Positions 1 to 64,000 of a DNA stretch of 64,000 nt are shown here, one piece after another. Source of the DNA: Janthinobacterium sp. LM6. GTDB taxonomy: Bacteria > Pseudomonadota > Gammaproteobacteria > Burkholderiales > Burkholderiaceae_D. Both the position numbers and the translations under genes were made by a program. Position 1 is the stretch's first letter; each line of letters begins with the position of its first letter. Location: contig NZ_CP019510.1 of the NCBI RefSeq assembly GCF_002002885.1, positions 4,340,001 to 4,404,000 of the forward strand. Reading direction: 5' to 3'. The notes beneath the pieces are model-generated. The model saw only the letters and a program-made list of their open reading frames with translations. It had not been told where the DNA came from and did not search any database.

Positions 1-215
1 CCGTCGCCAAGGCAGAAGCCAAGGAAACCAAGGCTGTCGTGAAAGCCGACGCCAAGGAAGCGGTCGTCGTCGCCGATGCGAAAGCCGATGTCGCCAGCGC
101 CAAGGCCGACGCCAAAGCCACCAAGGCCAAGGCCCATCACAAGGCCGGCAAAGCCAAGGTAAAAGCGGATGCGGCAAAAGCGGACGCCGCAGTTGCTGCC
201 ACACCGGCAAAGTAA
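1..215 (+). CDS. Ala/Lys-rich secreted small protein, C-terminal part
   Basis: The left window edge cuts this gene; 70 codons in frame up to TAA at 213-215 are visible. The product is almost only Ala, Lys, Val, Asp and Glu, with a KAVVKADAKEA repeat unit and a His pair (KAHHKA), and ends in TPAK. It matches the gene at 1560-1892 unit for unit, so it is a third tandem paralogue; the missing start probably encodes the same secretion signal. An intrinsic terminator follows at 279-303. Composition is histone-H1-like, but the paralogues are predicted to be exported, so a DNA-binding role in the cytoplasm is unlikely. Function unknown. Confidence 0.8.
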   Translation, partial: VAKAEAKETKAVVKADAKEAVVVADAKADVASAKADAKATKAKAHHKAGKAKVKADAAKADAAVAATPAK

Positions 216-278
216 GCACAAAGGTAGCCACGGGAGCGCATCCGCCGGGTCTGCGCTTGCGTGGCCACTTGCAGTACC

Positions 279-303
279 AGGGACAGCTTCGGCTGTCCCT
301 TTT
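279..303 (+). terminator. intrinsic terminator
   Basis: A perfect 9-bp stem (AGGGACAGC / GCTGTCCCT) closes a TTCG tetraloop and runs into T residues. It ends the Ala/Lys-rich gene cut by the window edge. Confidence 0.85.
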
Positions 304-421
304 GCATGGCGCTCGTCCGGCGCGCCTTCACGCGAACTTCATCGAACAGGCCAGCTTGCGCGCGACAAAACGGCGCACATGGGCGACACTGGCAATCCGA
401 CCATCGCCACGAAAGCTGTCC

Positions 422-1444
422 ATGCGCCGCCTGCCCTTGTCACTATTGAGTGCCCTCTTCCTGTCATGCCCTGTCCTGGCGCAGGACAGCGCCCCCGCCA
501 CCCTCGATCAAGTCCTGCAAGCCCGGGAGCGCGACAGCCATGGCGACTTGCGCGCCGTCGTCGTGCTGCGCGACGGGGCCATCGTCGCCGAGCGCTATTA
601 CAACGGCGAGACGGCCGACACCCTGCACGACATCCGCTCGGCCGGCAAGAGCATCACCGCGCTGCTGGTGGGGGCAGCCGTGGCGCGCGGCCAGCTGGCG
701 ACAACAGGAACGGTGGGCGGCTACTGGCCCGAAGTCGCTGCCAGCCCGGCGGGCAAGGTCGTCCTCGACGACTTGCTGACCATGCGTTCGGGCCTGGCCG
801 CCTTCGATGAAGACGAACAGTCGCCCGGCAATGAAGACAAGCTCGATGAAGCGCCCGACCCCGCCGCCTTCGTGCGCGGCGTGCCGGCCGCAACAAAGCC
901 GGGCAGCATCTACCGCTACAACTCCCTGGGTTCGTACATTGCCGGGCGCGTGGTGGAAAACGCCAGCGGCGCCGACCTGGAAGACTACGCCGCCAAGGCG
1001 CTGTTCGCACCGCTGGGCATCACGCGCTGGAGCTGGGGCCGCGACGTGGCACGCCACCCGAAAGGCCAGGGCAACCTGTCGCTGCGCGCACGCGACACGG
1101 CCAAAATCGGCCAGATGGTGCTGGACGACGGCATATTTGACGGCAAGAGGGTGATCGATGCCGCCTGGCTCAAGGCAGCGCTGGCGCCGCGCGTGGCCAT
1201 CGGCGCCGTCGACCGTTACGCGGACAGCTACGGTTATTTCTGGTACGCGAAGTCGCAGGACGTGGCCGGGAAAAAGATCGCCGTGCATTTCGCCTCGGGC
1301 AACGGCGGCAACAAGATCTACGTGATACCGGCGCGCCGCATGGTGGTGAGCATCGCATCGAGCGCGTACGGCAAGGGCTACGGGCAGCGCCGTTCGGAAG
1401 ACATCCTGAAAGCCATTTTGGCCGTGGATGCCACGCAGATGTAA
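422..1444 (+). CDS. secreted serine hydrolase, class C beta-lactamase fold
   Basis: 340 aa, with a signal peptide (MRRLPLSLLSALFLSCPVLA, cut before QD). It belongs to the beta-lactamase/penicillin-binding-protein-like hydrolases: SxxK nucleophile motif S73-A-G-K76, and a second motif Tyr166-Asn-Ser in place of the usual Tyr-Ser-Asn. A C-terminal GNGGNKIYVIP strand replaces the KTG box, as in the esterase / 6-aminohexanoate-hydrolase-like members. It probably acts in the periplasm on an ester, amide or peptide substrate; true beta-lactamase activity is not implied. I chose the ATG at 422 because upstream in-frame starts would bury the signal peptide. The gene stands alone between two members of the Ala/Lys-rich family. 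Confidence 0.88.
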   Translation: MRRLPLSLLSALFLSCPVLAQDSAPATLDQVLQARERDSHGDLRAVVVLRDGAIVAERYYNGETADTLHDIRSAGKSITALLVGAAVARGQLATTGTVGGYWPEVAASPAGKVVLDDLLTMRSGLAAFDEDEQSPGNEDKLDEAPDPAAFVRGVPAATKPGSIYRYNSLGSYIAGRVVENASGADLEDYAAKALFAPLGITRWSWGRDVARHPKGQGNLSLRARDTAKIGQMVLDDGIFDGKRVIDAAWLKAALAPRVAIGAVDRYADSYGYFWYAKSQDVAGKKIAVHFASGNGGNKIYVIPARRMVVSIASSAYGKGYGQRRSEDILKAILAVDATQM

Positions 1445-1559
1445 GCGTTTGTAATGAGCGTCAACGCAAGCGTCCGGGGGCGCGTTTTATGCTCAGTGAC
1501 ACGGGAATCATCCCGGCACCAACAGACATACCAGACAAACCACCACTGAGGACTGCACC

Positions 1560-1892
1560 ATGAAAAAAGTAATCGCTACCCTGATCGCCGGCCTGTTCGC
1601 AACCGCTGCCTTTGCTCAAACGCCCGCAGCTCCCGCAGCCTCGGTTCCCGCCAAAGTGGAGGCAGCCCACACCAAGGCCGTCGTCAAGGCTGACGCCAAG
1701 GAAGCGCAAGCCGTCGTGAAGGCGGACGCCAAAGAAGCGAAAGCTGTCGTCGCCGCGAAAACGGAAGTGGCCAGCGCCAAGGCGGAAGCGGCCACCACGA
1801 AAGCCAAGGCACACCACAAGGCCAAGAAAACCAAGGCCAAGGCTGACGCAAAAATGGCATCGGCCACCGCAGAAGCGGCTCCAGCCAAGTAA
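1560..1892 (+). CDS. Ala/Lys-rich secreted small protein
   Basis: 110 aa with an N-terminal secretion signal (MKKVIATLIAGLFATAAFA, cut before QTP). The mature part is a low-complexity Ala/Lys/Val/Glu chain. An 11-residue unit KAVVKADAKEA occurs almost twice in tandem near residues 38-62, followed by Ala-Lys-Thr repeats and a KAHHKAKKTKAKAD basic patch. No fold is recognisable; the repeats should form charged helices. GAGGA lies 9 bases before ATG. The next gene, 45 bases on, is a paralogue with a nearly identical signal peptide at both DNA and protein level, so the pair arose by recent duplication. A structural or cell-surface polycation role is conceivable but unproved. Confidence 0.85.
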   Translation: MKKVIATLIAGLFATAAFAQTPAAPAASVPAKVEAAHTKAVVKADAKEAQAVVKADAKEAKAVVAAKTEVASAKAEAATTKAKAHHKAKKTKAKADAKMASATAEAAPAK

Positions 1893-1937
1893 TTCCTTCT
1901 CACTGCATCGCCCCGAAAATACACCAAGGATCTCATC

Positions 1938-2201
1938 ATGAAAAAAGTTATCGCCACCCTGATCGCCAGCCTGTTCGCCACCGCCGCTTTCGCCCAGACC
2001 CCAGCCGTCGCGCCAGTCGCACCGGTGGCACCGGTTCCTGTCGTCGCCCCTGTCGCCAAGGCCGAAGCGCCAGCGGCAGCCGTCAAGCCAGCGACGCACA
2101 AAAAAGCCAAGCATCACAAGGCGAAGAAAGCCGCACCGGCAACGCCAGCAGCTCCGGCCGCAGCAGCAGCTTCCGCACCGGCAGCAGCGCCAGCCAAGTA
2201 A
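1938..2201 (+). CDS. Ala/Pro/Lys-rich secreted small protein
   Basis: 87 aa. The signal peptide differs from that of the preceding gene by one residue (ATLIASLFATAAFA), but the mature part is different: a Pro-Val-Ala spacer (repeated VAPVAP), a basic centre HKKAKHHKAKKA, and a Pro/Ala tail ending APAK. It has lost the KADAKEA repeat seen in the two paralogues. It is 45 bases downstream of the previous gene, presumably in the same transcript, which ends at the strong terminator at 2219-2249. Function unknown. Confidence 0.85.
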   Translation: MKKVIATLIASLFATAAFAQTPAVAPVAPVAPVPVVAPVAKAEAPAAAVKPATHKKAKHHKAKKAAPATPAAPAAAAASAPAAAPAK

Positions 2202-2218
2202 TCAGGGCTGCAGCGTCC

Positions 2219-2249
2219 AAAAAGACAGGGTTTTCCCTGTCTTTTTTTT
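2219..2249. terminator. bidirectional intrinsic terminator
   Basis: GACAGGG / CCCTGTC stem with a TTTT loop, flanked by runs of A on the left and eight T on the right. It can terminate the Ala/Lys-rich genes on + and the fasciclin gene on -. Confidence 0.9.
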
Positions 2250-2256
2250 CGTCCGT

Positions 2257-2823
2257 TTATTTTGGCATCAGCACCGTGTCAATGACATTGATCACGCCAT
2301 TCGATTGATATACATCATAGGTGCTGATATTGGCGCTGTTGCCGCCCTCGTCCATCACGACGATGTTGTGCATGCCGTTCATGGCGAACATCAGCTTGCC
2401 CCCGCTGGCCGTGGGCAGGGTCGCCTTGCCGTCATGCATTTTGATCTCCTTCGCCAGCGCCTTGAAGTCGTATTTGCCCGGTACCACGTGGTAGGTGAGG
2501 ATTTTCGTCAGGGTTGCCTTGTTTTCCGGCTTGACCAGGGTATCGACGGTGCCGGCCGGCAGCTTGCCGAAGGCCGTATTCGTCGGCGCGAACACGGTGA
2601 ACGGGCCCTTGCCTTTCAAGGTATCGACCAGGCCGGCCGCCTTGACGGCGGCGACCAGGGTCGTATGGTCGGCCGAATTGACGGCGTTGTCGACGATGTC
2701 CTTGCTCGGATACATGCTCTGGCCGCCCACCATGGTCGCCATGTCGGCGGCAAACGGGGCGCTGGCGGCCAGCAGGGAAGTAAAGGCGGTGACAAACAGT
2801 GCTGCGGGAATAAAGGTGCGCAT
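2257..2823 (-). CDS. secreted fasciclin (FAS1) domain protein
   Basis: 188 aa: a signal peptide (about residues 1-25) and one FAS1 domain. All three family landmarks are present: the H1 box FTVFAPTNTAF, the YHVVPGK motif and the H2 box NGVINVIDTVLMP at the C-terminus. FAS1 domains are cell-surface or periplasmic adhesion modules; bacterial single-domain members resemble MPB70. The gene is monocistronic: a terminator lies on each side (2219-2249 and 2911-2946). AGGAGATACC precedes ATG. Ligand unknown. Confidence 0.93.
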   Translation of the reverse strand: MRTFIPAALFVTAFTSLLAASAPFAADMATMVGGQSMYPSKDIVDNAVNSADHTTLVAAVKAAGLVDTLKGKGPFTVFAPTNTAFGKLPAGTVDTLVKPENKATLTKILTYHVVPGKYDFKALAKEIKMHDGKATLPTASGGKLMFAMNGMHNIVVMDEGGNSANISTYDVYQSNGVINVIDTVLMPK

Positions 2824-2910
2824 GATGGTATCTCCTGGATGACTGCGTTTGCGTGATTGCAGGAGTACTTACGCGGCCTTGCCGCAAACGGATTCAACTC
2901 GCTGAAAACA

Positions 2911-2946
2911 AAAAAACGGCGCCGTGCAAGCGCACGACGCCGTTTT
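2911..2946. terminator. intrinsic terminator of the RND efflux operon
   Basis: A long near-perfect stem (AAAACGGCG.CGTGC / GCACG.CGCCGTTTT, one internal mismatch) with an AAGC loop. Read on the minus strand it is followed by seven T, so it ends the efflux operon. Confidence 0.88.
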
Positions 2947-2998
2947 GACGATGTTTTCCTTGCCGCGGGCCGGACATGCCAGCCCGCGGTGCCGGAAA

Positions 2999-4489
2999 TC
3001 AGTTGGCCGCCACCTGCGGCTCGGCATCTCCCCAGCCGCCGCCCAGGGCGCGGATCAGCGCCACGGTGGTGACGGCGCGGTTGCCGCGCAATTGCACGGC
3101 GTTGCGCTCGATGGCCGCCAGGTTGCGCTGCGCGTCGAGCAGATCGAGGTAGCTGGAACGGCCCGCGTCGTACAGCTTTTGCGCCAGGTCGGCCGAGCGG
3201 CGCGCCGAAACGACGGCTTCGTCGATCTGCTGCGTCTGGCCCGACAGGATGCGCAGGCCGGCCAGGTTGTCTTCCACCTCGGCGAACGCCACCAGCACGC
3301 TCTGGCGATACGTGGCCACCGACTCTTCCAGCTGCGCTTCGCTGCGGCTCACGGCAGCTTTATTGCGTCCGCCGTCGATGATGGGCATCGACATCAGGGC
3401 GCCCAGCAGCCAGGAACGGCTGCTCCACTTGAAGATGTCCGAGAACGTATCGGACGCGCCGCCGCCGGAAGCGTTCAGGGTCAAGGCCGGAAACATGGCC
3501 GATTTCGCCACGCCGATGCGCGCATTCGACGCTTCCATGGTGCGCTGCGCCGACGCGATGTCGGGACGGCGCTCCAGCAGGGACGACGGCATGCCGGCCG
3601 GGATCACGGGCAGGAAGCCGCTGTCCTGCAGCGGGTTGACGCCCGCCGTGAAGCTGGCGGCCGGTTTGCCCAGCAGGACGGCCAGCGCATGTTCGCTGGT
3701 CGCGCGCTGGCGCTGCAGGCCGATGGCTTCGGCGCGCGTGGTCGACAGCTCCGTGCGGGCACGGGACAAGTCGAATTCGCCGATGTCGCCCAGGTCATAG
3801 CGGCGCTGGTTCACATGCACGCTTTCCTCGCGCAGGCGCACCGTCTGTTCCAGGGTCGCCAGTTCCGCATCCGTGGCGCGCAGCTGGAAGTAGGTTTGCG
3901 CCACGTCGGCCTGCAAGGACAGCAGCACCGAGCGGTAAGTCGCTTCCACGGCCAGCGCATCGCTGCGCGAGGCGCTGACGTTGGCCGCCACCCGGCCGAA
4001 CAGGTCGACTTCATAGCTGGCCGTCAGGTTGGCCTGGTAGACGTTGGTCGCCGCCACCGGCGCGCCGTTCGGCAAGCCGAGCGACACGGCGGAAGCGCGG
4101 TTGCGCTGGCCGCCCACGTTGACGCCCACTTGCGGGATGCGGTCCGCTTCGGCGATGCCGGCAATCGCCCTCGCCTGCTTGACGCGGGCGGCGGCCACCG
4201 CCAGGTTGGCATTGGCTTGCGTGGCCTCGTTGATCAGGCTTGTGAGGGCCGGATCATTGAAGGCCAGCCACCACTCGCCGCGCGCCTGGCGCTCGGCTGG
4301 CACGCCCTGCTTCCAGCGCGTGCCGTCCGCCGCCGTCTGCACGGCAGGCGTTTGCGCTTCCTTGAACGCCGCCGGCGTCTCGATCTGCGGCTGCTTGAAT
4401 TCCGGCGCCGCGCAGGCGGCCAGCAGCACGGCTGCGGCCATGGCGCTCAAGACGGGCGCCGCGCGCCGGATGATTTCCTTGGTTTTCAA
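2999..4489 (-). CDS. outer-membrane factor lipoprotein of an RND efflux system (NodT/OprM family)
   Basis: 496 aa. A lipoprotein signal ends in the lipobox LLAAC (about residues 22-26). Two outer-membrane-efflux repeats follow, with the usual conserved stretches (EWWLAFNDPALTSLINEA; SYEVDLFGRV; RRPDI). This is the TolC-like trimeric channel that takes substrate from the periplasmic adaptor across the outer membrane. Its start overlaps the stop of the pump gene by 4 bases (ATGA), which implies translational coupling. It is the last gene of the operon. Confidence 0.93.
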   Translation of the reverse strand: MKTKEIIRRAAPVLSAMAAAVLLAACAAPEFKQPQIETPAAFKEAQTPAVQTAADGTRWKQGVPAERQARGEWWLAFNDPALTSLINEATQANANLAVAAARVKQARAIAGIAEADRIPQVGVNVGGQRNRASAVSLGLPNGAPVAATNVYQANLTASYEVDLFGRVAANVSASRSDALAVEATYRSVLLSLQADVAQTYFQLRATDAELATLEQTVRLREESVHVNQRRYDLGDIGEFDLSRARTELSTTRAEAIGLQRQRATSEHALAVLLGKPAASFTAGVNPLQDSGFLPVIPAGMPSSLLERRPDIASAQRTMEASNARIGVAKSAMFPALTLNASGGGASDTFSDIFKWSSRSWLLGALMSMPIIDGGRNKAAVSRSEAQLEESVATYRQSVLVAFAEVEDNLAGLRILSGQTQQIDEAVVSARRSADLAQKLYDAGRSSYLDLLDAQRNLAAIERNAVQLRGNRAVTTVALIRALGGGWGDAEPQVAAN

Positions 4490-7400
4490 TATATATCTCC
4501 TTCCAGGTTCAATGCTGGCGCGGCGGCAGGCTTGGCGGCAGCATCGGCTGGTTTTTTCTCAAAACGCTGCGCCAGGGTGCGCAGCAGTACGTAGAACACG
4601 GGCGTCAGGAACAGGCCGAAGAAGGTCACGCCCAGCATGCCGGCGAACACCGCCACGCCCATCGCATGGCGCATTTCCGAACCGGCGCCGTGCGAGAACA
4701 CGAGGGGCACCACGCCCATGATGAAGGCGATCGACGTCATCAAAATCGGACGCAGACGCAGGCGGCACGCTTCCAGCGCCGCTTGCACGACGGTGCGGCC
4801 ATGCTCTTCCAGTTCGCGGGCAAATTCCACGATCAGGATCGCATTCTTCGACGCCAGCCCCACCAGCACGAACAGCGCGATCTGGGTAAACACGTTGTTG
4901 TCGCCGCCGGTCAATTTGACGCCCAGCAAGGCGCACAGGATCGACATCGGCACGATCAAAATCACGGCCAGCGGCAGGGTCCAGCTTTCGTACTGGGCAG
5001 CGAGCACCAGGAACACCAGCAGCACGCACAGCGGGAACACATAGATCATCGTATTGCCGGACAAGATGTCCTGGTAGGTCAGCTCCGTCCATTCATACGA
5101 AATCCCCTGCGGCAGCACTTCCTTGGCGATGCGTTCCAGCGCGGCTTGCGCCTGGCCGCTCGACACGCCAGGCGCGGCGCCGCCGTTGAAATCGGCTGCT
5201 GCATACGCGTTGTAGCGCTGCACGCGGTCAGGACCGTAACTATCCTTGACGCGCATCAACGACGACAGCGGGATCATTTCGCCTTTGTCATTACGGACTT
5301 TCAGCTGCGCGATATCCTGGGCATGTGAACGGAAAGCCGCATCGGCTTGTACGCGCACCTGGTAGGTGCGGCCAAACTGATTGAAGTCATTCACGTACAG
5401 CGAACCGAGGTTGATCTGCAAGGTCTGGTAAATCGTTTGCAGCTGCACGCCCATCTGCTTGGCTTTTACACGGTCGACGTCGGCGAACAGCTGCGGCACG
5501 TTGATCTGGTAGCCCGAGAACACGCCCGCCAGTTCCGGCGTCTGGTAGGCCTTGGCGGCCAGCGCCTGGGTGGCGTTGTACAGCGCGTCGTAACCGAGGT
5601 TGCCGCGGTCTTCGATCATCATCTTGAAGCCGCCGATGGTGCCGAGGCCATTCACAGGCGGCGGCGGGAAGACCATGATGAAGGCGTCCTGGATGCCGCC
5701 CAGGCGCTTGTTGATCTCGGCCGCGATGGCGCCGCCCGACAATTCCTTGCTGCCGCGTTCATCGAACGGCTTCAGGGTGGCGAAGACGATGCCGGCGTTC
5801 GGCGCATTGGTGAAGTCGTTGATCGACAGGCCGGGGAAGGCGATGGTCGATTCGACGCCAGGCACCGACTTGATGACGTCGGACATGCGGCGCACGACAT
5901 CTTCCGTGCGGTCCAGCGAAGCGGCGTCGGGCAATTGCGCAAAGCCCACCAGGTATTGCTTGTCCTGCGCCGGCACGAAACCGGCCGGTACGGACTTGAA
6001 GGTGAAGATGGCGGCAACGACCAGCAGCGCATACACGCCCAGCGAGGCGCTCTTGCGGCCCAGCACGCCCTTCACGCCCGCTTCATAGCGGTGCGAAGCG
6101 CGGCCGAAAAAGCGGTTGAACCAGGCGAAGAAGCGGCCGAAGACCATGTCCATGCCGCGCGTCAGCGCGTCTTTCGGCGCATCGTGCGGTTTCAACAGCG
6201 CGGCCGACAGGGCTGGCGCCAGGGTCAGCGAGCTGAAAGCGGAAATCACGGTCGAAATGGCGATCGTCAGCGCGAACTGGCGGTAAAACTCGCCGGACAA
6301 ACCTGGCACGAAGGCGATCGGCACGAACACGGCGCACAGCACCAGGGCGATGGCGACGATAGGACCGCTGACCTCTTTCATGGCCTGGATGGTGGCGTCG
6401 CGCGGCGACAAGCCTTCTTCGATGTTGCGCTCGACGTTTTCCACCACCACGATGGCGTCATCGACGACGATACCGATGGCCAGCACGAGACCGAACAGCG
6501 ACAGGGTGTTGATCGAGAAGCCAAAGCCCAGCATCACGGCAAAGGTGCCGACGATGGAGACGGGAACGGCCAGCAGCGGAATGATCGATGCGCGCCAGGT
6601 TTGCAGGAAGATGATCACCACCAGCACCACCAGGGCGATGGCTTCCAGCAGGGTATGGATCACGGCTTCGATGGACGAACGCACGAACTGCGTCGGGTCG
6701 TACTCGATGCGGTATTCCACGCCTTGCGGGAAGTCTTTTTTCAGTTCTTCCATCTTGGAACGCACGTCGGACGACAATTGCAGCGCGTTGGCGTTCGGCG
6801 CTTCGAAAATACCCATGCCGACGGCCGGATTATTGTTCAGCAGCGAACGCAGCGAGTAGCTGTTGGCGCCCATTTCCACGCGCGCCACGTCCTTCAGGTG
6901 CGTGACGGCGCCGTCGGCATTGGTGCGCACGATGATGGCGCCGAATTCCTCGGGCGTCTGCAGGCGGCCCTGGGTGTTGACGGTCAGCTGGAAGTCCGAG
7001 TTCTTCGCTGGCGAGGCGCCGATCACGCCGGCGGCCACCTGCACGTTCTGCTCGCGGATGGCGTCGACGACATCGTTCGCCGTCATGCCGCGCGCCGCTA
7101 CCTTTTGCGGGTCGAGCCAGATGCGCATGGCATAGTCGCCGGCGCCGAAGATCTGGATGTCGCCCATGCCGGGCAAACGGGCCAGTTGATCCTTGACGTT
7201 CAGCACCGCGTAGTTGCGCAGGTACATGTCGTCATAGCGCTTGTTCGGCGAGACCAGGTGCACCACCATGGTCAGATTCGGCGACGATTTGACGGTCGTC
7301 ACGCCGATCTGGCGCACTTCCTCGGGCAGGCGCGGCAAGGCGCGCTGCACGCGGTTCTGCACCTGCGTCTCGGCCTGCTCGACGTTGGTGCCGATCTTGA

Positions 7401-7686
7401 AGGTCACGGTCAGCATCATCGCGCCATCGGAGGTGTTTTGCGAGGACATGTAGAGCATGTTCTCGACGCCGTTGATCTGCTCTTCGAGCGGCGCGGCCAC
7501 GGTTTCGGCGATCACTTTCGGGTTGGCGCCCGGGTATTGCGCGCGCACCACCACGGATGGCGGCACGACGTCGGGATATTCGGAGATGGGCAGGCCGAAA
7601 ATCGACAGCAGCCCGGCCACGAATATGACAATCGACAGCACCGCCGCGAAAATCGGCTTGTCGATGAAAAAGCGGGAAAAATTCAT
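4486..7686 (-). CDS. RND efflux pump inner-membrane transporter (HAE1; MexF/OqxB-like)
   Basis: 1066 aa, full length for the family. Its N-terminus (NFSRFFIDKPIFAAVLSI) and the stretch SEYPDVVPPSVVVRAQYPGA resemble MexF, OqxB and BpeF more than AcrB or MexB. The proton-relay Asp pair is intact in TM4 (GIVVDDAIVVVENVER, about residue 410), and 12 TM segments with two large periplasmic loops are evident. It should export hydrophobic drugs or metabolites by proton antiport; MexF/OqxB relatives act on quinolones, chloramphenicol and trimethoprim, but substrate specificity is inferred only from family. It sits between the adaptor (2-base gap) and the outer-membrane factor (4-base overlap). Confidence 0.95.
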   Translation of the reverse strand: MNFSRFFIDKPIFAAVLSIVIFVAGLLSIFGLPISEYPDVVPPSVVVRAQYPGANPKVIAETVAAPLEEQINGVENMLYMSSQNTSDGAMMLTVTFKIGTNVEQAETQVQNRVQRALPRLPEEVRQIGVTTVKSSPNLTMVVHLVSPNKRYDDMYLRNYAVLNVKDQLARLPGMGDIQIFGAGDYAMRIWLDPQKVAARGMTANDVVDAIREQNVQVAAGVIGASPAKNSDFQLTVNTQGRLQTPEEFGAIIVRTNADGAVTHLKDVARVEMGANSYSLRSLLNNNPAVGMGIFEAPNANALQLSSDVRSKMEELKKDFPQGVEYRIEYDPTQFVRSSIEAVIHTLLEAIALVVLVVIIFLQTWRASIIPLLAVPVSIVGTFAVMLGFGFSINTLSLFGLVLAIGIVVDDAIVVVENVERNIEEGLSPRDATIQAMKEVSGPIVAIALVLCAVFVPIAFVPGLSGEFYRQFALTIAISTVISAFSSLTLAPALSAALLKPHDAPKDALTRGMDMVFGRFFAWFNRFFGRASHRYEAGVKGVLGRKSASLGVYALLVVAAIFTFKSVPAGFVPAQDKQYLVGFAQLPDAASLDRTEDVVRRMSDVIKSVPGVESTIAFPGLSINDFTNAPNAGIVFATLKPFDERGSKELSGGAIAAEINKRLGGIQDAFIMVFPPPPVNGLGTIGGFKMMIEDRGNLGYDALYNATQALAAKAYQTPELAGVFSGYQINVPQLFADVDRVKAKQMGVQLQTIYQTLQINLGSLYVNDFNQFGRTYQVRVQADAAFRSHAQDIAQLKVRNDKGEMIPLSSLMRVKDSYGPDRVQRYNAYAAADFNGGAAPGVSSGQAQAALERIAKEVLPQGISYEWTELTYQDILSGNTMIYVFPLCVLLVFLVLAAQYESWTLPLAVILIVPMSILCALLGVKLTGGDNNVFTQIALFVLVGLASKNAILIVEFARELEEHGRTVVQAALEACRLRLRPILMTSIAFIMGVVPLVFSHGAGSEMRHAMGVAVFAGMLGVTFFGLFLTPVFYVLLRTLAQRFEKKPADAAAKPAAAPALNLEGDIY

Positions 7687-7688
7687 GT

Positions 7689-8933
7689 TTATTCCTTGGA
7701 AGTCGATGCTGCTTTCGCGGCGATCTTGGCGTCTTTTACTTCAGGTTTTGCGGGAGCGACGGGCGCGGTCGGGTCGAAATCCATCGCCACCATCTGCGGC
7801 GTCACGGGCGCACCGGGGCGCACGCGCTGCAAGCCGTTGACGACGATCTTTTCGCCCGCCTTCAAGCCTTCGCGCACCACGCGCAAGCCGTCCGAGGCCG
7901 GGCCCAGCTTGACGGCGCGGTATTCAGCCTTGTTGTCTGCGCCTACCACGTAGACGTATTTGCGGCTCTGGTCCGTGCCGACGGCGCGGTCGCTGATCAA
8001 CAGCGCCGTGCTTTGCGCCTGCGGGCCATTGCCGCCGTCGAGCTGGATGCGCGCGAACAGGCCCGGCACCAGCTGGCGCTCGGCGTTGGCGAAGGTGGCG
8101 CGCATGCGCACGCTGCCCGTGGCCGGGTCGAGCTGGTTGTCGACGAATTCCAGCTTGCCTTCGTGCGGGAAGCCCGTTTCGTTGGCCAGGCCCACCTTGA
8201 CGGTGACGGGCGTGCCCTTTTGCGCCGTGCCGGCCACGCGCAGATACGTATCTTCATCGCCGTCGAAGCTGGCGTAGATGCGGTCCGTCGACACCACGGA
8301 GGTGAGGATGGCGGAAGCGTCGATCAGGTTGCCGACGGTGATTTCCGCCTTGCTGACGCGGCCGCTGATCGGCGCCTGCACCTGCGTGTACGACAGGTTC
8401 AGCCTGGCCGCTTCATACGCGGCTTGCGCCGAGCGGGCATTCGCGTCCAGCTCTTTCAAGCCCGAGGCCTTTTCATCGAATTCGCGCTGGGCGATGGCTT
8501 TTTCGGCCAGCAGCTTTTCAGCGCGCGACAATTCCAGCTTGGCCAGTTCCGCCTTGGCGCGGGCCGAGGCAGCCGTGCCTTCGGCGCGCGACACTTCGGC
8601 CTGGAATGGGCGCGGGTCGATGACGAACAGCACGTCGCCTTTTTTGACTTCGCTGCCCGGCTTGAAGTTGACGGCCGTGATGAAGCCGCCGACCCGCGAG
8701 CGGATTTCCACGCGCTCGATCGCTTCCAGGCGGCCCGAGAATTCCTGCGTTTCCGTGATCTGTTTTTCCACGACGGCGGCGGCCGAGATGGGCGGGCCGC
8801 CGGCCGCTGGCGCGTCGGGCACCTTGCTGTTGGCCGAATCGCAGCCGGCCAGGCTCACGGCCACCAGACCTGCCAGCGCGAGCGAGGCAGCCAGGGGCTT
8901 CAGCAGAGTGGAAAATTGTTGAACGTTTTTCAT
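7689..8933 (-). CDS. RND efflux periplasmic adaptor lipoprotein (MexE/OqxA-like)
   Basis: 414 aa from the ATG at 8933, chosen because AGGGA lies 8 bases upstream and it gives a clean lipoprotein signal (lipobox SLAGC). Domains run in the family order: barrel-sandwich/lipoyl half (VEIRSRVGGFITAVNFKPGSEVKKGD), an alpha-helical hairpin (about residues 110-180), the second lipoyl half (TQVQAPISGRVSKAEI), beta-barrel and membrane-proximal domain. It links the pump to the outer-membrane channel. First gene of the three-gene operon; its leader of roughly 190 bases begins at the promoter near 9134-9162. Confidence 0.93.
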   Translation of the reverse strand: MKNVQQFSTLLKPLAASLALAGLVAVSLAGCDSANSKVPDAPAAGGPPISAAAVVEKQITETQEFSGRLEAIERVEIRSRVGGFITAVNFKPGSEVKKGDVLFVIDPRPFQAEVSRAEGTAASARAKAELAKLELSRAEKLLAEKAIAQREFDEKASGLKELDANARSAQAAYEAARLNLSYTQVQAPISGRVSKAEITVGNLIDASAILTSVVSTDRIYASFDGDEDTYLRVAGTAQKGTPVTVKVGLANETGFPHEGKLEFVDNQLDPATGSVRMRATFANAERQLVPGLFARIQLDGGNGPQAQSTALLISDRAVGTDQSRKYVYVVGADNKAEYRAVKLGPASDGLRVVREGLKAGEKIVVNGLQRVRPGAPVTPQMVAMDFDPTAPVAPAKPEVKDAKIAAKAASTSKE

Positions 8934-9122
8934 TTTATTTCCCTGTTTTATGAAAATTTCTAATGGTATGGGCGGCAGGAAGCAACCCAACTGAAAAAGT
9001 GAATGGTGGTGCCATGGCGCCCGACGGCGCTCGATCAAAGGTAAACAGGCCGCCAGCTGCTTAAAAGCGGACGGGGACGACGAAGCTGGCTGTGCGAACG
9101 CACAACTCAGGCAGGAAGGGAA

Positions 9123-9140
9123 CTACACTGCGTAGTGTAG
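9123..9140. promoter_or_regulatory. inverted repeat, candidate operator of the efflux operon
   Basis: CTACACT and AGTGTAG-type arms (7 bp each, 4-base centre) form a dyad that covers the -10 element of the predicted efflux promoter. A third half-site AGTGTA lies at 9169-9174, upstream of the -35. Size and position fit a TetR-type repressor site, but no TetR gene is in the window. Confidence 0.55.
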
Positions 9141-9162
9141 CAACCAAAACTCAAAAAGTAAA
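9134..9162 (-). promoter_or_regulatory. predicted sigma-70 promoter of the RND efflux operon
   Basis: On the minus strand: -35 TTTACT (9162-9157), a 17-base spacer, and -10 TACACT (9139-9134). The expected start is near 9127. Confidence 0.55.
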
Positions 9163-9204
9163 CTGATTAGTGTAAGTTTTTTTGCGGTGCCGCGGATGGC
9201 GGCG

Positions 9205-10065
9205 TCATGACTCGGGCTCCTGCCCCAGTCCGGCGACGAAACTGCTAATTTCGCTCAATACCTGCACCTTGCAGGCGCATTCATTACGGGCGGTGGCGTC
9301 TTGCAGCGGCGCGGCGGCCATGCGCCGCACGGTGGTCTTGATGCCGCAGGCGATCAATTTGCTGCCGTATTGTTCAGCCTCGTCGCGCAATGGGTCGTCT
9401 TCGCTGGACAAGATCAAGGCTGGCGGCAGGTTCTTCAGGCGGCTCGACTGCAATGGCGACGCGTACGGATGGGTACGGTCAGCGGCATTCGGCAAGTAGC
9501 CACGGTAGGCGGCGGCGCACTGGTCCGCCACTTCCGCCAGGTCGGGACAGCTCGGCAAGTGGCGCATCGAGCAGGTCGACAGGCCGGGGTCGAGCATGGG
9601 CATGATCAGCACCTGGCCCGCGAGGGGCGGTCCGCCCCGGTCGCGCGACATCATCGCGCATACGGCGGCGAGGTTGGCGCCCGCTTCGATGCCCGATACC
9701 ACCATCTGCTTGCCCGTCCAGCCCAGCTTGGACTTGTTCTTTTTTGCCCACAGCAGCACGGCATGCGCGTCTTCCACGGCGGCGGGAAATGGCCGCACGC
9801 GGGCCAGGGTGTAGTTCGCGGCCAGCACCACGTGGTCGGGATTGCTCAGCACGAGGCAGCGCAGGAAGTCGTCCGCGTCGTCCAGGTCGCCGTCGACAAA
9901 GCCGCCGCCATGGAAGAAAACCATCAGGTTCGGCTGCTTGGCGCCCGGCACGCCGGCCGTGTAGACGCGCGCGCCGAGCGCATCCTGCGCGCCCTGCACC
10001 TGGATGTCGCGTATCTTCAGCGCCTGGCCAGGCGCCAGTTCGGCCGCGGTGTCGGCAAAGCTCAT
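9205..10065 (-). CDS. alpha/beta-hydrolase-fold protein (HSL family) without the catalytic Ser and His
   Basis: 286 aa. The N-terminal half has the hormone-sensitive-lipase-family oxyanion-hole motif HGGGF and the expected core (VVLAANYTLARVRPFPAAVEDA). The nucleophile elbow, normally G-D-S-A-G, reads G-I-E-A-G, so the serine is replaced by Glu. The acid motif DPLRDE is intact. Where a GxxHGF histidine should lie there is RRMAAAPLQDA. It is therefore unlikely to be an ordinary esterase; it may bind a ligand, or use different chemistry. The start at 10065 overlaps the stop of the small secreted protein gene (ATGA), so the two are translationally coupled. Many databases would still name it an esterase. 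Confidence 0.8.
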   Translation of the reverse strand: MSFADTAAELAPGQALKIRDIQVQGAQDALGARVYTAGVPGAKQPNLMVFFHGGGFVDGDLDDADDFLRCLVLSNPDHVVLAANYTLARVRPFPAAVEDAHAVLLWAKKNKSKLGWTGKQMVVSGIEAGANLAAVCAMMSRDRGGPPLAGQVLIMPMLDPGLSTCSMRHLPSCPDLAEVADQCAAAYRGYLPNAADRTHPYASPLQSSRLKNLPPALILSSEDDPLRDEAEQYGSKLIACGIKTTVRRMAAAPLQDATARNECACKVQVLSEISSFVAGLGQEPES

Positions 10066-10274
10066 TGCGCCACCACCGGCGGCACCGCAGCATCGAGCAC
10101 CGTGTCGTTCAGGCACAACAGGGCGACGCCGCCCACTTCATGGGTCAGGGCGCTATACCCGCTCGCTTCGCTTTGCGCCGCCATCGAGTATGCATCCGTC
10201 GATACCATCGCGGCCAGAGCGAGCGAGCTCATAGCGAGAGCGAGCACTGCAAAGATTCCATTCCGATGACCCAT
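10062..10274 (-). CDS. small secreted or membrane-anchored protein of unknown function
   Basis: 70 aa. An N-terminal hydrophobic segment (GIFAVLALAMSSLALAAMV) is followed by a short Ser/Ala-rich tail with a single Cys (GGVALLCLNDTV). AGGAG lies 7 bases before the ATG at 10274, a better start than the one 30 bases upstream. It overlaps the hydrolase-like gene by 4 bases, so the pair are made together. I recognise no family. It is divergently arranged with the LysR gene, whose intergenic region holds a perfect inverted repeat. Confidence 0.7.
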   Translation of the reverse strand: MGHRNGIFAVLALAMSSLALAAMVSTDAYSMAAQSEASGYSALTHEVGGVALLCLNDTVLDAAVPPVVAQ

Positions 10275-10374
10275 GATATTTCTCCTGTGAACTTCCTGCG
10301 GCAATCACATTTATGCTGCAGTACAACAACTATAGACTTGATCTACAATCTGATAAAGAGTGCAATGACGAATT

Positions 10375-10398
10375 GATTATTCAGGATTCTGAATAATC
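10375..10398. promoter_or_regulatory. perfect 10-bp inverted repeat between divergent operons
   Basis: GATTATTCAG and CTGAATAATC are separated by GATT. It lies 25 bases before the LysR-type start and about 100 bases before the divergent small-protein gene. This is a natural LysR autoregulatory or divergent-operon operator. Confidence 0.6.
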
Positions 10399-10422
10399 GA
10401 ACGTAAAGTGATAGGAAATCAA

Positions 10423-11382
10423 GTGAACAAGCTGCAAGCCATGGAAGTTTTCATCCAAGTCGTCGATGCGGGCGGCTTTACGCGCGCGGCGGAAAACATG
10501 CAGCTGCCGAAAGCCACTGTCTCGACCCTGATCCAGTCGCTGGAAGCGAGCCTGTCGGTTAAGTTGCTCAACCGCACCACGCGCCACGTCAGCATCACGT
10601 CCGATGGCGCCGCCTATTACGAACGCTGCGTGCGCATCCTGTCGGACGTGCGCGAGGCCGAAGAATCGCTGTCGCGCACGCGTTTGAGTCCCAGCGGGCG
10701 GCTGCGCGTGGATGCGCCCACGGCCCTGGCCAGCGAACTGATCATCCCCGCCCTGCCCGACTTCTTTGCCCGCTACCCGGACATCTCGCTGGAACTGGGC
10801 TGCAGCGACCGCCCCGTCGACCTGATCGAGGAAGGCGTCGATTGCGCCGTGCGCGGCGGAGAATTGGGCGACCTGAACCTCATCGCGCGCCGGGTCGGCG
10901 TATTGCATTTCATCACCTGCGCCGCGCCCGGCTACCTGGCGCGGTACGGCACGCCGCAGCACCCGAACGACCTGGCGCAGCACCGGGGCGTGAATTTTTT
11001 CTCCGCCAAGACGGGCAAGACCTTCGACTGGGATTTCACGCGCGCCGGCGAACGCATCCAGATGTCCATGCCCAGCCATATCGCCCTGAACGACTCGAAC
11101 GCCTACGCGGCCGCCGGCCTGGCGGGCCTGGGCATCGTGCAAATGACGCATTTCATGCTTGCACCGCTGCTGGAACAGGGCAAAATGGTGGAATTGCTCA
11201 GCGAATGGGAATCCGACCCGCTGCCCATCCACGTGATCTATCCGCCCAACCGCCACCTGTCCGCCAAGGTGCGCGTATTCGTCGAATGGGTCGCCGACAT
11301 GTTTACCAACCACCCGGCCACGCAACTGAAGGGCAAGAGCACCCTGCCCGCGCGTGCCACCCTGACCGAGGCCCAGCCATGA
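10423..11382 (+). CDS. LysR-type transcriptional regulator
   Basis: 319 aa from the GTG at 10423, preceded by AGGAA at the right distance; the opening NKLQAMEVFIQVVDAGGFTRAA is typical of family N-termini. A winged HTH spans residues 1-60 and a periplasmic-binding-like effector domain covers about 90-295. It resembles the large CrgA/DmlR subgroup that regulates adjacent metabolic genes. It overlaps the dehydrogenase gene by 4 bases (ATGA), so regulator, dehydrogenase and a small protein form one operon. The inverted repeat at 10375-10398 is its likely binding site. Confidence 0.92.
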   Translation: MNKLQAMEVFIQVVDAGGFTRAAENMQLPKATVSTLIQSLEASLSVKLLNRTTRHVSITSDGAAYYERCVRILSDVREAEESLSRTRLSPSGRLRVDAPTALASELIIPALPDFFARYPDISLELGCSDRPVDLIEEGVDCAVRGGELGDLNLIARRVGVLHFITCAAPGYLARYGTPQHPNDLAQHRGVNFFSAKTGKTFDWDFTRAGERIQMSMPSHIALNDSNAYAAAGLAGLGIVQMTHFMLAPLLEQGKMVELLSEWESDPLPIHVIYPPNRHLSAKVRVFVEWVADMFTNHPATQLKGKSTLPARATLTEAQP

Positions 11383-12356
11383 CCGCAGCAAGCACACCGC
11401 CGCCCCCGCACCGCATCGTCTTTCTCGACCGCGACAGCCTGATCGCCACCGTGCGCCCGCCCGCCTTCGCCCATAGCTGGCAAGAACATGCGCACACCAA
11501 GGGCAGCGAACAGACGGTGGCTCGCCTGCAAGGCGCCACGATCGCCATCACGAACAAGGTGCCGCTGCGCGCGGCCGATCTGGCGCAGTTGCCGGACCTG
11601 CAAATGATCGCCGTGGCCGCCACGGGCACGGATATCCTCGACCTGGCCGCCTGCCGCGAGCGGGGCATCGTCGTGGCGAATATCCGCGACTACGCGCGCG
11701 CCACCGTGCCCGAGCATACCTTGGCCCTGATGCTGGCCCTGCGCCGCCAGCTCATCGCCTACCGCGCGGACGTGGAAGCGGGACTGTGGCAGGCGTCCGA
11801 CCGCTTCTGCCTGTTCGGCCACCCGATCCGCGACCTGGCCGGCAGCCGCCTGGGTCTGCTCGGCTACGGCGCGCTGGGCAAGTCCGTGGCCCAGCTGGGG
11901 CGCGCCTTCGGCATGCAGGTGATCGTCCACAACCGTTCCCCGATCCAGGAAGACGGCGTCAAGGAAGTGAGTTTTGACGAACTGCTGGCCACCTCCGACG
12001 TACTGAGCCTGCACCTGCCCTTGACGGACAAGACGCGCAACATCATCGGAGCAAAGGAACTGGCGCGCATGCAGCCGACGTCGCTGCTGATCAACACGGC
12101 GCGGGGCGGCCTTGTCGACGAAGCCGCCTTGGCCGAGGCCTTGAAAAACGGCGTGATCGCCGGCGCCGGTTTCGACGTGCTGTCCAAGGAGCCGCCCCCG
12201 CCCGACAACCCGCTGTTAAATTTGCGCCTGCCCAACTTCATCCTCACGCCGCACACGGCCTGGGCCAGCGGCGAGGCCATGCAGAAGCTGGCCGACATCC
12301 TGATCGGCAACGTGGAAGCGTTCGAACGCGGTGCTCCCGTGAACGTGGTGGCATGA
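11379..12356 (+). CDS. D-2-hydroxyacid dehydrogenase (hydroxypyruvate/glycerate reductase type)
   Basis: 325 aa, of the NAD-dependent D-isomer-specific 2-hydroxyacid dehydrogenase family. The cofactor loop LGYGALGKSVAQLG with a following basic residue (HNRS) lies near residue 160. The catalytic triad is complete: Arg242 (NTARGGLVDE), Glu271 (SKEPPPPDNPL) and His292 (TPHTAWAS). The sequence around the triad is closest to glycerate dehydrogenase/hydroxypyruvate reductase (HprA-like), so it probably interconverts hydroxypyruvate or glyoxylate and the hydroxyacid in the cytoplasm. It is coupled to the LysR gene upstream and the small gene downstream by 4-base overlaps. Confidence 0.9.
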   Translation: MTAASTPPPPHRIVFLDRDSLIATVRPPAFAHSWQEHAHTKGSEQTVARLQGATIAITNKVPLRAADLAQLPDLQMIAVAATGTDILDLAACRERGIVVANIRDYARATVPEHTLALMLALRRQLIAYRADVEAGLWQASDRFCLFGHPIRDLAGSRLGLLGYGALGKSVAQLGRAFGMQVIVHNRSPIQEDGVKEVSFDELLATSDVLSLHLPLTDKTRNIIGAKELARMQPTSLLINTARGGLVDEAALAEALKNGVIAGAGFDVLSKEPPPPDNPLLNLRLPNFILTPHTAWASGEAMQKLADILIGNVEAFERGAPVNVVA

Positions 12357-12808
12357 GCCTGTTAAACGAGCTGGATGAACTGCTGTGCAGCGACGACGAT
12401 GAATACGACCGCCTCGACCTGTTCCTCGAGGCGGACGAGCTGATCGGGCAACTGCAAGCGGCCGACATGCCTGCGCTGCTGGCACTGTGGCAGACGCGCA
12501 GCCCGTGCTGGCAGCAGCGTTTCACGCAAGCGAGCAGCAACATCGACGACGCCGTGCTGCGCGCCCTGCTGGCCGGTTTGCTGCAGATCAAGGAGGCCAC
12601 GCACGGCGTGCTTGAATTGATGTCGCGCCTGCCGCCCGTCGCCGACAACTCTGCCCTCAGCGACGCGCTGCTCGCCTACGCCGAGCAAGCCTGGCATGCA
12701 GACCCGGCACGGTACCGGCAAATCCAGATCAGTTGCTGGAGCTGCGGGCTGTCGGGCCGGCTGTTGAAGCGGCTGGGACTGTCTACCTGGAAGGATGCGG
12801 GGCTGTAG
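12353..12808 (+). CDS. hypothetical acidic helical protein
   Basis: 151 aa starting with an ATG that overlaps the dehydrogenase stop (ATGA). It has an acidic N-terminus (LDELLCSDDDEYDRLDLFLEADE), is mostly helical by composition, and carries four Cys including a CWSCG pair near the C-terminus. No signal peptide, TM segment or recognised domain. It is the third gene of the LysR operon; the Cys pair could bind metal or form a disulfide, which is inference only. Confidence 0.75.
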   Translation: MSLLNELDELLCSDDDEYDRLDLFLEADELIGQLQAADMPALLALWQTRSPCWQQRFTQASSNIDDAVLRALLAGLLQIKEATHGVLELMSRLPPVADNSALSDALLAYAEQAWHADPARYRQIQISCWSCGLSGRLLKRLGLSTWKDAGL

Positions 12809-12811
12809 CCA

Positions 12812-13324
12812 CTACGGCGCGGCGGGACGCTCAAAACTGAAACCCGGCGCGTAAGCGTGATAGCCATCGAAATCACCCTTGCCGATGGCCGCGCCGCCGC
12901 TGCGCGCAATCGCATACGCCATGCTGAAATGAAAGTAGAAATTCGGCACAATGTACAGATTCAAATACTCATCGGCCGGCAGCGCGATGTCGGCAAAACC
13001 GGCCCGGTCGCGGCAGATGCGCCCGGGCGGCCCGTCAAAACGTTCCGCGGGGATGGCCTTGAGGTAGCGCATGGTCTGCGCGATCTGTTCCTGCAGGCTG
13101 GCGGCGCCGCTGAAATCGGCCACGTCCAGCCCTGCCAGCGGGCAGCAGCCGCGCAGGGAAAAGCTCACGGCCGCGCGCACTTGCTGGGCGAATGGCAGCA
13201 TGTCCGGGTGCAGGCGCGCCGCCAGCATGTGCGGCGCGGTGCCGGTCTTGTCGAGCATGGCGGAGAGCTGCGCCAGGGAGCGGCAAAAGATGGTGATGGG
13301 ATTGATCTGCATCATGTCCGTCAT
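12812..13324 (-). CDS. DUF1993 family protein
   Basis: 170 aa from the ATG at 13324, with AGGAAGG upstream. The sequence (FCRSLAQLSAMLDKTGTAP, then LHPDMLPFAQQVRAA, and a C-terminal FYFHFSMAYAIARSGG) matches the DUF1993 family, thought to share the DinB-like four-helix fold. Biochemical role unknown. It overlaps the upstream gene by 4 bases and converges, 3 bases apart, with the operon from 10423. Confidence 0.88.
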   Translation of the reverse strand: MTDMMQINPITIFCRSLAQLSAMLDKTGTAPHMLAARLHPDMLPFAQQVRAAVSFSLRGCCPLAGLDVADFSGAASLQEQIAQTMRYLKAIPAERFDGPPGRICRDRAGFADIALPADEYLNLYIVPNFYFHFSMAYAIARSGGAAIGKGDFDGYHAYAPGFSFERPAAP

Positions 13325-13815
13325 GTCAAACCTTCCTGCTCGGCAACCTTCTTCAGCACGCGGATCAACCGGCGTTCGTGGCGGCCCACGGCGTCCCAGT
13401 CCCAGGCGTCGGGCGAACCGAATTCCGGGTAATGGCGCTGCCATTTTTCCGCGCGCTTTTGCGAATTGGCGCTCACCTGCGACGCCAGTCCCTTGCCGCT
13501 GGACAGGCGCAGATACACGTGGATGACGCCCCAGCCTTCGCACACATAACGATACGTGAGGCCGCCGCACTGGGCCGGGTCGAGGGCGATACGGCGCGGG
13601 GCAAAGTGCCCGGCCATGTCCGGGTAATGCACGGCCAGGAACACCTCGCCGGCCCCTTCGGTCTCCAGCCTGGCCGCATACGCGCACAGCTCGGCAGGCG
13701 AGTGGAAATGCAGCGTTTCCCGTTCCGCCTCCGAATACGCCTGCGCCACGGCCACGCCGGGCTTGGCAAAGATCGCCGCGGCCATGGCCGCGATACCTGC
13801 TGTTGATAATCCCAC
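13321..13815 (-). CDS. hypothetical exported protein
   Basis: 164 aa beginning with GTG at 13815 (AAAGGCAGG upstream). The N-terminal hydrophobic stretch (AGIAAMAAAIFAKPGVAVAQA) looks like a signal peptide. The rest is soluble, with a Cys pair (ELCAYA; AQCGGL) and a Trp-rich C-terminus (EKWQRHYPEFGSPDAWDWD). No family recognised. Its stop overlaps the start of the DUF1993 gene, so they are coupled. Confidence 0.7.
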   Translation of the reverse strand: MGLSTAGIAAMAAAIFAKPGVAVAQAYSEAERETLHFHSPAELCAYAARLETEGAGEVFLAVHYPDMAGHFAPRRIALDPAQCGGLTYRYVCEGWGVIHVYLRLSSGKGLASQVSANSQKRAEKWQRHYPEFGSPDAWDWDAVGRHERRLIRVLKKVAEQEGLT

Positions 13816-13874
13816 TGTGCCTGCCTTTCCTATTGCCTGATGGTTACGCCCTGCGCCGCCATCCTAGCATGGCG

Positions 13875-14756
13875 TCAACGGCGATGGCGGCTGAAAAACT
13901 CCCACATCACCTCATTTGCATCGATGGCGCGCGTGGTCTTGCCGATGGGCAGGCCAATATTAAACGCATCGGCGCCCGGCCATGTGTGGCCGCCCTCCTT
14001 GACGGTGAGCAAGGCCACGCTGGCGCCGCCCGTACCAGCCCCCTGTTCCTGCCAGGTCACTTGCGTGGCGTCGCCAGCGGGACCGGGAAGCAGGCGCGGC
14101 TGCGGCCTGGCGCCTTCGATGCCGTTGTGCCTGCGCCAGTAATCGAACGTACCTTCGGCCGACAGGTAGCTGGCGGCCTTGCCCTCGAACAGCACGACCT
14201 TGTCGGCCGTGCCCTGTATCAACAGCATGCCGACCTTGTCCGTTTTCTGGTGATGCTGCACCACGGGTTCCGGCATGGGCGCCCCCACCGAGACGACGGC
14301 GGCGAACTGCTGCGGCAGCTCGGCCGCCAGGCGCAGGGCAAAGAAACCGCCGCGCGACAGGCCCGTGGCATACACGCGCTGCTCGTCGATGCGGTAATCC
14401 TGCTTGAGTTTGCTCAACATCGCTTGCGTAAAGCCGACGTCGTCCGTGCCCGCCAGGTAATCCATGCCGAAACCCACGTTCCAATCCTGCTTGATGCCTT
14501 GCGGATAGACGACGATGAACTGGTGCCGCTCGGCCGTCTTGTTCATCTGCGTGTACAGCATCTGTTCCGCCATGCTCATGCCGCCGCCATGGAAATTGAA
14601 GACGACGGGAAAGGTCTTCTGAGGCTGGCTTTGATATGCAGCCGGCGTGTAGACGATGTAGCGGCGTTTTTCCTCTTTGTGGACGAGGCTGGTCACTTGC
14701 GCCAGCGCGGGGATGCTGGTGCAGGCCAGCACCAGCAGGCTGATAAGACATTTCAT
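13875..14756 (-). CDS. secreted polyhydroxybutyrate-depolymerase/feruloyl-esterase-like hydrolase
   Basis: 293 aa from the ATG at 14756 (GGAG upstream) with a signal peptide (MKCLISLLVLACTSIPALA). It is a member of the LpqC / PHB depolymerase esterase family: oxyanion-hole HGGG (56-59), nucleophile Ser134 in GLSRGG, Asp185 (GTADK) and His257 (GGHTWPG), giving a complete triad. There is no C-terminal polymer-binding domain, so a soluble ester or short-chain substrate is as likely as PHB. It follows the two-component operon by 75 bases on the same strand and may be its last gene or independent. Confidence 0.87.
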   Translation of the reverse strand: MKCLISLLVLACTSIPALAQVTSLVHKEEKRRYIVYTPAAYQSQPQKTFPVVFNFHGGGMSMAEQMLYTQMNKTAERHQFIVVYPQGIKQDWNVGFGMDYLAGTDDVGFTQAMLSKLKQDYRIDEQRVYATGLSRGGFFALRLAAELPQQFAAVVSVGAPMPEPVVQHHQKTDKVGMLLIQGTADKVVLFEGKAASYLSAEGTFDYWRRHNGIEGARPQPRLLPGPAGDATQVTWQEQGAGTGGASVALLTVKEGGHTWPGADAFNIGLPIGKTTRAIDANEVMWEFFSRHRR

Positions 14757-14831
14757 GCGGTTTTCTCCGTTGATCAAGAGCTTGCAGCTTACGCAGGCGC
14801 CGGTGAAATCGCGGTGAAATCTCCCTGCTTT

Positions 14832-16055
14832 TTACTGTTTCTGGAGGGGAATGATGTCGACGCGGTACTGCGCCGCGCCCGGATGGAAAACGATGTCCCA
14901 GCGCATGGCTTGCGCCAGGCGCAGCAGCAGGTTCTGGCCGTGCGCGAAACCGTGGACGCGCCGCGGCTGGCCCGCCGTCACCGTATTGACGATGCTCAAG
15001 CGGCCTTGCGCAAACGCAATGCTGATGCGGCAAGCGGGGCCGCCATGGAACAGGGCATTCCCCAGGCAATTATTTAGGAGCAACATGACCAGTTGCACGT
15101 TGCCGACCACCTCCAGCCGCTCGGGCAAGTCCAGGGTCAGCAGGCTGGCATCCCAAGGGTGTTCGTCGAGCAGGCGCAGCAGGCATTGCTCGATGCAGCC
15201 GCGCAACTCCACCACGTCGCCCGGCAATTGCTCGGCCCGTGCCAGCGCGAACAGCACGTCGATGGTGGCGCGCATGTCGTCCGTGGCTTGCCGCAGCTGC
15301 GCCTGCTCCTGCTTGTCCAGCGGCTGCGCATAGGCCAGCGCCAGTGTGTTATGCATCAGGGTGAGCGGCGTGCGCAATTCATGGCTGACGTCGCGGGTGA
15401 ATGCCTGTTCCCGCCGCAACACTGCCTGCAGTTCGGTAAACGTGGTTTCCAGGCGGCGCGCCAGGAAACCGATCTCGTCGGGACGGTCGCGCTCGCTGAA
15501 GTGCACGGCGCCGCCGGGCGCCAGCTGGCGCGCTTCGTGGGCCAGACGCTGCAAGGGCAGCACGAGACGCCGCGCAAGCCAGTATGCCAGTAGCAAGGCC
15601 AGGGCTATCAGCGCCAGCGCCACCCCAGCCACGACACCGCCCACTTCCCGCGTCAGGCGCGACACCACCAGCACGGGCGCCACGTCGGCCAGCAGATAGC
15701 AGCGGGCCGGCTTGCCGCCGGTAACGAAATCGAGCGCCAGCACATGATAATGCTGGCCCGTCGTCGTAAACACTTCCGCGCGCGGGGCGGACGGCGGCAC
15801 TTGCGCACGCACCGCTTGAGGCAAATCAAGGTAACTGCCATAAACCGTGATGAGGTCGCTGCCAGACGGCGTAAGCTGACCGTGCTGGCGCAAGCGCTGG
15901 TTGACGGCCACCGCCTCGCGTTCGAGCAGGCGCTGCACCAGCATGTCTTCCGTGACGTAGGCAATCACCAGTGCCAGGCCCGTGTAGCACAGGCACAGCA
16001 GGACGGTGAAGCCGGCCAGGGCCGCGAACAGGCGCTGCCGGATCGACTGGCTCAT
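14832..16055 (-). CDS. sensor histidine kinase with a reduced ATP-binding domain
   Basis: 407 aa. Two TM segments (about residues 12-34 and 140-165) bracket a periplasmic sensor of roughly 105 residues; HAMP linker, then the HisKA H-box RDVSHELRTPLT with His225. The catalytic domain is short: the N-box survives as LLNNCLGNALFHGG, but the G1 box is LSIVNTVTAG instead of DxGxG, and the glycine-rich lid is weak (GFAHGQNLLLRLA). It may be a slow or phosphatase-biased kinase. Its start overlaps the response regulator stop (ATGA), so they form a pair. Confidence 0.9.
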   Translation of the reverse strand: MSQSIRQRLFAALAGFTVLLCLCYTGLALVIAYVTEDMLVQRLLEREAVAVNQRLRQHGQLTPSGSDLITVYGSYLDLPQAVRAQVPPSAPRAEVFTTTGQHYHVLALDFVTGGKPARCYLLADVAPVLVVSRLTREVGGVVAGVALALIALALLLAYWLARRLVLPLQRLAHEARQLAPGGAVHFSERDRPDEIGFLARRLETTFTELQAVLRREQAFTRDVSHELRTPLTLMHNTLALAYAQPLDKQEQAQLRQATDDMRATIDVLFALARAEQLPGDVVELRGCIEQCLLRLLDEHPWDASLLTLDLPERLEVVGNVQLVMLLLNNCLGNALFHGGPACRISIAFAQGRLSIVNTVTAGQPRRVHGFAHGQNLLLRLAQAMRWDIVFHPGAAQYRVDIIPLQKQ

Positions 16056-16762
16056 GGCGATGCCGCAGCGTCGAAGGCCAGGCGGTAGCCCAGCTGCGGT
16101 ATGGTCACCAGCATGCCCGCCGCGCCAGACCCGCCAAGCAACTCCAGCTGCTTGCGCAGCGCGTAGATGTGCGATTTGAGAGCGTCGCTGTCGGGCGGCT
16201 GGCTGCCCCACAGGGCTTGCAGCAAGGCCGAGCGCGATACGGCGTGCGGATGCTCGCGGCACAGCAGCAGAAGGATCTTAAAACCCGTCTGCGTCAGCGG
16301 CAGCGTTGCGTCACGGTACAGGGCGCGTCCTGCGCGCGTCTGCAAGGTAAACGGACCCACGCGCATTTCCTGGTGCACGTGCAACTGCTGCCGGCGCGCC
16401 AGCGCTTCGCAGCGCAAGGCCACTTCGCGCAAGTCGAACGGCTTGGTCAAATAGTCGTCGGCGCCGTCGCAGAAACCGCGCGCCTTGTCTTCGTAAGAGT
16501 CGCGCGCCGTCAACATCAGAATCGGCACATTGCTGGGCGCCCCGGCCTTGATGGCGCGGCACACTTGCAAGCCATCCAGGTCGGGCAGGTTCAGGTCCAG
16601 CAGCACCACGTCATAGACGTTGCGCGTGGCCAATTGCACGGCCAGCGCGCCCGTGCCCGCATGGTCCGTCTGCCAGCCCAAGCCGTCGAGGAAATCGAGC
16701 ACCTGGCGCGCGATGGCCAGGTGGTCTTCCACCAGCAGGATACTCAGGGGAAGTTTATTCAT
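16052..16762 (-). CDS. OmpR-family response regulator
   Basis: 236 aa: a receiver domain with acidic pair Glu12/Asp13, phospho-acceptor Asp56 (VVLLDLNLPDLDG) and the conserved Lys in LTKPFD, then a winged-helix DNA-binding domain (about 130-230; TLPLTQTGFKILLLL...GYRLAF). Translationally coupled on both sides: its start overlaps the GNAT gene stop and its stop overlaps the kinase start. Target genes unknown. Confidence 0.93.
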   Translation of the reverse strand: MNKLPLSILLVEDHLAIARQVLDFLDGLGWQTDHAGTGALAVQLATRNVYDVVLLDLNLPDLDGLQVCRAIKAGAPSNVPILMLTARDSYEDKARGFCDGADDYLTKPFDLREVALRCEALARRQQLHVHQEMRVGPFTLQTRAGRALYRDATLPLTQTGFKILLLLCREHPHAVSRSALLQALWGSQPPDSDALKSHIYALRKQLELLGGSGAAGMLVTIPQLGYRLAFDAAASP

Positions 16763-17298
16763 CGCACGCCGGCAATGCGCGCAGACAGCCAGAAATTGCC
16801 CGATCTTCCGCGAACTTGCCGGTAACAGCGCAGATAGCCTTCCCGTTCGAAAGCGCAGCGTTCGAGCACGCGGATCGAACGTTCATTACTCTCCAGCACG
16901 GTCGCCTGAATGCGCAGCAAACCAAGGTGCCGGAAGCCCCACTCCACGACGGCGTTCACGACGGAGGTGGCCACGCCCTGCCCCCACACGGCAGGAGCAA
17001 GATCGTAGGCGATTTCGGCCGTGCGGTGCTGCGGAGAAATGGCATTGAAGCCGATCGTGCCCACCAGCTGGCCGCCGTCGCGCAGCACGACGGCCAGCCG
17101 TATGGACGAAGACGGCTCTGCCGATGCATAGTCATCGAAATTGGCTTGCAGATCATCGATGCTGCGCAAATCCCAGCTCGTGTGCTCCACGACGGCAGGG
17201 TCGGCCAGGTAGGCATACCAGGCGGGCGCGTCGCTGCGTTCCAGGTGGCGCAAGGTCACCAGCCGATGGTCTGCAGCGGGTAAATCGACAGCGATCAT
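16759..17298 (-). CDS. GNAT acetyltransferase (RimJ/RimL type)
   Basis: 179 aa. Acetyl-CoA binding motif A is present as LAPAVWGQGVATSVVNAVV (about residues 100-120), followed by the typical RIQATVLESNERSIRVLERCAF segment. It resembles RimJ/RimL-type enzymes that acetylate protein N-termini or small amines; substrate unknown. Its position inside a SUKH/two-component operon is unusual for a housekeeping acetylase. Confidence 0.88.
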   Translation of the reverse strand: MIAVDLPAADHRLVTLRHLERSDAPAWYAYLADPAVVEHTSWDLRSIDDLQANFDDYASAEPSSSIRLAVVLRDGGQLVGTIGFNAISPQHRTAEIAYDLAPAVWGQGVATSVVNAVVEWGFRHLGLLRIQATVLESNERSIRVLERCAFEREGYLRCYRQVRGRSGNFWLSARIAGVR

Positions 17299-17313
17299 CG
17301 CCTGGCATCCTTT

Positions 17314-17661
17314 TTAGTCAAGCGGGCAATCGGCGGCCAGCCAGGCATGGAAATCATCGGCGGTCCGTTCAAAATCGTCGCGCTGCATCGAGCCATGGCC
17401 GACCAGGTACACGGCACGGTCAGCGCCGTCGAGCGCCAGCATGACGGCGCGCCCGCCGCTGTCGTCGCCGATGGCGAGGTAGCCGGGGCAGGATTGCGGC
17501 ACGTCATAGGTTTCGTTGCGTTCCCGCAAGCTTTCCGCACCATACAGCAGCACTTGTTCGCCGCGCAGGCCTTCCTGCCAGTCCTGCAGAAAGCGCAGAT
17601 AATGCGCCGGCAAGGCGTGGCCCAGCCAGCGCTGGACGGCGTCGATGTCTTGTCCGCTCAC
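17314..17661 (-). CDS. SMI1/KNR4 (SUKH) family protein
   Basis: 115 aa from the GTG at 17661, which overlaps the stop of the upstream GNAT gene (GTGA). The pattern LPAHYLRFLQDWQEG...LYGAESLRERNETYD...PGYLAIGDDSGG is diagnostic of the SUKH superfamily. Bacterial SUKH proteins are often immunity proteins against contact-dependent or polymorphic toxins, but no toxin gene adjoins it here. It may be an orphan immunity gene or a general regulator. Confidence 0.85.
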   Translation of the reverse strand: MSGQDIDAVQRWLGHALPAHYLRFLQDWQEGLRGEQVLLYGAESLRERNETYDVPQSCPGYLAIGDDSGGRAVMLALDGADRAVYLVGHGSMQRDDFERTADDFHAWLAADCPLD

Positions 17662-18221
17662 GCGGCGCCCTTGCGGCGCGCTTCCCACTCGCGGCGCAGC
17701 AAGCCGTACAGGGCCGAATCGCTGACGTGGCCGCCGACGATCCAGCGCTCCGGCAAAAAGCCTTCCTTATTAAAACCCTGGCGTTCCAGGGCGCTGGCCG
17801 AGCCGGCGTTGAGCGGGTCGATATCGGCTTCCAGGCGGTTCAGGTCGCGCTCGATGAACGCGTATTCCAGCAGCGCGGACAGCGCTTCGTGCATATAGCC
17901 ACGGCCCCAGTACGGGCGGCCCAGCGCGTAGCCGATTTCAGCGCGGCGGTTCTGGCGGTGCTCGGAAAACAGGCTGCAGCTGCCCAGGTATTCGCCCGTC
18001 GCCTTCAGCTCGACGGCAAAGCGGAAGAATTCCTCTTTCTCGAAAGCGGCGATGTCCTCGGCAATCTGGCGCGCGGCGCGGCCCGTGTCTTCCCAGGGCG
18101 GTTCGCTGAAATAGCGCATCACTTCGGGATCGGAATGCATGGCGAACTGCGCCGCCTCATCGGACGGTTGCGGCTTGCGCAGGATCAATCGTTCAGTGGT
18201 GATGGTCTTGCTGTAGGTCAT
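17658..18221 (-). CDS. GNAT acetyltransferase (RimJ/RimL type)
   Basis: 187 aa from the ATG at 18221 (GGAGAGCC upstream). It opens with the family signature TERLILRKPQPSDEAAQFA; the acetyl-CoA motif is YALGRPYWGRGYMHEALSALLEYAF, and the C-terminus NAGSASALERQGFNKEG is conserved. It is only distantly related to the GNAT encoded two genes downstream. First gene of a five-gene unit, divergent from the diguanylate cyclase gene. Confidence 0.9.
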   Translation of the reverse strand: MTYSKTITTERLILRKPQPSDEAAQFAMHSDPEVMRYFSEPPWEDTGRAARQIAEDIAAFEKEEFFRFAVELKATGEYLGSCSLFSEHRQNRRAEIGYALGRPYWGRGYMHEALSALLEYAFIERDLNRLEADIDPLNAGSASALERQGFNKEGFLPERWIVGGHVSDSALYGLLRREWEARRKGAA

Positions 18222-18339
18222 GGCTCTCCAGTCTGGCGGCAAACGGACGAATGCTTATTATTTCATGCAACTATAACGATGTGGCAATTTTGTACGCCTG
18301 CTTTTAATGTAGTATGGCAATATTTTCACCATATCATTG

Positions 18340-19953
18340 ATGCAACTTCATGATTCGCCTATGGATGCAGTAAAGAATGCAATAAACAAGGACGCGGCGG
18401 GCACCCTGCCGGCGCAGCCCGAGGTCTTGAGCAAGCACAAGCGGCCAGTGATCGTCTGGGCCAGCATCGCCTTCTTCTGCATGTGCGCCATGCTGCTTGG
18501 CATGACCATCTGGATCGTCTGGTCTTCGCGCGAAGTCCGCCTGCGCGAGAGCAGCGCGGCGACGGAGAACATGGCGCGCGCCCTTGCCACGCAAGCCTAC
18601 ATGGAACTGGAAGTCGCCGATGTCATGCTGGAAGATATCGTCGAACACATCCGCAACGAAGGCAATAATGACGCCACCGGCGAGCGCTTGCAATCGCATC
18701 TGCAGCAGCTGTCGAGGAATATCGTGGAAATTGCCGGCGTCTTCATTTTTGACAGCCAGGGGGACTGGCTGGCCACCTCGTCCGGCGCCATGCAGGACGG
18801 CAACAACGCCGACCGCGATTATTTCACCTATCACAAGACGCATGCGCAGCTGAGCAGCCGCATCAGTGCGCCCGTGCGCAGCAAATCCAGCGGGCAATGG
18901 GTCTTGCCCGTGTCGCGCCGGGTGGAATTGGCGGACGGTTCCTTTGCCGGCGTGGTGCTGGTCACCCTGGGGCTCGCCTCCTTCGAACGCATCTACGATA
19001 GCCTCAACCTTGGCAACACGGGCACGGCATTCTTTGCCCTCGATGACGGTACGCTGATTTACCGGCGGCCGTTCCAGCCCAATATCATCGGCATGGATAT
19101 TTCGTCGGGCGCACTCTTGCGCGCCTACCGCGAAAAAGGGCCGGTGGGCACGGCCATGATGACGGCAAAGGTGGACGAAATCGAACGGCTGTACAGCTAT
19201 CGCCACCTGGAACGCTTTCCCGTCATCGTGGCGGCGGGGCTATCGAAGGAAGACATCTTCGCCGAGTGGCAAAGGCTGAGCATGCAAATCGTGCTGGCGT
19301 CGCTGGCGGCGGGAGCGGCGCTGATCTACCTGTTCCGCAGGCTGATGCGGCAGATTGCCGTACGCGACCGCATCGAAGCCAGCCTGCGCCTGGCCACGGC
19401 GGAGCTGCGGCACGCGAATGCGGATCTGGCGGCGCGGGCGTCGCAAGACGGCTTGACGGGACTGGCCAACCGCCGCTGTTTCGACGAGACGCTGGCTCAG
19501 GAATTGAAGCGTGCCCAACGCAGCGGGCATCCTGTGTCGCTGATCATGCTCGACGTGGATTTCTTCAAGAAATTCAACGACCAGTATGGCCACGTGGCCG
19601 GCGACGGGTGCCTGCAGGCAGTTGCCGGCGCCGTGGCCCGCAGCGTCGGCCGGACCGAAGACCTGGCGGCACGCTATGGCGGCGAAGAGTTCGCCGTGAT
19701 CATGCCCGGCACCAACGCCGCGGGCGCGCTGGAAGTCGCGGAAGCCATCCGCTCGGCCGTGGAAGCCTTGCAGATTCCCCATGCGGCCAGCGCAAATGGC
19801 GTCGTGACGGTCAGCCTGGGCGCGGCCACGCTGCAGCCCGGCCAGCAGCGATGCACAGAGAGCAGCGAACTGATACGCCAGGCCGACGCCTTGCTGTACC
19901 AGTCGAAAAACACGGGCCGCAACCGCGTCAGCGGCGGCGGGCCGGCAGCATGA
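18340..19953 (+). CDS. diguanylate cyclase with periplasmic dCache sensor
   Basis: 537 aa. TM1 (about 30-52), a double-Cache-like periplasmic domain (about 60-300, with the Cache stretch DYFTYHKTHAQLSSRISAPV), TM2 (about 305-325), a short coiled linker and a GGDEF domain with an intact active site GGEEF near residue 447. The inhibitory I-site RTED sits five residues before it, so product inhibition by c-di-GMP is expected. It should make c-di-GMP in response to a small periplasmic ligand. The start is uncertain: ATG at 18340 or 18361, neither with a clear ribosome site. It overlaps the CPBP gene by 4 bases. Confidence 0.9.
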   Translation: MQLHDSPMDAVKNAINKDAAGTLPAQPEVLSKHKRPVIVWASIAFFCMCAMLLGMTIWIVWSSREVRLRESSAATENMARALATQAYMELEVADVMLEDIVEHIRNEGNNDATGERLQSHLQQLSRNIVEIAGVFIFDSQGDWLATSSGAMQDGNNADRDYFTYHKTHAQLSSRISAPVRSKSSGQWVLPVSRRVELADGSFAGVVLVTLGLASFERIYDSLNLGNTGTAFFALDDGTLIYRRPFQPNIIGMDISSGALLRAYREKGPVGTAMMTAKVDEIERLYSYRHLERFPVIVAAGLSKEDIFAEWQRLSMQIVLASLAAGAALIYLFRRLMRQIAVRDRIEASLRLATAELRHANADLAARASQDGLTGLANRRCFDETLAQELKRAQRSGHPVSLIMLDVDFFKKFNDQYGHVAGDGCLQAVAGAVARSVGRTEDLAARYGGEEFAVIMPGTNAAGALEVAEAIRSAVEALQIPHAASANGVVTVSLGAATLQPGQQRCTESSELIRQADALLYQSKNTGRNRVSGGGPAA

Positions 19954-20729
19954 GGCCGCCCATGTCCAGGAAAAGAATCGCCCTCAGCATGCCGCTCGCC
20001 CTCATCGCACTGGCCATCTGGCTGGGCTTGAGCATGGGCGGCCGCTGGCTGGAATCGGCCGGCTATGCCTTGCCGGGCGCAGCCGTCACCGGCCGTATCG
20101 GCCTGTCGTGGGCGCTGGCCGCCCTGTTCGCGCTGGCGCTGCTGCTGGCGTCAAGCCGGCCCCGCGAAGCGGGCCTGTGCGCGCCGCAGCCATGGAAAAC
20201 AGTGTGGCTCGCCTCGCCGCCCCTGCTGTATGCGCTGCTGATGCTGTTGCTGGCCTGGGCCGGCGGCTGGCCGCAGCCGCGCGTGCTGCTGGTCGTCGCG
20301 TGCAATGCGGCGCTGGTGGCCATCTCGGAAGAGCTGATGTTCCGCGCCATCTTGCTGCAAGGCATGCTAGAGCGCTACGCCGTCTGGCCCGCCGTCCTGA
20401 TGTCATCGGCGCTGTTCGGCCTGGCCCATACGGCCAACGGCCTGGCCTCGGGCGACGTCAGCGGTGCCTTGTGGCAAGCCGTGGCCGCCACCCTGCAGGG
20501 CATCGGCTACGCGGCCATCCGCCTGCGCACCCGCTCGATCTGGCCCATGGTGCTCGTGCATGGCTTGTGGGACTACGCGCTGGTGACGGCCACCTTGCCC
20601 AACCCGGCCGAAGATGGCGCGTCGATCCTGCCGTATATCGCCCTGCTGGCCGTGCTGCCCCTGTGCCTGTACGGCGTCTACCTGCTGCGTCCCAGCCAAC
20701 GGGCGGCCATATCTCAATTACAACTATAG
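19950..20729 (+). CDS. CPBP-family intramembrane metalloprotease
   Basis: 259 aa with about seven or eight TM segments. The CPBP (Abi/CAAX-protease-like) motifs are complete: EExxxR as Glu127-Glu128...Arg132 (ISEELMFRAILLQ), FGLAHTANG, and VHGLWDYAL. Relatives include eukaryotic Rce1 and bacterial proteins linked to bacteriocin immunity or membrane-protein processing. It is coupled to the diguanylate cyclase by ATGA overlap; a functional link to c-di-GMP is possible but not shown. Confidence 0.88.
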   Translation: MRPPMSRKRIALSMPLALIALAIWLGLSMGGRWLESAGYALPGAAVTGRIGLSWALAALFALALLLASSRPREAGLCAPQPWKTVWLASPPLLYALLMLLLAWAGGWPQPRVLLVVACNAALVAISEELMFRAILLQGMLERYAVWPAVLMSSALFGLAHTANGLASGDVSGALWQAVAATLQGIGYAAIRLRTRSIWPMVLVHGLWDYALVTATLPNPAEDGASILPYIALLAVLPLCLYGVYLLRPSQRAAISQLQL

Positions 20730-20737
20730 GAACAGAC

Positions 20738-21394
20738 ATGGCGTTTTTTTCACGCGAGTACGAAGTATTTCTGCTGCTTGCCGCGCCCGATGCGCCGTCG
20801 CTGTGGGATGCGGCGCAATGGATGCCGTTTGCCGCCAGCCTCGATGGCCTGATGGCGCAGGCTGGCGCGCGGGGCAAGGCCGCCTTGCGCAGCCATCAAT
20901 ACAATCCCAAGGGCAAGTCAATTCCCTTTGGCCGCCTGGGCTGGGACGCCAAATCGCACGCGAAGTGGACGCACACGCCGGCCACGACGGAAGCCCGCTT
21001 CATGAGCCTGGAAGCATGGGCGCCCACCTGGACCGTCTGCGAAAAGGACAACCAGGCGCCCGATGTGTTCCTCGCCCTGGCCAATGAATCGCTGCTGGGA
21101 CTGGCAGGAAAAACCTTGCAGTTCAGCCAGCGCCTGGTGTGCGCCATCGCCACGGACATGGGCCCGGAAGCGGCCGCCACCTTGCGGCAATCCCTGGCGC
21201 AACTGGCCGCGCAGCAAGACGCCGTCGTCTTCGCCCATACGCACCGCCAGTGGGGCCGCGCCTCGCCGTATGGCGGCTTCACGGGCGCCATCCAGGACAT
21301 GCTGATCGGCGGCCTGTTCCGGCAGGACGACCCGCATGCGCGGCCGCTCGATGACACCGCATTCCAGGATACGTGGAGCAGCATCGGTCATTGA
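20738..21394 (+). CDS. hypothetical soluble protein
   Basis: 218 aa from the ATG at 20738 with AGGA upstream, 8 bases after the CPBP stop, so probably the third gene of that operon. No signal peptide or TM segment. Trp- and Ala-rich, with a conserved-looking centre (SIPFGRLGWDAKSHAKWTHTP) and a C-terminal GGFTGAIQDMLIGGLF segment. I do not recognise the family. Confidence 0.72.
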   Translation: MAFFSREYEVFLLLAAPDAPSLWDAAQWMPFAASLDGLMAQAGARGKAALRSHQYNPKGKSIPFGRLGWDAKSHAKWTHTPATTEARFMSLEAWAPTWTVCEKDNQAPDVFLALANESLLGLAGKTLQFSQRLVCAIATDMGPEAAATLRQSLAQLAAQQDAVVFAHTHRQWGRASPYGGFTGAIQDMLIGGLFRQDDPHARPLDDTAFQDTWSSIGH

Positions 21395-21505
21395 CAGCGC
21401 CTGACATTCCATGGCATCGTTCAGTCATGCAATCGCCATTCCCGCCCCTGCCATCGATTATTGCCGCCATTCCAACGATGGTGGCTTAGCAGAACTGTGA
21501 TTGCC

Positions 21506-21534
21506 AAAGCCGCCCGGGAGGCGGCTTTGATTTG
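21506..21534 (+). terminator. hairpin, weak intrinsic terminator
   Basis: AAAGCCGCC / GGCGGCTTT stem with a CGGGA loop and a short imperfect T tail. It lies about 110 bases after the hypothetical gene and before the P-loop kinase gene. Confidence 0.5.
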
Positions 21535-21586
21535 CAGCAATAGATCAAGACGTCTCGCAGGCATTATTTCTTTCTAGCGAGCGACC

Positions 21587-22093
21587 ATGTCCCCTACTCC
21601 CAGCACCACCGCTTCCCCCACCCTGCACCTCGTGTGCGGCAAAATTGCCTCGGGCAAATCCACCCTGACCGCCCGCCTTGCGGAGGCGCCGCACACCGTG
21701 CGCATCAGCGAAGACAGCCTGCTGGCGCAGCTGTATCCGGGCCGGATCGCCAGTCTGGCCGACTACGCGGCCTGCGCGGCGCTGCTGCGCGCGGCCATCG
21801 CCCCTTTGACCCTGCAGATGCTGCAGGCGGGCGTGTCCGTCGTGCTCGATTTCCCCGCGAATACACCGGCCAGCCGCGCCTGGATGCGCGCACTGTTCCA
21901 GCAGGCGGGTACGCCGCACGTGCTGCATTACCTCGACGTGACGGACGACGAATGCAAGGCGCGCTTGCGCCAGCGCAATGCCAGCGGGCTGCATCCGTTT
22001 TCCACCAGCGACGCGCAATTTGATGAAATCACGCGCCTCTTCGTGCCGCCGCAGGCATCGGAAGGTTTTGAAATCGTGCGGATTGCCGCTTAA
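21587..22093 (+). CDS. P-loop ATPase/kinase-like protein
   Basis: 168 aa. Walker A GKIASGKST at residues 18-26 near the N-terminus; the acidic stretch VVLDFPANTPASR (about 84-96) is in the position of a Walker B / substrate-binding loop, and LRQRNASGLHP resembles the lid of small kinases such as gluconate kinase or zeta-toxin-like ATPases. It probably phosphorylates a small molecule; substrate unknown. It converges with lldD and their stop codons overlap. Confidence 0.82.
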   Translation: MSPTPSTTASPTLHLVCGKIASGKSTLTARLAEAPHTVRISEDSLLAQLYPGRIASLADYAACAALLRAAIAPLTLQMLQAGVSVVLDFPANTPASRAWMRALFQQAGTPHVLHYLDVTDDECKARLRQRNASGLHPFSTSDAQFDEITRLFVPPQASEGFEIVRIAA

Positions 22094-23235
22094 AACGTCC
22101 CCGGCAGCAGGATTTTCTTGTCCACCTGCTGCAGGTCGCGCAAGCCGCAAAACGCCATCGTCAAATCGAGTTCATTGCGGATGATGTCCAGGCATTTGCT
22201 CACGCCCGGGCCGCCCATGGCGCCCAGGCCGTATAAAAACGGGCGGCCGATGTACACGCCTTTCGCGCCCAGTGCCACGGCCTTGATCACGTCCTGCCCC
22301 GAGCGGATGCCGCCGTCCATGTGCACTTCGATCTGGCTGCCGACGGCGTCGACGATGGCGGGCAAGGCTTCGATCGACGATTGCGCGCCGTCGAGCTGGC
22401 GCCCGCCGTGGTTCGAGACGATCAGCGCGTCGGCGCCGCTTTCCACGGCCAGGCGCGCATCTTCCGGGTCCATGATGCCCTTAATGATGAGTTTGCCGCC
22501 CCAGCGCTGCTTGATCCATTCCACGTCCGCCCACGACAGGCTCAGGTCGAATTGCTGCTGCGTCCAGGCCGACAGGGACGACATGTCGGACACGGACGTG
22601 GCGTGGCCGACGATGTTGCCGAAGCCGCGGCGTTTCGTGCCCAGCATGCCCGCCACCCAGCGCGGCTTGGTGGCCATGTTGAAGATGTTGGGAATCGTCA
22701 ATTTCGGCGGCGCCGACAGGCCGTTGCGCAAGTCCTTGTGGCGCTGGCCCAGCACCTGCAAGTCCAAGGTCAGCACGAGCGCGCCGCATTTTGCCGCCTT
22801 GGCGCGGTCGATCAGGCGGTTGATGAATTCGCGGTCTTTCATCACGTACAGCTGGAACCAGAACGGTTTCGTCGTGTTCGCCGCCACGTCCTCGATCGAG
22901 CAAATGCTCATGGTCGACAGGGTGAACGGCACGCCGAATTGCTCGGCCGCCTGGGCCGCGAGAATTTCGCCATCCGCATGCTGCATGCCCGTCAAGCCCG
23001 TGGGCGACAGGGCTACCGGCATCGCTACGTGCTGGCCCACCATGGTCGAGGCCAGGCTGCGGTTTTCCAGGTTGACGGCCACGCGCTGGCGGAATTTGAT
23101 CTTGGCGAAATCGCTGTTGTTGGCGCGGTACGTCGATTCCGTCCAGGAACCGGAATCGGCGTAGTCGTAAAACATGCGCGGCACCCGTTTCTGGGCCAGC
23201 ACGCGCAAGTCTTCGATGCAGGTGATGATACTCAT
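22090..23235 (-). CDS. lldD: FMN-dependent L-lactate dehydrogenase
   Basis: 381 aa, the standard length for LldD. It oxidises L-lactate to pyruvate at the cytoplasmic membrane face, feeding quinones. Alpha-hydroxyacid oxidase family landmarks are present: the N-terminal YDYADSGSWTE, PVALSPTGLTGM, the active-site SNHGGRQLDGA carrying catalytic His and Arg, and the FMN phosphate loop DGGIRSGQDV...GAKGVYIGRPFLYG. GAGGAAACGC precedes the ATG at 23235. No lactate permease or LldR adjoins it. A related substrate such as mandelate is possible, but the sequence looks like LldD. Confidence 0.92.
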   Translation of the reverse strand: MSIITCIEDLRVLAQKRVPRMFYDYADSGSWTESTYRANNSDFAKIKFRQRVAVNLENRSLASTMVGQHVAMPVALSPTGLTGMQHADGEILAAQAAEQFGVPFTLSTMSICSIEDVAANTTKPFWFQLYVMKDREFINRLIDRAKAAKCGALVLTLDLQVLGQRHKDLRNGLSAPPKLTIPNIFNMATKPRWVAGMLGTKRRGFGNIVGHATSVSDMSSLSAWTQQQFDLSLSWADVEWIKQRWGGKLIIKGIMDPEDARLAVESGADALIVSNHGGRQLDGAQSSIEALPAIVDAVGSQIEVHMDGGIRSGQDVIKAVALGAKGVYIGRPFLYGLGAMGGPGVSKCLDIIRNELDLTMAFCGLRDLQQVDKKILLPGTF

Positions 23236-23329
23236 GCGTTTCCTCGGTCGATGGCAAGTCAAGCCATGATCGTGCATTTGCCGGCAATTGTCTATCCGGC
23301 AGGCAATGCCATCGGACGTGGCGCCACGC

Positions 23330-24286
23330 TTACCAGCCGCGCGCGCCGAGGATCTTCTCGCCCAGCGCGGTCAACCGCGCCTGCGGATAGCGCAGTTGTT
23401 CCTTTTCCTCGGGGTCGCCGGGAAACGCATAGCCTTGCGGCGCGCTGCGTTCGCGCCAGCTTTGCACTCTCCAGTCGCGCAGGGTTTGATTGTCTTCCTG
23501 CGCGGGCGTGAAGGAAATGTATTGCGCCAGGCGCACCTGGTCCGTCGACGTGTTCGGGCGGATGCCGTGCGCCAGCAGGCTATTGAAAATCAGCAACTCC
23601 CCTTTCTTCATGGCGATGAATTCCATCGGATACGGCACCGTCGCCAGGTCCGGCTGCCATGGGTTGCGGTCGAGCGGCACCGTCTTGCGCCAGCTCAATA
23701 AATGATTGAACAATTCTGGATAGCACTGGAAACCGCCGCTCTCGGGCGAGGTGTCGGACAGGGCCAGCACGCCTTGCACGTTGACGGGCAGCGGGTCGAG
23801 CGTGGTGTCGGCATCCCAATGGATGAAGCCGCCGAACTTGCGCTTGCCATGGTTCGGCGTGTTCAGGTTGGCGCGGTCGATGGTTACCCACAAATCCTGA
23901 CGGTCCCAGATATCGACAAAGGCGTCGTACACGCGCTGGGTCTGGCGATTATCCCACAGGGTCTGGTTGTGGTAGGCCTCGACCATGCCGGAACCGTTGA
24001 GCTCTTTCATCGCGTGGTCGCGCAACTGCTCCCGGTTCCAGGTGGCGGGGTCGTGCTGGTCGAGTCCCTGGAATTCCCACAGGAAATCGGTTGTGCGGCG
24101 CACCTGTTCCGGCGTCACGGCATCCTTGACGATGACGTAACCGTAGGTTTGCCAGTGCAAAAAGTCGCTGTCGGACAGCACGCGCAGGGGCAGCTGTTTT
24201 TGTATGTCGCGCAACTGGGTTTGTTCCGTGTAAGCCACGGACGGATTGCCGGGACGGTCTTCGCCGTACTGATATCGGTTTTGCAT
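23330..24286 (-). CDS. phytanoyl-CoA dioxygenase (PhyH) family protein
   Basis: 318 aa. It is a Fe(II)/2-oxoglutarate-dependent dioxygenase of the PhyH family: metal ligands His156-x-Asp158 (FIHWDAD) and His240 (LLAHGIRPN, with the Arg that would bind 2-oxoglutarate three residues on). AGGAGACAGCG precedes the ATG. It is divergent from an AraC-type regulator with 113 bases between, which suggests control by that regulator. Substrate unknown; bacterial homologues hydroxylate small metabolites. Confidence 0.88.
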   Translation of the reverse strand: MQNRYQYGEDRPGNPSVAYTEQTQLRDIQKQLPLRVLSDSDFLHWQTYGYVIVKDAVTPEQVRRTTDFLWEFQGLDQHDPATWNREQLRDHAMKELNGSGMVEAYHNQTLWDNRQTQRVYDAFVDIWDRQDLWVTIDRANLNTPNHGKRKFGGFIHWDADTTLDPLPVNVQGVLALSDTSPESGGFQCYPELFNHLLSWRKTVPLDRNPWQPDLATVPYPMEFIAMKKGELLIFNSLLAHGIRPNTSTDQVRLAQYISFTPAQEDNQTLRDWRVQSWRERSAPQGYAFPGDPEEKEQLRYPQARLTALGEKILGARGW

Positions 24287-24399
24287 CGCTGTCTCCTGTG
24301 TTGGTGGGATAGATTGTGCTCCGGCAGTGCCGCGTAAAATGCGTGCGCAGCAACCAAAACTGATACTATCCTGACTATCACTCTCCTTAAAACGTCACA

Positions 24400-25275
24400 A
24401 TGACGCCTTTATTCGAACAAGTCACGATCCCGACGGGCCACTCCTGGGGCTTGCTGTGGCGCGAGCTCGATGCGATTCCCTTCCTCTGGCATTACCATCC
24501 GCAGTTCGAGCTGACCCTGACGGTCAATGCACGGGGGCAACGCTACATCGGCGACCACCTGGGCGACTTCGAACCGGGCGACCTGGTGCTGCTGGGGCCG
24601 AATTTGCCGCACACGTGGTCGGCCAGCGAGCGCATCGACGGCACGCAGCCCATGCTGGCCGTCGTCGTGTGGTTTTCGCTGGAGTGGGTGGAACAGCTGG
24701 CGACCTGTTTTCCGGAGTTGCACGGCGTGCGGCAACTGGCGCGCCGCGCCGGCCCTGCCCTGCATTTTTCTCCGGCAACGAGCGCGCGCAGCGCAGAGAA
24801 ACTGCTGCAGTTGAATGCGCTGCCGGTGCCGCAGCGCCTGCCGCTGTTGCTCGACGTGCTGCTGGACCTGGCTGGCGATGGCGGTGCGCAGCCGCTGGCC
24901 TCGGAAGCGCTGGCGCCGGTGCTTGCCGATGGGCAGCAAAAACGCATGGAAATCGTGTTTGACTTCATGCACGCGCATTTCCGGGAAGAGATTGCACTGG
25001 AAACGCTGGCGCAGCGGGCGGCCCTGTCGCTGGGCGCCTTCCACCGCTGTTTCAAGCGCCACGCGCATTGCACGCCCGGCGAGTACCTGGCGCGGCTGCG
25101 CGTCGGCCGGGCCTGCCAACAGCTGATCGAAAGCAATCTGGCCATCGCCGTCATCGCGCAAGAGGCGGGCTACCGCAACCTCGCGCATTTCAACCGCCAG
25201 TTCCTCGCCGCCAGGCACGTGACGCCGCGCGCGTTTCGCCAGCAATACCGGCGCGGCGCCACAGGCGCAGCGTAA
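24400..25275 (+). CDS. AraC-family transcriptional regulator with cupin sensor
   Basis: 291 aa. The N-terminal cupin domain contains the His-rich strand LWHYHPQFELTLTV and PGDLVLLGPNLPHTW. The C-terminal double HTH (about 190-285) includes LETLAQRAALSLGAFHRCFKR and IAVIAQEAGYRNLAHFNRQF. This is the layout of sugar- or aromatic-sensing AraC regulators. Probable target: the divergent PhyH gene. No obvious ribosome site before the ATG at 24400. Confidence 0.9.
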   Translation: MTPLFEQVTIPTGHSWGLLWRELDAIPFLWHYHPQFELTLTVNARGQRYIGDHLGDFEPGDLVLLGPNLPHTWSASERIDGTQPMLAVVVWFSLEWVEQLATCFPELHGVRQLARRAGPALHFSPATSARSAEKLLQLNALPVPQRLPLLLDVLLDLAGDGGAQPLASEALAPVLADGQQKRMEIVFDFMHAHFREEIALETLAQRAALSLGAFHRCFKRHAHCTPGEYLARLRVGRACQQLIESNLAIAVIAQEAGYRNLAHFNRQFLAARHVTPRAFRQQYRRGATGAA

Positions 25276-25290
25276 ATCCATTCGGAAACG

Positions 25291-25323
25291 AAAAAGGGGA
25301 TCAGATTTTACAATCTGACCCCC
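25291..25323 (-). terminator. intrinsic terminator of the single tRNA-Arg gene
   Basis: On the minus strand a GGGG.TCAGATT / AATCTGA.CCCC hairpin (one bulged base) is followed by TTTTT, starting 7 bases beyond the CCA end of the tRNA. The GGGGTCAGA palindrome may also be a dispersed repeat. Confidence 0.75.
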
Positions 25324-25330
25324 AATATTC

Positions 25331-25407
25331 TGGTGCGGCTGGCAGGAATTGAACCCACGACCCCTTGGTTCGTAGCCAAGTACTCTATCCAGCTGAGCTA
25401 CAGCCGC
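25331..25407 (-). tRNA. tRNA-Arg(ACG)
   Basis: 77 bases including an encoded CCA. Minus-strand cloverleaf: acceptor GCGGCTG...CAGCCGC, D-arm with GCTC, anticodon stem TTGG/CCAA with loop CTACGAA (anticodon ACG), T-arm GTGGGTTCAATTCC. ACG would be edited to ICG and reads CGU/CGC/CGA. It is identical to the three copies at 27959-28350 but separated from them by a 2.2-kb lipoprotein gene, and has its own promoter and terminator. Confidence 0.97.
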
Positions 25408-25417
25408 CTAAGACAAG

Positions 25418-25446
25418 ATTATAGCAGGGCTTTGCAGAATGGCAAA
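25418..25446 (-). promoter_or_regulatory. promoter of the single tRNA-Arg
   Basis: Minus-strand -10 TATAAT (25423-25418) lies 10 bases before the tRNA 5' end. A -35 TTTGCC (25446-25441) is 17 bases further upstream. Confidence 0.65.
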
Positions 25447-25677
25447 GGCGTGGCGGCGATATTTCACAATTGGCGGCCACTCCTGTCTTGCAGCGGCGCA
25501 CGCACGCCGCATACTTGCTCATTTCATCACATTTCCTTCCAGACTGCGGCGCGAAACCGACAGCTTTGTTACTTGTTGGTCATTATTAATGCATCTAAGA
25601 AAAATAAATTGCAATTCATGGAAAACTTTGAGAATGTTTACTAGCAGTAATTTTAATAAAAATACTAAGGGGATACC

Positions 25678-27843
25678 ATGAAGAAGAACTTGCACAAATT
25701 ATTGCCTCTGGCTGCCGCCTGCACCGCCGCCCTCATGCTGGCCGCGTGCGGCGGCGGCAGCAACCCCGCGGACCCGGTCGCCCCCGTTGCGCCTATTCCT
25801 CCCGTCGTGCCCGTTGTCCCGCCGCCTGCCACGACGCTCAGCGGCACCGCCGCCGTCGGCGCGCCCGTCTCGGGCAGCGTGATTGCCATCGATAGCAAGG
25901 GCAAAGTGTCCGTGGCGGTCAGTACCGGCGCCGGCGGGGCATACACGCTCGATGTAGGCGGCATGACGGCGCCCTTTCTCCTCAGCATCACCGGCACGGC
26001 CGGCGGCAAGCAAGTAACCATGAATTCCATCGCCACGGCAGCGGGGCAAACCGTCAATATCACGCCGCTGACCGACCTGATCGTTTCCACGGCGTCGGGC
26101 CAGCCCGGCGGCGCCGCCCTGGCAAGCGTCTGCGCGCCCGTTGCCAATGCCGTCCCGGCCGCCTGCACCGCGGCGCTGGCCAGTGCGGCGACCCAGCAAC
26201 GGCTCGATGCGGCCATCGCCGCAGTCGTCGCCATGATCAAACCGATTAACGCCAGCAACACCAATCCGCTGACGGGCGCCTTTGTTGCCAACGGCACGGG
26301 GATGGATGCCGTGCTGGACCAGATCCTCGTCGCGCCCGCGGAAGCGCAAGGCGCCATGGCGACGGTCACCCTGATTGCCACCAACAGCACACTGGGCAGC
26401 GTGACCTTGCCTGCCGCCGCCGGCGGTGCCGCCACCATCCCCGCAGCGACGCCGCCATCGGATGCCGACTTGCTCAAGGCGAACGCCGCGGCCGGCGTCT
26501 TGCCGGAAATCCGCGCCTGCATGGCCTCGCTCAGCGCGCTGTATCCGAAGACGGGCTTCGTCGTGCCGTCGCCGGCGGCCGTGTCGCCGTTCATCGACAG
26601 CTCCTTCAATATGGGGGCGGGTGTGGGCCAGGCGGAAATCGTGTCGGCCCTGAGCAGCACGGACCAGGCCGCCCATGCCGGGCTGACGATCGAAGCGCTG
26701 GGCCTGGCCAGCGTCAACATGCAACCGTTGAGCACGGATGAAATCGCCACGCTGACGTCGTCGAGCAGCACTTCGACATCGCGCGTCGCCGACTTCATCA
26801 ATAATCGCCTTGGCGCCGGGGCGACAGCCATTGCCTTCACCACAGGCAAGCCAAGCAGCGCATGGGTACAGTTGCGCATAGGAACAGATGCGGGCATGCT
26901 CAACTGGAAGCTGGTCAAGACGAGCGATACCAGCGCCTGCGCCGGCGGCTGGAAACTGGCCGGCAGCGGCCACCTGGACATGCACATGAATGCGCGCATC
27001 CAGCGCAGCCTCGACAGTGCGGGCGCGGCCACCTTTGCGCGCGAATGGGCCGCGCACATCGAGCTCGACACCGTGCTGCAGGACAATCCGGCCATCAGCA
27101 AGATCGACGTGCGGGGACCGGGCCTGACGACATTCGGCGACTTCCAGATACCGGGCACGGCCGGCAGCAAATTGCAGCTGATCCTGCCAGCCACGGGCTA
27201 CACCCACATGCGGATTGCCGACAGCAATGGCGCTGCCAGCGCTTTCTACAATAACGCGGAAGCGATCCAGAGCTGCCAGGACCTGGCCAGCCTGCCCGCC
27301 GGCACGCCGGGCCTGGGCGCCGGCACGGCCTGCATCGACGAAACGAAAGTGGCGCCTGGGAAAATCTACGTATGGACCCTGAGGACCCCGAACGGCCCCG
27401 TCAGCGCCTTCCCGTTCCAGATCAATGCCGTGCCGCTGTCGAAAGCGTTTGCCCGGGCAAACCAGGCCAGCCTGTTCGCCACGATCACCAGCATCACGCC
27501 GGCAAAACTGTCGTCCATCCCGGCCGCCACCCTGCTCGATGGCGCGGTGACCTTCAATTACACGCAGTCCGCCACCTATGGATCGAAAATGGACAATTGC
27601 GGCCTGTACCTGTTCAATAACGCCACGCCCGTGCTGAACGCGGAACAAAATGCTGTCGGGCAAGAAACTGCGTGCACCTTCACAACCTCGGGCTTGAATA
27701 GCCTGGCGTCGAATGTGGCGGACCCGGCGCAATCGGGCGGTTCGCTGTTCAAGTTCACCGGCCCGGTGACGAATGGCGGGCTGTGGGTAACCACCATCGT
27801 CCTGGGCAACCAGGCGTCCTCGGGCCAGCCGTATCCGAATTGA
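25678..27843 (+). CDS. large secreted lipoprotein of unknown function
   Basis: 721 aa. The lipoprotein signal has lipobox LMLAAC (Cys near residue 23), followed by a Gly-Gly-Gly-Ser and Pro/Val-rich linker (about 27-50). It continues with a short carboxypeptidase-regulatory-like beta domain (TLSGTAAVGAPVSGSVIAID, then GAYTLDVGG) and a long Ala/Thr/Ser-rich region without a known domain; a few Cys pairs suggest disulfides. AAGGGG lies 7 bases before ATG, and about 110 bases of AT-rich leader precede it. The gene is placed between the first and the remaining three tRNA-Arg copies, in the opposite orientation. Ends at the terminator 27907-27943. Confidence 0.85.
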   Translation: MKKNLHKLLPLAAACTAALMLAACGGGSNPADPVAPVAPIPPVVPVVPPPATTLSGTAAVGAPVSGSVIAIDSKGKVSVAVSTGAGGAYTLDVGGMTAPFLLSITGTAGGKQVTMNSIATAAGQTVNITPLTDLIVSTASGQPGGAALASVCAPVANAVPAACTAALASAATQQRLDAAIAAVVAMIKPINASNTNPLTGAFVANGTGMDAVLDQILVAPAEAQGAMATVTLIATNSTLGSVTLPAAAGGAATIPAATPPSDADLLKANAAAGVLPEIRACMASLSALYPKTGFVVPSPAAVSPFIDSSFNMGAGVGQAEIVSALSSTDQAAHAGLTIEALGLASVNMQPLSTDEIATLTSSSSTSTSRVADFINNRLGAGATAIAFTTGKPSSAWVQLRIGTDAGMLNWKLVKTSDTSACAGGWKLAGSGHLDMHMNARIQRSLDSAGAATFAREWAAHIELDTVLQDNPAISKIDVRGPGLTTFGDFQIPGTAGSKLQLILPATGYTHMRIADSNGAASAFYNNAEAIQSCQDLASLPAGTPGLGAGTACIDETKVAPGKIYVWTLRTPNGPVSAFPFQINAVPLSKAFARANQASLFATITSITPAKLSSIPAATLLDGAVTFNYTQSATYGSKMDNCGLYLFNNATPVLNAEQNAVGQETACTFTTSGLNSLASNVADPAQSGGSLFKFTGPVTNGGLWVTTIVLGNQASSGQPYPN

Positions 27844-27906
27844 TGGGGCATTGGCGCGACCGAGGAAGGCCGCGCCGTCGGCGGCCGGCTGCAGTTGCGC
27901 CGGACG

Positions 27907-27943
27907 AAAAAAAACCCGGAAAGCGAACTTTCCGGGTTTTTTT
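27907..27943. terminator. bidirectional intrinsic terminator
   Basis: A 13-bp stem (AAAACCCGGAAAG / CTTTCCGGGTTTT) with loop CGAA and A/T runs on both sides. It ends the lipoprotein gene on + and the three-tRNA array on -. Confidence 0.93.
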
Positions 27944-27958
27944 CACTACTGCAAATAC

Positions 27959-28035
27959 TGGTGCGGCTGGCAGGAATTGAACCCACGACCCCTTGGTTCG
28001 TAGCCAAGTACTCTATCCAGCTGAGCTACAGCCGC
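27959..28035 (-). tRNA. tRNA-Arg(ACG)
   Basis: Identical over all 77 bases (CCA included) to the copies at 25331, 28114 and 28274. It is the promoter-distal member of the three-gene array, followed by the terminator at 27907-27943. Confidence 0.97.
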
Positions 28036-28113
28036 AAACTCTGACACACTTCGCCGGACGGCGCGAAGCTTGAAACTTTCATCAACACGGGAAAAACCCG
28101 ATGCTGGCAATAC

Positions 28114-28190
28114 TGGTGCGGCTGGCAGGAATTGAACCCACGACCCCTTGGTTCGTAGCCAAGTACTCTATCCAGCTGAGCTACAGCCGC
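28114..28190 (-). tRNA. tRNA-Arg(ACG)
   Basis: Middle copy of the three-gene array, identical to its neighbours. The 78- and 83-base spacers on either side are unrelated apart from the last few bases next to the tRNA, so the copies are probably processed from one precursor. Confidence 0.97.
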
Positions 28191-28273
28191 AAAACTTCTA
28201 CAACATTCCACTTAACAACATGGAGGTGAAACTTGTTACAACAAAACCAGGCAAAGTCTGATTTTCAGTATTC

Positions 28274-28350
28274 TGGTGCGGCTGGCAGGAATTGAACCCA
28301 CGACCCCTTGGTTCGTAGCCAAGTACTCTATCCAGCTGAGCTACAGCCGC
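28274..28350 (-). tRNA. tRNA-Arg(ACG)
   Basis: Promoter-proximal copy of the array, identical to the others. A consensus TATAAT lies 10 bases upstream. Confidence 0.97.
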
Positions 28351-28360
28351 GCAGGCAAAC

Positions 28361-28389
28361 ATTATAGCGTATTCATTTCGCTTTGAAAA
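28361..28389 (-). promoter_or_regulatory. promoter of the tRNA-Arg array
   Basis: Minus-strand -10 TATAAT (28366-28361), same distance from the tRNA as at the single copy. The -35 is weaker: TTTTCA at 17 bases or TTTCAA at 16. Confidence 0.6.
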
Positions 28390-28460
28390 GTTCGATTTTT
28401 CAATCGCTTAGCTGATTTTGCAGAATACCGCCCCGCATGATCGACTACCTTTTCACTGCT

Positions 28461-28543
28461 AAAAAGCTGACGCCTTTTTATCGATGGACACTTCTGCTTT
28501 CACAGGAGCTTCCAGCGAATCGAGAAGTTGCTGTCTCGAAAGA
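28461..28543 (-). ncRNA. candidate small RNA upstream of the tRNA-Arg array
   Basis: The near-consensus promoter at 28550-28578 would start transcription near 28543. The first ~35 bases fold into a nested hairpin (outer GCTTC/GAAGC, inner CGAGA/TCTCG, 28508-28546). About 80 bases on, an AAAAAG.C / GCTTTTT hairpin with a GTCA loop could act as a weak terminator (28461-28479). No open frame of note. It could instead be only a leader of the tRNA precursor. Confidence 0.3.
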
Positions 28544-28549
28544 AGCGGG

Positions 28550-28578
28550 ATTATAGGGACTGCTTTCCAGCCTGTCCA
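28550..28578 (-). promoter_or_regulatory. near-consensus sigma-70 promoter
   Basis: Minus strand: -35 TGGACA (28578-28573), exact 17-base spacer, -10 TATAAT (28555-28550). It points toward the tRNA array, about 190 bases upstream of it. The rest of the 427-base gap between the array and the kinase gene (28351-28777) shows no other clear signal except a TACAAT box at 28632-28637 on the plus strand. Confidence 0.6.
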
Positions 28579-28777
28579 GTGCTATCTGCAGGCAACGCGC
28601 AAGCGTGCGGTGGCGGCGCGCCGCTTGGGGCTACAATACCAGCCAGACAGGGGCGCTTGTGCCTCCCCTCATTCATGACGCGGGCATTGACCATCATGAC
28701 CCATTTAACTGAGCTTAGCGGCGGCGGCCCGGCGGGGCAAGAGCCCGTGCGGCAGACTCACTGTTGCAGGATTTCCG

Positions 28778-31270
28778 ATGGCCAAGCCTGACCGCACACA
28801 AGATCTGCTGCCCCCATCAGCGCCGCCGAGCCTCTCCGGCGAGCGCCTGGCCAACTTAATGGAAAGCATCACCGATGGCTTTTGCCTGCTCGACCGCGAC
28901 TGGACCATCCGCTATATCAATACGCGCGGCGCCGACATGCTCGCACCGCAGCGTCCGCCCGGCGCCAGCCTGGCCGGCAGCAGCCTGTGGCAAGCCTGTC
29001 CCGCCCTACAAGGGACGGAACTGGAAGTGCAATACCGGCGCGCCATGGCGCAGCAGCACAGCTGCAGCTTCGAACTGCTGTACCGGCCGCTGGGGCGCTG
29101 GCTGGAAGTGCGCATCTTCCCTTCCAGCGATGGCTTGACCACGTACATCCAGGACATCAGCCAGCGCAAGGCGGCCGAGGAAAGCTTGCGCCACAGCGAG
29201 GAAGACTTGCGCGCGCTGGCCAATTCCATTCCGCAACTGGCCTGGATCGCCAGCTTCGACGGCACCATTGCCTGGTACAACCAGCGCTGGCACGACTACA
29301 CGGGCACCAGCGCCGAACAGATGGCGGGCGACGGCTGGAGCATCGCCTATCACGCGCAGCATTTGCCGCCCATGCTGCACGCGTGGAAGGCCGCCTTGCG
29401 CGACGGCACGCCCTTCGAAATGGAATTCCCCATCCGCGGCGCCGACGGCCAGTTCCGCTGGTTCCTGACGCGCGCCAATCCCGTGCGCGACCGGGGCGGC
29501 CAGTTGCTGCGCTGGTTTGGCACGAGCACCGACGTCGACCAGGTCAAGCGCGCGCAGGAAGCCTTGCGCGATGAAACGCGCGTGCTCGAATTGCTCAACA
29601 ATACGGGGGCGGCCCTGGCCGGCACCCTCGACTTGCCCGCCCTGCTGCAGGAAACCGTCGATGCGGCCACGCGCATCAGCGGCGCGCGCTTCGGCGCCTT
29701 TTATTATGACGATGCGGGCGAGATCCCCGACAGCGCCGCGCCCCTGCCTTCGGCGCGCGCCGTCAACGGCATCAGCCTGCGCCAGGCCGAAGCCATCGCC
29801 ACCGAACTGCGCCAGGGGGCGGCCATGCGCCAGAACGACTTGCTGGCCGCGCCCGATGCCAGCGCCGATGGCGCGCCGCCGCTGCGCAGCTGCCTGAGCC
29901 TGCCCGTCAGCTCGCGCTCGGGCCTGTTGCTGGGGCGCTTGCTGCTCGGCCATCCGCAAGCGGGCATGTTCAGCGCGCGCAGCGAGCGCATCGTCTCGGC
30001 CATCGCGGCCCAGGCCGCCGTCGCGCTCGACAATACGCGCCTGTACGCGGCCGCCACGCGCGCCGCCGAAGAGCGCAAGGTACTGCTCGACAGCGAACGC
30101 GAGGCGCGCGCCGAAGCCGAGCGCACGAACCAGCTGAAAGACGATTTTCTCGCCACCCTGTCGCATGAGCTGCGCACGCCCCTGTCGGCCATCCTCGGCT
30201 GGGCCCAGGTGCTGCGGCGCGGCACGCGCGACCAGGCCGACCTGCACCGCGGCCTGCAGAGCATCGAACGCAATGCGCGCGCGCAGGCGCAGCTGATCGA
30301 GGACTTGCTCGACATGAGCCGCATCACCTCCGACAAGGTATTGCTCGACCTGCAAACCCTGGCGCCCGCCAGCATCATCGCCTCGGCCATCGAAACCCTG
30401 CGCCCGGCGGCCGACGCCAAGCACATCGCCATCCACTGCAACATCGCCAGCGATGCGGGCACCATCACGGGCGACCCCAGCCGTATCCAGCAAGTGATCT
30501 GGAACCTGCTGTCGAATGCGCTGAAGTTCACGCCGCAAGGGGGACGGGTCGACATCGGCGTGCGCCGCGAGGCGTCGCGCCTGTCCATCACGGTGGCCGA
30601 CAACGGCGTCGGCATCAAGAAGGATTTCCTGCCGCACGTGTTCGACCGCTTCCGCCAGGCCGATGCCTCCACCACGCGCCGGCACGGCGGCCTGGGGCTG
30701 GGACTGGCGATCGTCAAACACCTGGTGGAGCAGCATGGCGGCACGGTCACGGTCAGCAGCGCCGGCGACATGCAGGGTGCCAGCTTTACCGTGCGCCTGC
30801 CGCTGGGCACGCCGGCCGCCGCGCGCCAGGCGGGCAGCGCCCCGCCCTCCAGCCATGACTTGCGCGGCATCAAGGTGCTGCTGGTCGATGACGACGCCGA
30901 TGCGCGCGAACTGACGGAGCGCATCTTGCGCGACAACAATGCCGAAGTGCACGGCGCCGGCGGCGTGGCGCAAGCGCTGCAACTGCTGGAGCAGGTGCGC
31001 CCGGATGTGCTGGTCAGCGACATCGGCATGCCCGAGGCCGACGGTTTCGACTTGCTGGCGCAAGTGCGCGCGCACGCCGCCCCTGATGTGGCCCGGCTGC
31101 CCGCGCTGGCGCTGACGGCGTTTGCGCAGCCGCAGGATCGCCAGCGGGCGCTGGACAGCGGCTTCCAGGCCTGGGTCTCGAAGCCGCTCGACCCGGCCGA
31201 ACTGGTGGCGGCCGTGGCGCAGCTGGCCGCTGCGCGCCCTGGACGGGAGCGCAAAACACCGCCTCAATAA
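28778..31270 (+). CDS. hybrid sensor histidine kinase (PAS-PAS-GAF-HisKA-HATPase-REC)
   Basis: 830 aa, no TM segment, so a cytoplasmic sensor. Order: PAS (about 20-130), PAS/PAC (about 140-265; WYNQRWHDYTGTSAEQM is typical), GAF-like (about 280-425), coiled linker, HisKA with His463 (LATLSHELRTPLS), HATPase with N-box WNLLSNALKFTP, G1 ADNGVGI and G2 GGLGLGLAI, and a C-terminal receiver with Asp748 (VLVSDIGMPEADG). The internal receiver suggests a phosphorelay or self-regulation. GCAGGA lies 6 bases before ATG. The REC-GGDEF gene 303 bases downstream is a plausible partner, linking it to c-di-GMP. Confidence 0.93.
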   Translation: MAKPDRTQDLLPPSAPPSLSGERLANLMESITDGFCLLDRDWTIRYINTRGADMLAPQRPPGASLAGSSLWQACPALQGTELEVQYRRAMAQQHSCSFELLYRPLGRWLEVRIFPSSDGLTTYIQDISQRKAAEESLRHSEEDLRALANSIPQLAWIASFDGTIAWYNQRWHDYTGTSAEQMAGDGWSIAYHAQHLPPMLHAWKAALRDGTPFEMEFPIRGADGQFRWFLTRANPVRDRGGQLLRWFGTSTDVDQVKRAQEALRDETRVLELLNNTGAALAGTLDLPALLQETVDAATRISGARFGAFYYDDAGEIPDSAAPLPSARAVNGISLRQAEAIATELRQGAAMRQNDLLAAPDASADGAPPLRSCLSLPVSSRSGLLLGRLLLGHPQAGMFSARSERIVSAIAAQAAVALDNTRLYAAATRAAEERKVLLDSEREARAEAERTNQLKDDFLATLSHELRTPLSAILGWAQVLRRGTRDQADLHRGLQSIERNARAQAQLIEDLLDMSRITSDKVLLDLQTLAPASIIASAIETLRPAADAKHIAIHCNIASDAGTITGDPSRIQQVIWNLLSNALKFTPQGGRVDIGVRREASRLSITVADNGVGIKKDFLPHVFDRFRQADASTTRRHGGLGLGLAIVKHLVEQHGGTVTVSSAGDMQGASFTVRLPLGTPAAARQAGSAPPSSHDLRGIKVLLVDDDADARELTERILRDNNAEVHGAGGVAQALQLLEQVRPDVLVSDIGMPEADGFDLLAQVRAHAAPDVARLPALALTAFAQPQDRQRALDSGFQAWVSKPLDPAELVAAVAQLAAARPGRERKTPPQ

Positions 31271-31573
31271 GATGATGCAAAGAAATAAATAGTGCAGTAC
31301 AAAATGACTATTTTCATGGGTTAGCCTTCCTACTTTCAGACGCGGCACTGTCCTACAAGCAACTAAGCTGAAGTTTGCTACACTGAAATGCAGAAGCACA
31401 CCTGCACGGCAGGCTGAAAGCGGCGACCTTGGCCGGGGAGAACGGCAGAAGCGAGTTCATGCGCAGTTGTGCGCCCTATCTTGTTGCAAGGCGCTACTAT
31501 CTTTTCCACCGCCGTCAGCCCATCATCTGCGGTAGAAGCCAGCGTTGCATAGACCGTATAACCGAGACCTTAC
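31271..31573. other. intergenic region between the hybrid kinase and REC-GGDEF genes
   Basis: 303 bases with no open frame I would call. It holds a GCGCA-GTTG-TGCGC hairpin at 31461-31474 and a TACTAT box at 31495-31500, but no convincing -35. No terminator is visible after the kinase gene, so read-through is possible. Confidence 0.4.
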
Positions 31574-32557
31574 ATGCCCAGCCAAGATGAGATTTTGAAA
31601 GCCAAAATTTTGGTCGTCGACGACTCACCCGACAATGTCGACCTGATGCTGGAAATCCTGCGCGATGCCGGCTACACCAACGTCACGGCCACCATGCGTC
31701 CGGCACAGGTTTGCCCCCTGCACCGGGAGCATTGCTACGACCTGATCTTGCTCGACCTGCAAATGCCGGAACTCAATGGTTTCCAGGTCATGAAAGGCTT
31801 GAAAGAAATCGAACATGGCGGCTACCTGCCCGTGCTGGCCCTGACGGCGCAACCGAGTTTCAAGATCGCCGCCCTGGAAGCGGGCGCGCGCGACTTCATC
31901 AGCAAGCCCTTCGACCTGATGGAAGTGCACAAGCGCATCCACAACATGCTGGAAGTGCGCCTGCTGTACAAGGAACTGGCGCAATACAGCAAGCAGCAGC
32001 AGGAACTGGCGCTGCACGATCCGCTGACGGGCTTGCCGAACCGGCGCCTGCTGGAAGACCGCATCGAGCACACGCTGCAGCAATCGGCCCGCAGCCGCGG
32101 CAAATCGGCCATCCTGTACCTGGACCTGGACGGCTTCAAGGCCATCAACGACAGTTACGGCCACGGCTATGGCGACGAGATCCTGAAAATGGTGGCGGCC
32201 CGCCTGGTGGGCGCGTCGCGCAAGGAAGACACGGTGGCGCGCATCGGCGGCGATGAATTCGTCATCGTGCTGGGCAACCTGGCCGGCAAGGGCGACGCGC
32301 GCGAACCGGCCGCCAAGCTGATCGAAGTCATTTCCGAGCCGTATTTCATCAACGACCTGACCCTGCGCCTGTCGACCAGCATCGGCATCGCCATCTACCC
32401 GGACGACGCCAGCACCGTCGAATCCCTGCTCGGTGCGGCCGACACGGCCCTGTATGAGGCCAAGCGCGCCGGCAAGAACCGCTTTTGCTGCACGCCGCAC
32501 GAGGTGATCGCGGCGCAGGTCAACATGCAGAAAAGCAGCATCCCGTCGATCGCCTGA
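31574..32557 (+). CDS. response regulator with GGDEF domain (diguanylate cyclase)
   Basis: 327 aa. A receiver domain (phospho-acceptor Asp61 in LILLDLQMPELNG, acidic pair Asp16/Asp17, switch Lys in ISKPFDL) is joined by a helical linker to a GGDEF domain with an intact GGDEF motif (about 225-229). RKED forms an I-site five residues before it. This is the WspR/PleD-like design in which phosphorylation drives dimerisation and c-di-GMP synthesis. The hybrid kinase upstream is the obvious donor. Terminator at 32579-32616. Confidence 0.93.
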   Translation: MPSQDEILKAKILVVDDSPDNVDLMLEILRDAGYTNVTATMRPAQVCPLHREHCYDLILLDLQMPELNGFQVMKGLKEIEHGGYLPVLALTAQPSFKIAALEAGARDFISKPFDLMEVHKRIHNMLEVRLLYKELAQYSKQQQELALHDPLTGLPNRRLLEDRIEHTLQQSARSRGKSAILYLDLDGFKAINDSYGHGYGDEILKMVAARLVGASRKEDTVARIGGDEFVIVLGNLAGKGDAREPAAKLIEVISEPYFINDLTLRLSTSIGIAIYPDDASTVESLLGAADTALYEAKRAGKNRFCCTPHEVIAAQVNMQKSSIPSIA

Positions 32558-32578
32558 CTGTGGCGCCGGGCGGCGCGT

Positions 32579-32616
32579 AAAAAAACCGGCAAGCCTCGCG
32601 GCCAGCCGGTTTTTTC
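32579..32616. terminator. bidirectional intrinsic terminator
   Basis: AAAAACCGGC / GCCGGTTTTT stem with a 14-base loop that has its own GC pairing. It serves the REC-GGDEF gene (+) and the convergent small gene (-). Confidence 0.85.
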
Positions 32617-32630
32617 ATGTCCAGCGGGCT

Positions 32631-33197
<567 letters not shown>

Positions 33198-33230
33198 CTA
33201 TCACATAAAAATGATGGAAGGAGATTAAAA

Positions 33231-33443
33231 TTGCCGAAAAGACAGAAATTTTTCATCCATGCGCCCCGCGATGAAATCCTCATGTATGATCCACAACTTG
33301 AATTTGGTCCTCACCTTTCACCATTCACGGGGCGCTATGTCCGCACAAACAGATCCGAACAAGGAAGCGGCCCAGGCCGATGCGGAACGCGCCGCCGACC
33401 TCAGCGAATTGCTCGGCCATGTCAACACCAGCTGGGACAATGA
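33231..33443 (+). CDS. possible short upstream reading frame overlapping the kinase gene
   Basis: 70 codons from a TTG that has an ideal ribosome site (AAGGAG, 7 bases upstream). The first ~35 residues (PKRQKFFIHAPRDEILMYD...) look protein-like; the rest, from about residue 36, is read out of frame through the start of the kinase gene and looks like shadow. It could be a leader peptide controlling the kinase, or chance. Confidence 0.25.
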   Translation: MPKRQKFFIHAPRDEILMYDPQLEFGPHLSPFTGRYVRTNRSEQGSGPGRCGTRRRPQRIARPCQHQLGQ

Positions 33444-34050
33444 ACGGCGCGCCCTGTCGCGCCAGTTGCACGACAGCCTGGGCTCCTCGCTGACGGCGCT
33501 GACCATGCACCTGTCGCTGCTGACGCAAAAGATGCCGCAGGAAGCGGCCTTGCTCGACCGCGCGGCGACGATGAAGCAATTGCTGCTGAACGTGATCGAG
33601 ACCAACCGCCAGATGCAGATGAAGCTGTGGAACGACAAGCTCGAGTTTCTCGGCGTGAATGTCGCGCTGGGCGAACTGGCCGCGCAATTTGCCGAACAGC
33701 ACAAGATCACCGTGCGCTGCAGCCTGCCCGAAGATGAATTGATTTGCCCGCGCAACGTGGGCGTGGCCCTGCTGCGCACCCTGGAAGAAGCGCTCGGCAA
33801 CATCGCCGCGCATGCCCACGCCACGCAGGTGGACATCATCATCGACGACAATGACGAGGCGCTGATGATGACCGTCAAGGATAACGGCAACGGCTTGCCG
33901 GCCAACGAACCCGTCGAAATGAGCAAGCACGGCCTGCGCTCCGTGCGCGAGCGCGTGCATTACCTGGGCGGCACCCTGAGCCTGACGACCAATCCGCAAG
34001 GCGGCACGGCCCTGACCGTGGTCTTGCCGCGCATTAGCCCGAAGGAATAG
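33337..34050 (+). CDS. small soluble histidine kinase (HisKA_3/NarX type)
   Basis: 237 aa from the ATG at 33337. No sensor or membrane domain: an N-terminal coiled segment, the dimerisation/phospho-acceptor helix with His45 (SRQLHDSLGSSLTALTMHL), and an HATPase with N-box LEEALGNIAAHAHAT, G1 VKDNGNGLP and G2 KHGLRSVRERVHYLGG. This is the minimal core of the NarX/DegS kinases that normally signal to NarL-type regulators, but no such regulator adjoins it. It probably receives its signal from a protein partner. The start is uncertain because a better ribosome site lies at 33218-33223, out of frame. Confidence 0.85.
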   Translation: MSAQTDPNKEAAQADAERAADLSELLGHVNTSWDNERRALSRQLHDSLGSSLTALTMHLSLLTQKMPQEAALLDRAATMKQLLLNVIETNRQMQMKLWNDKLEFLGVNVALGELAAQFAEQHKITVRCSLPEDELICPRNVGVALLRTLEEALGNIAAHAHATQVDIIIDDNDEALMMTVKDNGNGLPANEPVEMSKHGLRSVRERVHYLGGTLSLTTNPQGGTALTVVLPRISPKE

Positions 34051-34127
34051 TCCATCCCAGGCAGCACCAAATCGCAACACTGCCGGGGCACCCTGACCCG
34101 CTGAACGATACGACGACAGGAGACCGC

Positions 34128-34643
34128 ATGCAACGACTCATCCCCACCCTGCTGGCAACGCTGCTGGCCACGGGCGCCGCCCAGGCCGCCGACAACACCG
34201 TGCCGCCGCCGGAAACCGTGGACAAGCTGGCCTGGCTGGCCGGCTGCTGGAACGTCGACGGCGCCGAACCCGGTTCCGGGGAGCAATGGAGTACGGCTGC
34301 CGGCGGCACCCTGCTCGGCACCAGCCGCACCGTCAAGGGCGGCAAGACGACGGCCTTTGAATTCGTGCAGATCCGCCTCACGGAACCGGGCCAGCTGGCC
34401 TACATCGTGCAGCCGTCGGGCCAGCCGCCCGTGATCTTCAACCTGTTGCGCCAGGACAAGCCGAATGAATTCATCTTCGCCAACCTGGACAATGACTTCC
34501 CGAGCCGCATCATCTACCGCCGCGACAGCGAGCGCATCTTGCACGCCAGCATCACCGGCACCTTGAAGGGCAAGCTCACCACCATCGATTTCCCCATGAC
34601 GCGGGGCCGCTGCGACGCGGCGCCCCTTACGCGCAGCAAATAA
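34128..34643 (+). CDS. secreted DUF6265-like protein
   Basis: 171 aa with a signal peptide (TLLATLLATGAAQA, cut before ADN). The mature part opens with the pattern KLAWLAGCWNVDG...EQWSTAAGGTLLGTSRTVKGG, diagnostic of a lipocalin-like beta-barrel family (DUF6265), and continues with FEFVQIRLTEPGQLAYIVQPSG. Role unknown. AGGAGACCGC precedes the ATG. Ends at terminator 34642-34667. Confidence 0.85.
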   Translation: MQRLIPTLLATLLATGAAQAADNTVPPPETVDKLAWLAGCWNVDGAEPGSGEQWSTAAGGTLLGTSRTVKGGKTTAFEFVQIRLTEPGQLAYIVQPSGQPPVIFNLLRQDKPNEFIFANLDNDFPSRIIYRRDSERILHASITGTLKGKLTTIDFPMTRGRCDAAPLTRSK

Positions 34644-34667
34644 AAAGGGGCCTCGCGGCCCCTTTCT
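34642..34667. terminator. bidirectional intrinsic terminator
   Basis: AAAGGGGCC / GGCCCCTTT stem, TCGC loop, overlapping the stop of the secreted protein gene. It also serves ndh on the minus strand (T run there). Confidence 0.88.
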
Positions 34668-34685
34668 GCTCTGATACCAGCCAGA

Positions 34686-35984
34686 TTAATGCAGCTTCAC
34701 CTGCGGCGTGCTGCGCTTGATCAGGAAGCGGCCCATCGCCATGACGGCCGTGCGCACGCTGCCCAGCACGGCGTTGTGGTGCATCAGGTGCAGGCTCACA
34801 TACATCATGCGCGCAACAAACCCTTCGACGAACCAGCTCAGGCCCTTGAGCGAACCCATCAGGGTGCCAACCGAGGTGGTGCGGCCGAACGACACGAGCG
34901 AACCGTAGTCCAGGTATTCGTACGGCTTGGTTTGCGGCGGCTTGCCCTTCGCTTGCAGCAGGAACGTTTTCAGCAGGTAATCGGCTTGCTGGTGGGCAGC
35001 CTGGGCGCGCGGCGGCACCAGCTTGCCGTCCGGCCCCATGCAGGCGGCGCAATCGCCCAGCGCGAAGATATTCGCATGACCCTGCACATTGAGCATGCCC
35101 GTCACTTCCAGCTGGCCGGCGCGGTTGGTCGGCAAGCCCAGGGTGGACAGGAATTCCGGCGCGCGGATGCCGGCCGCCCACACGCAGATGTCGGCCGCAT
35201 AGCTGGTGCCGCTGGCCACCGTCACCTTGTCGGCTTCGATGGTGGTGACGCGCGTATCGGTCACCACGCTGATGCCGTGCTGGTGCAGCAGTTTCGAGGC
35301 GGCGATGGAGACGCGCTCGGGCAGCGGCGCGAGGATGCGCGGCGCCCCTTCGAGCAAGGTGATGCGCACATCCTTGATGGCGTTGAGATTCTGAAAACCA
35401 TACGCGGCATACACGCCGCTCGCTTCGCGCAACTCGGCCGCCAGTTCCACGCCCGTGGCGCCGCCGCCGATGATGACGATGTCGACGCCGGGATGGCCCG
35501 CATCGCCCTGGCGCTGCTCGGCCATGGCCAGCAGTTTCAGCAGGGTCAGGCGGAAACGTTCGGCGTCTTCCGTGGCATTCAGGGAAATCGTGTTTTCCTG
35601 GGCGCCGGGCACGCCGAAGTAATTCGAGGTGCTGCCCACGGCCAGCACCAGTTGGTCGTAGCTGACAGTGCGTTGCGGCAAGAGTTGCTCATCCTTGTCC
35701 GTGGCGATGGCGCCCACGGTGAGGCTGTTCGACGCGGCGTCGAGTGCGATCAGGGGGCCATAGACATAGGTGAAGCCATTGTCATGCGCCAACATCTGAT
35801 ACGACAGGCCCTCTTGATGAATGTCCAGGGTGCCGGCCGCCACTTCATGCAGCGACGGCTTCCAGATGTGATACAGGCGGCTGTCGACCAGGGTGACCTG
35901 GCCGGCGCCGAGCTTGCGGCTGAGTTTACAGGCCAGCTCCAGGCCGCCTGCACCTCCCCCTACGATAACGATTTTACTATGCAA
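34686..35984 (-). CDS. ndh: type II NADH dehydrogenase (NDH-2)
   Basis: 432 aa. Non-proton-pumping NADH:quinone oxidoreductase of the inner membrane. FAD-binding Rossmann motif IVIVGGGAGGLELA (residues 5-18); NADH-binding motif IVIIGGGATGVELAAEL (about 165-181); the second FAD motif NIFALGDCAAC; the quinone-side motif PPRAQAAHQQADYL. A C-terminal amphipathic/basic tail would anchor it. Translation starts at TTG (35984), supported by AGGAGG just upstream; no ATG fits. It gives a rotenone-insensitive entry to the quinone pool, which the nearby bd oxidase can drain. Confidence 0.92.
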   Translation of the reverse strand: MHSKIVIVGGGAGGLELACKLSRKLGAGQVTLVDSRLYHIWKPSLHEVAAGTLDIHQEGLSYQMLAHDNGFTYVYGPLIALDAASNSLTVGAIATDKDEQLLPQRTVSYDQLVLAVGSTSNYFGVPGAQENTISLNATEDAERFRLTLLKLLAMAEQRQGDAGHPGVDIVIIGGGATGVELAAELREASGVYAAYGFQNLNAIKDVRITLLEGAPRILAPLPERVSIAASKLLHQHGISVVTDTRVTTIEADKVTVASGTSYAADICVWAAGIRAPEFLSTLGLPTNRAGQLEVTGMLNVQGHANIFALGDCAACMGPDGKLVPPRAQAAHQQADYLLKTFLLQAKGKPPQTKPYEYLDYGSLVSFGRTTSVGTLMGSLKGLSWFVEGFVARMMYVSLHLMHHNAVLGSVRTAVMAMGRFLIKRSTPQVKLH

Positions 35985-35999
35985 AGATCCTCCTGCTTG

Positions 36000-36515
36000 T
36001 TAATCCCTGTGCCCGTTGCCGTTGCCGTGACCATTGCCATTGCCATTGCCATTGCCATTGCCGTGGCCCTTGCCCGGCTTGTTGTCATGCTTGTCGCGCT
36101 TGTCATCATGCTTGTCGAAGTGCTTGTCATGCTTGTCGTCATGACGGCCGCGGTCGCCGTAATCGGGACGGCCATGGTCGCCATGTTGCTGGCGGTAACG
36201 GGGCACATATTGGTTGTTATACCAACTATCTTGGACGAAATATACCTCTTGGTTACAGGCATTATACTTGCGGCAGTGCTTGGACCAGTTTTTCGCATGG
36301 CCGGGCGGCACGCGCAAATAGATGGGACGGGCCGAATAATATTGCGGGCGCTGCACGATGACGGGCTGGGCATAGATCAATTGCGGCGCGGGATAGTCGC
36401 CTATGTCGAGGCGTCCGTAAAAGCCCGGCTGGCCGACAGTGACGGAGACGCCCACCTGGGCGACGGCAGCGGTAGCGGCCGACAGCAGGACGGCAGCGAG
36501 AATGAGGGTTTTCAT
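36000..36515 (-). CDS. secreted Gly-Asn/His-Asp repeat protein
   Basis: 171 aa with a signal peptide (MKTLILAAVLLSAATAAVA). A compact N-terminal part (about 20-100; PPGHAKNWSKHCRKYNAC, with two Cys) resembles exported proteins common in Burkholderiales. The C-terminal half is low complexity: HDDKHDKH-type units, then (Gly-Asn/Gly-His) repeats encoded by a hexanucleotide tract. AAAGGAG precedes the ATG at 36515. His/Asp-rich tails can bind divalent metals; here that is inference. It lies 15 bases upstream of ndh and may be cotranscribed. Confidence 0.85.
   Translation of the reverse strand: MKTLILAAVLLSAATAAVAQVGVSVTVGQPGFYGRLDIGDYPAPQLIYAQPVIVQRPQYYSARPIYLRVPPGHAKNWSKHCRKYNACNQEVYFVQDSWYNNQYVPRYRQQHGDHGRPDYGDRGRHDDKHDKHFDKHDDKRDKHDNKPGKGHGNGNGNGNGNGHGNGNGHRD
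36031..36060. repeat. hexanucleotide microsatellite, 5 copies
   Basis: Five perfect CCATTG units in the coding strand complement of the Gly-Asn repeat, with degenerate copies on both sides. Slippage would change the repeat number without breaking the frame. Confidence 0.9.
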
Positions 36516-36608
36516 GGGGACACTCCTTTTATCAGTTATGCCGCAATTGTAGACCTTGTGCAACCAACTGTTTGTTCGCAAGGACACATAAGGATTGCCG
36601 TGGCAATC

Positions 36609-37382
36609 TCACCACAGCTTGCCCAAAGGCACTACCAGGCCGCTGAACAGCGACCAGTCCGGCGATGCCGCCGTCAAGCCGCGCGCCATGCCGATGTCGA
36701 TGGCCAGCCGCGGCGTGGGACTGTAGGTGGCGGCCAGCAAGAGCTGCGCCGTGGCCGGCGCGCCGCGCAGGCGCGTGCCCGACACTTCCGCCGTGGCACC
36801 CCAGCGCTCGCTGACGGGCGTGGAAAAGGAAGTCGCCCAGCCCGTTTGCACCCTGCCGGTATGCGGGTCGGCTGCGCCCAGGCGCGTGGCGTTCAGGTTG
36901 GCGTCCATGTGCACGGCGCCCAGGTCGCGGCTGAAAATGCCGTTCAGCGACACGTCGCTCTTGCCGCTGCCGATGCTGTCCTTGGCCGTGGGCAACTTCC
37001 AGCCCAATTCCAGGCCCAGCGCCGTCGCGCTGTCGAGCAAAAAGGCGCGCTTGAGCACGACCGTCGTGTCGCCCACGCCCGTTTCGCGCCGGCCCGTATC
37101 GTCGCGCGCGCGCACGAAGCCCTCGCCTTCGAGCAACACGCCCCACTCGGGCGTAAACGCCAGCTTGAAGGTGTACGGCAGGCTGGCGCGGCGCGTGTCG
37201 TCCGTTTTCGACAGCAGGCCGCCCGCTTCGAATTCCAGCTGGCCCGGCACGGGCAGCTGGGCGGGACTGGCCACGGAAGGCCGGTACGGCAGCACGGGAT
37301 CGCCCTCCTGCGCCTGCGCCAGCGGCGGCAGGGAGAGCAATAACACGGAGAAACACAACAGCGGCAGGGAAGGAGACGGCAT
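36609..37382 (-). CDS. outer-membrane transporter-like protein (MetA-pathway phenol-degradation family)
   Basis: 257 aa from the ATG at 37382, signal peptide SLPLLCFSVLLLSLPPLAQA. The mature part alternates amphipathic beta strands and ends in an aromatic residue (VVPLGKLW), as in outer-membrane barrels. Strands such as GVGDTTVVLKRAFLLD and LGLELGWKLPTAKDS match the PF13557-type putative transporters. Substrate unknown; the name reflects family history, not evidence for phenol metabolism here. Confidence 0.8.
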   Translation of the reverse strand: MPSPSLPLLCFSVLLLSLPPLAQAQEGDPVLPYRPSVASPAQLPVPGQLEFEAGGLLSKTDDTRRASLPYTFKLAFTPEWGVLLEGEGFVRARDDTGRRETGVGDTTVVLKRAFLLDSATALGLELGWKLPTAKDSIGSGKSDVSLNGIFSRDLGAVHMDANLNATRLGAADPHTGRVQTGWATSFSTPVSERWGATAEVSGTRLRGAPATAQLLLAATYSPTPRLAIDIGMARGLTAASPDWSLFSGLVVPLGKLW

Positions 37383-37460
37383 GGAAAACCCGGAAGTGGC
37401 AAACGCGCAATAACGACAGCCTACCACCGCCGCGCCGATTGCGCCCGGACCCGCCCCATT

Positions 37461-39116
37461 TCAGGCCAGGCGCCGCACGCCCTGCCTGACGGCCGGCACC
37501 GGCCGGCGCAGCGGCGTGACATTGCTGGCCGCCGCCACGGCGATGCCTTCGGCCTGCGCATGCAGGCGGAACACGCCCACCAGTTCCGTCAGGGTCTGCG
37601 CCTGGTCCTGCAGCGATTCGGCGGCGGCCGCCGCCTCTTCCACCAGGGCCGCGTTTTGCTGCGTCACCTGGTCCATCTGCAGCACGGCCTGGTTGACTTG
37701 CTCGATGCCGGCGCTTTGCTCGGCGCTGGCGGCCGTGATTTCCTGCATGATGTCGGCCACCTGGCGCACGCTGGTGACCACTTCATCCATCGTCTTGCCC
37801 GCGTCATGCACGAGTCTGGAGCCGATTTCCACCTGCTCGACGGAGTCGCCGATCAGGGTCTTGATTTCCTTGGCGGCACTAGCCGAGCGTTGCGCCAGGT
37901 TGCGCACTTCGGACGCCACGACGGCAAAACCGCGCCCCTCCTCGCCCGCCCTGGCCGCTTCCACGGCCGCGTTCAAGGCCAGGATGTTCGTCTGGAAGGC
38001 GATGCTGTCGATGACGCTGATGATGTCGACGATCTTGCGCGACGACGCATTGATCGATTCCATCGTCTGCACCACCTGCCCCACCACGGCGCCGCCCTTG
38101 CCCGCCACGTCGGACGCGGCGCCGGCCAGCGCATTGGCCTGGCGCGCATTGTCCGCATTCTGCCGCACGGCCGACGTCAGCTGCTCCATCGACGACGCCG
38201 TTTCTTCCAGTGAACTGGCCTGCTCTTCCGTGCGGGACGACAAGTCGAGGTTACCCTGGGCAATTTCGCCCGAGGCCGTGTTGATGGTGTCCGTGCCCGA
38301 GCGCACCTGGCTGACGATGCCGACCAGCTTGTCGCGCATGGTTTTCATGGCAAACAGCAGGCTGGCGCTGTCGTGGCTGGCCGTGCGGATATCGACGGTG
38401 AGGTCGCCCTCGGCGATGGCGCCGGCGATCTTGACGGCATACGCCGGTTCGCCACCGAGCTGGCGCGTCAGACCGCGCGTGATCAGCGCCCCCAGCGCCA
38501 GGCCGGCCGCCATGCTGCCCAGCACCAGCGCGATCATGAAGCTGCGGCTGGCCTGGTACACGCCGGACGCCTGCTCGGAAGCGGCCTTGGCGCGCTCTTC
38601 CTTCTGCTGCGACAGCTTGTCCAGCACTCCGTCGAGTTCGTCGGCATGCTGGCGCGTCTTGTTGAGCAGATCGACCAGTTGCGCGCTGCGCTGGGCCAGC
38701 GGTTCCGCCGCCGCCAGGGTCAGCGCCTGCTGCATGGTGGCAATATATTCCGCTTCGACGGCGGCGAAGCGGGAAAACAGTTCCTTGGCGGCCGGCGTGA
38801 CGAACAGCGGTTCCGCCTTGGCCAGGTAGCTTTTATTCATGTCGAGAAATTTGGCGATATCGGCCTGGCGCGTAGCGCGCTCCTCGGCGGTCGTGGCCAG
38901 CAAGAAATTGCTGCGCGCGCGGCCCACCTTGATCAGGGCGATGTTGGCTTCCTTGATGTACGACAAGCCCAACAGTTCATGGTTGTACATCTGCCCCGCC
39001 ATGGTATCGATCTTGCCCATGTTGAAGATGCCGATGCCGGCCACGATGGCCCCCATCAGCGCGACGCAAAAGAATGCCGCCAGCAAGCGCGTTCCCACCT
39101 TCATCCGGTTCAACAT
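37461..39116 (-). CDS. methyl-accepting chemotaxis protein
   Basis: 551 aa from the ATG at 39116 (GGGAG upstream). TM1 (about 11-31), a periplasmic four-helix-bundle sensor (about 32-190), TM2 (about 190-212), HAMP (about 213-265), methylation helices and the signalling hairpin with the invariant [24 protein letters not shown]...[16 protein letters not shown]. This is the Tar/Tsr-like class. No CheR-docking NWETF tail is present; it ends RQGVRRLA. Ligand unknown, no other chemotaxis gene nearby. Confidence 0.94.
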
Positions 39117-39242
39117 GATTTCTCCCATAGACTGGCCGATACTCGATGCAACTGGAGCGTACTGGCTTGAATATAAAGAAAAAACACGGAAAAAAATGCT
39201 CGGATTGTCACCAAACAACAATTCCTTGATTTATAGCAACAT

Positions 39243-39274
39243 GCAAAACGGCTTGCCATGCTAGGCAAGCCGTT
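39243..39274 (-). terminator. terminator of the copper operon
   Basis: 11-bp stem (AACGGCTTGCC / GGCAAGCCGTT), six-base loop, TTTT on the minus strand. It lies 26 bases beyond the multicopper oxidase stop. Confidence 0.85.
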
Positions 39275-39299
39275 CAGGCAGGTGCTTTAGTGGCCCAAG

Positions 39300-40685
39300 T
39301 TAATGACCCGTGTGTGCGCCAGGTTTACGCACCGTCATCTCGACGCCACCTTTCACCACGGGCTTGCCCGCACCCTGGCCGCGCACGGGCTCCGGCAAGG
39401 CGCCCGTCCATTCATACGCCACGCTGCCGGCCGGGTGCTTGTACCAGCCCGGATCGCGGTAGTCGCCCGGCTTCTGATCCTTGCGCACCTTGACCGTGGT
39501 AAACATGCCGCCCATGCCGATGGCGCCGAAGGGGCCGTCGCCCGCCATCATCGGCAAGGTATTGTCGGGGATCGGCATCTGCATCTCGCCCATGTCGGCC
39601 ATGCCCCGCTCGCCCATCACCATGTAGCCAGGCACCAATTGATTGATCTTCGCCGCCACGCCCTGGTGGTCGACGCCGATCATGGTCGGCACGTCGTGCC
39701 CCATGGCATTCATCGTGTGGTGCGACTTGTGGCAGTGGAAGGCCCAGTCGCCAAGGTCCGTGGCCGTGAATTCCACGGCGCGCATCTGTCCCACGGCCAC
39801 GTCCGTCGTCACTTCGGGCCAGCGCGACTCGGGGCGCGTCCAGCCGCCATCCGTGCCCGTCACCTCGAATTCATGGCCATGCATGTGGATCGGGTGGTTC
39901 GTCATGGTCAGATTGCCCACGCGCACGCGCACCTTGTCGCCCTGGCGCACGACCATGGGGTCGATGCCGGGGAAGACGCGGCTGTTGAAGGTGAACAGAT
40001 TGAAATCCGTCATGGTCATGATCTTCGGCGTGTAGCTGCCGGGGTCGATGTCATAGTTGCTCAACAGGAAGACGAAGTCGCGGTCCACCTTCATGAAATT
40101 CGGGTCTTTCGGGTGCGTCACCCAGAAACCCATCATGCCCATGGCCATCTGCGTCATTTCATCCGCATGCGGGTGGTACATAAAGGTGCCGGGCCGCTTG
40201 GCGACAAATTCATAGACGAAAGTCTTGCCAGGGGGAATGCCCGGCTGGGTCAGGCCCGTGACGCCATCCATGCCGTTGGGCAAGCGCTGGCCATGCCAGT
40301 GCACGCTCGTGTGTTCAGGCAACTTGTTGGTGACAAAGATGCGCACGCGGTCGCCCTCCACCACTTCGATGGTGGGACCGGGCGACTGGCCGTTGTAGCC
40401 CCACAGGTTGGCCATCATGCCGGGCGCCAGTTCGCGCACGACGGGTTCGGCCACCAGGTGGAATTCCTTGACGTTGTTGTTCATGCGCCAAGGCAAGGAC
40501 CAGCCATTCAGGGTGACGACGGGGTTGTACGGACGCCCGTTCGGCGGCGGTGGCGGCGCCTTCGTCTCCGCGCCGGCCATGCTGACGGCTTCCGGCAGCG
40601 ACGCCGCGCCGACACGGCTCACGGCTGCCGCACTCAGGGCGACCGCGCCCGCGTTCATGAAAAAGTTTCTACGTGTAATCATCAT
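39300..40685 (-). CDS. multicopper oxidase, copper resistance
   Basis: 461 aa exported by the Tat system (TRRNFFMNAGAVALSAAA near the N-terminus). Trinuclear-site motifs are in order: HWHG (His129, His131), HPH (171, 173), HPIHMHGHE (about 263-271), and HCHKSHHTM (about 314-322) with the type-1 copper Cys. It is shorter than CopA of Pseudomonas and lacks its Met-rich domain, but a Met-rich stretch (GMADMGEMQMPIPDNTLPMM) follows the catalytic core. Probably oxidises Cu(I) to Cu(II) in the periplasm. Last gene of a four-gene operon; its ATG overlaps the preceding stop (TAATG). Confidence 0.93.
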   Translation of the reverse strand: MMITRRNFFMNAGAVALSAAAVSRVGAASLPEAVSMAGAETKAPPPPPNGRPYNPVVTLNGWSLPWRMNNNVKEFHLVAEPVVRELAPGMMANLWGYNGQSPGPTIEVVEGDRVRIFVTNKLPEHTSVHWHGQRLPNGMDGVTGLTQPGIPPGKTFVYEFVAKRPGTFMYHPHADEMTQMAMGMMGFWVTHPKDPNFMKVDRDFVFLLSNYDIDPGSYTPKIMTMTDFNLFTFNSRVFPGIDPMVVRQGDKVRVRVGNLTMTNHPIHMHGHEFEVTGTDGGWTRPESRWPEVTTDVAVGQMRAVEFTATDLGDWAFHCHKSHHTMNAMGHDVPTMIGVDHQGVAAKINQLVPGYMVMGERGMADMGEMQMPIPDNTLPMMAGDGPFGAIGMGGMFTTVKVRKDQKPGDYRDPGWYKHPAGSVAYEWTGALPEPVRGQGAGKPVVKGGVEMTVRKPGAHTGH

Positions 40686-42043
40686 TATTCCTTGTTGGCA
40701 GGACCGCTGCCATTGATGGCGCCTTGCAGTTCGGTTTGCGCGATCCAGAAATCGCGCTGGGTCTCGATGGCGCTGTTGACGCTGGCAACTTGCTCGCGCG
40801 CATCGGCCAGCAGTTCGAAGACGCTGGCCAGCATGCCGTTGTAACGCAGCAATACTTCATGCGAAATCGTCTTGCGCAGCGGCACGACTTCATCGCGGTA
40901 GTGGCGCGCCAGATCGTAGGCCGTGCGGTAGCTGGAATACGCCTCGCGCACTTCCGAGCGGGCCCGTACTGCCGTGCCCGCCGTGCGCTGCAGCGACTGT
41001 TCATATAGCGCTTGCGCCTTCGCGTTGCGCGCCGAACCCCAGTCGAACAGGGGCAATTCAAGCGACACTTCATAGCCGTTTTCGCGCGGCGCCTCGCTCG
41101 TGCTCTTGTTGCTGTAACCCACGTCGAGCACGTTGATGAAACCCGTCACCTTGGACAGGCCCAGCGCGCTGGCCGTGGCATGCGCGTCGAGTTTCGCTCT
41201 TTGCACGTCGAGGCGCTGCTCCATCGCTTGCGCCTCGATATTGCCCGCCTCGGCTGGCTTGGCCGGCAAGTCGGGCAAGCGCGACGGCAGAGTGAACGCC
41301 GTCTGCTTGCCCCACAGGCCCAGCAAGCGCGTCAGGTGCTCGCGCGTCACCAATGCCTGGTGGCGCGCGCGGGCCAGGTCGCCGACGGCGTCCGCGTAAA
41401 ACACTTGCTGGCGCGCCTGGTCGAGGCGGCTCCAGTTGCCCGCCCGCTGCAAGCGCGTGGCCAGCTCGGCGCCCGCCTCGGCCGACAGCAGCGCCCGCTG
41501 CATGAACTGTTCCGTCTGCACGGCGGCCACCGCATTGAAGTAGGCGCGGCGCGTATCCGACGCCAGCTGCACGGCGCTGCCGGCGGCTTGCAGCTTGGCT
41601 TGCTCGAAACGGCCGCGTTCGATGTTCACGCGCAGCGGCATGGTCAGCAAGCCGGCCAGGTCGAAGCTGACGCCGCGGTCGATTTCATTGCCGTGACTGC
41701 CATGCGAACGGCCGAACGACAGGCCGGGATTGCGCAAGCGCCCCGCCTGCACCAGGTCCGCCTCGGACGCGCCCAGTTCGGCCAGCGCCACCTTCATGCC
41801 GTGGTTGTTCATCAGGGCAATGCGCACGGCGCTGTCGGCATCCAGGGGCTGGGCCAGCAGGGCGGCCAGTTTTTCCTCGCCGCCCTGGTCGGCCAGCGCG
41901 GCGGGCGCGCCCGTGCGGGCATCGGCCAGCGCGGACACGGCCTGCATGCCGCCATCGGCGCTGAAGCTGGCGCAGCCGCTGAGCAGCAAGGCGGCCGCCA
42001 GCGCCAGCGGCGTGAGGCAAGTTGATTTGGTGAAACGTGGCAT
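40685..42043 (-). CDS. TolC-family outer-membrane efflux lipoprotein of the copper operon
   Basis: 452 aa from the ATG at 42043 (AAGGAC upstream), lipobox LLLSGC. Two outer-membrane-efflux repeats with long helices (about 80-250 and 260-440). Distant from the RND channel at 2999; this type (TIGR-like CusC/CopB-role lipoproteins) travels with copper oxidases. No RND pump or adaptor is encoded here, so it must borrow one or act with the oxidase alone. Confidence 0.88.
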   Translation of the reverse strand: MPRFTKSTCLTPLALAAALLLSGCASFSADGGMQAVSALADARTGAPAALADQGGEEKLAALLAQPLDADSAVRIALMNNHGMKVALAELGASEADLVQAGRLRNPGLSFGRSHGSHGNEIDRGVSFDLAGLLTMPLRVNIERGRFEQAKLQAAGSAVQLASDTRRAYFNAVAAVQTEQFMQRALLSAEAGAELATRLQRAGNWSRLDQARQQVFYADAVGDLARARHQALVTREHLTRLLGLWGKQTAFTLPSRLPDLPAKPAEAGNIEAQAMEQRLDVQRAKLDAHATASALGLSKVTGFINVLDVGYSNKSTSEAPRENGYEVSLELPLFDWGSARNAKAQALYEQSLQRTAGTAVRARSEVREAYSSYRTAYDLARHYRDEVVPLRKTISHEVLLRYNGMLASVFELLADAREQVASVNSAIETQRDFWIAQTELQGAINGSGPANKE

Positions 42044-42044
42044 G

Positions 42045-42386
42045 TCAGTGTCCTTCGTGCTGATGTTGCGGGGCGGGCTTGGCATCGGACTTGGGGCCGG
42101 GCGTCTCCATCGGCATCGTGTGGCCCTTCATTGCATGGCCTTCCATCTTGTGGCCTTCCATCTTCATCATGCCCATGTGGCCGCCGGCCTTGCCGACTTT
42201 ATCGTTGACGGCGCGCCAGGCCTGGTCGGGCGTGGCGTCATCCTCGGCGGCGGGACGGTAGCCGGCGAAGGCGGAACGATAGGTGGTGGCCGGCACGGAG
42301 GCTTGCGCCTCTTGCGGGGCGGACGGGGATTGCGCTGCGGCGGCCAGCGGCAGCACAGCCAGCGCAAAGCTGAACAGGTATTTCAT
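42045..42386 (-). CDS. periplasmic Met/His-rich copper-binding protein
   Basis: 113 aa, signal peptide MKYLFSFALAVLPLAAAA. The C-terminal half is packed with Met and His (GGHMGMMKMEGHKMEGHAMKG..., ending HQHEGH), the composition of CopC/PcoE-like periplasmic copper sponges. AAGGAATACC precedes the ATG at 42386. One base separates its stop from the TolC-like gene. Function by composition and operon context only. Confidence 0.85.
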   Translation of the reverse strand: MKYLFSFALAVLPLAAAAQSPSAPQEAQASVPATTYRSAFAGYRPAAEDDATPDQAWRAVNDKVGKAGGHMGMMKMEGHKMEGHAMKGHTMPMETPGPKSDAKPAPQHQHEGH

Positions 42387-42513
42387 GGTATTCCTTGAAG
42401 AACAGGGTATGGCGCGGCGGGCGCGCGACTGGAACGCTGGCGCGGCCGGAACAAGGTGCACGATACAAGCTGCAGGGACGTGCGACGGCGGCACCGCCAG
42501 GTTCAACGGGCGG

Positions 42514-42942
42514 TCAGGCGGAGCGCGTGCTTCTCGGGGGACGTTCTGGGCCAGGCGGGATATGCCCGGCGAACAGGGAATCGGGCGCCAGCGCCGGAGG
42601 GGGCGCGCGCAGGGTCAAGGCATGCAGGGGCGGCATGCCGGGCGGCGCCGTGGCACCCACGGTGCAAGCGCCATGGTTGCTGCAATCGTGGCCATGGTGG
42701 CCGGCGCCGCCATCGTCCATGGCCATTTTTAGCGGCTGGTCCTGCATGTGGGACATGCCGGCCATGTCGCCCATGTCGTGGCACTGGGGCGCCTCCATCG
42801 CTACGGCGGTGACGGTGACCGCTGCCGCCAGCTCGTCCACGCAGCAGCTGCGCATGGCCGACGCGAAGCCCTGCATGGGCAGCGTGACGGCCAGCAGCCA
42901 GAGCAGCGAGCGGGCGAGAAAGCGGGAAAAGGCACGGTTCAT
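42514..42942 (-). CDS. small exported copper-associated protein, first gene of the copper operon
   Basis: 142 aa with an N-terminal hydrophobic signal (SLLWLLAVTLPMQGFASA), a Cys pair (MRSCCVDE), and a His/Met/Cys-rich centre (APQCHDMGDMAGMSHMQDQ; GHHGHDCSNHGAC). The tail is Pro-rich. It probably binds copper in or at the periplasmic membrane. There is no ribosome site: the ATG coincides with the predicted start of transcription from the CueR-type promoter, so it may be translated leaderless. 127 non-coding bases separate it from the next gene. Confidence 0.78.
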   Translation of the reverse strand: MNRAFSRFLARSLLWLLAVTLPMQGFASAMRSCCVDELAAAVTVTAVAMEAPQCHDMGDMAGMSHMQDQPLKMAMDDGGAGHHGHDCSNHGACTVGATAPPGMPPLHALTLRAPPPALAPDSLFAGHIPPGPERPPRSTRSA

Positions 42943-42948
42943 GGCATG

Positions 42949-42979
42949 ACTATAAACCTTCCCACATGAGGAAGGTCAA
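42949..42979 (-). promoter_or_regulatory. CueR/MerR-type copper promoter
   Basis: Minus strand: -35 TTGACC (42979-42974), a 19-base spacer and -10 TATAGT (42954-42949). The spacer holds the perfect dyad ACCTTCC-N7-GGAAGGT (42956-42976). The overlong spacer with this dyad is the hallmark of CueR-controlled copper promoters. No cueR gene is in the window. Confidence 0.93.
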
Positions 42980-42983
42980 GCCC

Positions 42984-43520
42984 CTATTTGCGCCCGCCGC
43001 CGTGCGTCAGCCAGATGACGTAGGCGCCGTAGTAGCCCTGCCCCTCCAATATGACCTGGCCCCCGACAAAATGGATTTTCTCCACTTTATTGACGGTAAA
43101 ATACGCGCGGCCATCGGCCGCCGCCACGTCACCCAAGCAACGGGCGCGGGGCCGGCAGTAGCCGCTGGCGCGCCCGATGGCCCACATCAGGTCGCCGATC
43201 ATGAAGTCGTACATCATTTCGGCCAGCAGCGGCCGGTGACCCGCCAGCATGGCCGTGATGTCGGGGTAGCCGGCCTGCATGAGCTCGGGCAAGTCGCTCT
43301 CCTCGTACTGCAGATCGTCTTCACGGCAATCCTGCACGAAACTGTTGAAGGGTTCGTCGAGCAGTCCCGCCAGCGCCGCTTCCGGCACGCTCAGGCGGAA
43401 CGGGTGCAGCGGCAGCACGCTGTGCTGGCCGTAATTGAGTTCGCGGCAGTCGAGGAAGGCCAGCGGGTGCGGCTGGCCACCGACCTCGCAGCGGATGCCG
43501 GATGCTTGCCCCTCCGCCAT
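42984..43520 (-). CDS. hypothetical protein of the cytochrome bd operon
   Basis: 178 aa from the ATG at 43520, overlapping the DUF2474 gene stop (TGATG). Soluble, acidic, no signal peptide; several Cys (LDCRELNYG; VQDCREDD; YCRPRARCLGD) and a beta-rich C-terminus (GQVILEGQGYYGAYVIWL). I do not recognise it. Its tight coupling to cydA-cydB-DUF2474 suggests a role in oxidase assembly or expression. Confidence 0.72.
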   Translation of the reverse strand: MAEGQASGIRCEVGGQPHPLAFLDCRELNYGQHSVLPLHPFRLSVPEAALAGLLDEPFNSFVQDCREDDLQYEESDLPELMQAGYPDITAMLAGHRPLLAEMMYDFMIGDLMWAIGRASGYCRPRARCLGDVAAADGRAYFTVNKVEKIHFVGGQVILEGQGYYGAYVIWLTHGGGRK

Positions 43521-43657
43521 CAGCTGCCCATCCCCGCCGCCCGCATCAGCAGGCGCATCGCCCAGGCCGCCAAGCCCAGAGTGGCCACGCTGGCCAGCCA
43601 GAGGCCGGCCATCCAGGCCAGTCGTTTCCACCATGTCTGTTGTCCTTGTTGTTGCAT
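43520..43657 (-). CDS. DUF2474 family small membrane subunit (CydX-like)
   Basis: 45 aa with one TM helix (WMAGLWLASVATLGLAAWAM) preceded by WWKR and followed by RLLMRAAG. This is the DUF2474 pattern, a small protein encoded after cyanide-insensitive-type bd oxidase genes, analogous to CydX. It overlaps cydB and the next gene by one base each. Confidence 0.9.
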   Translation of the reverse strand: MQQQGQQTWWKRLAWMAGLWLASVATLGLAAWAMRLLMRAAGMGS

Positions 43658-44664
43658 CAGTGATAGCCATCTTCCGGCAGGACTTTGCCACGAAACACAT
43701 AATATGACCACACCGTATACATCAGGATCACGGGAATGATGAACAGCGCACCCACCAGCGTAAAGCCCTGGCTTTGCGGCGGCGACGACGCTTCCCATAT
43801 CGAGACCGACGGCGGGATGATGTTGGGCCACACGCTGATGCCCAGGCCCGTATAGCCGAGAAAGACGAGCGCCAGCGTGCACAGGAACGGCGCCGCCTGC
43901 CGCCCCTGCCGCAGGGAGCGCAGCAGCAGCCAGCCCGCGCCCAGCACCAGCAGCGGCACGGGCAGGAACCAGAACAATTGCGGCAGCGCAAACCAGCGCG
44001 CGGCGATAGCCGGGTCGACCAGCGGCGTCCAGACGCTGATGACGACGATCACGCCCAGCAGCAGCCAGACGAGCACGCGCGTGAGGCGCACGGCGCGCGC
44101 CTGCAGGCCACCCTGCGTCTTCATGATCAGCCAGGTGCTGCCCAGCAAGGCATACGCCGCCACCAGCCCGGCGCCCGTGAACAGGGAGAACGGCGTGAGC
44201 CAGTCCAGCGCGCCGCCCGCATAGCTGCGGTTGACTACCGGCATGCCCTGGATGTAGGCGCCCAGGGTCACGCCCTGGAAGAAGGCGGCCGCCACCGAGC
44301 CGGCGATGAAGGCCTTGTCCCACACATGGCGCTCGTGCTCGCGCGCCTTGAAGCGGAATTCGAAGGCCACGCCGCGGAAGATCAGGCCCATCAGCATGAA
44401 GCTGAGCGGCAGATAGCAGGCGCTCAGCACCACCGAATACGCGAGCGGAAAGGCCGCCAGCATACCGGCGCCGCCCAGCACCAGCCAGGTTTCATTGCCA
44501 TCCCAGACGGGCGCCACCGTATTCATCATCACGTCGCGTTCGCTCTTCTCCTGGAAAAACGGATACAGGATGCCGATGCCCAGGTCGAAGCCATCCATCA
44601 CCACGTACATCATGATGCTGAACAGGATAATAATGGCCCACATTAGTGGCAGATCAATGCCCAT
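43657..44664 (-). CDS. cydB: cytochrome bd ubiquinol oxidase subunit II
   Basis: 335 aa from the ATG at 44664 (AAGGAGG upstream). Eight or nine TM helices; conserved N-terminus LMWAIIILFSIMMYVVMDGFDLGIGIL and NTVAPVWDGNETWLVL, C-terminus SFTL-like GFTLVGALFIIPVILMYTVWSYYVF. Pairs with CydA to form the quinol oxidase. The gene overlaps cydA by 11 bases. Confidence 0.95.
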   Translation of the reverse strand: MGIDLPLMWAIIILFSIMMYVVMDGFDLGIGILYPFFQEKSERDVMMNTVAPVWDGNETWLVLGGAGMLAAFPLAYSVVLSACYLPLSFMLMGLIFRGVAFEFRFKAREHERHVWDKAFIAGSVAAAFFQGVTLGAYIQGMPVVNRSYAGGALDWLTPFSLFTGAGLVAAYALLGSTWLIMKTQGGLQARAVRLTRVLVWLLLGVIVVISVWTPLVDPAIAARWFALPQLFWFLPVPLLVLGAGWLLLRSLRQGRQAAPFLCTLALVFLGYTGLGISVWPNIIPPSVSIWEASSPPQSQGFTLVGALFIIPVILMYTVWSYYVFRGKVLPEDGYH

Positions 44665-46087
44665 GCGAATGTCCTCCTTGCGCTTGCTCTTCCAGATGCG
44701 CGGCCGATATAGGCCGTGCAGGCGTGCGTTCCTGGCCGGGGCCGCCATGCTCGACGCTCTCCCCTTCGTGCGGCTGCGGCCCCACGCGGATCAGGCGCAG
44801 CAGGTAGCCTATGCCCGTGCCGAACACGGCAAAATAGATGACGACGAACAACAGCAAGGTGATGCCCAGCTGCGTGGCGCCGTGCGCCGAGACGGCATCC
44901 TCCGTGCGCAGCAAGCCGTACACGGTCCACGGCTGGCGGCCGATTTCCGTCGTGTACCAGCCGGCCAGCATGGCCACCAGGCCGCTCGGTCCCATCCACA
45001 GCGCGCAGCGCAGGAACAGGCGCGAGCGCCACAAGGTATTGCGCCAGCGCAGCCATGCGCTCCAGATGCCCAGCGCGATCATCAGCATGCCCAGCCCCGC
45101 CATCAGGCGGAACGACCAGAAGACGACGGCGGAAGGGGGCCGGTCGCGCGGCGCAAATTCCTTCAGGGCGGGTATCGTGCCGTTCCAGTCGTGCGCGAGG
45201 ATCAGGCCGCCCAAGCGGGGGATTTCCACCTTGTACAGGGTTTCCTCGCGCGCCATGTCGGGCCAGCCGAACAGGATCAGCGGCGTGCCCTCGTTGCCCG
45301 TGTTTTCCCAGTGGCCTTCCATGGCGGCCAGCTTGGCCGGCTGGTGCTCGAGGGTATTCAAGCCGTGCAGGTCGCCGATGACGGCCTGGATGGGCGCGAC
45401 CACCAGCAGCATCGACAAGCCCATGGTCATCATCTTGCGGATGGCCGCGTTGTCATTGCCGCGCAGCAAGTGCCAGGCGGCCGACGCCACCACCAGCAAG
45501 GCCGTGGCGAGGAAGGCGGCCACGCTCATGTGCAGCAGGCGGTACGGGAACGAGGGATTGAGGATGACGGCCAGCCAGTCCACGGGCACGACCCGCCCGT
45601 CGATGATTTCATGGCCCTGCGGCGTCTGCATCCAGCTGTTCGAGGCGATGATCCACGTGGCGGAAATCAGGGTGCCGAGCGCCACCATGGCCGTGGCGAA
45701 CATGTGCAGGCCGGGCCCCACGCGGTGCCAGCCGAACAGCATCACGCCGAGGAAGCCCGCTTCCAGGAAGAAGGCCGTCAGCACTTCATAGGCCAGCAGC
45801 GGCCCCGTGATGCTGCCCGCGTAATCGGAAAAGAAACTCCAGTTGGTGCCGAACTGGTACGCCATGACGAGGCCGGAAACGACGCCCATGCCGAAGTTGA
45901 CGGCGAAAATCTTCGACCAGAAATGGTACAGGTCGCGGTACACGCCGTCCTGCGTGCGCAGCCACGCCGCTTCCAGCACCGTCAGGTAACTGGCCAGGCC
46001 GATCGTGATTGCAGGAAAAATGATGTGGAACGAGATGGTGAAGCCGAACTGGACGCGCGCCAGTTCCAGTGCCGTAAGCCCTAACAT
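44654..46087 (-). CDS. cydA: cytochrome bd ubiquinol oxidase subunit I (cyanide-insensitive, short Q-loop type)
   Basis: 477 aa. Heme ligand His21 (FTISFHIIFPAI) and His near 186 (YRLLHMSVAAF), the invariant GRQPWTVYG, and a short Q-loop after GDLHGLNTLEHQPAKLAAMEGHW mark the CIO/short-loop class. Reduces O2 to water with quinol and works at low oxygen or with cyanide. Unusual His-rich C-terminus QGGHSHGH. GGGAAGG lies before the ATG at 46087. First gene of a four-gene operon; an inverted repeat at 46115-46154 lies just upstream. Confidence 0.95.
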   Translation of the reverse strand: MLGLTALELARVQFGFTISFHIIFPAITIGLASYLTVLEAAWLRTQDGVYRDLYHFWSKIFAVNFGMGVVSGLVMAYQFGTNWSFFSDYAGSITGPLLAYEVLTAFFLEAGFLGVMLFGWHRVGPGLHMFATAMVALGTLISATWIIASNSWMQTPQGHEIIDGRVVPVDWLAVILNPSFPYRLLHMSVAAFLATALLVVASAAWHLLRGNDNAAIRKMMTMGLSMLLVVAPIQAVIGDLHGLNTLEHQPAKLAAMEGHWENTGNEGTPLILFGWPDMAREETLYKVEIPRLGGLILAHDWNGTIPALKEFAPRDRPPSAVVFWSFRLMAGLGMLMIALGIWSAWLRWRNTLWRSRLFLRCALWMGPSGLVAMLAGWYTTEIGRQPWTVYGLLRTEDAVSAHGATQLGITLLLFVVIYFAVFGTGIGYLLRLIRVGPQPHEGESVEHGGPGQERTPARPISAAHLEEQAQGGHSHGH

Positions 46088-46114
46088 GTGTTGCCTTCCC
46101 GACGTGTGACGTCT

Positions 46115-46154
46115 GTTTTACCCAGGCCTCCACTCTAGGCTTTCCGGGTAAAAC
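46115..46154. promoter_or_regulatory. inverted repeat upstream of cydA, candidate operator
   Basis: Perfect 9-bp arms GTTTTACCC and GGGTAAAAC with a 22-base centre, 28 bases before the cydA ATG. It is not an FNR/Anr box; no regulator is identified. Confidence 0.5.
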
Positions 46155-46240
46155 ATAACAGACTCAGAAACGGGAGAAAACATAGGATCAGTTTGACGTT
46201 TGCCGAATGACAAGGTCAAGCCGATCCGATGGAAAATGCC

Positions 46241-47815
46241 TCAGGCAGGCTCCGTGATGCCCACGCAATTGCGCCCGTTTTCCTTGGCCACGTACAGGGC
46301 CGCATCGGCGGCCAGCAGCACGGCGTCCGTGCTGCGCTCCCCGTCCGACGACGAGACGACGCCCAGCGAGACCGTGATGGCGCCCGCGCCGGGTATCACG
46401 GCGGCGGCCACCTTGGCGCGCAGGCGCTCGGCCACCTGCATGGCCACGTCGAGGTCGGCATCGGGCAGCAGCATGATGAATTCATCGCCGCCATTGCGGC
46501 ACAGCACGTCGGCATCGCGCGAACAGGCGCGCATCAGCTGCGCCAGGCGCAGGATGACTTCATCGCCCACGGCATGGCCCCAGCGGTCGTTGACTTGCTT
46601 GAAATGGTCGATGTCGATGGCGATGACGGAAAACTGCCGCGCCTGCGCCTGCCAGGCGTCCAGCGCCGCCGCCATGCCACGCCGGTTCGACAGGCCCGTC
46701 AGCGGGTCCGTCTCCACATCCGTCTTCAGCTTGCCGATCTTGTTCTGCAACAATGCCAGGCCTTTCAGCAGGGCTTTCTTGATTTGCGCCGCTTCCACGT
46801 ACCACGAGCGGATGGCGGCGATGCGCTCGGCCGTACCGGGCGCGTCCATGCGCCGCGCGCCCTCGGCCAGCTGCACCAGGGGCCGTGAAATCAGGCTGGC
46901 CAGCCACCAGATGAATGGCAGGCTCAGCAAGGCGATCGGCAGCGAGTGCCATACCGTGTTGGCCATCAGCTGGTTCAGCGGCGCCAGTGTCATGGCCGTC
47001 GGGCGCTGCGCCACGATGCCCCAGCCCGTCGACGGCATGACGGCGTAACCGGCCAGCATGTCCACGCCCAGGCTGTTGTTCATGCGCCGGTTGCCGCCCC
47101 CCTGCTGCGCGATGATGGCGTCGATGACGTCGTTGCTGCCGGCCACGTCGCCCAGGCGGTCCGGGTCCGGGTGGTACAGCAGGCGCCGGTTCTGGTCGAC
47201 CACGTACAGGTAGGAACCGTCGCGGTAGTAATGCTGGCCCAGCATGGTGTACAGGATGTTTTTCTGTTTCAGGTAAATGCTGCCGCCCACGTAGCCCAGG
47301 TAGCGGCCATCCTTGCCCAGGATGGGATGCGAAATGAACACGACCAGGTTGCCGGCCGACGACACGTACGGCTGCGTCACCAGCGGGCGCCGTTCGCGCA
47401 GCGCCTGCACGGCGCCGGCCGAATCGAGCGTGCGGTTTTTCAGGGCCAGGGTTTCCGGCGACACGCCCAGCACCTTGCCCTGGGCATCGACGATGAGCAC
47501 GGAATTGAAGCTGTTCGTTTGCAGGCGCAGGCGCTGCGCCTCGTCCGTCAGCCATTGCTCGTCGCCCATGCGCGAAGGCAGGCCGCCGGCGCTGTAGGCC
47601 AGCTGCTGGCGCGCCGACTGCAGGAAATCCTCGGCCGTGCTGGCCAGCTTGCTCGCATACGCGTGGTTCGCTTCCAGGGTGGTATCGATCAGCAGCTGGC
47701 GCTGCACGCTGTAGCTGGCATAAAACGTATTGGCCAGGGACACCAGGGCGCTGGCAAAGGCCACGAGCACGATCAAGCGGCGCAAATTCATGCGCAGAAC
47801 AGGTTTAGTCCACAT
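46241..47815 (-). CDS. diguanylate cyclase with periplasmic dCache sensor
   Basis: 524 aa from the ATG at 47815. TM1 (about 10-30), a double-Cache periplasmic domain (about 40-270; FISHPILGKDGRYLGYVGGSI is the typical repeat), TM2 (about 285-305), HAMP-like linker and a GGDEF domain with intact GGDEF and an I-site RDAD five residues before. An upstream ATG at 47857 is rejected because it lies inside a TATAAT box. Same design as the enzyme at 18340 but clearly divergent, so a different ligand is likely. Confidence 0.9.
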   Translation of the reverse strand: MWTKPVLRMNLRRLIVLVAFASALVSLANTFYASYSVQRQLLIDTTLEANHAYASKLASTAEDFLQSARQQLAYSAGGLPSRMGDEQWLTDEAQRLRLQTNSFNSVLIVDAQGKVLGVSPETLALKNRTLDSAGAVQALRERRPLVTQPYVSSAGNLVVFISHPILGKDGRYLGYVGGSIYLKQKNILYTMLGQHYYRDGSYLYVVDQNRRLLYHPDPDRLGDVAGSNDVIDAIIAQQGGGNRRMNNSLGVDMLAGYAVMPSTGWGIVAQRPTAMTLAPLNQLMANTVWHSLPIALLSLPFIWWLASLISRPLVQLAEGARRMDAPGTAERIAAIRSWYVEAAQIKKALLKGLALLQNKIGKLKTDVETDPLTGLSNRRGMAAALDAWQAQARQFSVIAIDIDHFKQVNDRWGHAVGDEVILRLAQLMRACSRDADVLCRNGGDEFIMLLPDADLDVAMQVAERLRAKVAAAVIPGAGAITVSLGVVSSSDGERSTDAVLLAADAALYVAKENGRNCVGITEPA

Positions 47816-47953
47816 GGGGTCGACAAGAGAAAGTATTGCGCTAAAGAAAGAGCGCATTATACCGAGACACCCGTGCCAATATTAAAATCTTGGCATCAAT
47901 GGTCAAAGAATGTGTACAAGCGGCAACGCCGAGCGCTGCCGCCTTGATTTACC

Positions 47954-48511
47954 TCAAGCGTGGATGGCGTGCTTGCGGACCCAGTCCGCGTAGCGCTGCA
48001 TCCAGCCCTGGAAGAAACCCAGGCTGGCCGGACCGATGCCGCCATGCTCGTCGAACAGGCCTTCCTTGGCCTGGATAAACATTTCAGGCTGGCCCAGCAA
48101 CGGCACGTCCAGGTAGGCGAGCACATTGCGCAAATGCTGCTGCGCCAGGGCCGTGCCCGTGGCGCCGACGGAAACGCCGAGCACGGCGCCGGGCTTGCCG
48201 CCCCACACGCTCTGGCCGTACGGACGCGAGCCCTGGTCGAGGGCGTTTTTCAGCACGCCGGGAATCGAGCGGTTGTATTCGGGGGTGAGAAACAGCAAGG
48301 CTTGCGAAGCGGAAATGTCCGATTTCAGGCGCAGCACTTGCTCGGACTGCGCGCCGTCGTCATCCTGGTCGTACAGCGGCAAGTCGCCGATTTCGATGTG
48401 CTTGAAGGAAAACTCGGGCGGCGCCAGCTTGATGATGGCGTCGGCCAGCTTGCGGTTGAAGGAATCCTTGCGCAGGCTGCCGACGATGATTGCGACTTGA
48501 TATTGGCTCAT
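47954..48511 (-). CDS. NADPH-dependent FMN reductase
   Basis: 185 aa flavodoxin-fold reductase: GSLRKDSFNRKLA FMN-phosphate loop near the N-terminus and the conserved PEYNRSIPGVLKNALD. Resembles ChrR/azoreductase-like NADPH:FMN or quinone reductases. GGGGATTTAT precedes the ATG. Preceded by a hairpin (48534-48567) that ends any transcript from alr. Confidence 0.92.
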   Translation of the reverse strand: MSQYQVAIIVGSLRKDSFNRKLADAIIKLAPPEFSFKHIEIGDLPLYDQDDDGAQSEQVLRLKSDISASQALLFLTPEYNRSIPGVLKNALDQGSRPYGQSVWGGKPGAVLGVSVGATGTALAQQHLRNVLAYLDVPLLGQPEMFIQAKEGLFDEHGGIGPASLGFFQGWMQRYADWVRKHAIHA

Positions 48512-48533
48512 ATAAATCCCCGATGATGGTTAA

Positions 48534-48567
48534 AGAAAAGCCCTGAGGTGCGATGCACATCAGGGCT
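48534..48567 (-). terminator. hairpin terminator downstream of alr
   Basis: AGCCCTGA.GTGC / GCAC.TCAGGGCT with a 3-base loop; TTTTCTTT follows on the minus strand. Confidence 0.7.
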
Positions 48568-48614
48568 ATCTTGCCACACAATCATCGGTTTCGCGCTGCT
48601 TAGCGTGCGAAACC

Positions 48615-48717
48615 AGCGCACCTGAAAAAATGCTCAGGGCTAGGCGCCTTGCCGAAGACAGTACGAATGTACGGCAAGGCAAGGCAACAACGCCATGGGC
48701 GTTTTGGCAGGTGCGCT
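48615..48717 (-). other. structured inverted-repeat element, copy A (alr 3' region)
   Basis: Outer perfect 10-bp arms AGCGCACCTG (48615-48624) and CAGGTGCGCT (48708-48717). Inside are a GCCTTGCCG / CGGCAAGGC stem (48646-48680) capped by GTAC/GTAC, and an AACGCC-ATG-GGCGTT hairpin (48689-48703). The right arm covers the alr stop codon. Motif order ATGCT, AGGCG, CAGTxCGA, GGCAAC, CGCC is shared with copy B. Could be a betaproteobacterial structured RNA family (possibly the Rfam 'toxic small RNA' type); not searched. Confidence 0.6.
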
Positions 48718-49837
48718 AGCGTGCCAGGCCCCGGTATTCGCGGTAATAGCGCCCGCCCAGGTTCGTCAGCACCTCGTAGCCGATGGTATTGGCCATGGCC
48801 GCCACGGCGTCGACCGGGTGTTCGGCGCAGATCAGGTCGACCAGGCTGCCCGGCGCGACGCGTTCCTGGTCGATGGCGCTGACGTCCAGCGTAATCGAAT
48901 CCATCGAGATGGCGCCGATCTGCGGCACTTTCACGCCGTCGACGATGGCCAGGCCCTGGTTGCTCATGCTGCGCAGCCAGCCATCGGCGTAACCGACGGA
49001 AATAGTCGCCACCTGGCGCGGCTCGCTGGCCGTGTAGCGGCGGCTGTAGCCCACGTGGTCGCCGGCGGCAATCGTGCGCGTCTGCATGACCTTGCCCTGC
49101 AGCCGCACCACCGAGCGCAGCGGATTCGGTTCGCCGCCCTGCGGCCCGATGCCGTACAGGGCCGCACCGGGACGCACCAGGTCGAAGTGATAGTCGGGCG
49201 ACAAAAAGATGCCCGAGGAATTGGCCAGGCTGGCGCGGTACTGCGGCAAACGGGCGCGGATGGCGATAAATCGGGCCAGCTGCTCGCCATTCATGGGGTT
49301 GGCGCGTTCGTCGGCGCACGCCAGGTGGCTCATCAGGTAACGCACCTTGATACCGTCAAGAAAGTGCGGGTCCAGCAGCCAGGCGTCGATTTCCTGCGGC
49401 GACAAGCCCATGCGCGACATGCCCGTGTCCACCTGCACGATGGCGTCCAGGGTGGTGCCCAGCGTTTTTGCATGCGCGCGCCAGCCTGCTACCTGCGGCT
49501 CGCTGTTGAGTACGGGCGTCAAGCCGTGGGCCGTGAATTCGCCTTCCGTGCCGACGGGCGGGCCGTGCAGCACGAAGATGGCCGCATCCGGCGCCACGTG
49601 CGGGCGCAGGCTGATGCCCTCTTCCAGGTGGGCGACGAAGAAATGACGGCAACCTTCTTCATACAGGGCCGCGCCCACTTGCGCGGCACCGAGGCCATAC
49701 GCGTCGGATTTGACGACGGCGGAACAGGCGGCCGGGTGCGCCTTGTCGCGCAACAAGCGGTAGTTGGCGCGCACGGCATCGAGGTCCACCGTCAGGATGG
49801 CGCCGCTACGCTCTTTCGGAGGCATGCTGGCCGCCAT
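48716..49837 (-). CDS. alr: alanine racemase, probably catabolic (DadX type)
   Basis: 373 aa from the ATG at 49837, one base after the dadA stop. PLP lysine Lys43 in VVKSDAYGLG, the second catalytic base Tyr in GYSRRYTA, and the phosphate-binding GYADG motif are present. Converts L- to D-alanine. Placement directly after dadA points to L-alanine catabolism (DadX role), though it may also be the cell-wall enzyme if no other alr exists. The stop codon lies in the right arm of structured element A. Confidence 0.93.
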   Translation of the reverse strand: MAASMPPKERSGAILTVDLDAVRANYRLLRDKAHPAACSAVVKSDAYGLGAAQVGAALYEEGCRHFFVAHLEEGISLRPHVAPDAAIFVLHGPPVGTEGEFTAHGLTPVLNSEPQVAGWRAHAKTLGTTLDAIVQVDTGMSRMGLSPQEIDAWLLDPHFLDGIKVRYLMSHLACADERANPMNGEQLARFIAIRARLPQYRASLANSSGIFLSPDYHFDLVRPGAALYGIGPQGGEPNPLRSVVRLQGKVMQTRTIAAGDHVGYSRRYTASEPRQVATISVGYADGWLRSMSNQGLAIVDGVKVPQIGAISMDSITLDVSAIDQERVAPGSLVDLICAEHPVDAVAAMANTIGYEVLTNLGGRYYREYRGLAR

Positions 49838-49838
49838 C

Positions 49839-51128
49839 TCAGGCCACCGCGTGTTGCAGTTTGCCATTGCCCTGCGCGCCGCTGTAGCGGCTGACGGACA
49901 GGTCGTCGGCCAGGATGGCCGGCTGTTTCGACGACATCAGGTCGGCCAGCAATTGCGCCGAACCGCAGGACATGGTCCAGCCCAGCGTGCCGTGGCCCGT
50001 GTTCAGGAACAGGTTGCGCAGCGGCGTGCGGCCGACGATCGGCGTGCCGTCCGGCGTCATCGGGCGCAAGCCCGTCCAGAAAGTAGCCTCGGCCGTGTTG
50101 CCGCCGCCGGGGAACAGGTCGTTGACGACCATTTCCAAGGTTTCGCGGCGGCGCGGGTTCAGGTTCAGGTTGTAGCCGGCGATTTCCGCCATGCCGCCCA
50201 CGCGGATGCGGTCGTCGAAACGGGTGACGGCAATCTTGTAGGTTTCATCGAGGATGGTCGACACGGGCGCCTTGGCCGCGTTGACGATAGGCACGGTGAT
50301 CGAATAGCCCTTCAGCGGATACACGGGGATGTCCAGCAACGGCTTCATGAAGCCCGTCGAGTAGGAGCCGAGCGCCACGACATAGGAATCGGCCTTGACG
50401 ATTTCCGCGCCGCATTGCACGCCAGCAATTTCGTCGCCCTGCGTCAGCAAGGCGTCGATGGACACGCCGTAGCGGAACTTCACGCCCAGCGCCTCGGCCA
50501 TCTCGGACAGGCGGGTGGTAAACAGCTGGCAATCGCCCGTTTCATCGTTGGGCAGACGCAAGCCGCCGAACAGTTTATCCTTGACCGCTTCCAGGGCCGG
50601 CTCGGCGCGCGACAGCTCGTTGCGCTGCAGCACCTCATACGGCACGCCCGCGTCTTTCAACACTTCGATATCCTTGGCGGCGTCGTTGTATTGTTTTTCG
50701 GTACGGAACAATTGCATCGTGCCTTGCTGGCGGCCTTCATACGTGATGCCGGCCTCGGCGCGCAGCACCTTGAAGCAGTCGCGGCTGTATTCGGCCAGGC
50801 GCACCATGCGTTCCTTGTTCACGGCATACGCTTCCGGTGTGCAATTACGCAACATCTGCCACATCCATTTGAGCTGGGCGGCGCTGCCGTCGAGCGAGAT
50901 GGCCAGGGGCGCGTGGCGCTGCATCATCCACTTCACGGCTTTCAGGGGAATGCCGGGCGCAGCCCATGGCGAAGCGTAGCCGGGCGAGATTTGCCCCGCA
51001 TTCGCGAAGCTGGTTTCCAGTGCCGGGCCCGGCTGGCGGTCGATGACGGTCACCTCATGTCCTGCCTTGGCCAGATAGTAAGCACTGGTGACGCCGATGA
51101 CGCCGCTACCCAGAATCACAATACGCAT
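49839..51128 (-). CDS. dadA: D-amino acid dehydrogenase
   Basis: 429 aa FAD enzyme oxidising D-alanine and other D-amino acids to 2-oxoacids, passing electrons to quinone. FAD Rossmann motif [20 protein letters not shown] at the N-terminus, [22 protein letters not shown], and the C-terminal [16 protein letters not shown] and [13 protein letters not shown] signatures are all present. GAGGAAACT precedes the ATG. Divergent from an Lrp-type gene and followed by alr. Confidence 0.96.
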
Positions 51129-51234
51129 AGTTTCCTCATTATATTTTTTTAGGCTGACGCCAGATTAACCGCTATCATATGGGGAAAGAGCCAGTATTTG
51201 TTCACGTATAAATCGAGATATTCAGCAATAAATC

Positions 51235-51735
51235 ATGAGAATCCTTAAAGAATCGGCACGTGGCCTCGACAAGCTGGATCGCCACATCCTGCGCATCCTG
51301 CAACAGGATGGCCGCATCTCGATGAAAGACCTGGGTGAACAGGTAGGACTGTCCATTACGCCCTGCATCGAGCGGGTCAAGCGCATGGAGCGCGACGGCG
51401 TCATCACGGGCTACCACGCCAAGGTGAACCCGGCCGCGCTGGGCGCCAAGCTGCTCGTCTTTGTAGAGATTACGCTGAATCAAAAATCCGCGTCCGCCTT
51501 CGAGCAATTCCGCCGCGAAGTGCTGCAGATTCCCGAAGTGCAGGAATGCCACCTGGTGTCGGGCGACTTCGATTACCTGATCAAGGCGCGCATCCATGAA
51601 ATGGCCGAGTACCGCAAGCTGCTGGGCGACATGCTGCTGCAGTTGCCGGGCGCCGCGCAATCGAAGAGCTATGTGGTGATGGAAGAAATCAAGGAAACCC
51701 TGGCGCTCTCGACCGACGTATTGCAAAATCGCTGA
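51235..51735 (+). CDS. Lrp/AsnC-family regulator, probably of dadA-alr
   Basis: 166 aa. Winged-helix DNA-binding domain (LDRHILRILQQDGRISMKDLGE, about 13-65) and RAM/AsnC effector domain (about 75-155; VQECHLVSGDFDYLIKAR). Its size and divergent position 106 bases from dadA match DadR/Lrp regulators that sense alanine or leucine. The intergenic region is AT-rich, as usual for Lrp sites. Confidence 0.92.
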   Translation: MRILKESARGLDKLDRHILRILQQDGRISMKDLGEQVGLSITPCIERVKRMERDGVITGYHAKVNPAALGAKLLVFVEITLNQKSASAFEQFRREVLQIPEVQECHLVSGDFDYLIKARIHEMAEYRKLLGDMLLQLPGAAQSKSYVVMEEIKETLALSTDVLQNR

Positions 51736-51882
51736 AGGTACCGCCTGCCGGTACCGACGGCATCAAATTTTGCACCTTTGTATAATCTTGTAGCACATTC
51801 GCGGCGACACAAGCACACTCCCTCCTGACATCACGCCCGTCCCCTCTGAGATTGGAAGCAGTGATGCACACTGGGAGTCCAT

Positions 51883-52230
51883 ATGAACACATTGATAAAA
51901 CTGGCAGCTTCCTGCCTCGCGGGCCTGGCCGTGGCCATGTGCACCGCCAGTGAATACAAGGTCAACCGCGCGCCGGACAATGGCGCCATCTATCAAAACA
52001 TCAAGGTCGGCAAGACCACCCGCCTCGACCTCGACGCGGCCCTGGGCAACGCCACCGTCGTCAGCTTCGATCCCGGCTATGAAGTCTGGGTCTACAAGAA
52101 CCAGCTGAAAACGCCCAGCATGACGCGTTTGATCCCCCTGCTGGGCGAAAAAGGCACGCGCGAAGTGGCCGTCATGTTCGACCAGGCGGGCATCGTCAAG
52201 AAATTCCGCATCCACGAGCCGCGCAGGTAG
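51883..52230 (+). CDS. small exported protein, SmpA/OmlA-like
   Basis: 115 aa. Hydrophobic N-terminus (TLIKLAASCLAGLAVAMC) ending in a Cys that is not a standard lipobox (Met before Cys), so lipidation is doubtful. The rest (IYQNIKVGKTTRLDLDAALG, then DPGYEVWVYKNQ) resembles the SmpA/OmlA fold of BamE-like proteins. GGGAGTCCAT precedes the ATG. A TATAAT at 51781-51786 is a candidate -10 with a poor -35. Confidence 0.8.
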   Translation: MNTLIKLAASCLAGLAVAMCTASEYKVNRAPDNGAIYQNIKVGKTTRLDLDAALGNATVVSFDPGYEVWVYKNQLKTPSMTRLIPLLGEKGTREVAVMFDQAGIVKKFRIHEPRR

Positions 52231-52331
52231 GCGCAGGCCGCGCACGTGTGCGACAGCGTAACGCAGCCGCCAGCCAGATGGCTATACTGGCTGCTGGCTC
52301 CCGCCGCCCACCTACCCTGCAAGGAGTTTCC

Positions 52332-52898
52332 ATGCGCCTGCCCCTGATCGCTCCGAAAGACCTGACGCCCGAACAAAAGCCGCTGTACGACGATATGCGC
52401 AAAGGCATCACCAGCAATTTCAACGATTTCATCGCCGTGCGCGAAGACGGCGCCCTGATGGGGCCGTGGAATCCATGGCTGCACGAACCGGCCATCGGCA
52501 AGGCGATCTGGAACCTGACCCTGGCCATGACGGCCAACGCCACGCTGCCCGACAAGGTGCGCCAGATTGCCATCCTGGTGGTTGGCGCGCGCTACAACGC
52601 CGCCTATGAAATCTACGCCCACATCGCCGTCGCGGAGCGCGAAGGCATGCCTGCCGAGCGCCTCGCCACGCTGGTAGCCGACGTCAAGCCGCTCGACCTG
52701 GACAAGCAGGAAAGCGTGGCCTACGACCTGGCTTACGCACTCAGCCGTGGCGGCACGCTGCCGGAGCCGCTGTACCGACTGGCGCTGGCCACCTTCGGCC
52801 AGCACGGCATCAACGAGCTGATCTACCTCGTGGGCCTGTACGCGCTGGTATCGACCACCTTGAACGGCTTCAACGTGCCGGTGCCGGAACGCGACTGA
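52332..52898 (+). CDS. carboxymuconolactone decarboxylase family protein
   Basis: 188 aa; AAGGAG 7 bases before ATG. Helical AhpD-like fold: PDKVRQIAILVVGARYNAAYEIYAHIAVAEREGMP matches the family core. The redox CxxC of AhpD is absent, so it is of the CMD rather than peroxidase type. Substrate unknown; monocistronic. Confidence 0.88.
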   Translation: MRLPLIAPKDLTPEQKPLYDDMRKGITSNFNDFIAVREDGALMGPWNPWLHEPAIGKAIWNLTLAMTANATLPDKVRQIAILVVGARYNAAYEIYAHIAVAEREGMPAERLATLVADVKPLDLDKQESVAYDLAYALSRGGTLPEPLYRLALATFGQHGINELIYLVGLYALVSTTLNGFNVPVPERD

Positions 52899-53033
52899 AG
52901 GGCCTTGCCCTGCACTGCTCATGCCGCTTCTGCGCGGCGGCACGCCTGGCCTGGCGTGCCGCCGCGCGGTTCGACGGTGTGCGCCCGCCGCGCCCTCTTG
53001 ATTTACACTGGCGTTTTATTCTCCGGTGCCTCC

Positions 53034-53894
53034 ATGCAACTACCCGCAAGCCTCGCCCACATTTCGGCGGAACAAGACTGGCAACACACGACAGCGTATC
53101 CACCGCTCGGATTCACCCCGTTTTGCGAAGGCGCGCTGGGCAATGGCGACACGTTCGGCCTGTACTGGCCCATCGGCCGCGAAGCATCCGAACCCATCGT
53201 CGTCGAAACGTGGCACGACGAGTGGCGCCTCCAGCCGCACTTTTCCAGCCTGGCCGCGTTTTTGCAAGCCCATGCGGCAGCCGAAGACGAGTATGTCAGC
53301 ACGCCATCGCTGGACGACGACCCCGCTTCGCCGCGCGCCGCCTTCCTGGAGTCCAAGGAATTGATCGCCCAGCGCAACCCGGACGCGGCCATCGCGCTGC
53401 TGGAAGCGGCGCTCGCCATCGTGCCCGAATACACGGATGCCCTGGTGCTGCTGCATGGCCAGTATGTGCGCGCGGGAAGAATCGATGACGCCGTCAAGGT
53501 GGCCATCCAGGCCATCATTTCGCCACCGTCCTTTGGCGGCCCGCCACTCAAGGCCTTGCAATGGCTGCGCACGCAGCCGGTGCCGGACGGGGAAATCGAC
53601 CCCATCTGGCGCGCCTGCGGGCAATTGTCGTTCAACTTTGGCGGCAGCAAGGACAATGCGGATTACCCCGTGCTGCTGGCCGCCATCGCCACCTACCTGG
53701 AGCAAGGCAAGCATGTTTGCGCCGCGACCCTGATGCAAACCTACGCCGAACTGATGAGCGCGGAAACCGTGTCCTTTCGGGAACGCCATGCCTTCGAGCC
53801 GGCCGCCTTCATCGCGCGGCAAATCGCCGTCAGCGCGCAGCTGCCCCAGGGCAGCCGGGATCCGGCGCTGCTCTGGTCAAGCGAGCTGGCCTAA
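53034..53894 (+). CDS. SUKH-like domain protein with TPR-like C-terminus
   Basis: 286 aa. Residues about 20-80 (LGFTPFCEGALGNGDTFGLYW, then VVETWHDEWRLQP...SLAAFLQA) fit the SMI1/KNR4 (SUKH) pattern. Residues about 105-165 are a TPR-like helical repeat (NPDAAIALLEAALAIVPEY, then LVLLHGQYVRAGRIDDAVKVA). No toxin adjoins. Second SUKH-type gene in the window, unrelated in detail to 17314-17661. Ends in structured element B. Confidence 0.72.
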   Translation: MQLPASLAHISAEQDWQHTTAYPPLGFTPFCEGALGNGDTFGLYWPIGREASEPIVVETWHDEWRLQPHFSSLAAFLQAHAAAEDEYVSTPSLDDDPASPRAAFLESKELIAQRNPDAAIALLEAALAIVPEYTDALVLLHGQYVRAGRIDDAVKVAIQAIISPPSFGGPPLKALQWLRTQPVPDGEIDPIWRACGQLSFNFGGSKDNADYPVLLAAIATYLEQGKHVCAATLMQTYAELMSAETVSFRERHAFEPAAFIARQIAVSAQLPQGSRDPALLWSSELA

Positions 53895-54053
53895 GTAATC
53901 CTCAGGAAATTATTGTGAATTTATGAAGAACAGAACCGGATGCTATGCAAGGCGTCCGCTGCGACGCAGTGCGAGCACTGCTAGCAGCGGGCAACGCCGC
54001 AGAGCACCGGTTATGGAAGTCAGAAATCACAATAATTTATTGGGGGTTACTTA
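53892..54053. other. structured inverted-repeat element, copy B (between convergent genes)
   Basis: Outer arms: TAAGTAA (53892-53898) with TTACTTA (54047-54053), then AAATTATTGTGA (53907-53918) with TCACAATAATTT (54027-54038). Inside: AACCGG / CCGGTT, CCGCTGC / GCAGCGG and a 7-bp GCAGTGC / GCACTGC hairpin (53966-53981). The left arm contains the stop of the + gene and the right arm the stop of the - gene. Motif order matches copy A. Confidence 0.6.
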
Positions 54054-55029
54054 GCTGCTGCCGGAACAGCTTGCGGTACGCCGAAGGCGACGTCTGCAGA
54101 TTCGCGCGAAAGTGCTGGCGCAAGGACAGGGCCGTGCCGAAGCCGGCCTCCTGCGCCACGACGTCGATCGACGCCCCGCTCTTTTCCAGCAAGCCTTGCG
54201 CATGCGCAAGACGCTGGTTCAGCAGCCATTGCTTGAAGGACGTGCCCGTCGCCTGGCGGAAATGCCGCGTAAAATTGCGCCGGCTCATGGCGGCCCGTTC
54301 GGCCAGCGCGTCGATGCTGTGCGCCATGCCCAGGTTGGCCGTCACGCAGGCGAGCACCTCGGCGAAGCGCCCTTCGCTGCCGGACACTGGCAGCGGGCGC
54401 TCGATGAATTGCGCCTGCCCGCCCTGGCGGTGCGGCGCCACCAGCAGCCGGCGCGCCACCCGGTTGGCCACCTCGGCGCCGGCAAGCTGGCGCAGCAGAT
54501 ACAGGCAGCAATCGAGGCCGGCCGCCACGCCGGCCGACGTCAGCACGCCGCCATCGTCCACGTACAGCACATCCCGATCCACCCTGACCCTGGGATAGCG
54601 GGCCGCCAGCCGCTCCGCCATGCCCCAGTGCGTGGCAGCACTCTTGCCATCCAACAAGCCCGCCTGCGCCAGGGGAAACGCGCCCAGGCACAGGCCCACC
54701 ATGCGCGCACCGCGCCGGCTGGCCGCCTGCAGCGCCGCGACCAGGGCCGGCGGCGCATCGCGGCAATCGTCGTGCCAGGCCGGCATGATGACGATATCGG
54801 CCCCTTCCAGCCCTTCCAGACCGAACTCGGGCGTGATGCCGAAGCCGGCCGCCGTGCGCAAGGGCGCGAGATCAGCGGCGCACACGCGCACGTGGAAAGG
54901 CGGCAGATCGGCCTCGTCCGTCTGGGCGCCAAACACGAGGCAAGGCACGGACAAGTGGAAGGGCGTCATGCCGTCGAAGGCGATCACGGCCACGCTCAAG
55001 GGGGAGGAAGGTGCAGGAACGGTAGGCAT
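54037..55029 (-). CDS. GlxA-family AraC regulator (DJ-1/PfpI sensor)
   Basis: 330 aa. N-terminal DJ-1/PfpI-like domain (about 10-185; VGLCLGAFPLAQAGLL carries the nucleophile-elbow Cys) and C-terminal AraC double HTH (about 215-325; IDALAERAAMSRRNFTRHFRQ and IDVVAQEAGFGTALSLRQHF). GlxA-type regulators sense quaternary amines or aldehydes. Probable target: the divergent cysteine hydrolase at 55142. Confidence 0.92.
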   Translation of the reverse strand: MPTVPAPSSPLSVAVIAFDGMTPFHLSVPCLVFGAQTDEADLPPFHVRVCAADLAPLRTAAGFGITPEFGLEGLEGADIVIMPAWHDDCRDAPPALVAALQAASRRGARMVGLCLGAFPLAQAGLLDGKSAATHWGMAERLAARYPRVRVDRDVLYVDDGGVLTSAGVAAGLDCCLYLLRQLAGAEVANRVARRLLVAPHRQGGQAQFIERPLPVSGSEGRFAEVLACVTANLGMAHSIDALAERAAMSRRNFTRHFRQATGTSFKQWLLNQRLAHAQGLLEKSGASIDVVAQEAGFGTALSLRQHFRANLQTSPSAYRKLFRQQLSNPQ

Positions 55030-55141
55030 GGCCCGATTTTATCGCACACAGGCCTTCGGGCCACTTTTTGTTTGCGGCGCGCGGGCCGAGAATGGCTGTA
55101 CCGGGGAAATCCATCCTCTTTCAACCGTTCCAGGAGAAACC

Positions 55142-55789
55142 ATGTCCACGCAAGCTTCCACCGCCCCACGCCGCGCCCTGCTCGTCATCGACGTGCAAAA
55201 TGAATACTTTACGGGCGACCTGCCGATCGAATATCCATCCGTCGATATTTCCCTGCCCAACATCGTCACCGCCATGGCCGCCGCCCGCGCCGCCGGCGTG
55301 CCCGTGATCGTCGTCCAGCACGATGCGCCGGAAGCTTCTCCCATCTTTGCAAAAGGCAGCGACGGCTGGCAGCTGCATCCGCAAGTGGCCGCCTTTGCCG
55401 CCGACCACCGCATCAACAAGGTCATGGGCAGCGCCTTCGCGGGCACGGACTTGCAGGCCTGGCTGGGCAGCCATGGCATCGACACCCTGACGGTGGTCGG
55501 CTACATGACGCACAATTGCGACGCCGCCACCATCTTCCACGCCGCGCACGACGGCTTGCAAGTCGAGTTCCTGCAGGACGCCACCGGCACCCTGCCCTAC
55601 GCCAATGCGGGCGGCACGGCCAGCGCGGAAGAAATCCACCGCGTCTTCAGCGCCGTGTTCCACTCGAATTTCGCCGCCGTCGTCAGCACGCAGGACTGGC
55701 TCGATGCCGTGCGCGAGGGCAAGCCGCTGGAAAAGGACAATATTTATTTGTCGAACCAGCGCGCGCGCAAGGCGGCTGTCGCCGCCTGA
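55142..55789 (+). CDS. cysteine hydrolase, isochorismatase family
   Basis: 215 aa. Catalytic triad Asp17 (LLVIDVQNEY), Lys93 (RINKVMGSAF) and Cys126 (YMTHNCDAAT). Relatives include nicotinamidase and biuret/ureidoacrylate amidohydrolases; the substrate pocket is not recognisable. AGGAGAAACC precedes the ATG. Divergent from the GlxA-type regulator, a common pairing. Confidence 0.92.
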   Translation: MSTQASTAPRRALLVIDVQNEYFTGDLPIEYPSVDISLPNIVTAMAAARAAGVPVIVVQHDAPEASPIFAKGSDGWQLHPQVAAFAADHRINKVMGSAFAGTDLQAWLGSHGIDTLTVVGYMTHNCDAATIFHAAHDGLQVEFLQDATGTLPYANAGGTASAEEIHRVFSAVFHSNFAAVVSTQDWLDAVREGKPLEKDNIYLSNQRARKAAVAA

Positions 55790-55798
55790 GTTGGCTTC

Positions 55799-56299
55799 TT
55801 AAAAGCGCCGGTGCCCGTTATCGGCGTCGCAGCGGCCGCTGAACTTGATCATGCCGTCGACCGTGATCACGCCGCTGCGCCGGTTGATCACCACGGCGGG
55901 GCGGTTCAGGGCGTTCAGACGGAAACGGCCGCGGATTTCATCGTGGCCCACGATCAAATCCATCAAATCCCACCAGCCGTCGTTGCTGTCGCCATGAATC
56001 GGTGGAATCAACTGCTTCGGCAAACGGATTTGCGCCGCGCTGCCCTGGATACTGACGTTGACGGCCGTATCGAAACGGCTCTTGCCCGTTTCCACGGTGG
56101 ATTTCTGCACATATTGATGCTTGTCATTGTCCCATTCCATGCCGGAACGATTTTCCATGACGGTTTTTTCTGCCTCGCCATAGCAGACGAGCTGGATGTC
56201 ATCGCCGCGCCCGGCACGTTCGGCACGTTCGGCATGCTCATACTGGTCCGCCTGGGCGGCGAAAGTCATGGCAATCAGGATGCTGGATACGGCTGTCAT
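55799..56299 (-). CDS. hypothetical exported protein
   Basis: 166 aa from the ATG at 56299 (GGAGAACC upstream). Short signal peptide (TAVSSILIAMTFAAQADQ), then an acidic, beta-rich domain with two Cys (LVCYGEAEK; SGRCDAD). The region GWWDLMDLIVGHDEIRGRFRLNALNRP looks conserved but I do not recognise the family. It converges with the cysteine hydrolase gene. Confidence 0.78.
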   Translation of the reverse strand: MTAVSSILIAMTFAAQADQYEHAERAERAGRGDDIQLVCYGEAEKTVMENRSGMEWDNDKHQYVQKSTVETGKSRFDTAVNVSIQGSAAQIRLPKQLIPPIHGDSNDGWWDLMDLIVGHDEIRGRFRLNALNRPAVVINRRSGVITVDGMIKFSGRCDADNGHRRF

Positions 56300-56450
56300 G
56301 CTGGTTCTCCAATGCAAGTAAGGGGGATCAGGTTGCCAGATCACCAAGCTTAGCATAGGCGAAAATCCACCTGCGCCGGCTTGCGAATGGTCAATTCGCG
56401 GCGCGATCTGCTACAGTCGCGCTCACGAAAAACCTGCCGGATGCCTGACG

Positions 56451-57011
56451 ATGCGAAGATTGACACTGACCGCCCTGCTGGCGCTGATAACGTTCCTGCT
56501 GGCCACGGCCGCCATGGTGCTGGAGGGCCTCAACGACAAGCTGGCCCCGGCCGACGTGATCGTCGTGCCTGGCAATACGATCTTGCCCGACGGCACTCCC
56601 AGCCCGCGCCTGCAGGCACGGCTCGACGCGGCGCTCCAGCAATTCCAGGCACACAGGGCGCCGCGCATCCTCGTCAGCGGCGCGACGGGCAAGGAAGGAT
56701 TCGACGAGGCCGCATCAATGGCCCGCTACCTGCAGTCGCGCGGCGTGCCAGCCAGCGCCATCATTGAGGATAATCAAGGCTGGACCACGGAGGCCACGGC
56801 CCGCAACGCAGCAATCCTGATGCGCGAGCACGGCTGGAAGACAGCCATGGTCGCCACGCAGTATTTTCACGTGCCCCGCTTCCGCCTGGCTTTGACGCGC
56901 AGCGGCATCGCCGTCAGCGGCAACGTGCACGCCCCCTATTTCGAGCTGCGCGACCTGTATTCGGTGCCGCGCGAAACGGTGGGCTACGCCGTGTATTTCA
57001 TACGGCACTGA
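56451..57011 (+). CDS. YdcF/ElyC-like DUF218 protein
   Basis: 186 aa with one N-terminal TM segment (LTALLALITFLLATAAMVL). DUF218 core: APADVIVVPGNTI...PSPRLQARLDAALQ...RILVSGATG...EGFDEAASMARYLQSRGVP and TARNAAILMREHGWKTAMVATQYFHVPR. The family includes SanA and ElyC, linked to envelope integrity, and SAM-binding YdcF. Precise role unknown. Confidence 0.88.
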   Translation: MRRLTLTALLALITFLLATAAMVLEGLNDKLAPADVIVVPGNTILPDGTPSPRLQARLDAALQQFQAHRAPRILVSGATGKEGFDEAASMARYLQSRGVPASAIIEDNQGWTTEATARNAAILMREHGWKTAMVATQYFHVPRFRLALTRSGIAVSGNVHAPYFELRDLYSVPRETVGYAVYFIRH

Positions 57012-57030
57012 TCCCGGCTGATTCCATGGC

Positions 57031-58524
57031 TCACTCGCTCCAGTCGCGCGACCGCTCGACAGCGCGCTGCCATTTATGCAAGCGCGTCAGGCGCTCGTCG
57101 GCCGCCATGGCCGGCTCGAAGCGGCGCCCCACCTGCCACTGGGCGGCGATTTCTTCCTGCGAGTCCCAGAAGCCCACGGCCAGGCCCGCCAGGTAGGCGG
57201 CGCCCAGGGCCGTCGTTTCCGTCACCACAGGACGCACCACGGGCACATTTAATATGTCTGCCTGGAACTGCATCAGCATATCGTTGCGCGCCGCGCCGCC
57301 GTCGACGCGCAGCTCGGACAGGGCAATGCCCGCGTCGTCCTGCATGGCCGACAGCACGTCGACGTTCTGGTAGGCCACGCCCTCCAATGCGGCGCGCGCG
57401 ATGTGCGCCTTGCCCGTGCCGCGGGTGATGCCGATCAGGGTGCCGCGTGCATACGGGTCCCAGTACGGCGCGCCCAGGCCCGCGAAGGCGGGCACGAAGA
57501 CCAGGCCGCCCGAATCGGGCACGCTGGTGGCCAAGGCTTCCACTTCGGACGAGTCGCGGATGATGCCGATGCCGTCGCGCATCCATTGCACGGCCGCGCC
57601 CGCGATGAAGGCGCTGCCTTCGAGCAAATAATCGGTTTGATTTGCATCAGGGCCCAGGCTCCAGCCCACCGTCGTCAACAACCGGTTTTTCGAGGGCAAG
57701 GGGCGCTTGCCCACGTTCATCAGCATGAAGCAGCCCGTGCCGTAGGTATTCTTCGCCATGCCAGGTTTCAGGCAGGCCTGGCCGAAGGTGGCCGCCTGCT
57801 GGTCGCCCGCGATGCCGGCGATGGGCACGGACACGCCCAGCAAGCTGGCATGCGTGTGCGCCGCCACGCCGCTCGATGGCACGACGTCGGGCAGCAGCGA
57901 GGCGGGAATGTCCAGCAGCGCCAGCAAATCCGTGTCCCACCGCAGGGTATTGATATTAAACAGCATGGTGCGCGCCGCGTTGCTCGTGTCCGTCAAGTGG
58001 GCGCCGCTCATCTTGTAGATCAGCCAACTGTCGACGGTGCCGAAGGCCAGTTCTCCCCGTTCGGCGCGCGCGCGGGCGCCGGGAACGTTGTCGAGCAGCC
58101 ATTTGAGTTTAGTCGCGGAAAAATACGCGTCCAGCACCAGGCCCGTTTTTTTCTGGATCACGTCCGCCTTGCCCTGCTCGACCAGTTGCTCGCAGTAAGC
58201 CGCATTTCTCCGGTCTTGCCAGACGATGGCGTTGGCGACGGGCGCGCCCGTGGCGCGGTCCCACAGCACCGTCGTCTCGCGCTGGTTGGTCACGCCGATG
58301 GCGGCCACGTCGGATGCGGCCACGCCGCTGTCGCGCAGCACCTGCTGCAGCACGCCCTCTTGCGAGGCCCAGATGTCGTTCGCGTCATGCTCGACCCAGC
58401 CCGGCTGGGGGAAAATCTGGCGAAATTCGCGCTGTGCGCTGGCGTGCGGCCGGCCCGCATGGTCGAACAGGATGGCGCGCGAACTGGTGGTGCCCTGATC
58501 TAAAGCAAGTATGTATTTGGTCAT
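57031..58524 (-). CDS. glpK: glycerol kinase
   Basis: 497 aa from the ATG at 58524. FGGY kinase: [20 protein letters not shown] at the N-terminus, [32 protein letters not shown], and the C-terminal ALEGVAYQ...[19 protein letters not shown]...[13 protein letters not shown] signature. Phosphorylates glycerol to glycerol 3-phosphate. Last gene of the glp operon, separated from glpV by a hairpin that could reduce its expression. Confidence 0.96.
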
Positions 58525-58549
58525 TGTCTGGTGGTGCGAAAATCGGGTA

Positions 58550-58581
58550 AAAACAGGCACGGAGCTGATTCACTCCGTGCC
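58550..58581 (-). terminator. hairpin between glpV and glpK (terminator or attenuator)
   Basis: 9-bp stem GGCACGGAG / CTCCGTGCC with an 8-base loop; on the minus strand TGTTTTTACC follows. Lies inside the operon, 26 bases before glpK. Confidence 0.7.
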
Positions 58582-58612
58582 CTCGGGACAGCCCCGGCAG
58601 AAGCTTACACGA

Positions 58613-60340
58613 CTACCTTACCTTGCCTTCTTTCCAAGCCTGCAATAATTTATCGTAGGCAATCGTTTCACCCTTCGGCTTTTCATTCGCCAGCTTTTTC
58701 CATGGGGCATGCTGGTCCGACAGATACTGGTTCGGATCGACCTTCGGATTGAGCTTCGGCGCGCACGCCTTCATGCCGGCCCGCTGCAATCGCGCCATGA
58801 CCTGGTCCATTTCCTCGGCCAGGTTATCCATGGCCGCTTGCGGCGTTTTTTCCGCCGTAATCGCCGTGGCCACGTTCTTCCACCACAGCTGCGCCAGCTT
58901 CGGATAGTCGGGCACGTTGTTGCCGGTCGGCGTCCACGCCACGCGGGCGGGGCTGCGGTAGAACTCGATCAAGCCGCCGTATTCGTTCGCGTGCTTCGTA
59001 AAATAATCGTGGCGGATGTCGGAATCGCGGATAAACGTCAGGCCGACGATGGATTTCTTCAGCGACACAGTTTTCGAGGTGACGAATTGCGCGTACAGCC
59101 AGGCGGCGGCCTTGCGGTCGTCCGGCGTGGACTTGAACAGGAACCACGAACCGACGTCCTGGTAGCCGTTCTGCATGCCCTCTTTCCAGTACGGGCCGTG
59201 CGGCGACGGCGCCATGCGCCATTTCGGCGTGCCGTCCTTGTTGACCACCGGCAAGCCCGGTTTCGTCATGCCGGCCGTAAATGCCGTGTACCAGAAGATT
59301 TGCTGGGCGATTTCGCCCTGCGCCGGCACGGGCCCCGATTCCGAGAAATTCATGCCGTTCGCCTGCGGCGGCGCGTATTTCTTCATCCAGTCGATATATT
59401 TCGTCAGCGCAAACACGGCGGCCGGCGAGTTGGTGGCGCCGCCGCGCGACATCGAGGCGCCCACGGGCGTGCATTTGTCGGCCGCTACCTTGATGCCCCA
59501 CTCGTCGACCGGCATGCCGTTCGGAATGCCCTTGTCGGCCGCGCCAGCCATCGACAGCCACGCATCGGTGAAGCGCCAGCCCAAGGACGGATCTTTCTTG
59601 CCGTAATCCATGTGACCATAGACTTTCTTGCCATCCAGTTCCTTCACGTCATTCGTGAAGAAATCGGCGATGTCTTCATACGCGGACCAGTTTTGCGGCA
59701 CGCCCAGCTCGTAGCCATACTTGGCCTTGAACTTGGCTTGCAAATCCTTGCGCGCGAACCAGTCGGCGCGGAACCAGTACAGGTTGGCGAATTGCTGGTC
59801 GGGCAATTGATACACCTTGCCGTCCGGCGCCGTCGTGAAGCTGATGCCGATAAAATCCTTCAAGTCCAGGCCCGGATTCGTGAATTCCTTGCCCTTGGCC
59901 GCCATGTAGTCGGACAGAGGTTCCACGGCGCCATAGCGGTAATGCGTGCCGATCAGGTCGGAATCGGAAATCCAGCCGTCATAGATGCTCTTGCCGGACT
60001 GCATCGACGTTTGCAGCTTTTCCACCACGTCGCCTTCCTGGATGATGTCGTGGCGCACCTTGATGCCCGTGATTTCCTCGAAGGCCTTGGCCAGGGTCTT
60101 CGATTCGTAGACGTGGGTGTCGATGGTTTCCGAGACCACGGAAATTTCCTTGATGCCCTTGGCTTTCAGCTTGGCCGCTGCATCGATGAACCATTTCATT
60201 TCAGCAAGCTGTTGCTGCTTGCTCAGGCTGGATGGCTGGAATTCCTTGTCGATCCAGGTTTGCGCCTGCTTGGCGTCCGCCAGGGCCGCATTCGACACGA
60301 GCATGGCCGCAGCCGCGAAGACCGTGAACTTCAATTTCAT
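58613..60340 (-). CDS. glpV: glycerol ABC transporter substrate-binding protein
   Basis: 575 aa from the ATG at 60340 (AAGGAG upstream), signal peptide TVFAAAAMLVSNAALA. Extracellular solute-binding protein family 1, longer than the usual 430 aa, as expected for GlpV. Motifs such as VRHDIIQEGDVVEKLQTSMQSGKS and LPDQQFANLYWFRADWF look typical of the glycerol binder. It delivers glycerol to GlpPQ. Assignment rests on operon order matching the rhizobial glpSTPQUVK locus. Confidence 0.9.
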   Translation of the reverse strand: MKLKFTVFAAAAMLVSNAALADAKQAQTWIDKEFQPSSLSKQQQLAEMKWFIDAAAKLKAKGIKEISVVSETIDTHVYESKTLAKAFEEITGIKVRHDIIQEGDVVEKLQTSMQSGKSIYDGWISDSDLIGTHYRYGAVEPLSDYMAAKGKEFTNPGLDLKDFIGISFTTAPDGKVYQLPDQQFANLYWFRADWFARKDLQAKFKAKYGYELGVPQNWSAYEDIADFFTNDVKELDGKKVYGHMDYGKKDPSLGWRFTDAWLSMAGAADKGIPNGMPVDEWGIKVAADKCTPVGASMSRGGATNSPAAVFALTKYIDWMKKYAPPQANGMNFSESGPVPAQGEIAQQIFWYTAFTAGMTKPGLPVVNKDGTPKWRMAPSPHGPYWKEGMQNGYQDVGSWFLFKSTPDDRKAAAWLYAQFVTSKTVSLKKSIVGLTFIRDSDIRHDYFTKHANEYGGLIEFYRSPARVAWTPTGNNVPDYPKLAQLWWKNVATAITAEKTPQAAMDNLAEEMDQVMARLQRAGMKACAPKLNPKVDPNQYLSDQHAPWKKLANEKPKGETIAYDKLLQAWKEGKVR

Positions 60341-60412
60341 CGTGAATCTCCTTTTATAGTTTTTACCGGCCGCCTGCTGGCGGTACGGCATCCATCAATA
60401 CCGGCAAGCCGG

Positions 60413-60715
60413 TTATCCCCAACGCATAACAATCAACAACACCACAAAACTGATGGCAGCCCCGATGGCCTGCTGCATTTCCGTAAACCCCGCCCACGCC
60501 AGATTGACATACGCGGCCGTCAACAGCCCGATGAACAGGCGGTCGCCGCGCGTGGTCGGCATCGGCAGGAAACCTTTTCGTTCGATGCTGGGCGAACGGA
60601 TTTGCCACACCGTCATGCCGGCCAGCATCAGGCCGATGCAGATGAAGAAAATGGCCACCTCCGGCGTCCAGGCCATCCAGCCGAACAGGCTGGCCGTGCT
60701 ATCGGTATTTTCCAT
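60413..60715 (-). CDS. glpU: DUF2160 membrane protein of the glycerol transporter operon
   Basis: 100 aa, two or three TM segments (VAIFFICIGLMLAGMTVW; LFIGLLTAAYVNLAW; AIGAAISFVVLLIVM). DUF2160, found only next to glycerol ABC transporters and called GlpU in Rhizobium. Its start follows the glpQ stop by one base. Confidence 0.9.
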   Translation of the reverse strand: MENTDSTASLFGWMAWTPEVAIFFICIGLMLAGMTVWQIRSPSIERKGFLPMPTTRGDRLFIGLLTAAYVNLAWAGFTEMQQAIGAAISFVVLLIVMRWG

Positions 60716-60716
60716 G

Positions 60717-61523
60717 TCACACCCTCCCCATCGCGAAACCCTTGGCTATGTAATGGCGCACGAACCAGATCACCAGCGCGCCGGGCACGATGGTCAGCAC
60801 GCCCGCCGCCGCCAGCACGCCCCAGTCCATGCCGGCCGCCGAGACGGTGCGCGTCATGGTGGCGGCAATCGGCTTGGCATTGACGGACGTCAAGGTACGC
60901 GCCAATAACAATTCCACCCAGCTGAACATGAAGCAGAAGAACGCCGTCACGCCCACGCCAGACTTAATCATCGGCAAGAAGATGCGGATGAAGAAGCGGG
61001 GAAAGCTGTAGCCGTCGATATACGCCGTCTCGTCGATTTCCTTCGGCACGCCGGACATGAAGCCTTCCAAAATCCACACGGCCAGCGGCACGTTGAAGAC
61101 CATGTGCGCCAGCGCCACGGCCAGATGCGTATCCATCAGGCCCACCGTCGAATACAGCTGGAAGAACGGCACGAGGAAGACGGCGGGCGGCGTCATGCGG
61201 TTGGTCAAGAGCCAGAAGAACAGGTGTTTATCGCCGACGAAGTTATAGCGGGAAAAAGCGTAGGCGGCCGGCAAGGCGACCGTGACCGACATCACCATGT
61301 TCAAGGCCACGTAGATCATGGAATTGATGTAGCCGCTGTACCAGGAACGGTCGGTAAAAATCGTGTGGTAATTGGCGAATGTCAATTGCTGGGGCCACAG
61401 GCTCAGCACGCCGACGATTTCCTCGTTGGTCTTGAGCGACATATTGAGCATCCAGTAGATGGGCAACAGCGAGCCCAGCAAAAAGACCACGAGGATGGTG
61501 CTGCTCATTTTCTTGTGCATCAT
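60717..61523 (-). CDS. glpQ: glycerol ABC transporter permease
   Basis: 268 aa from the ATG at 61523 (GGAGACC upstream), overlapping the glpP stop (ATGA). Six TM segments and the MalG-like EAA loop (EIDETAYIDGYSFPRFFIRIFLPMI). Second permease of the importer. Confidence 0.93.
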   Translation of the reverse strand: MMHKKMSSTILVVFLLGSLLPIYWMLNMSLKTNEEIVGVLSLWPQQLTFANYHTIFTDRSWYSGYINSMIYVALNMVMSVTVALPAAYAFSRYNFVGDKHLFFWLLTNRMTPPAVFLVPFFQLYSTVGLMDTHLAVALAHMVFNVPLAVWILEGFMSGVPKEIDETAYIDGYSFPRFFIRIFLPMIKSGVGVTAFFCFMFSWVELLLARTLTSVNAKPIAATMTRTVSAAGMDWGVLAAAGVLTIVPGALVIWFVRHYIAKGFAMGRV

Positions 61524-62404
61524 TTCTGGTCTCCCGTGCCGACTCTCTGCATCCACGTGTACAGCACAAAGCAGAACAGCAGGATGATGAGGAAATAGAT
61601 CAGTGAGAAGGCCGAGGCCGGCCCCAGGTCGAACTGGCCCACGGCCTTTTGCGTCAGGTATTGCGACAAAAAGGTGGTTGCATTGCCCGGTCCGCCGCCC
61701 GTCAGCACGAACGGTTCCGTGTAGATCATGAAACTGTCCATGAAGCGCAGCAAGACGGCGATCATCAGCACATTGCGCAGTTTCGGCAGCTGGATGTAGC
61801 GGAACACGGCCAGGCGCGAAGCGCCGTCGATGCGCGCCGCCTGGTAATACGCGTCGGGAATGGCGCGCAAGCCCGCATAGCACAGCAGCACGACCAGCGG
61901 CGTCCAGTGCCAGATATCCATCACCATCACCGTCAGCCACGCGTCGAGCGAGTTGCCGTTGTAATTGTAGTCAAAACCCAATTGGTTCAGGGTATAGCCC
62001 ATCAGGCCGATGTCGCCGCGGCCAAAGATTTGCCAGATGGTGCCCACCACGTTCCAGGGAATCAGCAAGGGCAGCGCGATCAGCACCAGCGCCAGCGACG
62101 CCTTCCAACCATCGGCCGGCATGCACAGGGCAATCAAGATGCCGAGCGGAATCTGGATCGCCAGCACGGAGCCGGAAAACAGCAGCTGGCGCAGCAAGGC
62201 GCTGTGCAAGTCGCCGTCCAGCATGACCATGCGGAACCACTCGGTGCCCACGAAGACCTTTTGCGTGGGGCTCAGAATATCCTGCACGGAATAGTTCACC
62301 ACCGTCATCAGGGGCACGATGGCGGAAAAGGCCACGCACAGCAGCACGGGCAGGATCAGTAGCCAGGCGCGGCGGTTGTTGTCGGTTTTACCGTTATGTA
62401 TCAT
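61520..62404 (-). CDS. glpP: glycerol ABC transporter permease
   Basis: 294 aa with six TM segments (first at about 13-33) and the EAA loop AIPDAYYQAARIDGASRLAVFRYIQLPKL. MalF-like first permease. Its ATG overlaps the glpT stop by one base. Confidence 0.93.
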   Translation of the reverse strand: MIHNGKTDNNRRAWLLILPVLLCVAFSAIVPLMTVVNYSVQDILSPTQKVFVGTEWFRMVMLDGDLHSALLRQLLFSGSVLAIQIPLGILIALCMPADGWKASLALVLIALPLLIPWNVVGTIWQIFGRGDIGLMGYTLNQLGFDYNYNGNSLDAWLTVMVMDIWHWTPLVVLLCYAGLRAIPDAYYQAARIDGASRLAVFRYIQLPKLRNVLMIAVLLRFMDSFMIYTEPFVLTGGGPGNATTFLSQYLTQKAVGQFDLGPASAFSLIYFLIILLFCFVLYTWMQRVGTGDQK

Positions 62405-63504
62405 CAGGCCACCCGCTTATCGTTGACATAGAACAAGGTGCGTTGCGGCGGAAAGCGCAGCCGCACGGCATCGCCGGCGACGGCATCGATGGCGCGCAGC
62501 TTGGCCGCCACCGTCGCGCCGCCCAGCTGGAATTCCGCCAGGTAATGCGTGCCCATGTTGCGCACGGCCGTCACCGTGGCATCGAGGCAATGGTCGCCCC
62601 CCTCTTCTGCCGGGTACGCCTTGACGCACTCGACGAATTCGGGCCGCACGCCCAGCGTGATTTTTCCTTGCGCACCCGACAGCGCCGCGCGCGCGGCGGC
62701 GGACACGGGCAGCGCCTGGCCCGCCACGCGCACGCCGCCATCGTCCAAGGTGCAATCGAGCAAGTTCATGCCCGGATTGCCGATGAAGTAGCCGACGAAC
62801 GTGTGCTCCGGTTCCTCGAACAGCGCTTGCGCGCTGCCCGTCTGCACCACTTCGCCCTGCGTCATGACGACCACCTGATCGGCAAAGGTCAGCGCTTCCA
62901 CCTGGTCGTGCGTGACGTAGATCAGGGATAACTTCAGTTCGTGGTGGATTTCCTTGAGTTTCCGCCGCAACAACCATTTCAGGTGCGGATCGATCACCGT
63001 CAGCGGTTCGTCGAACAGCACGGCCGCCACGTCCGGGCGCACGAGACCGCGTCCCAGTGAAATCTTTTGCTTGGCGTCCACGGACAAGCCGCTGGCGCGC
63101 AATTTCAGGTCGCCCGTCAATTCCAGCATCTGCGCCACCTGCTGCACGCGCTTTTTCACGTCGATCTCTTTCCAGCCGCGATTGCGCAACGGAAACGCCA
63201 GATTGTCGTGCACGGTCATGGTGTCGTAGATGACGGGAAACTGGAACACTTGCGCGATATTGCGCGCCTCCGTGGGCAGCTGCGTCACATCCTTGCCGTC
63301 GAACAACACCTTGCCATGCGACGGTTTCACGAGGCCGGAGATGATATTGAGCAAGGTCGTCTTGCCGCAGCCGGACGGCCCCAGCAAGGCGTACGCGCCG
63401 CCGTCATGCCATTCCATGCTCATGGGCCGCAGCGCATAGTCGCTTGGCGCCGTGGGATTCGGTTTGTAGGCGTGGGCCAGGTCCACCAGTTCGATGCGCG
63501 CCAT
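62404..63504 (-). CDS. glpT: glycerol ABC transporter ATP-binding protein
   Basis: 366 aa from the ATG at 63504 (GGAGGAG upstream). Walker A GPSGCGKTT (42-50), Walker B AVLFDEP (161-167) and H-loop His199, then a MalK-like TOBE domain (about 240-366). The ABC signature is LSVDAKQ (140-146) rather than LSGGQ. With a partner ATPase (glpS) this fits an asymmetric ATPase pair. Confidence 0.93.
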   Translation of the reverse strand: MARIELVDLAHAYKPNPTAPSDYALRPMSMEWHDGGAYALLGPSGCGKTTLLNIISGLVKPSHGKVLFDGKDVTQLPTEARNIAQVFQFPVIYDTMTVHDNLAFPLRNRGWKEIDVKKRVQQVAQMLELTGDLKLRASGLSVDAKQKISLGRGLVRPDVAAVLFDEPLTVIDPHLKWLLRRKLKEIHHELKLSLIYVTHDQVEALTFADQVVVMTQGEVVQTGSAQALFEEPEHTFVGYFIGNPGMNLLDCTLDDGGVRVAGQALPVSAAARAALSGAQGKITLGVRPEFVECVKAYPAEEGGDHCLDATVTAVRNMGTHYLAEFQLGGATVAAKLRAIDAVAGDAVRLRFPPQRTLFYVNDKRVA

Positions 63505-63505
63505 A

Positions 63506-64000
63506 TCAAGCTCCTCCTTGTTCTGGAGCAAACAGCAGCCCGCCGTCTTGCGCGAAGATCAGCAAGGCATGCGGCTGGCAATACACGGTGCAGGCGCTGC
63601 CGATTTCCAGGTTGTGCACGCCGCCCAGCTGCGCCACCAGGGCCAGCTCGCCGCGGCGCGCATGCACATAGGTTTCCGAGCCGCTGATTTCCGCCAGGTC
63701 CACCGTAGCTGCGATGGGCACGTCGCCATCGGACTGGGGTGACAGATGCAGGCTGTGGGCGCGCACGCCGAGGATCACCTCCGTGCTGTCGCCCAGGCGG
63801 GCGCGCTGCGCGCTGCTCAGGTGTATCGACAGGCCGTCGGCCGCCTGCGCCACGCCCTGCGCATCCACGCGCGCGGGAATCAGGTTGATGGGCGGGTCGC
63901 TGAAGGTGCGCGCCACGTCGATGGAATTGGGGGCGTTGAAGACGTCCAGGGTCGGCCCCTGCTGCAGCAAACGTCCCTCGTGCAGCACGGCCACGTGGCC
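63506..64000 (-). CDS. glpS: glycerol ABC transporter ATP-binding protein, C-terminal part
   Basis: The window edge cuts the start: 164 residues remain, from just after the H-loop (VAVLHEGRLLQQGPTLDVFNAP is the region after Walker B/H) through a TOBE domain (NLIPARV...VILGVRAHSLHLSP). Its stop is one base from the glpT start. Together with glpT it forms the heteromeric ATPase. The operon continues beyond the edge, probably with glpD/glpR. Confidence 0.88.
   Translation of the reverse strand, partial: GHVAVLHEGRLLQQGPTLDVFNAPNSIDVARTFSDPPINLIPARVDAQGVAQAADGLSIHLSSAQRARLGDSTEVILGVRAHSLHLSPQSDGDVPIAATVDLAEISGSETYVHARRGELALVAQLGGVHNLEIGSACTVYCQPHALLIFAQDGGLLFAPEQGGA

Follow-up and report, generated by a model that had tools for sequence, protein, structure and literature searches.

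Predicted leaderless mRNA from a CueR-type promoter set against the start codon of a CopL/CutF/CzcI-like leader gene in Janthinobacterium sp. LM6

In a 64,000-nt stretch of Janthinobacterium sp. LM6 (the window; NZ_CP019510.1, assembly GCF_002002885.1, positions 4,340,001–4,404,000 of the forward strand), we found a CueR promoter whose −10 element ends six bases before the ATG of a small open reading frame, gene 1. On sequence comparison, it is likely that this promoter gives a leaderless gene 1 mRNA, that gene 1 is a probable copper-sensing leader and that the leaderless start is a property of its family. Many relatives of gene 1 reach the same start by way of an extended −10 element, which suggests that it belongs to the gene family and not to the CueR promoter as such. 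The leaderless reading of gene 1 is well supported but unproven. A preliminary description of this DNA had predicted a leaderless mRNA here and called leaderless translation rare in Betaproteobacteria, which is too strong, as 4.67% of primary start sites in Cupriavidus metallidurans are leaderless according to excerpts of PMC7563307. The importance lies less in rarity than in a family of leader ORFs whose leaderless start seems to persist while promoters change. It is the identity of gene 1 as a CopL/CutF/CzcI-like leader ORF, missed by the preliminary description, that makes the arrangement interesting.

The CueR-type promoter and the start codon

Read directly, the minus strand from 42979 to 42949 is a textbook CueR promoter, with TTGACC and TATAGT on either side of a 19-bp spacer (Table 1). 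The half-sites of the dyad, ACCTTCC (42976–42970) and GGAAGGT (42962–42956), are perfect; its A and two Cs fall within the −35 element, and the remainder lies in the spacer. This reading agrees with the −35, 19-base spacer, perfect dyad and −10 of the preliminary description, whose interval of 42940–42980 correctly spans the promoter and the start codon. The expected number of matches to the promoter pattern in the window, estimated from shuffles, was 0.00 at up to three mismatches, and the window dyad is the only copy without a mismatch in the 6.29-Mb genome; the promoter match is therefore no chance occurrence.

The ATG of gene 1 (42942–42940, minus strand) lies six bases past the −10 element, and its A is the seventh base downstream of the −10 end at 42949, with a C before it. 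Transcription preferably starts at a purine about seven bases past the −10, within a pyrimidine–purine initiator. No Shine–Dalgarno sequence is possible on a transcript that starts at 42942, and for such a transcript the earlier statement that no ribosome site precedes the ATG holds; were the transcript longer, GGAAGG from the dyad would sit about 14 nt before the ATG. A tiny upstream reading frame opening at the out-of-frame ATG at 42947 (ATG CCA TGA) was considered and rejected, most orthologues having CCTG, TGTG, CGTG, GGCG or the like at that place.

Table 1 Features of the gene 1 operon and its promoter (window coordinates)
Feature	Position	Strand	Basis
−35 element TTGACC	42974..42979	−	Sequence; invariant in 25 close orthologues
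Spacer of 19 nt between −35 and −10	42973–42955	−	Sequence
CueR operator dyad ACCTTCC-N7-GGAAGGT	42956..42976	−	Conserved in 25 close orthologues except centre
−10 element TATAGT	42949..42954	−	Sequence; CueR −10 spacing in the genus
Six bases CATGCC from −10 to ATG	42943..42948	−	Positions 1 and 2 variable; C at −1 conserved
Predicted transcription start (A of ATG)	42942	−	Predicted by distance from −10 and by initiator
Gene 1, 142-aa exported Cys/His/Met-rich leader ORF, C-terminal ERPPR	42514..42942	−	CopL_fam 27 bits; alignment
Intergenic gene 1–gene 2, short conserved stem just past gene 1 stop	42387..42513	−	Weak covariation
Gene 2 Shine–Dalgarno AAGGA	42392..42396	−	Sequence
Gene 2, small exported Met/His-rich protein	42045..42386	−	Sequence
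Gene 3, outer-membrane efflux protein; Shine–Dalgarno AAGGA 42055–42051	40685..42043	−	PF02321, E 2.4e-25
Gene 4, multicopper oxidase, twin-arginine-like start; Shine–Dalgarno AAGGA 40693–40689	39300..40685	−	PF07732, E 1.5e-39
Intrinsic-terminator-like hairpin and T run past the operon	39245..39272	−	By eye; not listed by pattern scan

The genome also encodes CueR (185.2 bits against the NCBIfam cut-off of 147.4), the outcome of a search that the preliminary description had proposed, and the window promoter has the 19–20-bp separation of −35 and −10 and the CueR dyad that define the CueR type. We infer that CueR activates the promoter in a copper-dependent manner. Near cueR, CueR-like boxes with one and three mismatches precede a small protein, which by eye looks like a copper chaperone, and the copA–cueR genes; together with CueR itself, these boxes support the earlier assignment of the promoter to the CueR type. 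The box of the chaperone-like protein, at G000:C1:4971071, is separated from its ATG by 32 nt holding an AAGGAG, and the box before copA–cueR stands about 35 nt from its ATG; in this within-genome control, the window's is the only one of three CueR-like boxes with a 6-nt gap. As candidates for further CueR targets, ten of the 22 places in the genome where the dyad occurs at up to two mismatches were fetched, and only the window's site was promoter-like.

Gene 1 and its operon

The protein encoded by gene 1 looks like the CopL/CutF/CzcI leader proteins. It scored 27 bits (E 5.7e-06) against CopL_fam (NF033807), below the curated cut-off of 40 bits, and had no match to the CzcI family (NF045614); four tested relatives match CopL_fam or the CzcI family, likewise under the cut-offs. 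No Pfam family matched gene 1 at E 0.01, hence DUF2946 did not either, and none of five relatives matched DUF2946 at E 1. When 44 relatives are aligned, a hydrophobic stretch at the N terminus, cysteines and histidines, and the consensus CSACAACC are seen, and the C-terminal RPP is invariant. Gene 1 has CSNHGAC, without the strict CXXC of the CruR/DUF2946 type, where the relatives' consensus reads CSACAAC, and it ends in ERPPRSTRSA; the RAPP of the CruR type occurs as a RAPPP about 30 residues from its end that is not conserved among relatives. CutF-like proteins are defined, in excerpts of PMC9973294, by fewer than 150 aa, an N-terminal signal peptide, PP in the last 15 residues and a same-strand gene within 1000 nt. 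This definition takes in gene 1, which has 142 aa, an N terminus (MNRAFSRFLARSLLWLLAVTLPMQGFASA) judged by eye to be a signal peptide, PP near its end and gene 2 127 nt on.

The same genome holds two further members of the family. One (L187; G000:C1:3852060-3852440) has extended −10 elements at 6 and 8 bases from its ATG and is followed by genes encoding a DUF411 protein and a receptor of the TonB-dependent type, and the other lies near a heavy-metal-type RND pump. A scan of named genomes with the gene 1 protein alone as query gave 14 loci, all of them in Janthinobacterium. Among plasmids, gene 1 found one weak match, in Janthinobacterium sp. J1-1, and a relative of gene 1 used as query found no homologue.

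Downstream, an AAGGA precedes the ATG of each of genes 2, 3 and 4, in line with the good ribosome sites claimed earlier for the downstream genes. Neither Pfam nor NCBIfam gave a match for gene 2 at E 0.01. Proteins like it follow gene 1 at other loci, and at several of ten distant loci that were read, a gene similar to the window's gene 2 or gene 3 comes next. Gene 4 scored 164 bits against TIGR01480, below that family's cut-off. In the intergenic stretch, three of 32 predicted pairs are changed on both sides. We do not claim a CutF-like stem hiding the gene 2 Shine–Dalgarno sequence, the intergenic RNA being no more stable than its shuffles (z 0.20). Upstream of the second gene, many relatives (L035, L063, L068, L071, L076, L088, L104 and others) share a sequence resembling ATCGATTTCGAGG. 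This sequence takes in that gene's ribosome site and may belong to a regulatory RNA element. On the other, upstream side of the promoter are cydA and cydB, also on the minus strand (window 46087–43657), followed by a further, unassigned reading frame ending at 42984, the stop of which ends four bases before the CueR −35.

Distance from −10 to start codon among relatives

Gene 1 was present in 39 of 40 searched Janthinobacterium genomes (L055 and L066 are one locus and were counted once). The CueR −10 ends six bases before the ATG in 29 of the 39 and seven bases before it in one (L052), and nine are without a CueR −10 at the start. Among 25 close orthologues with the 6-base gap, which were hand-picked without L052, making the lack of indels among them a matter of choice, the promoter is almost invariant except for the centre of the dyad. 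Near the start, variation is among the highest at the two bases that directly follow the −10, where 10 and 13 of the 25 differ from the majority. Proteins 46–63% identical also keep the gap (L034, L032, L056 and L031). The prediction of a leaderless mRNA in the preliminary description, with its start placed from the −10 spacing, gains support from this 6-base spacing across the genus and from the more distant relatives described below.

Elsewhere in the genus, the CueR −10 stands farther off, at 40 nt in L033 and L057, 28 nt in L039 and L060, and 26 nt in L062. L036 (G190) has a gap of 44 nt, yet an in-frame ATG lies 5 nt past its CueR −10; starting there would extend gene 1 by 13 residues, which looks like retention of the leaderless start. 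L063 has a CueR −10 at 48 and a second −10 at 6, and two loci have a −10 without a CueR box, at 7 (L061) and at 10 (L058, read by hand). A tree of 66 proteins places its seven proteins with CueR at the start in one clade with L033, L036 and L057 (SH-aLRT 99). Because 25 of its 63 inner branches are open, we claim no direction for the change of promoter.

The transcript could instead start 1–3 nt before the ATG and carry a tiny leader, as bacterial transcription initiates with a scatter of a few bases and the spacing in relatives ranges from 6 to 8. We consider this unlikely: the A of the ATG is a purine, lies at the preferred distance from the −10 and follows a pyrimidine, and that pyrimidine, the C at −1, is found in 24 of the 25 close orthologues.

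It is distinctly unlikely that gene 1 is read from a leadered mRNA running in from cydAB, with the GGAAGG of the dyad as its ribosome site. The upstream genes, the last ending at 42984, are on the same strand, and the GGAAGG stretch pairs with the anti-Shine–Dalgarno sequence at −7.1 kcal/mol, but its distance of about 14 nt from the ATG is long for a Shine–Dalgarno sequence and the motif is already accounted for as a CueR half-site. Moreover, L031, which has no GGAAGG, still has the 6-nt gap, and relatives without GGAAGG retain the −10 spacing.

To return to a transcript starting at the ATG, we looked for the same spacing across the bacterial family. The search matched 154 of 294 genomes, and the 117 loci examined were the better-scoring among the matches listed together with genus extras, a set that under-samples weaker relatives of gene 1. 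Starts were picked by their position relative to the signal peptide, independently of any −10; 114 loci were given a start (L058, L135 and L136 were dropped for want of one), 113 had 100 nt upstream and 60 were left under 70% identity. A TANNNT ends 6–7 nt before the ATG in 36 of these 60 loci, and 6–8 nt before it in 40. At a typical other position, one or two loci have it, and distant CueR promoters add a minor second peak at 50–52. In the 40 loci the element is mostly an extended −10 (TGnTAnAcT), with T and G at −3 and −2 in 28 and 29 of the 40 and A as the fourth base in 35; no −35 motif was found upstream of it when the 40 were aligned.

The proximal −10 occurs alone in 28 of the 60 loci, and nine combine it with a CueR-like promoter located about 50 bases upstream; 12 have the distant CueR-like promoter only, three have the CueR −10 at the start and eight have neither. 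In twelve loci (L035, L059, L063, L071, L072, L076, L088, L090, L102, L104, L125 and L126), the distant CueR-like −10 is found 48–52 bases before the ATG and, if there is a proximal −10, about 44 bases away from it; in the remaining loci with a distant CueR promoter, the distance is 26 to 70 bases. Outside the family, loci from the same taxonomic order had a −10 at 6–7 nt in 25 of 58 cases and at 6–8 nt in 31. This set came from 70 loci examined among the matches listed, the weakest left out, which included 10 loci from the family itself and the cueR stretch; of the 59 outside the family, one had no usable start. In a phylum sample of CopL loci scoring over the cut-off, tallied by hand with one such locus left out and L258 unreadable, five of 14 scored loci had a −10 at 6–8 nt, three of the five being near-identical. 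No −10 lies at 6–8 nt in 20 of the 60 family loci and 27 of the 58 outside, several of which also have no Shine–Dalgarno sequence. The best reading of these sequences is that the leaderless start is conserved across promoter types among the relatives of gene 1, with a third to half of them not fitting.

Such a −10 was far less common at other genes. Controls were drawn from 400 kb of the same genome and the window, counting any ATG in the first quarter of a reading frame. With frames taken longest first, 7 of 338 had a −10 at 6–7 nt (Fisher 4e-28 against the family). This control may include false reading frames and a set filtered by GC at codon positions was therefore added, in which the background was higher and the enrichment still large (16 of 279; Fisher 2e-20), so that 2–6% of control frames had the element at 6–7 nt. 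At 6–8 nt, the filtered set gave 18 of 279, and 4 of 279 for the ATG with the best Shine–Dalgarno sequence. In paired loci, a −10 at 6–8 nt precedes gene 1 in 39 of 59 and the next gene, as called, in 0 of 59, and median Shine–Dalgarno energies (duplex estimates) are 0.1 kcal/mol for gene 1 and −5.9 kcal/mol for the next gene. The starts of the next genes were chosen partly by their Shine–Dalgarno sequences, a choice that is biased towards low energies and could mask −10 elements; several of these starts are doubtful, the window's included. Some relatives of gene 1 start with GTG, a poorer leaderless start than ATG in E. coli. These data suggest that start calls in the gene 1 family deserve checking.

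Mapped starts in Cupriavidus metallidurans provided an outside check. Transcription of czcI2 begins 'directly at the 5' end of czcI2', making it leaderless (excerpts of PMC10127602), and czcI2 is named among the leaderless mRNAs in a start-site study of the same strain (excerpts of PMC7563307); starts of czcI are mapped 31, 53, 97 and 284 nt upstream (PMC9045368). Consistent with this, czcI2 has a TATAAT 8 nt before its ATG, and czcI has no −10 at 6–8 nt before its ATG, which is directly abutted by an AAGGA too close to make a good Shine–Dalgarno sequence. The locus taken as czcI2 is the only CzcI-family match on the chromid record, and a divergent reading frame lies 134 nt from it, the distance reported for zntA in excerpts of PMC10127602. 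The −10 spacing rule separates leaderless czcI2 from leadered czcI, with one case of each. CzcI and CzcI2 are counted as CutF-like proteins without the proline motif in excerpts of PMC9973294.

It might be argued that the −10-like element of the relatives is an RNA or coding signal rather than a promoter, in which case its position at 6–8 nt would be uninformative about leaderlessness. In nine of the 60 family loci, there is also a CueR-like promoter some 50 nt upstream, and the element could act there on the longer RNA. Its match to an extended −10, its standing alone in 28 of the 60 loci, its replacement by the CueR −10 in most Janthinobacterium and its presence at czcI2, the one relative with a mapped leaderless start, make this distinctly improbable. 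Translation from Met codon 23 or 30 of gene 1 with its own ribosome site, the ATG at 42942 being no start, is highly improbable, since most of the apparent signal peptide would then be lost, relatives 27–61% identical align with gene 1 at the N-terminal Met and hydrophobic stretch, and variation in codons 2–33 is weighted to third positions (15, 18 and 38; codons 2–12 alone, at 2, 17 and 18, are not clear).

Proposed mechanism and comparison with known systems

Under the leaderless reading, copper-loaded CueR would activate the 19-bp-spacer promoter, the transcript would begin at, or a base or two from, the A of the gene 1 ATG and gene 1 would be translated from a leaderless mRNA. Judging from the features of the family, gene 1 probably senses copper as a nascent exported chain and would gate the downstream Met/His-rich protein, outer-membrane channel and multicopper oxidase, with genes 2–4 presumably translated from their ordinary ribosome sites. 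One possible use of the arrangement is that the first ribosome could load once the 5' end of the RNA emerges. A tentative and rather doubtful extension is that leaderlessness has been selected in leader ORFs of the CopL/CutF/CzcI type: a 5'-terminal AUG would allow early loading of the lead ribosome and tight coupling for nascent-chain metal sensing, and the start would have been kept through promoter changes, the CueR promoter having moved onto the start codon in Janthinobacterium. If gene 1 is a nascent-chain copper sensor, CueR at the promoter and the nascent chain on the ribosome would be joined at one point. The recurrence of the predicted leaderless start across bacterial families and promoter types makes the purpose of leaderless starts testable, and Janthinobacterium is an easily grown environmental genus.

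Like CueR-regulated copper promoters of the E. coli copA type, the window's has a −35, a long spacer, a dyad and a −10. A −35, a 19–20-bp spacer, a dyad and a −10 are described for MerR-family promoters in excerpts of PMC9909328. The window's promoter differs in that its −10 ends 6 nt before the start codon and leaves no leader. CutF and CruR are reported to be nascent-chain copper sensors that gate the next genes (excerpts of PMC9973294 and PMC9426467). Like gene 1, CutF of the Rhodobacter capsulatus cutFOG operon is a short exported protein that carries metal-binding residues and has PP near its C terminus, encoded by the first gene before a multicopper oxidase (excerpts of PMC9973294), whereas the window has two genes between gene 1 and the oxidase gene and no strong Shine–Dalgarno-hiding stem was found in it. 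CruR of Bordetella pertussis is likewise an exported Cys-containing leader ORF with a C-terminal proline motif that heads a copper operon, but its start was mapped, in a recoded strain, 45 nt before the potential start codon, whereas the window transcript is predicted to be leaderless (excerpts of PMC9426467). CruR also differs from gene 1 in being a DUF2946 protein, in copper shutting off the downstream genes and in being followed by a TonB-dependent transporter gene (same excerpts). CopL proteins have weak similarity to gene 1 over most of its length, with gene 1 under the family's cut-off. The word 'leaderless' does not occur in the CutF paper (PMC9973294), and a limited literature search, in part of excerpts, found no paper linking leaderlessness to the CopL/CutF/CzcI-type family beyond czcI2. 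A good −10 also stands six or seven bases ahead of an ATG in four other reading frames of the LM6 genome (labels L139, L140 and L151), which may be leaderless too.
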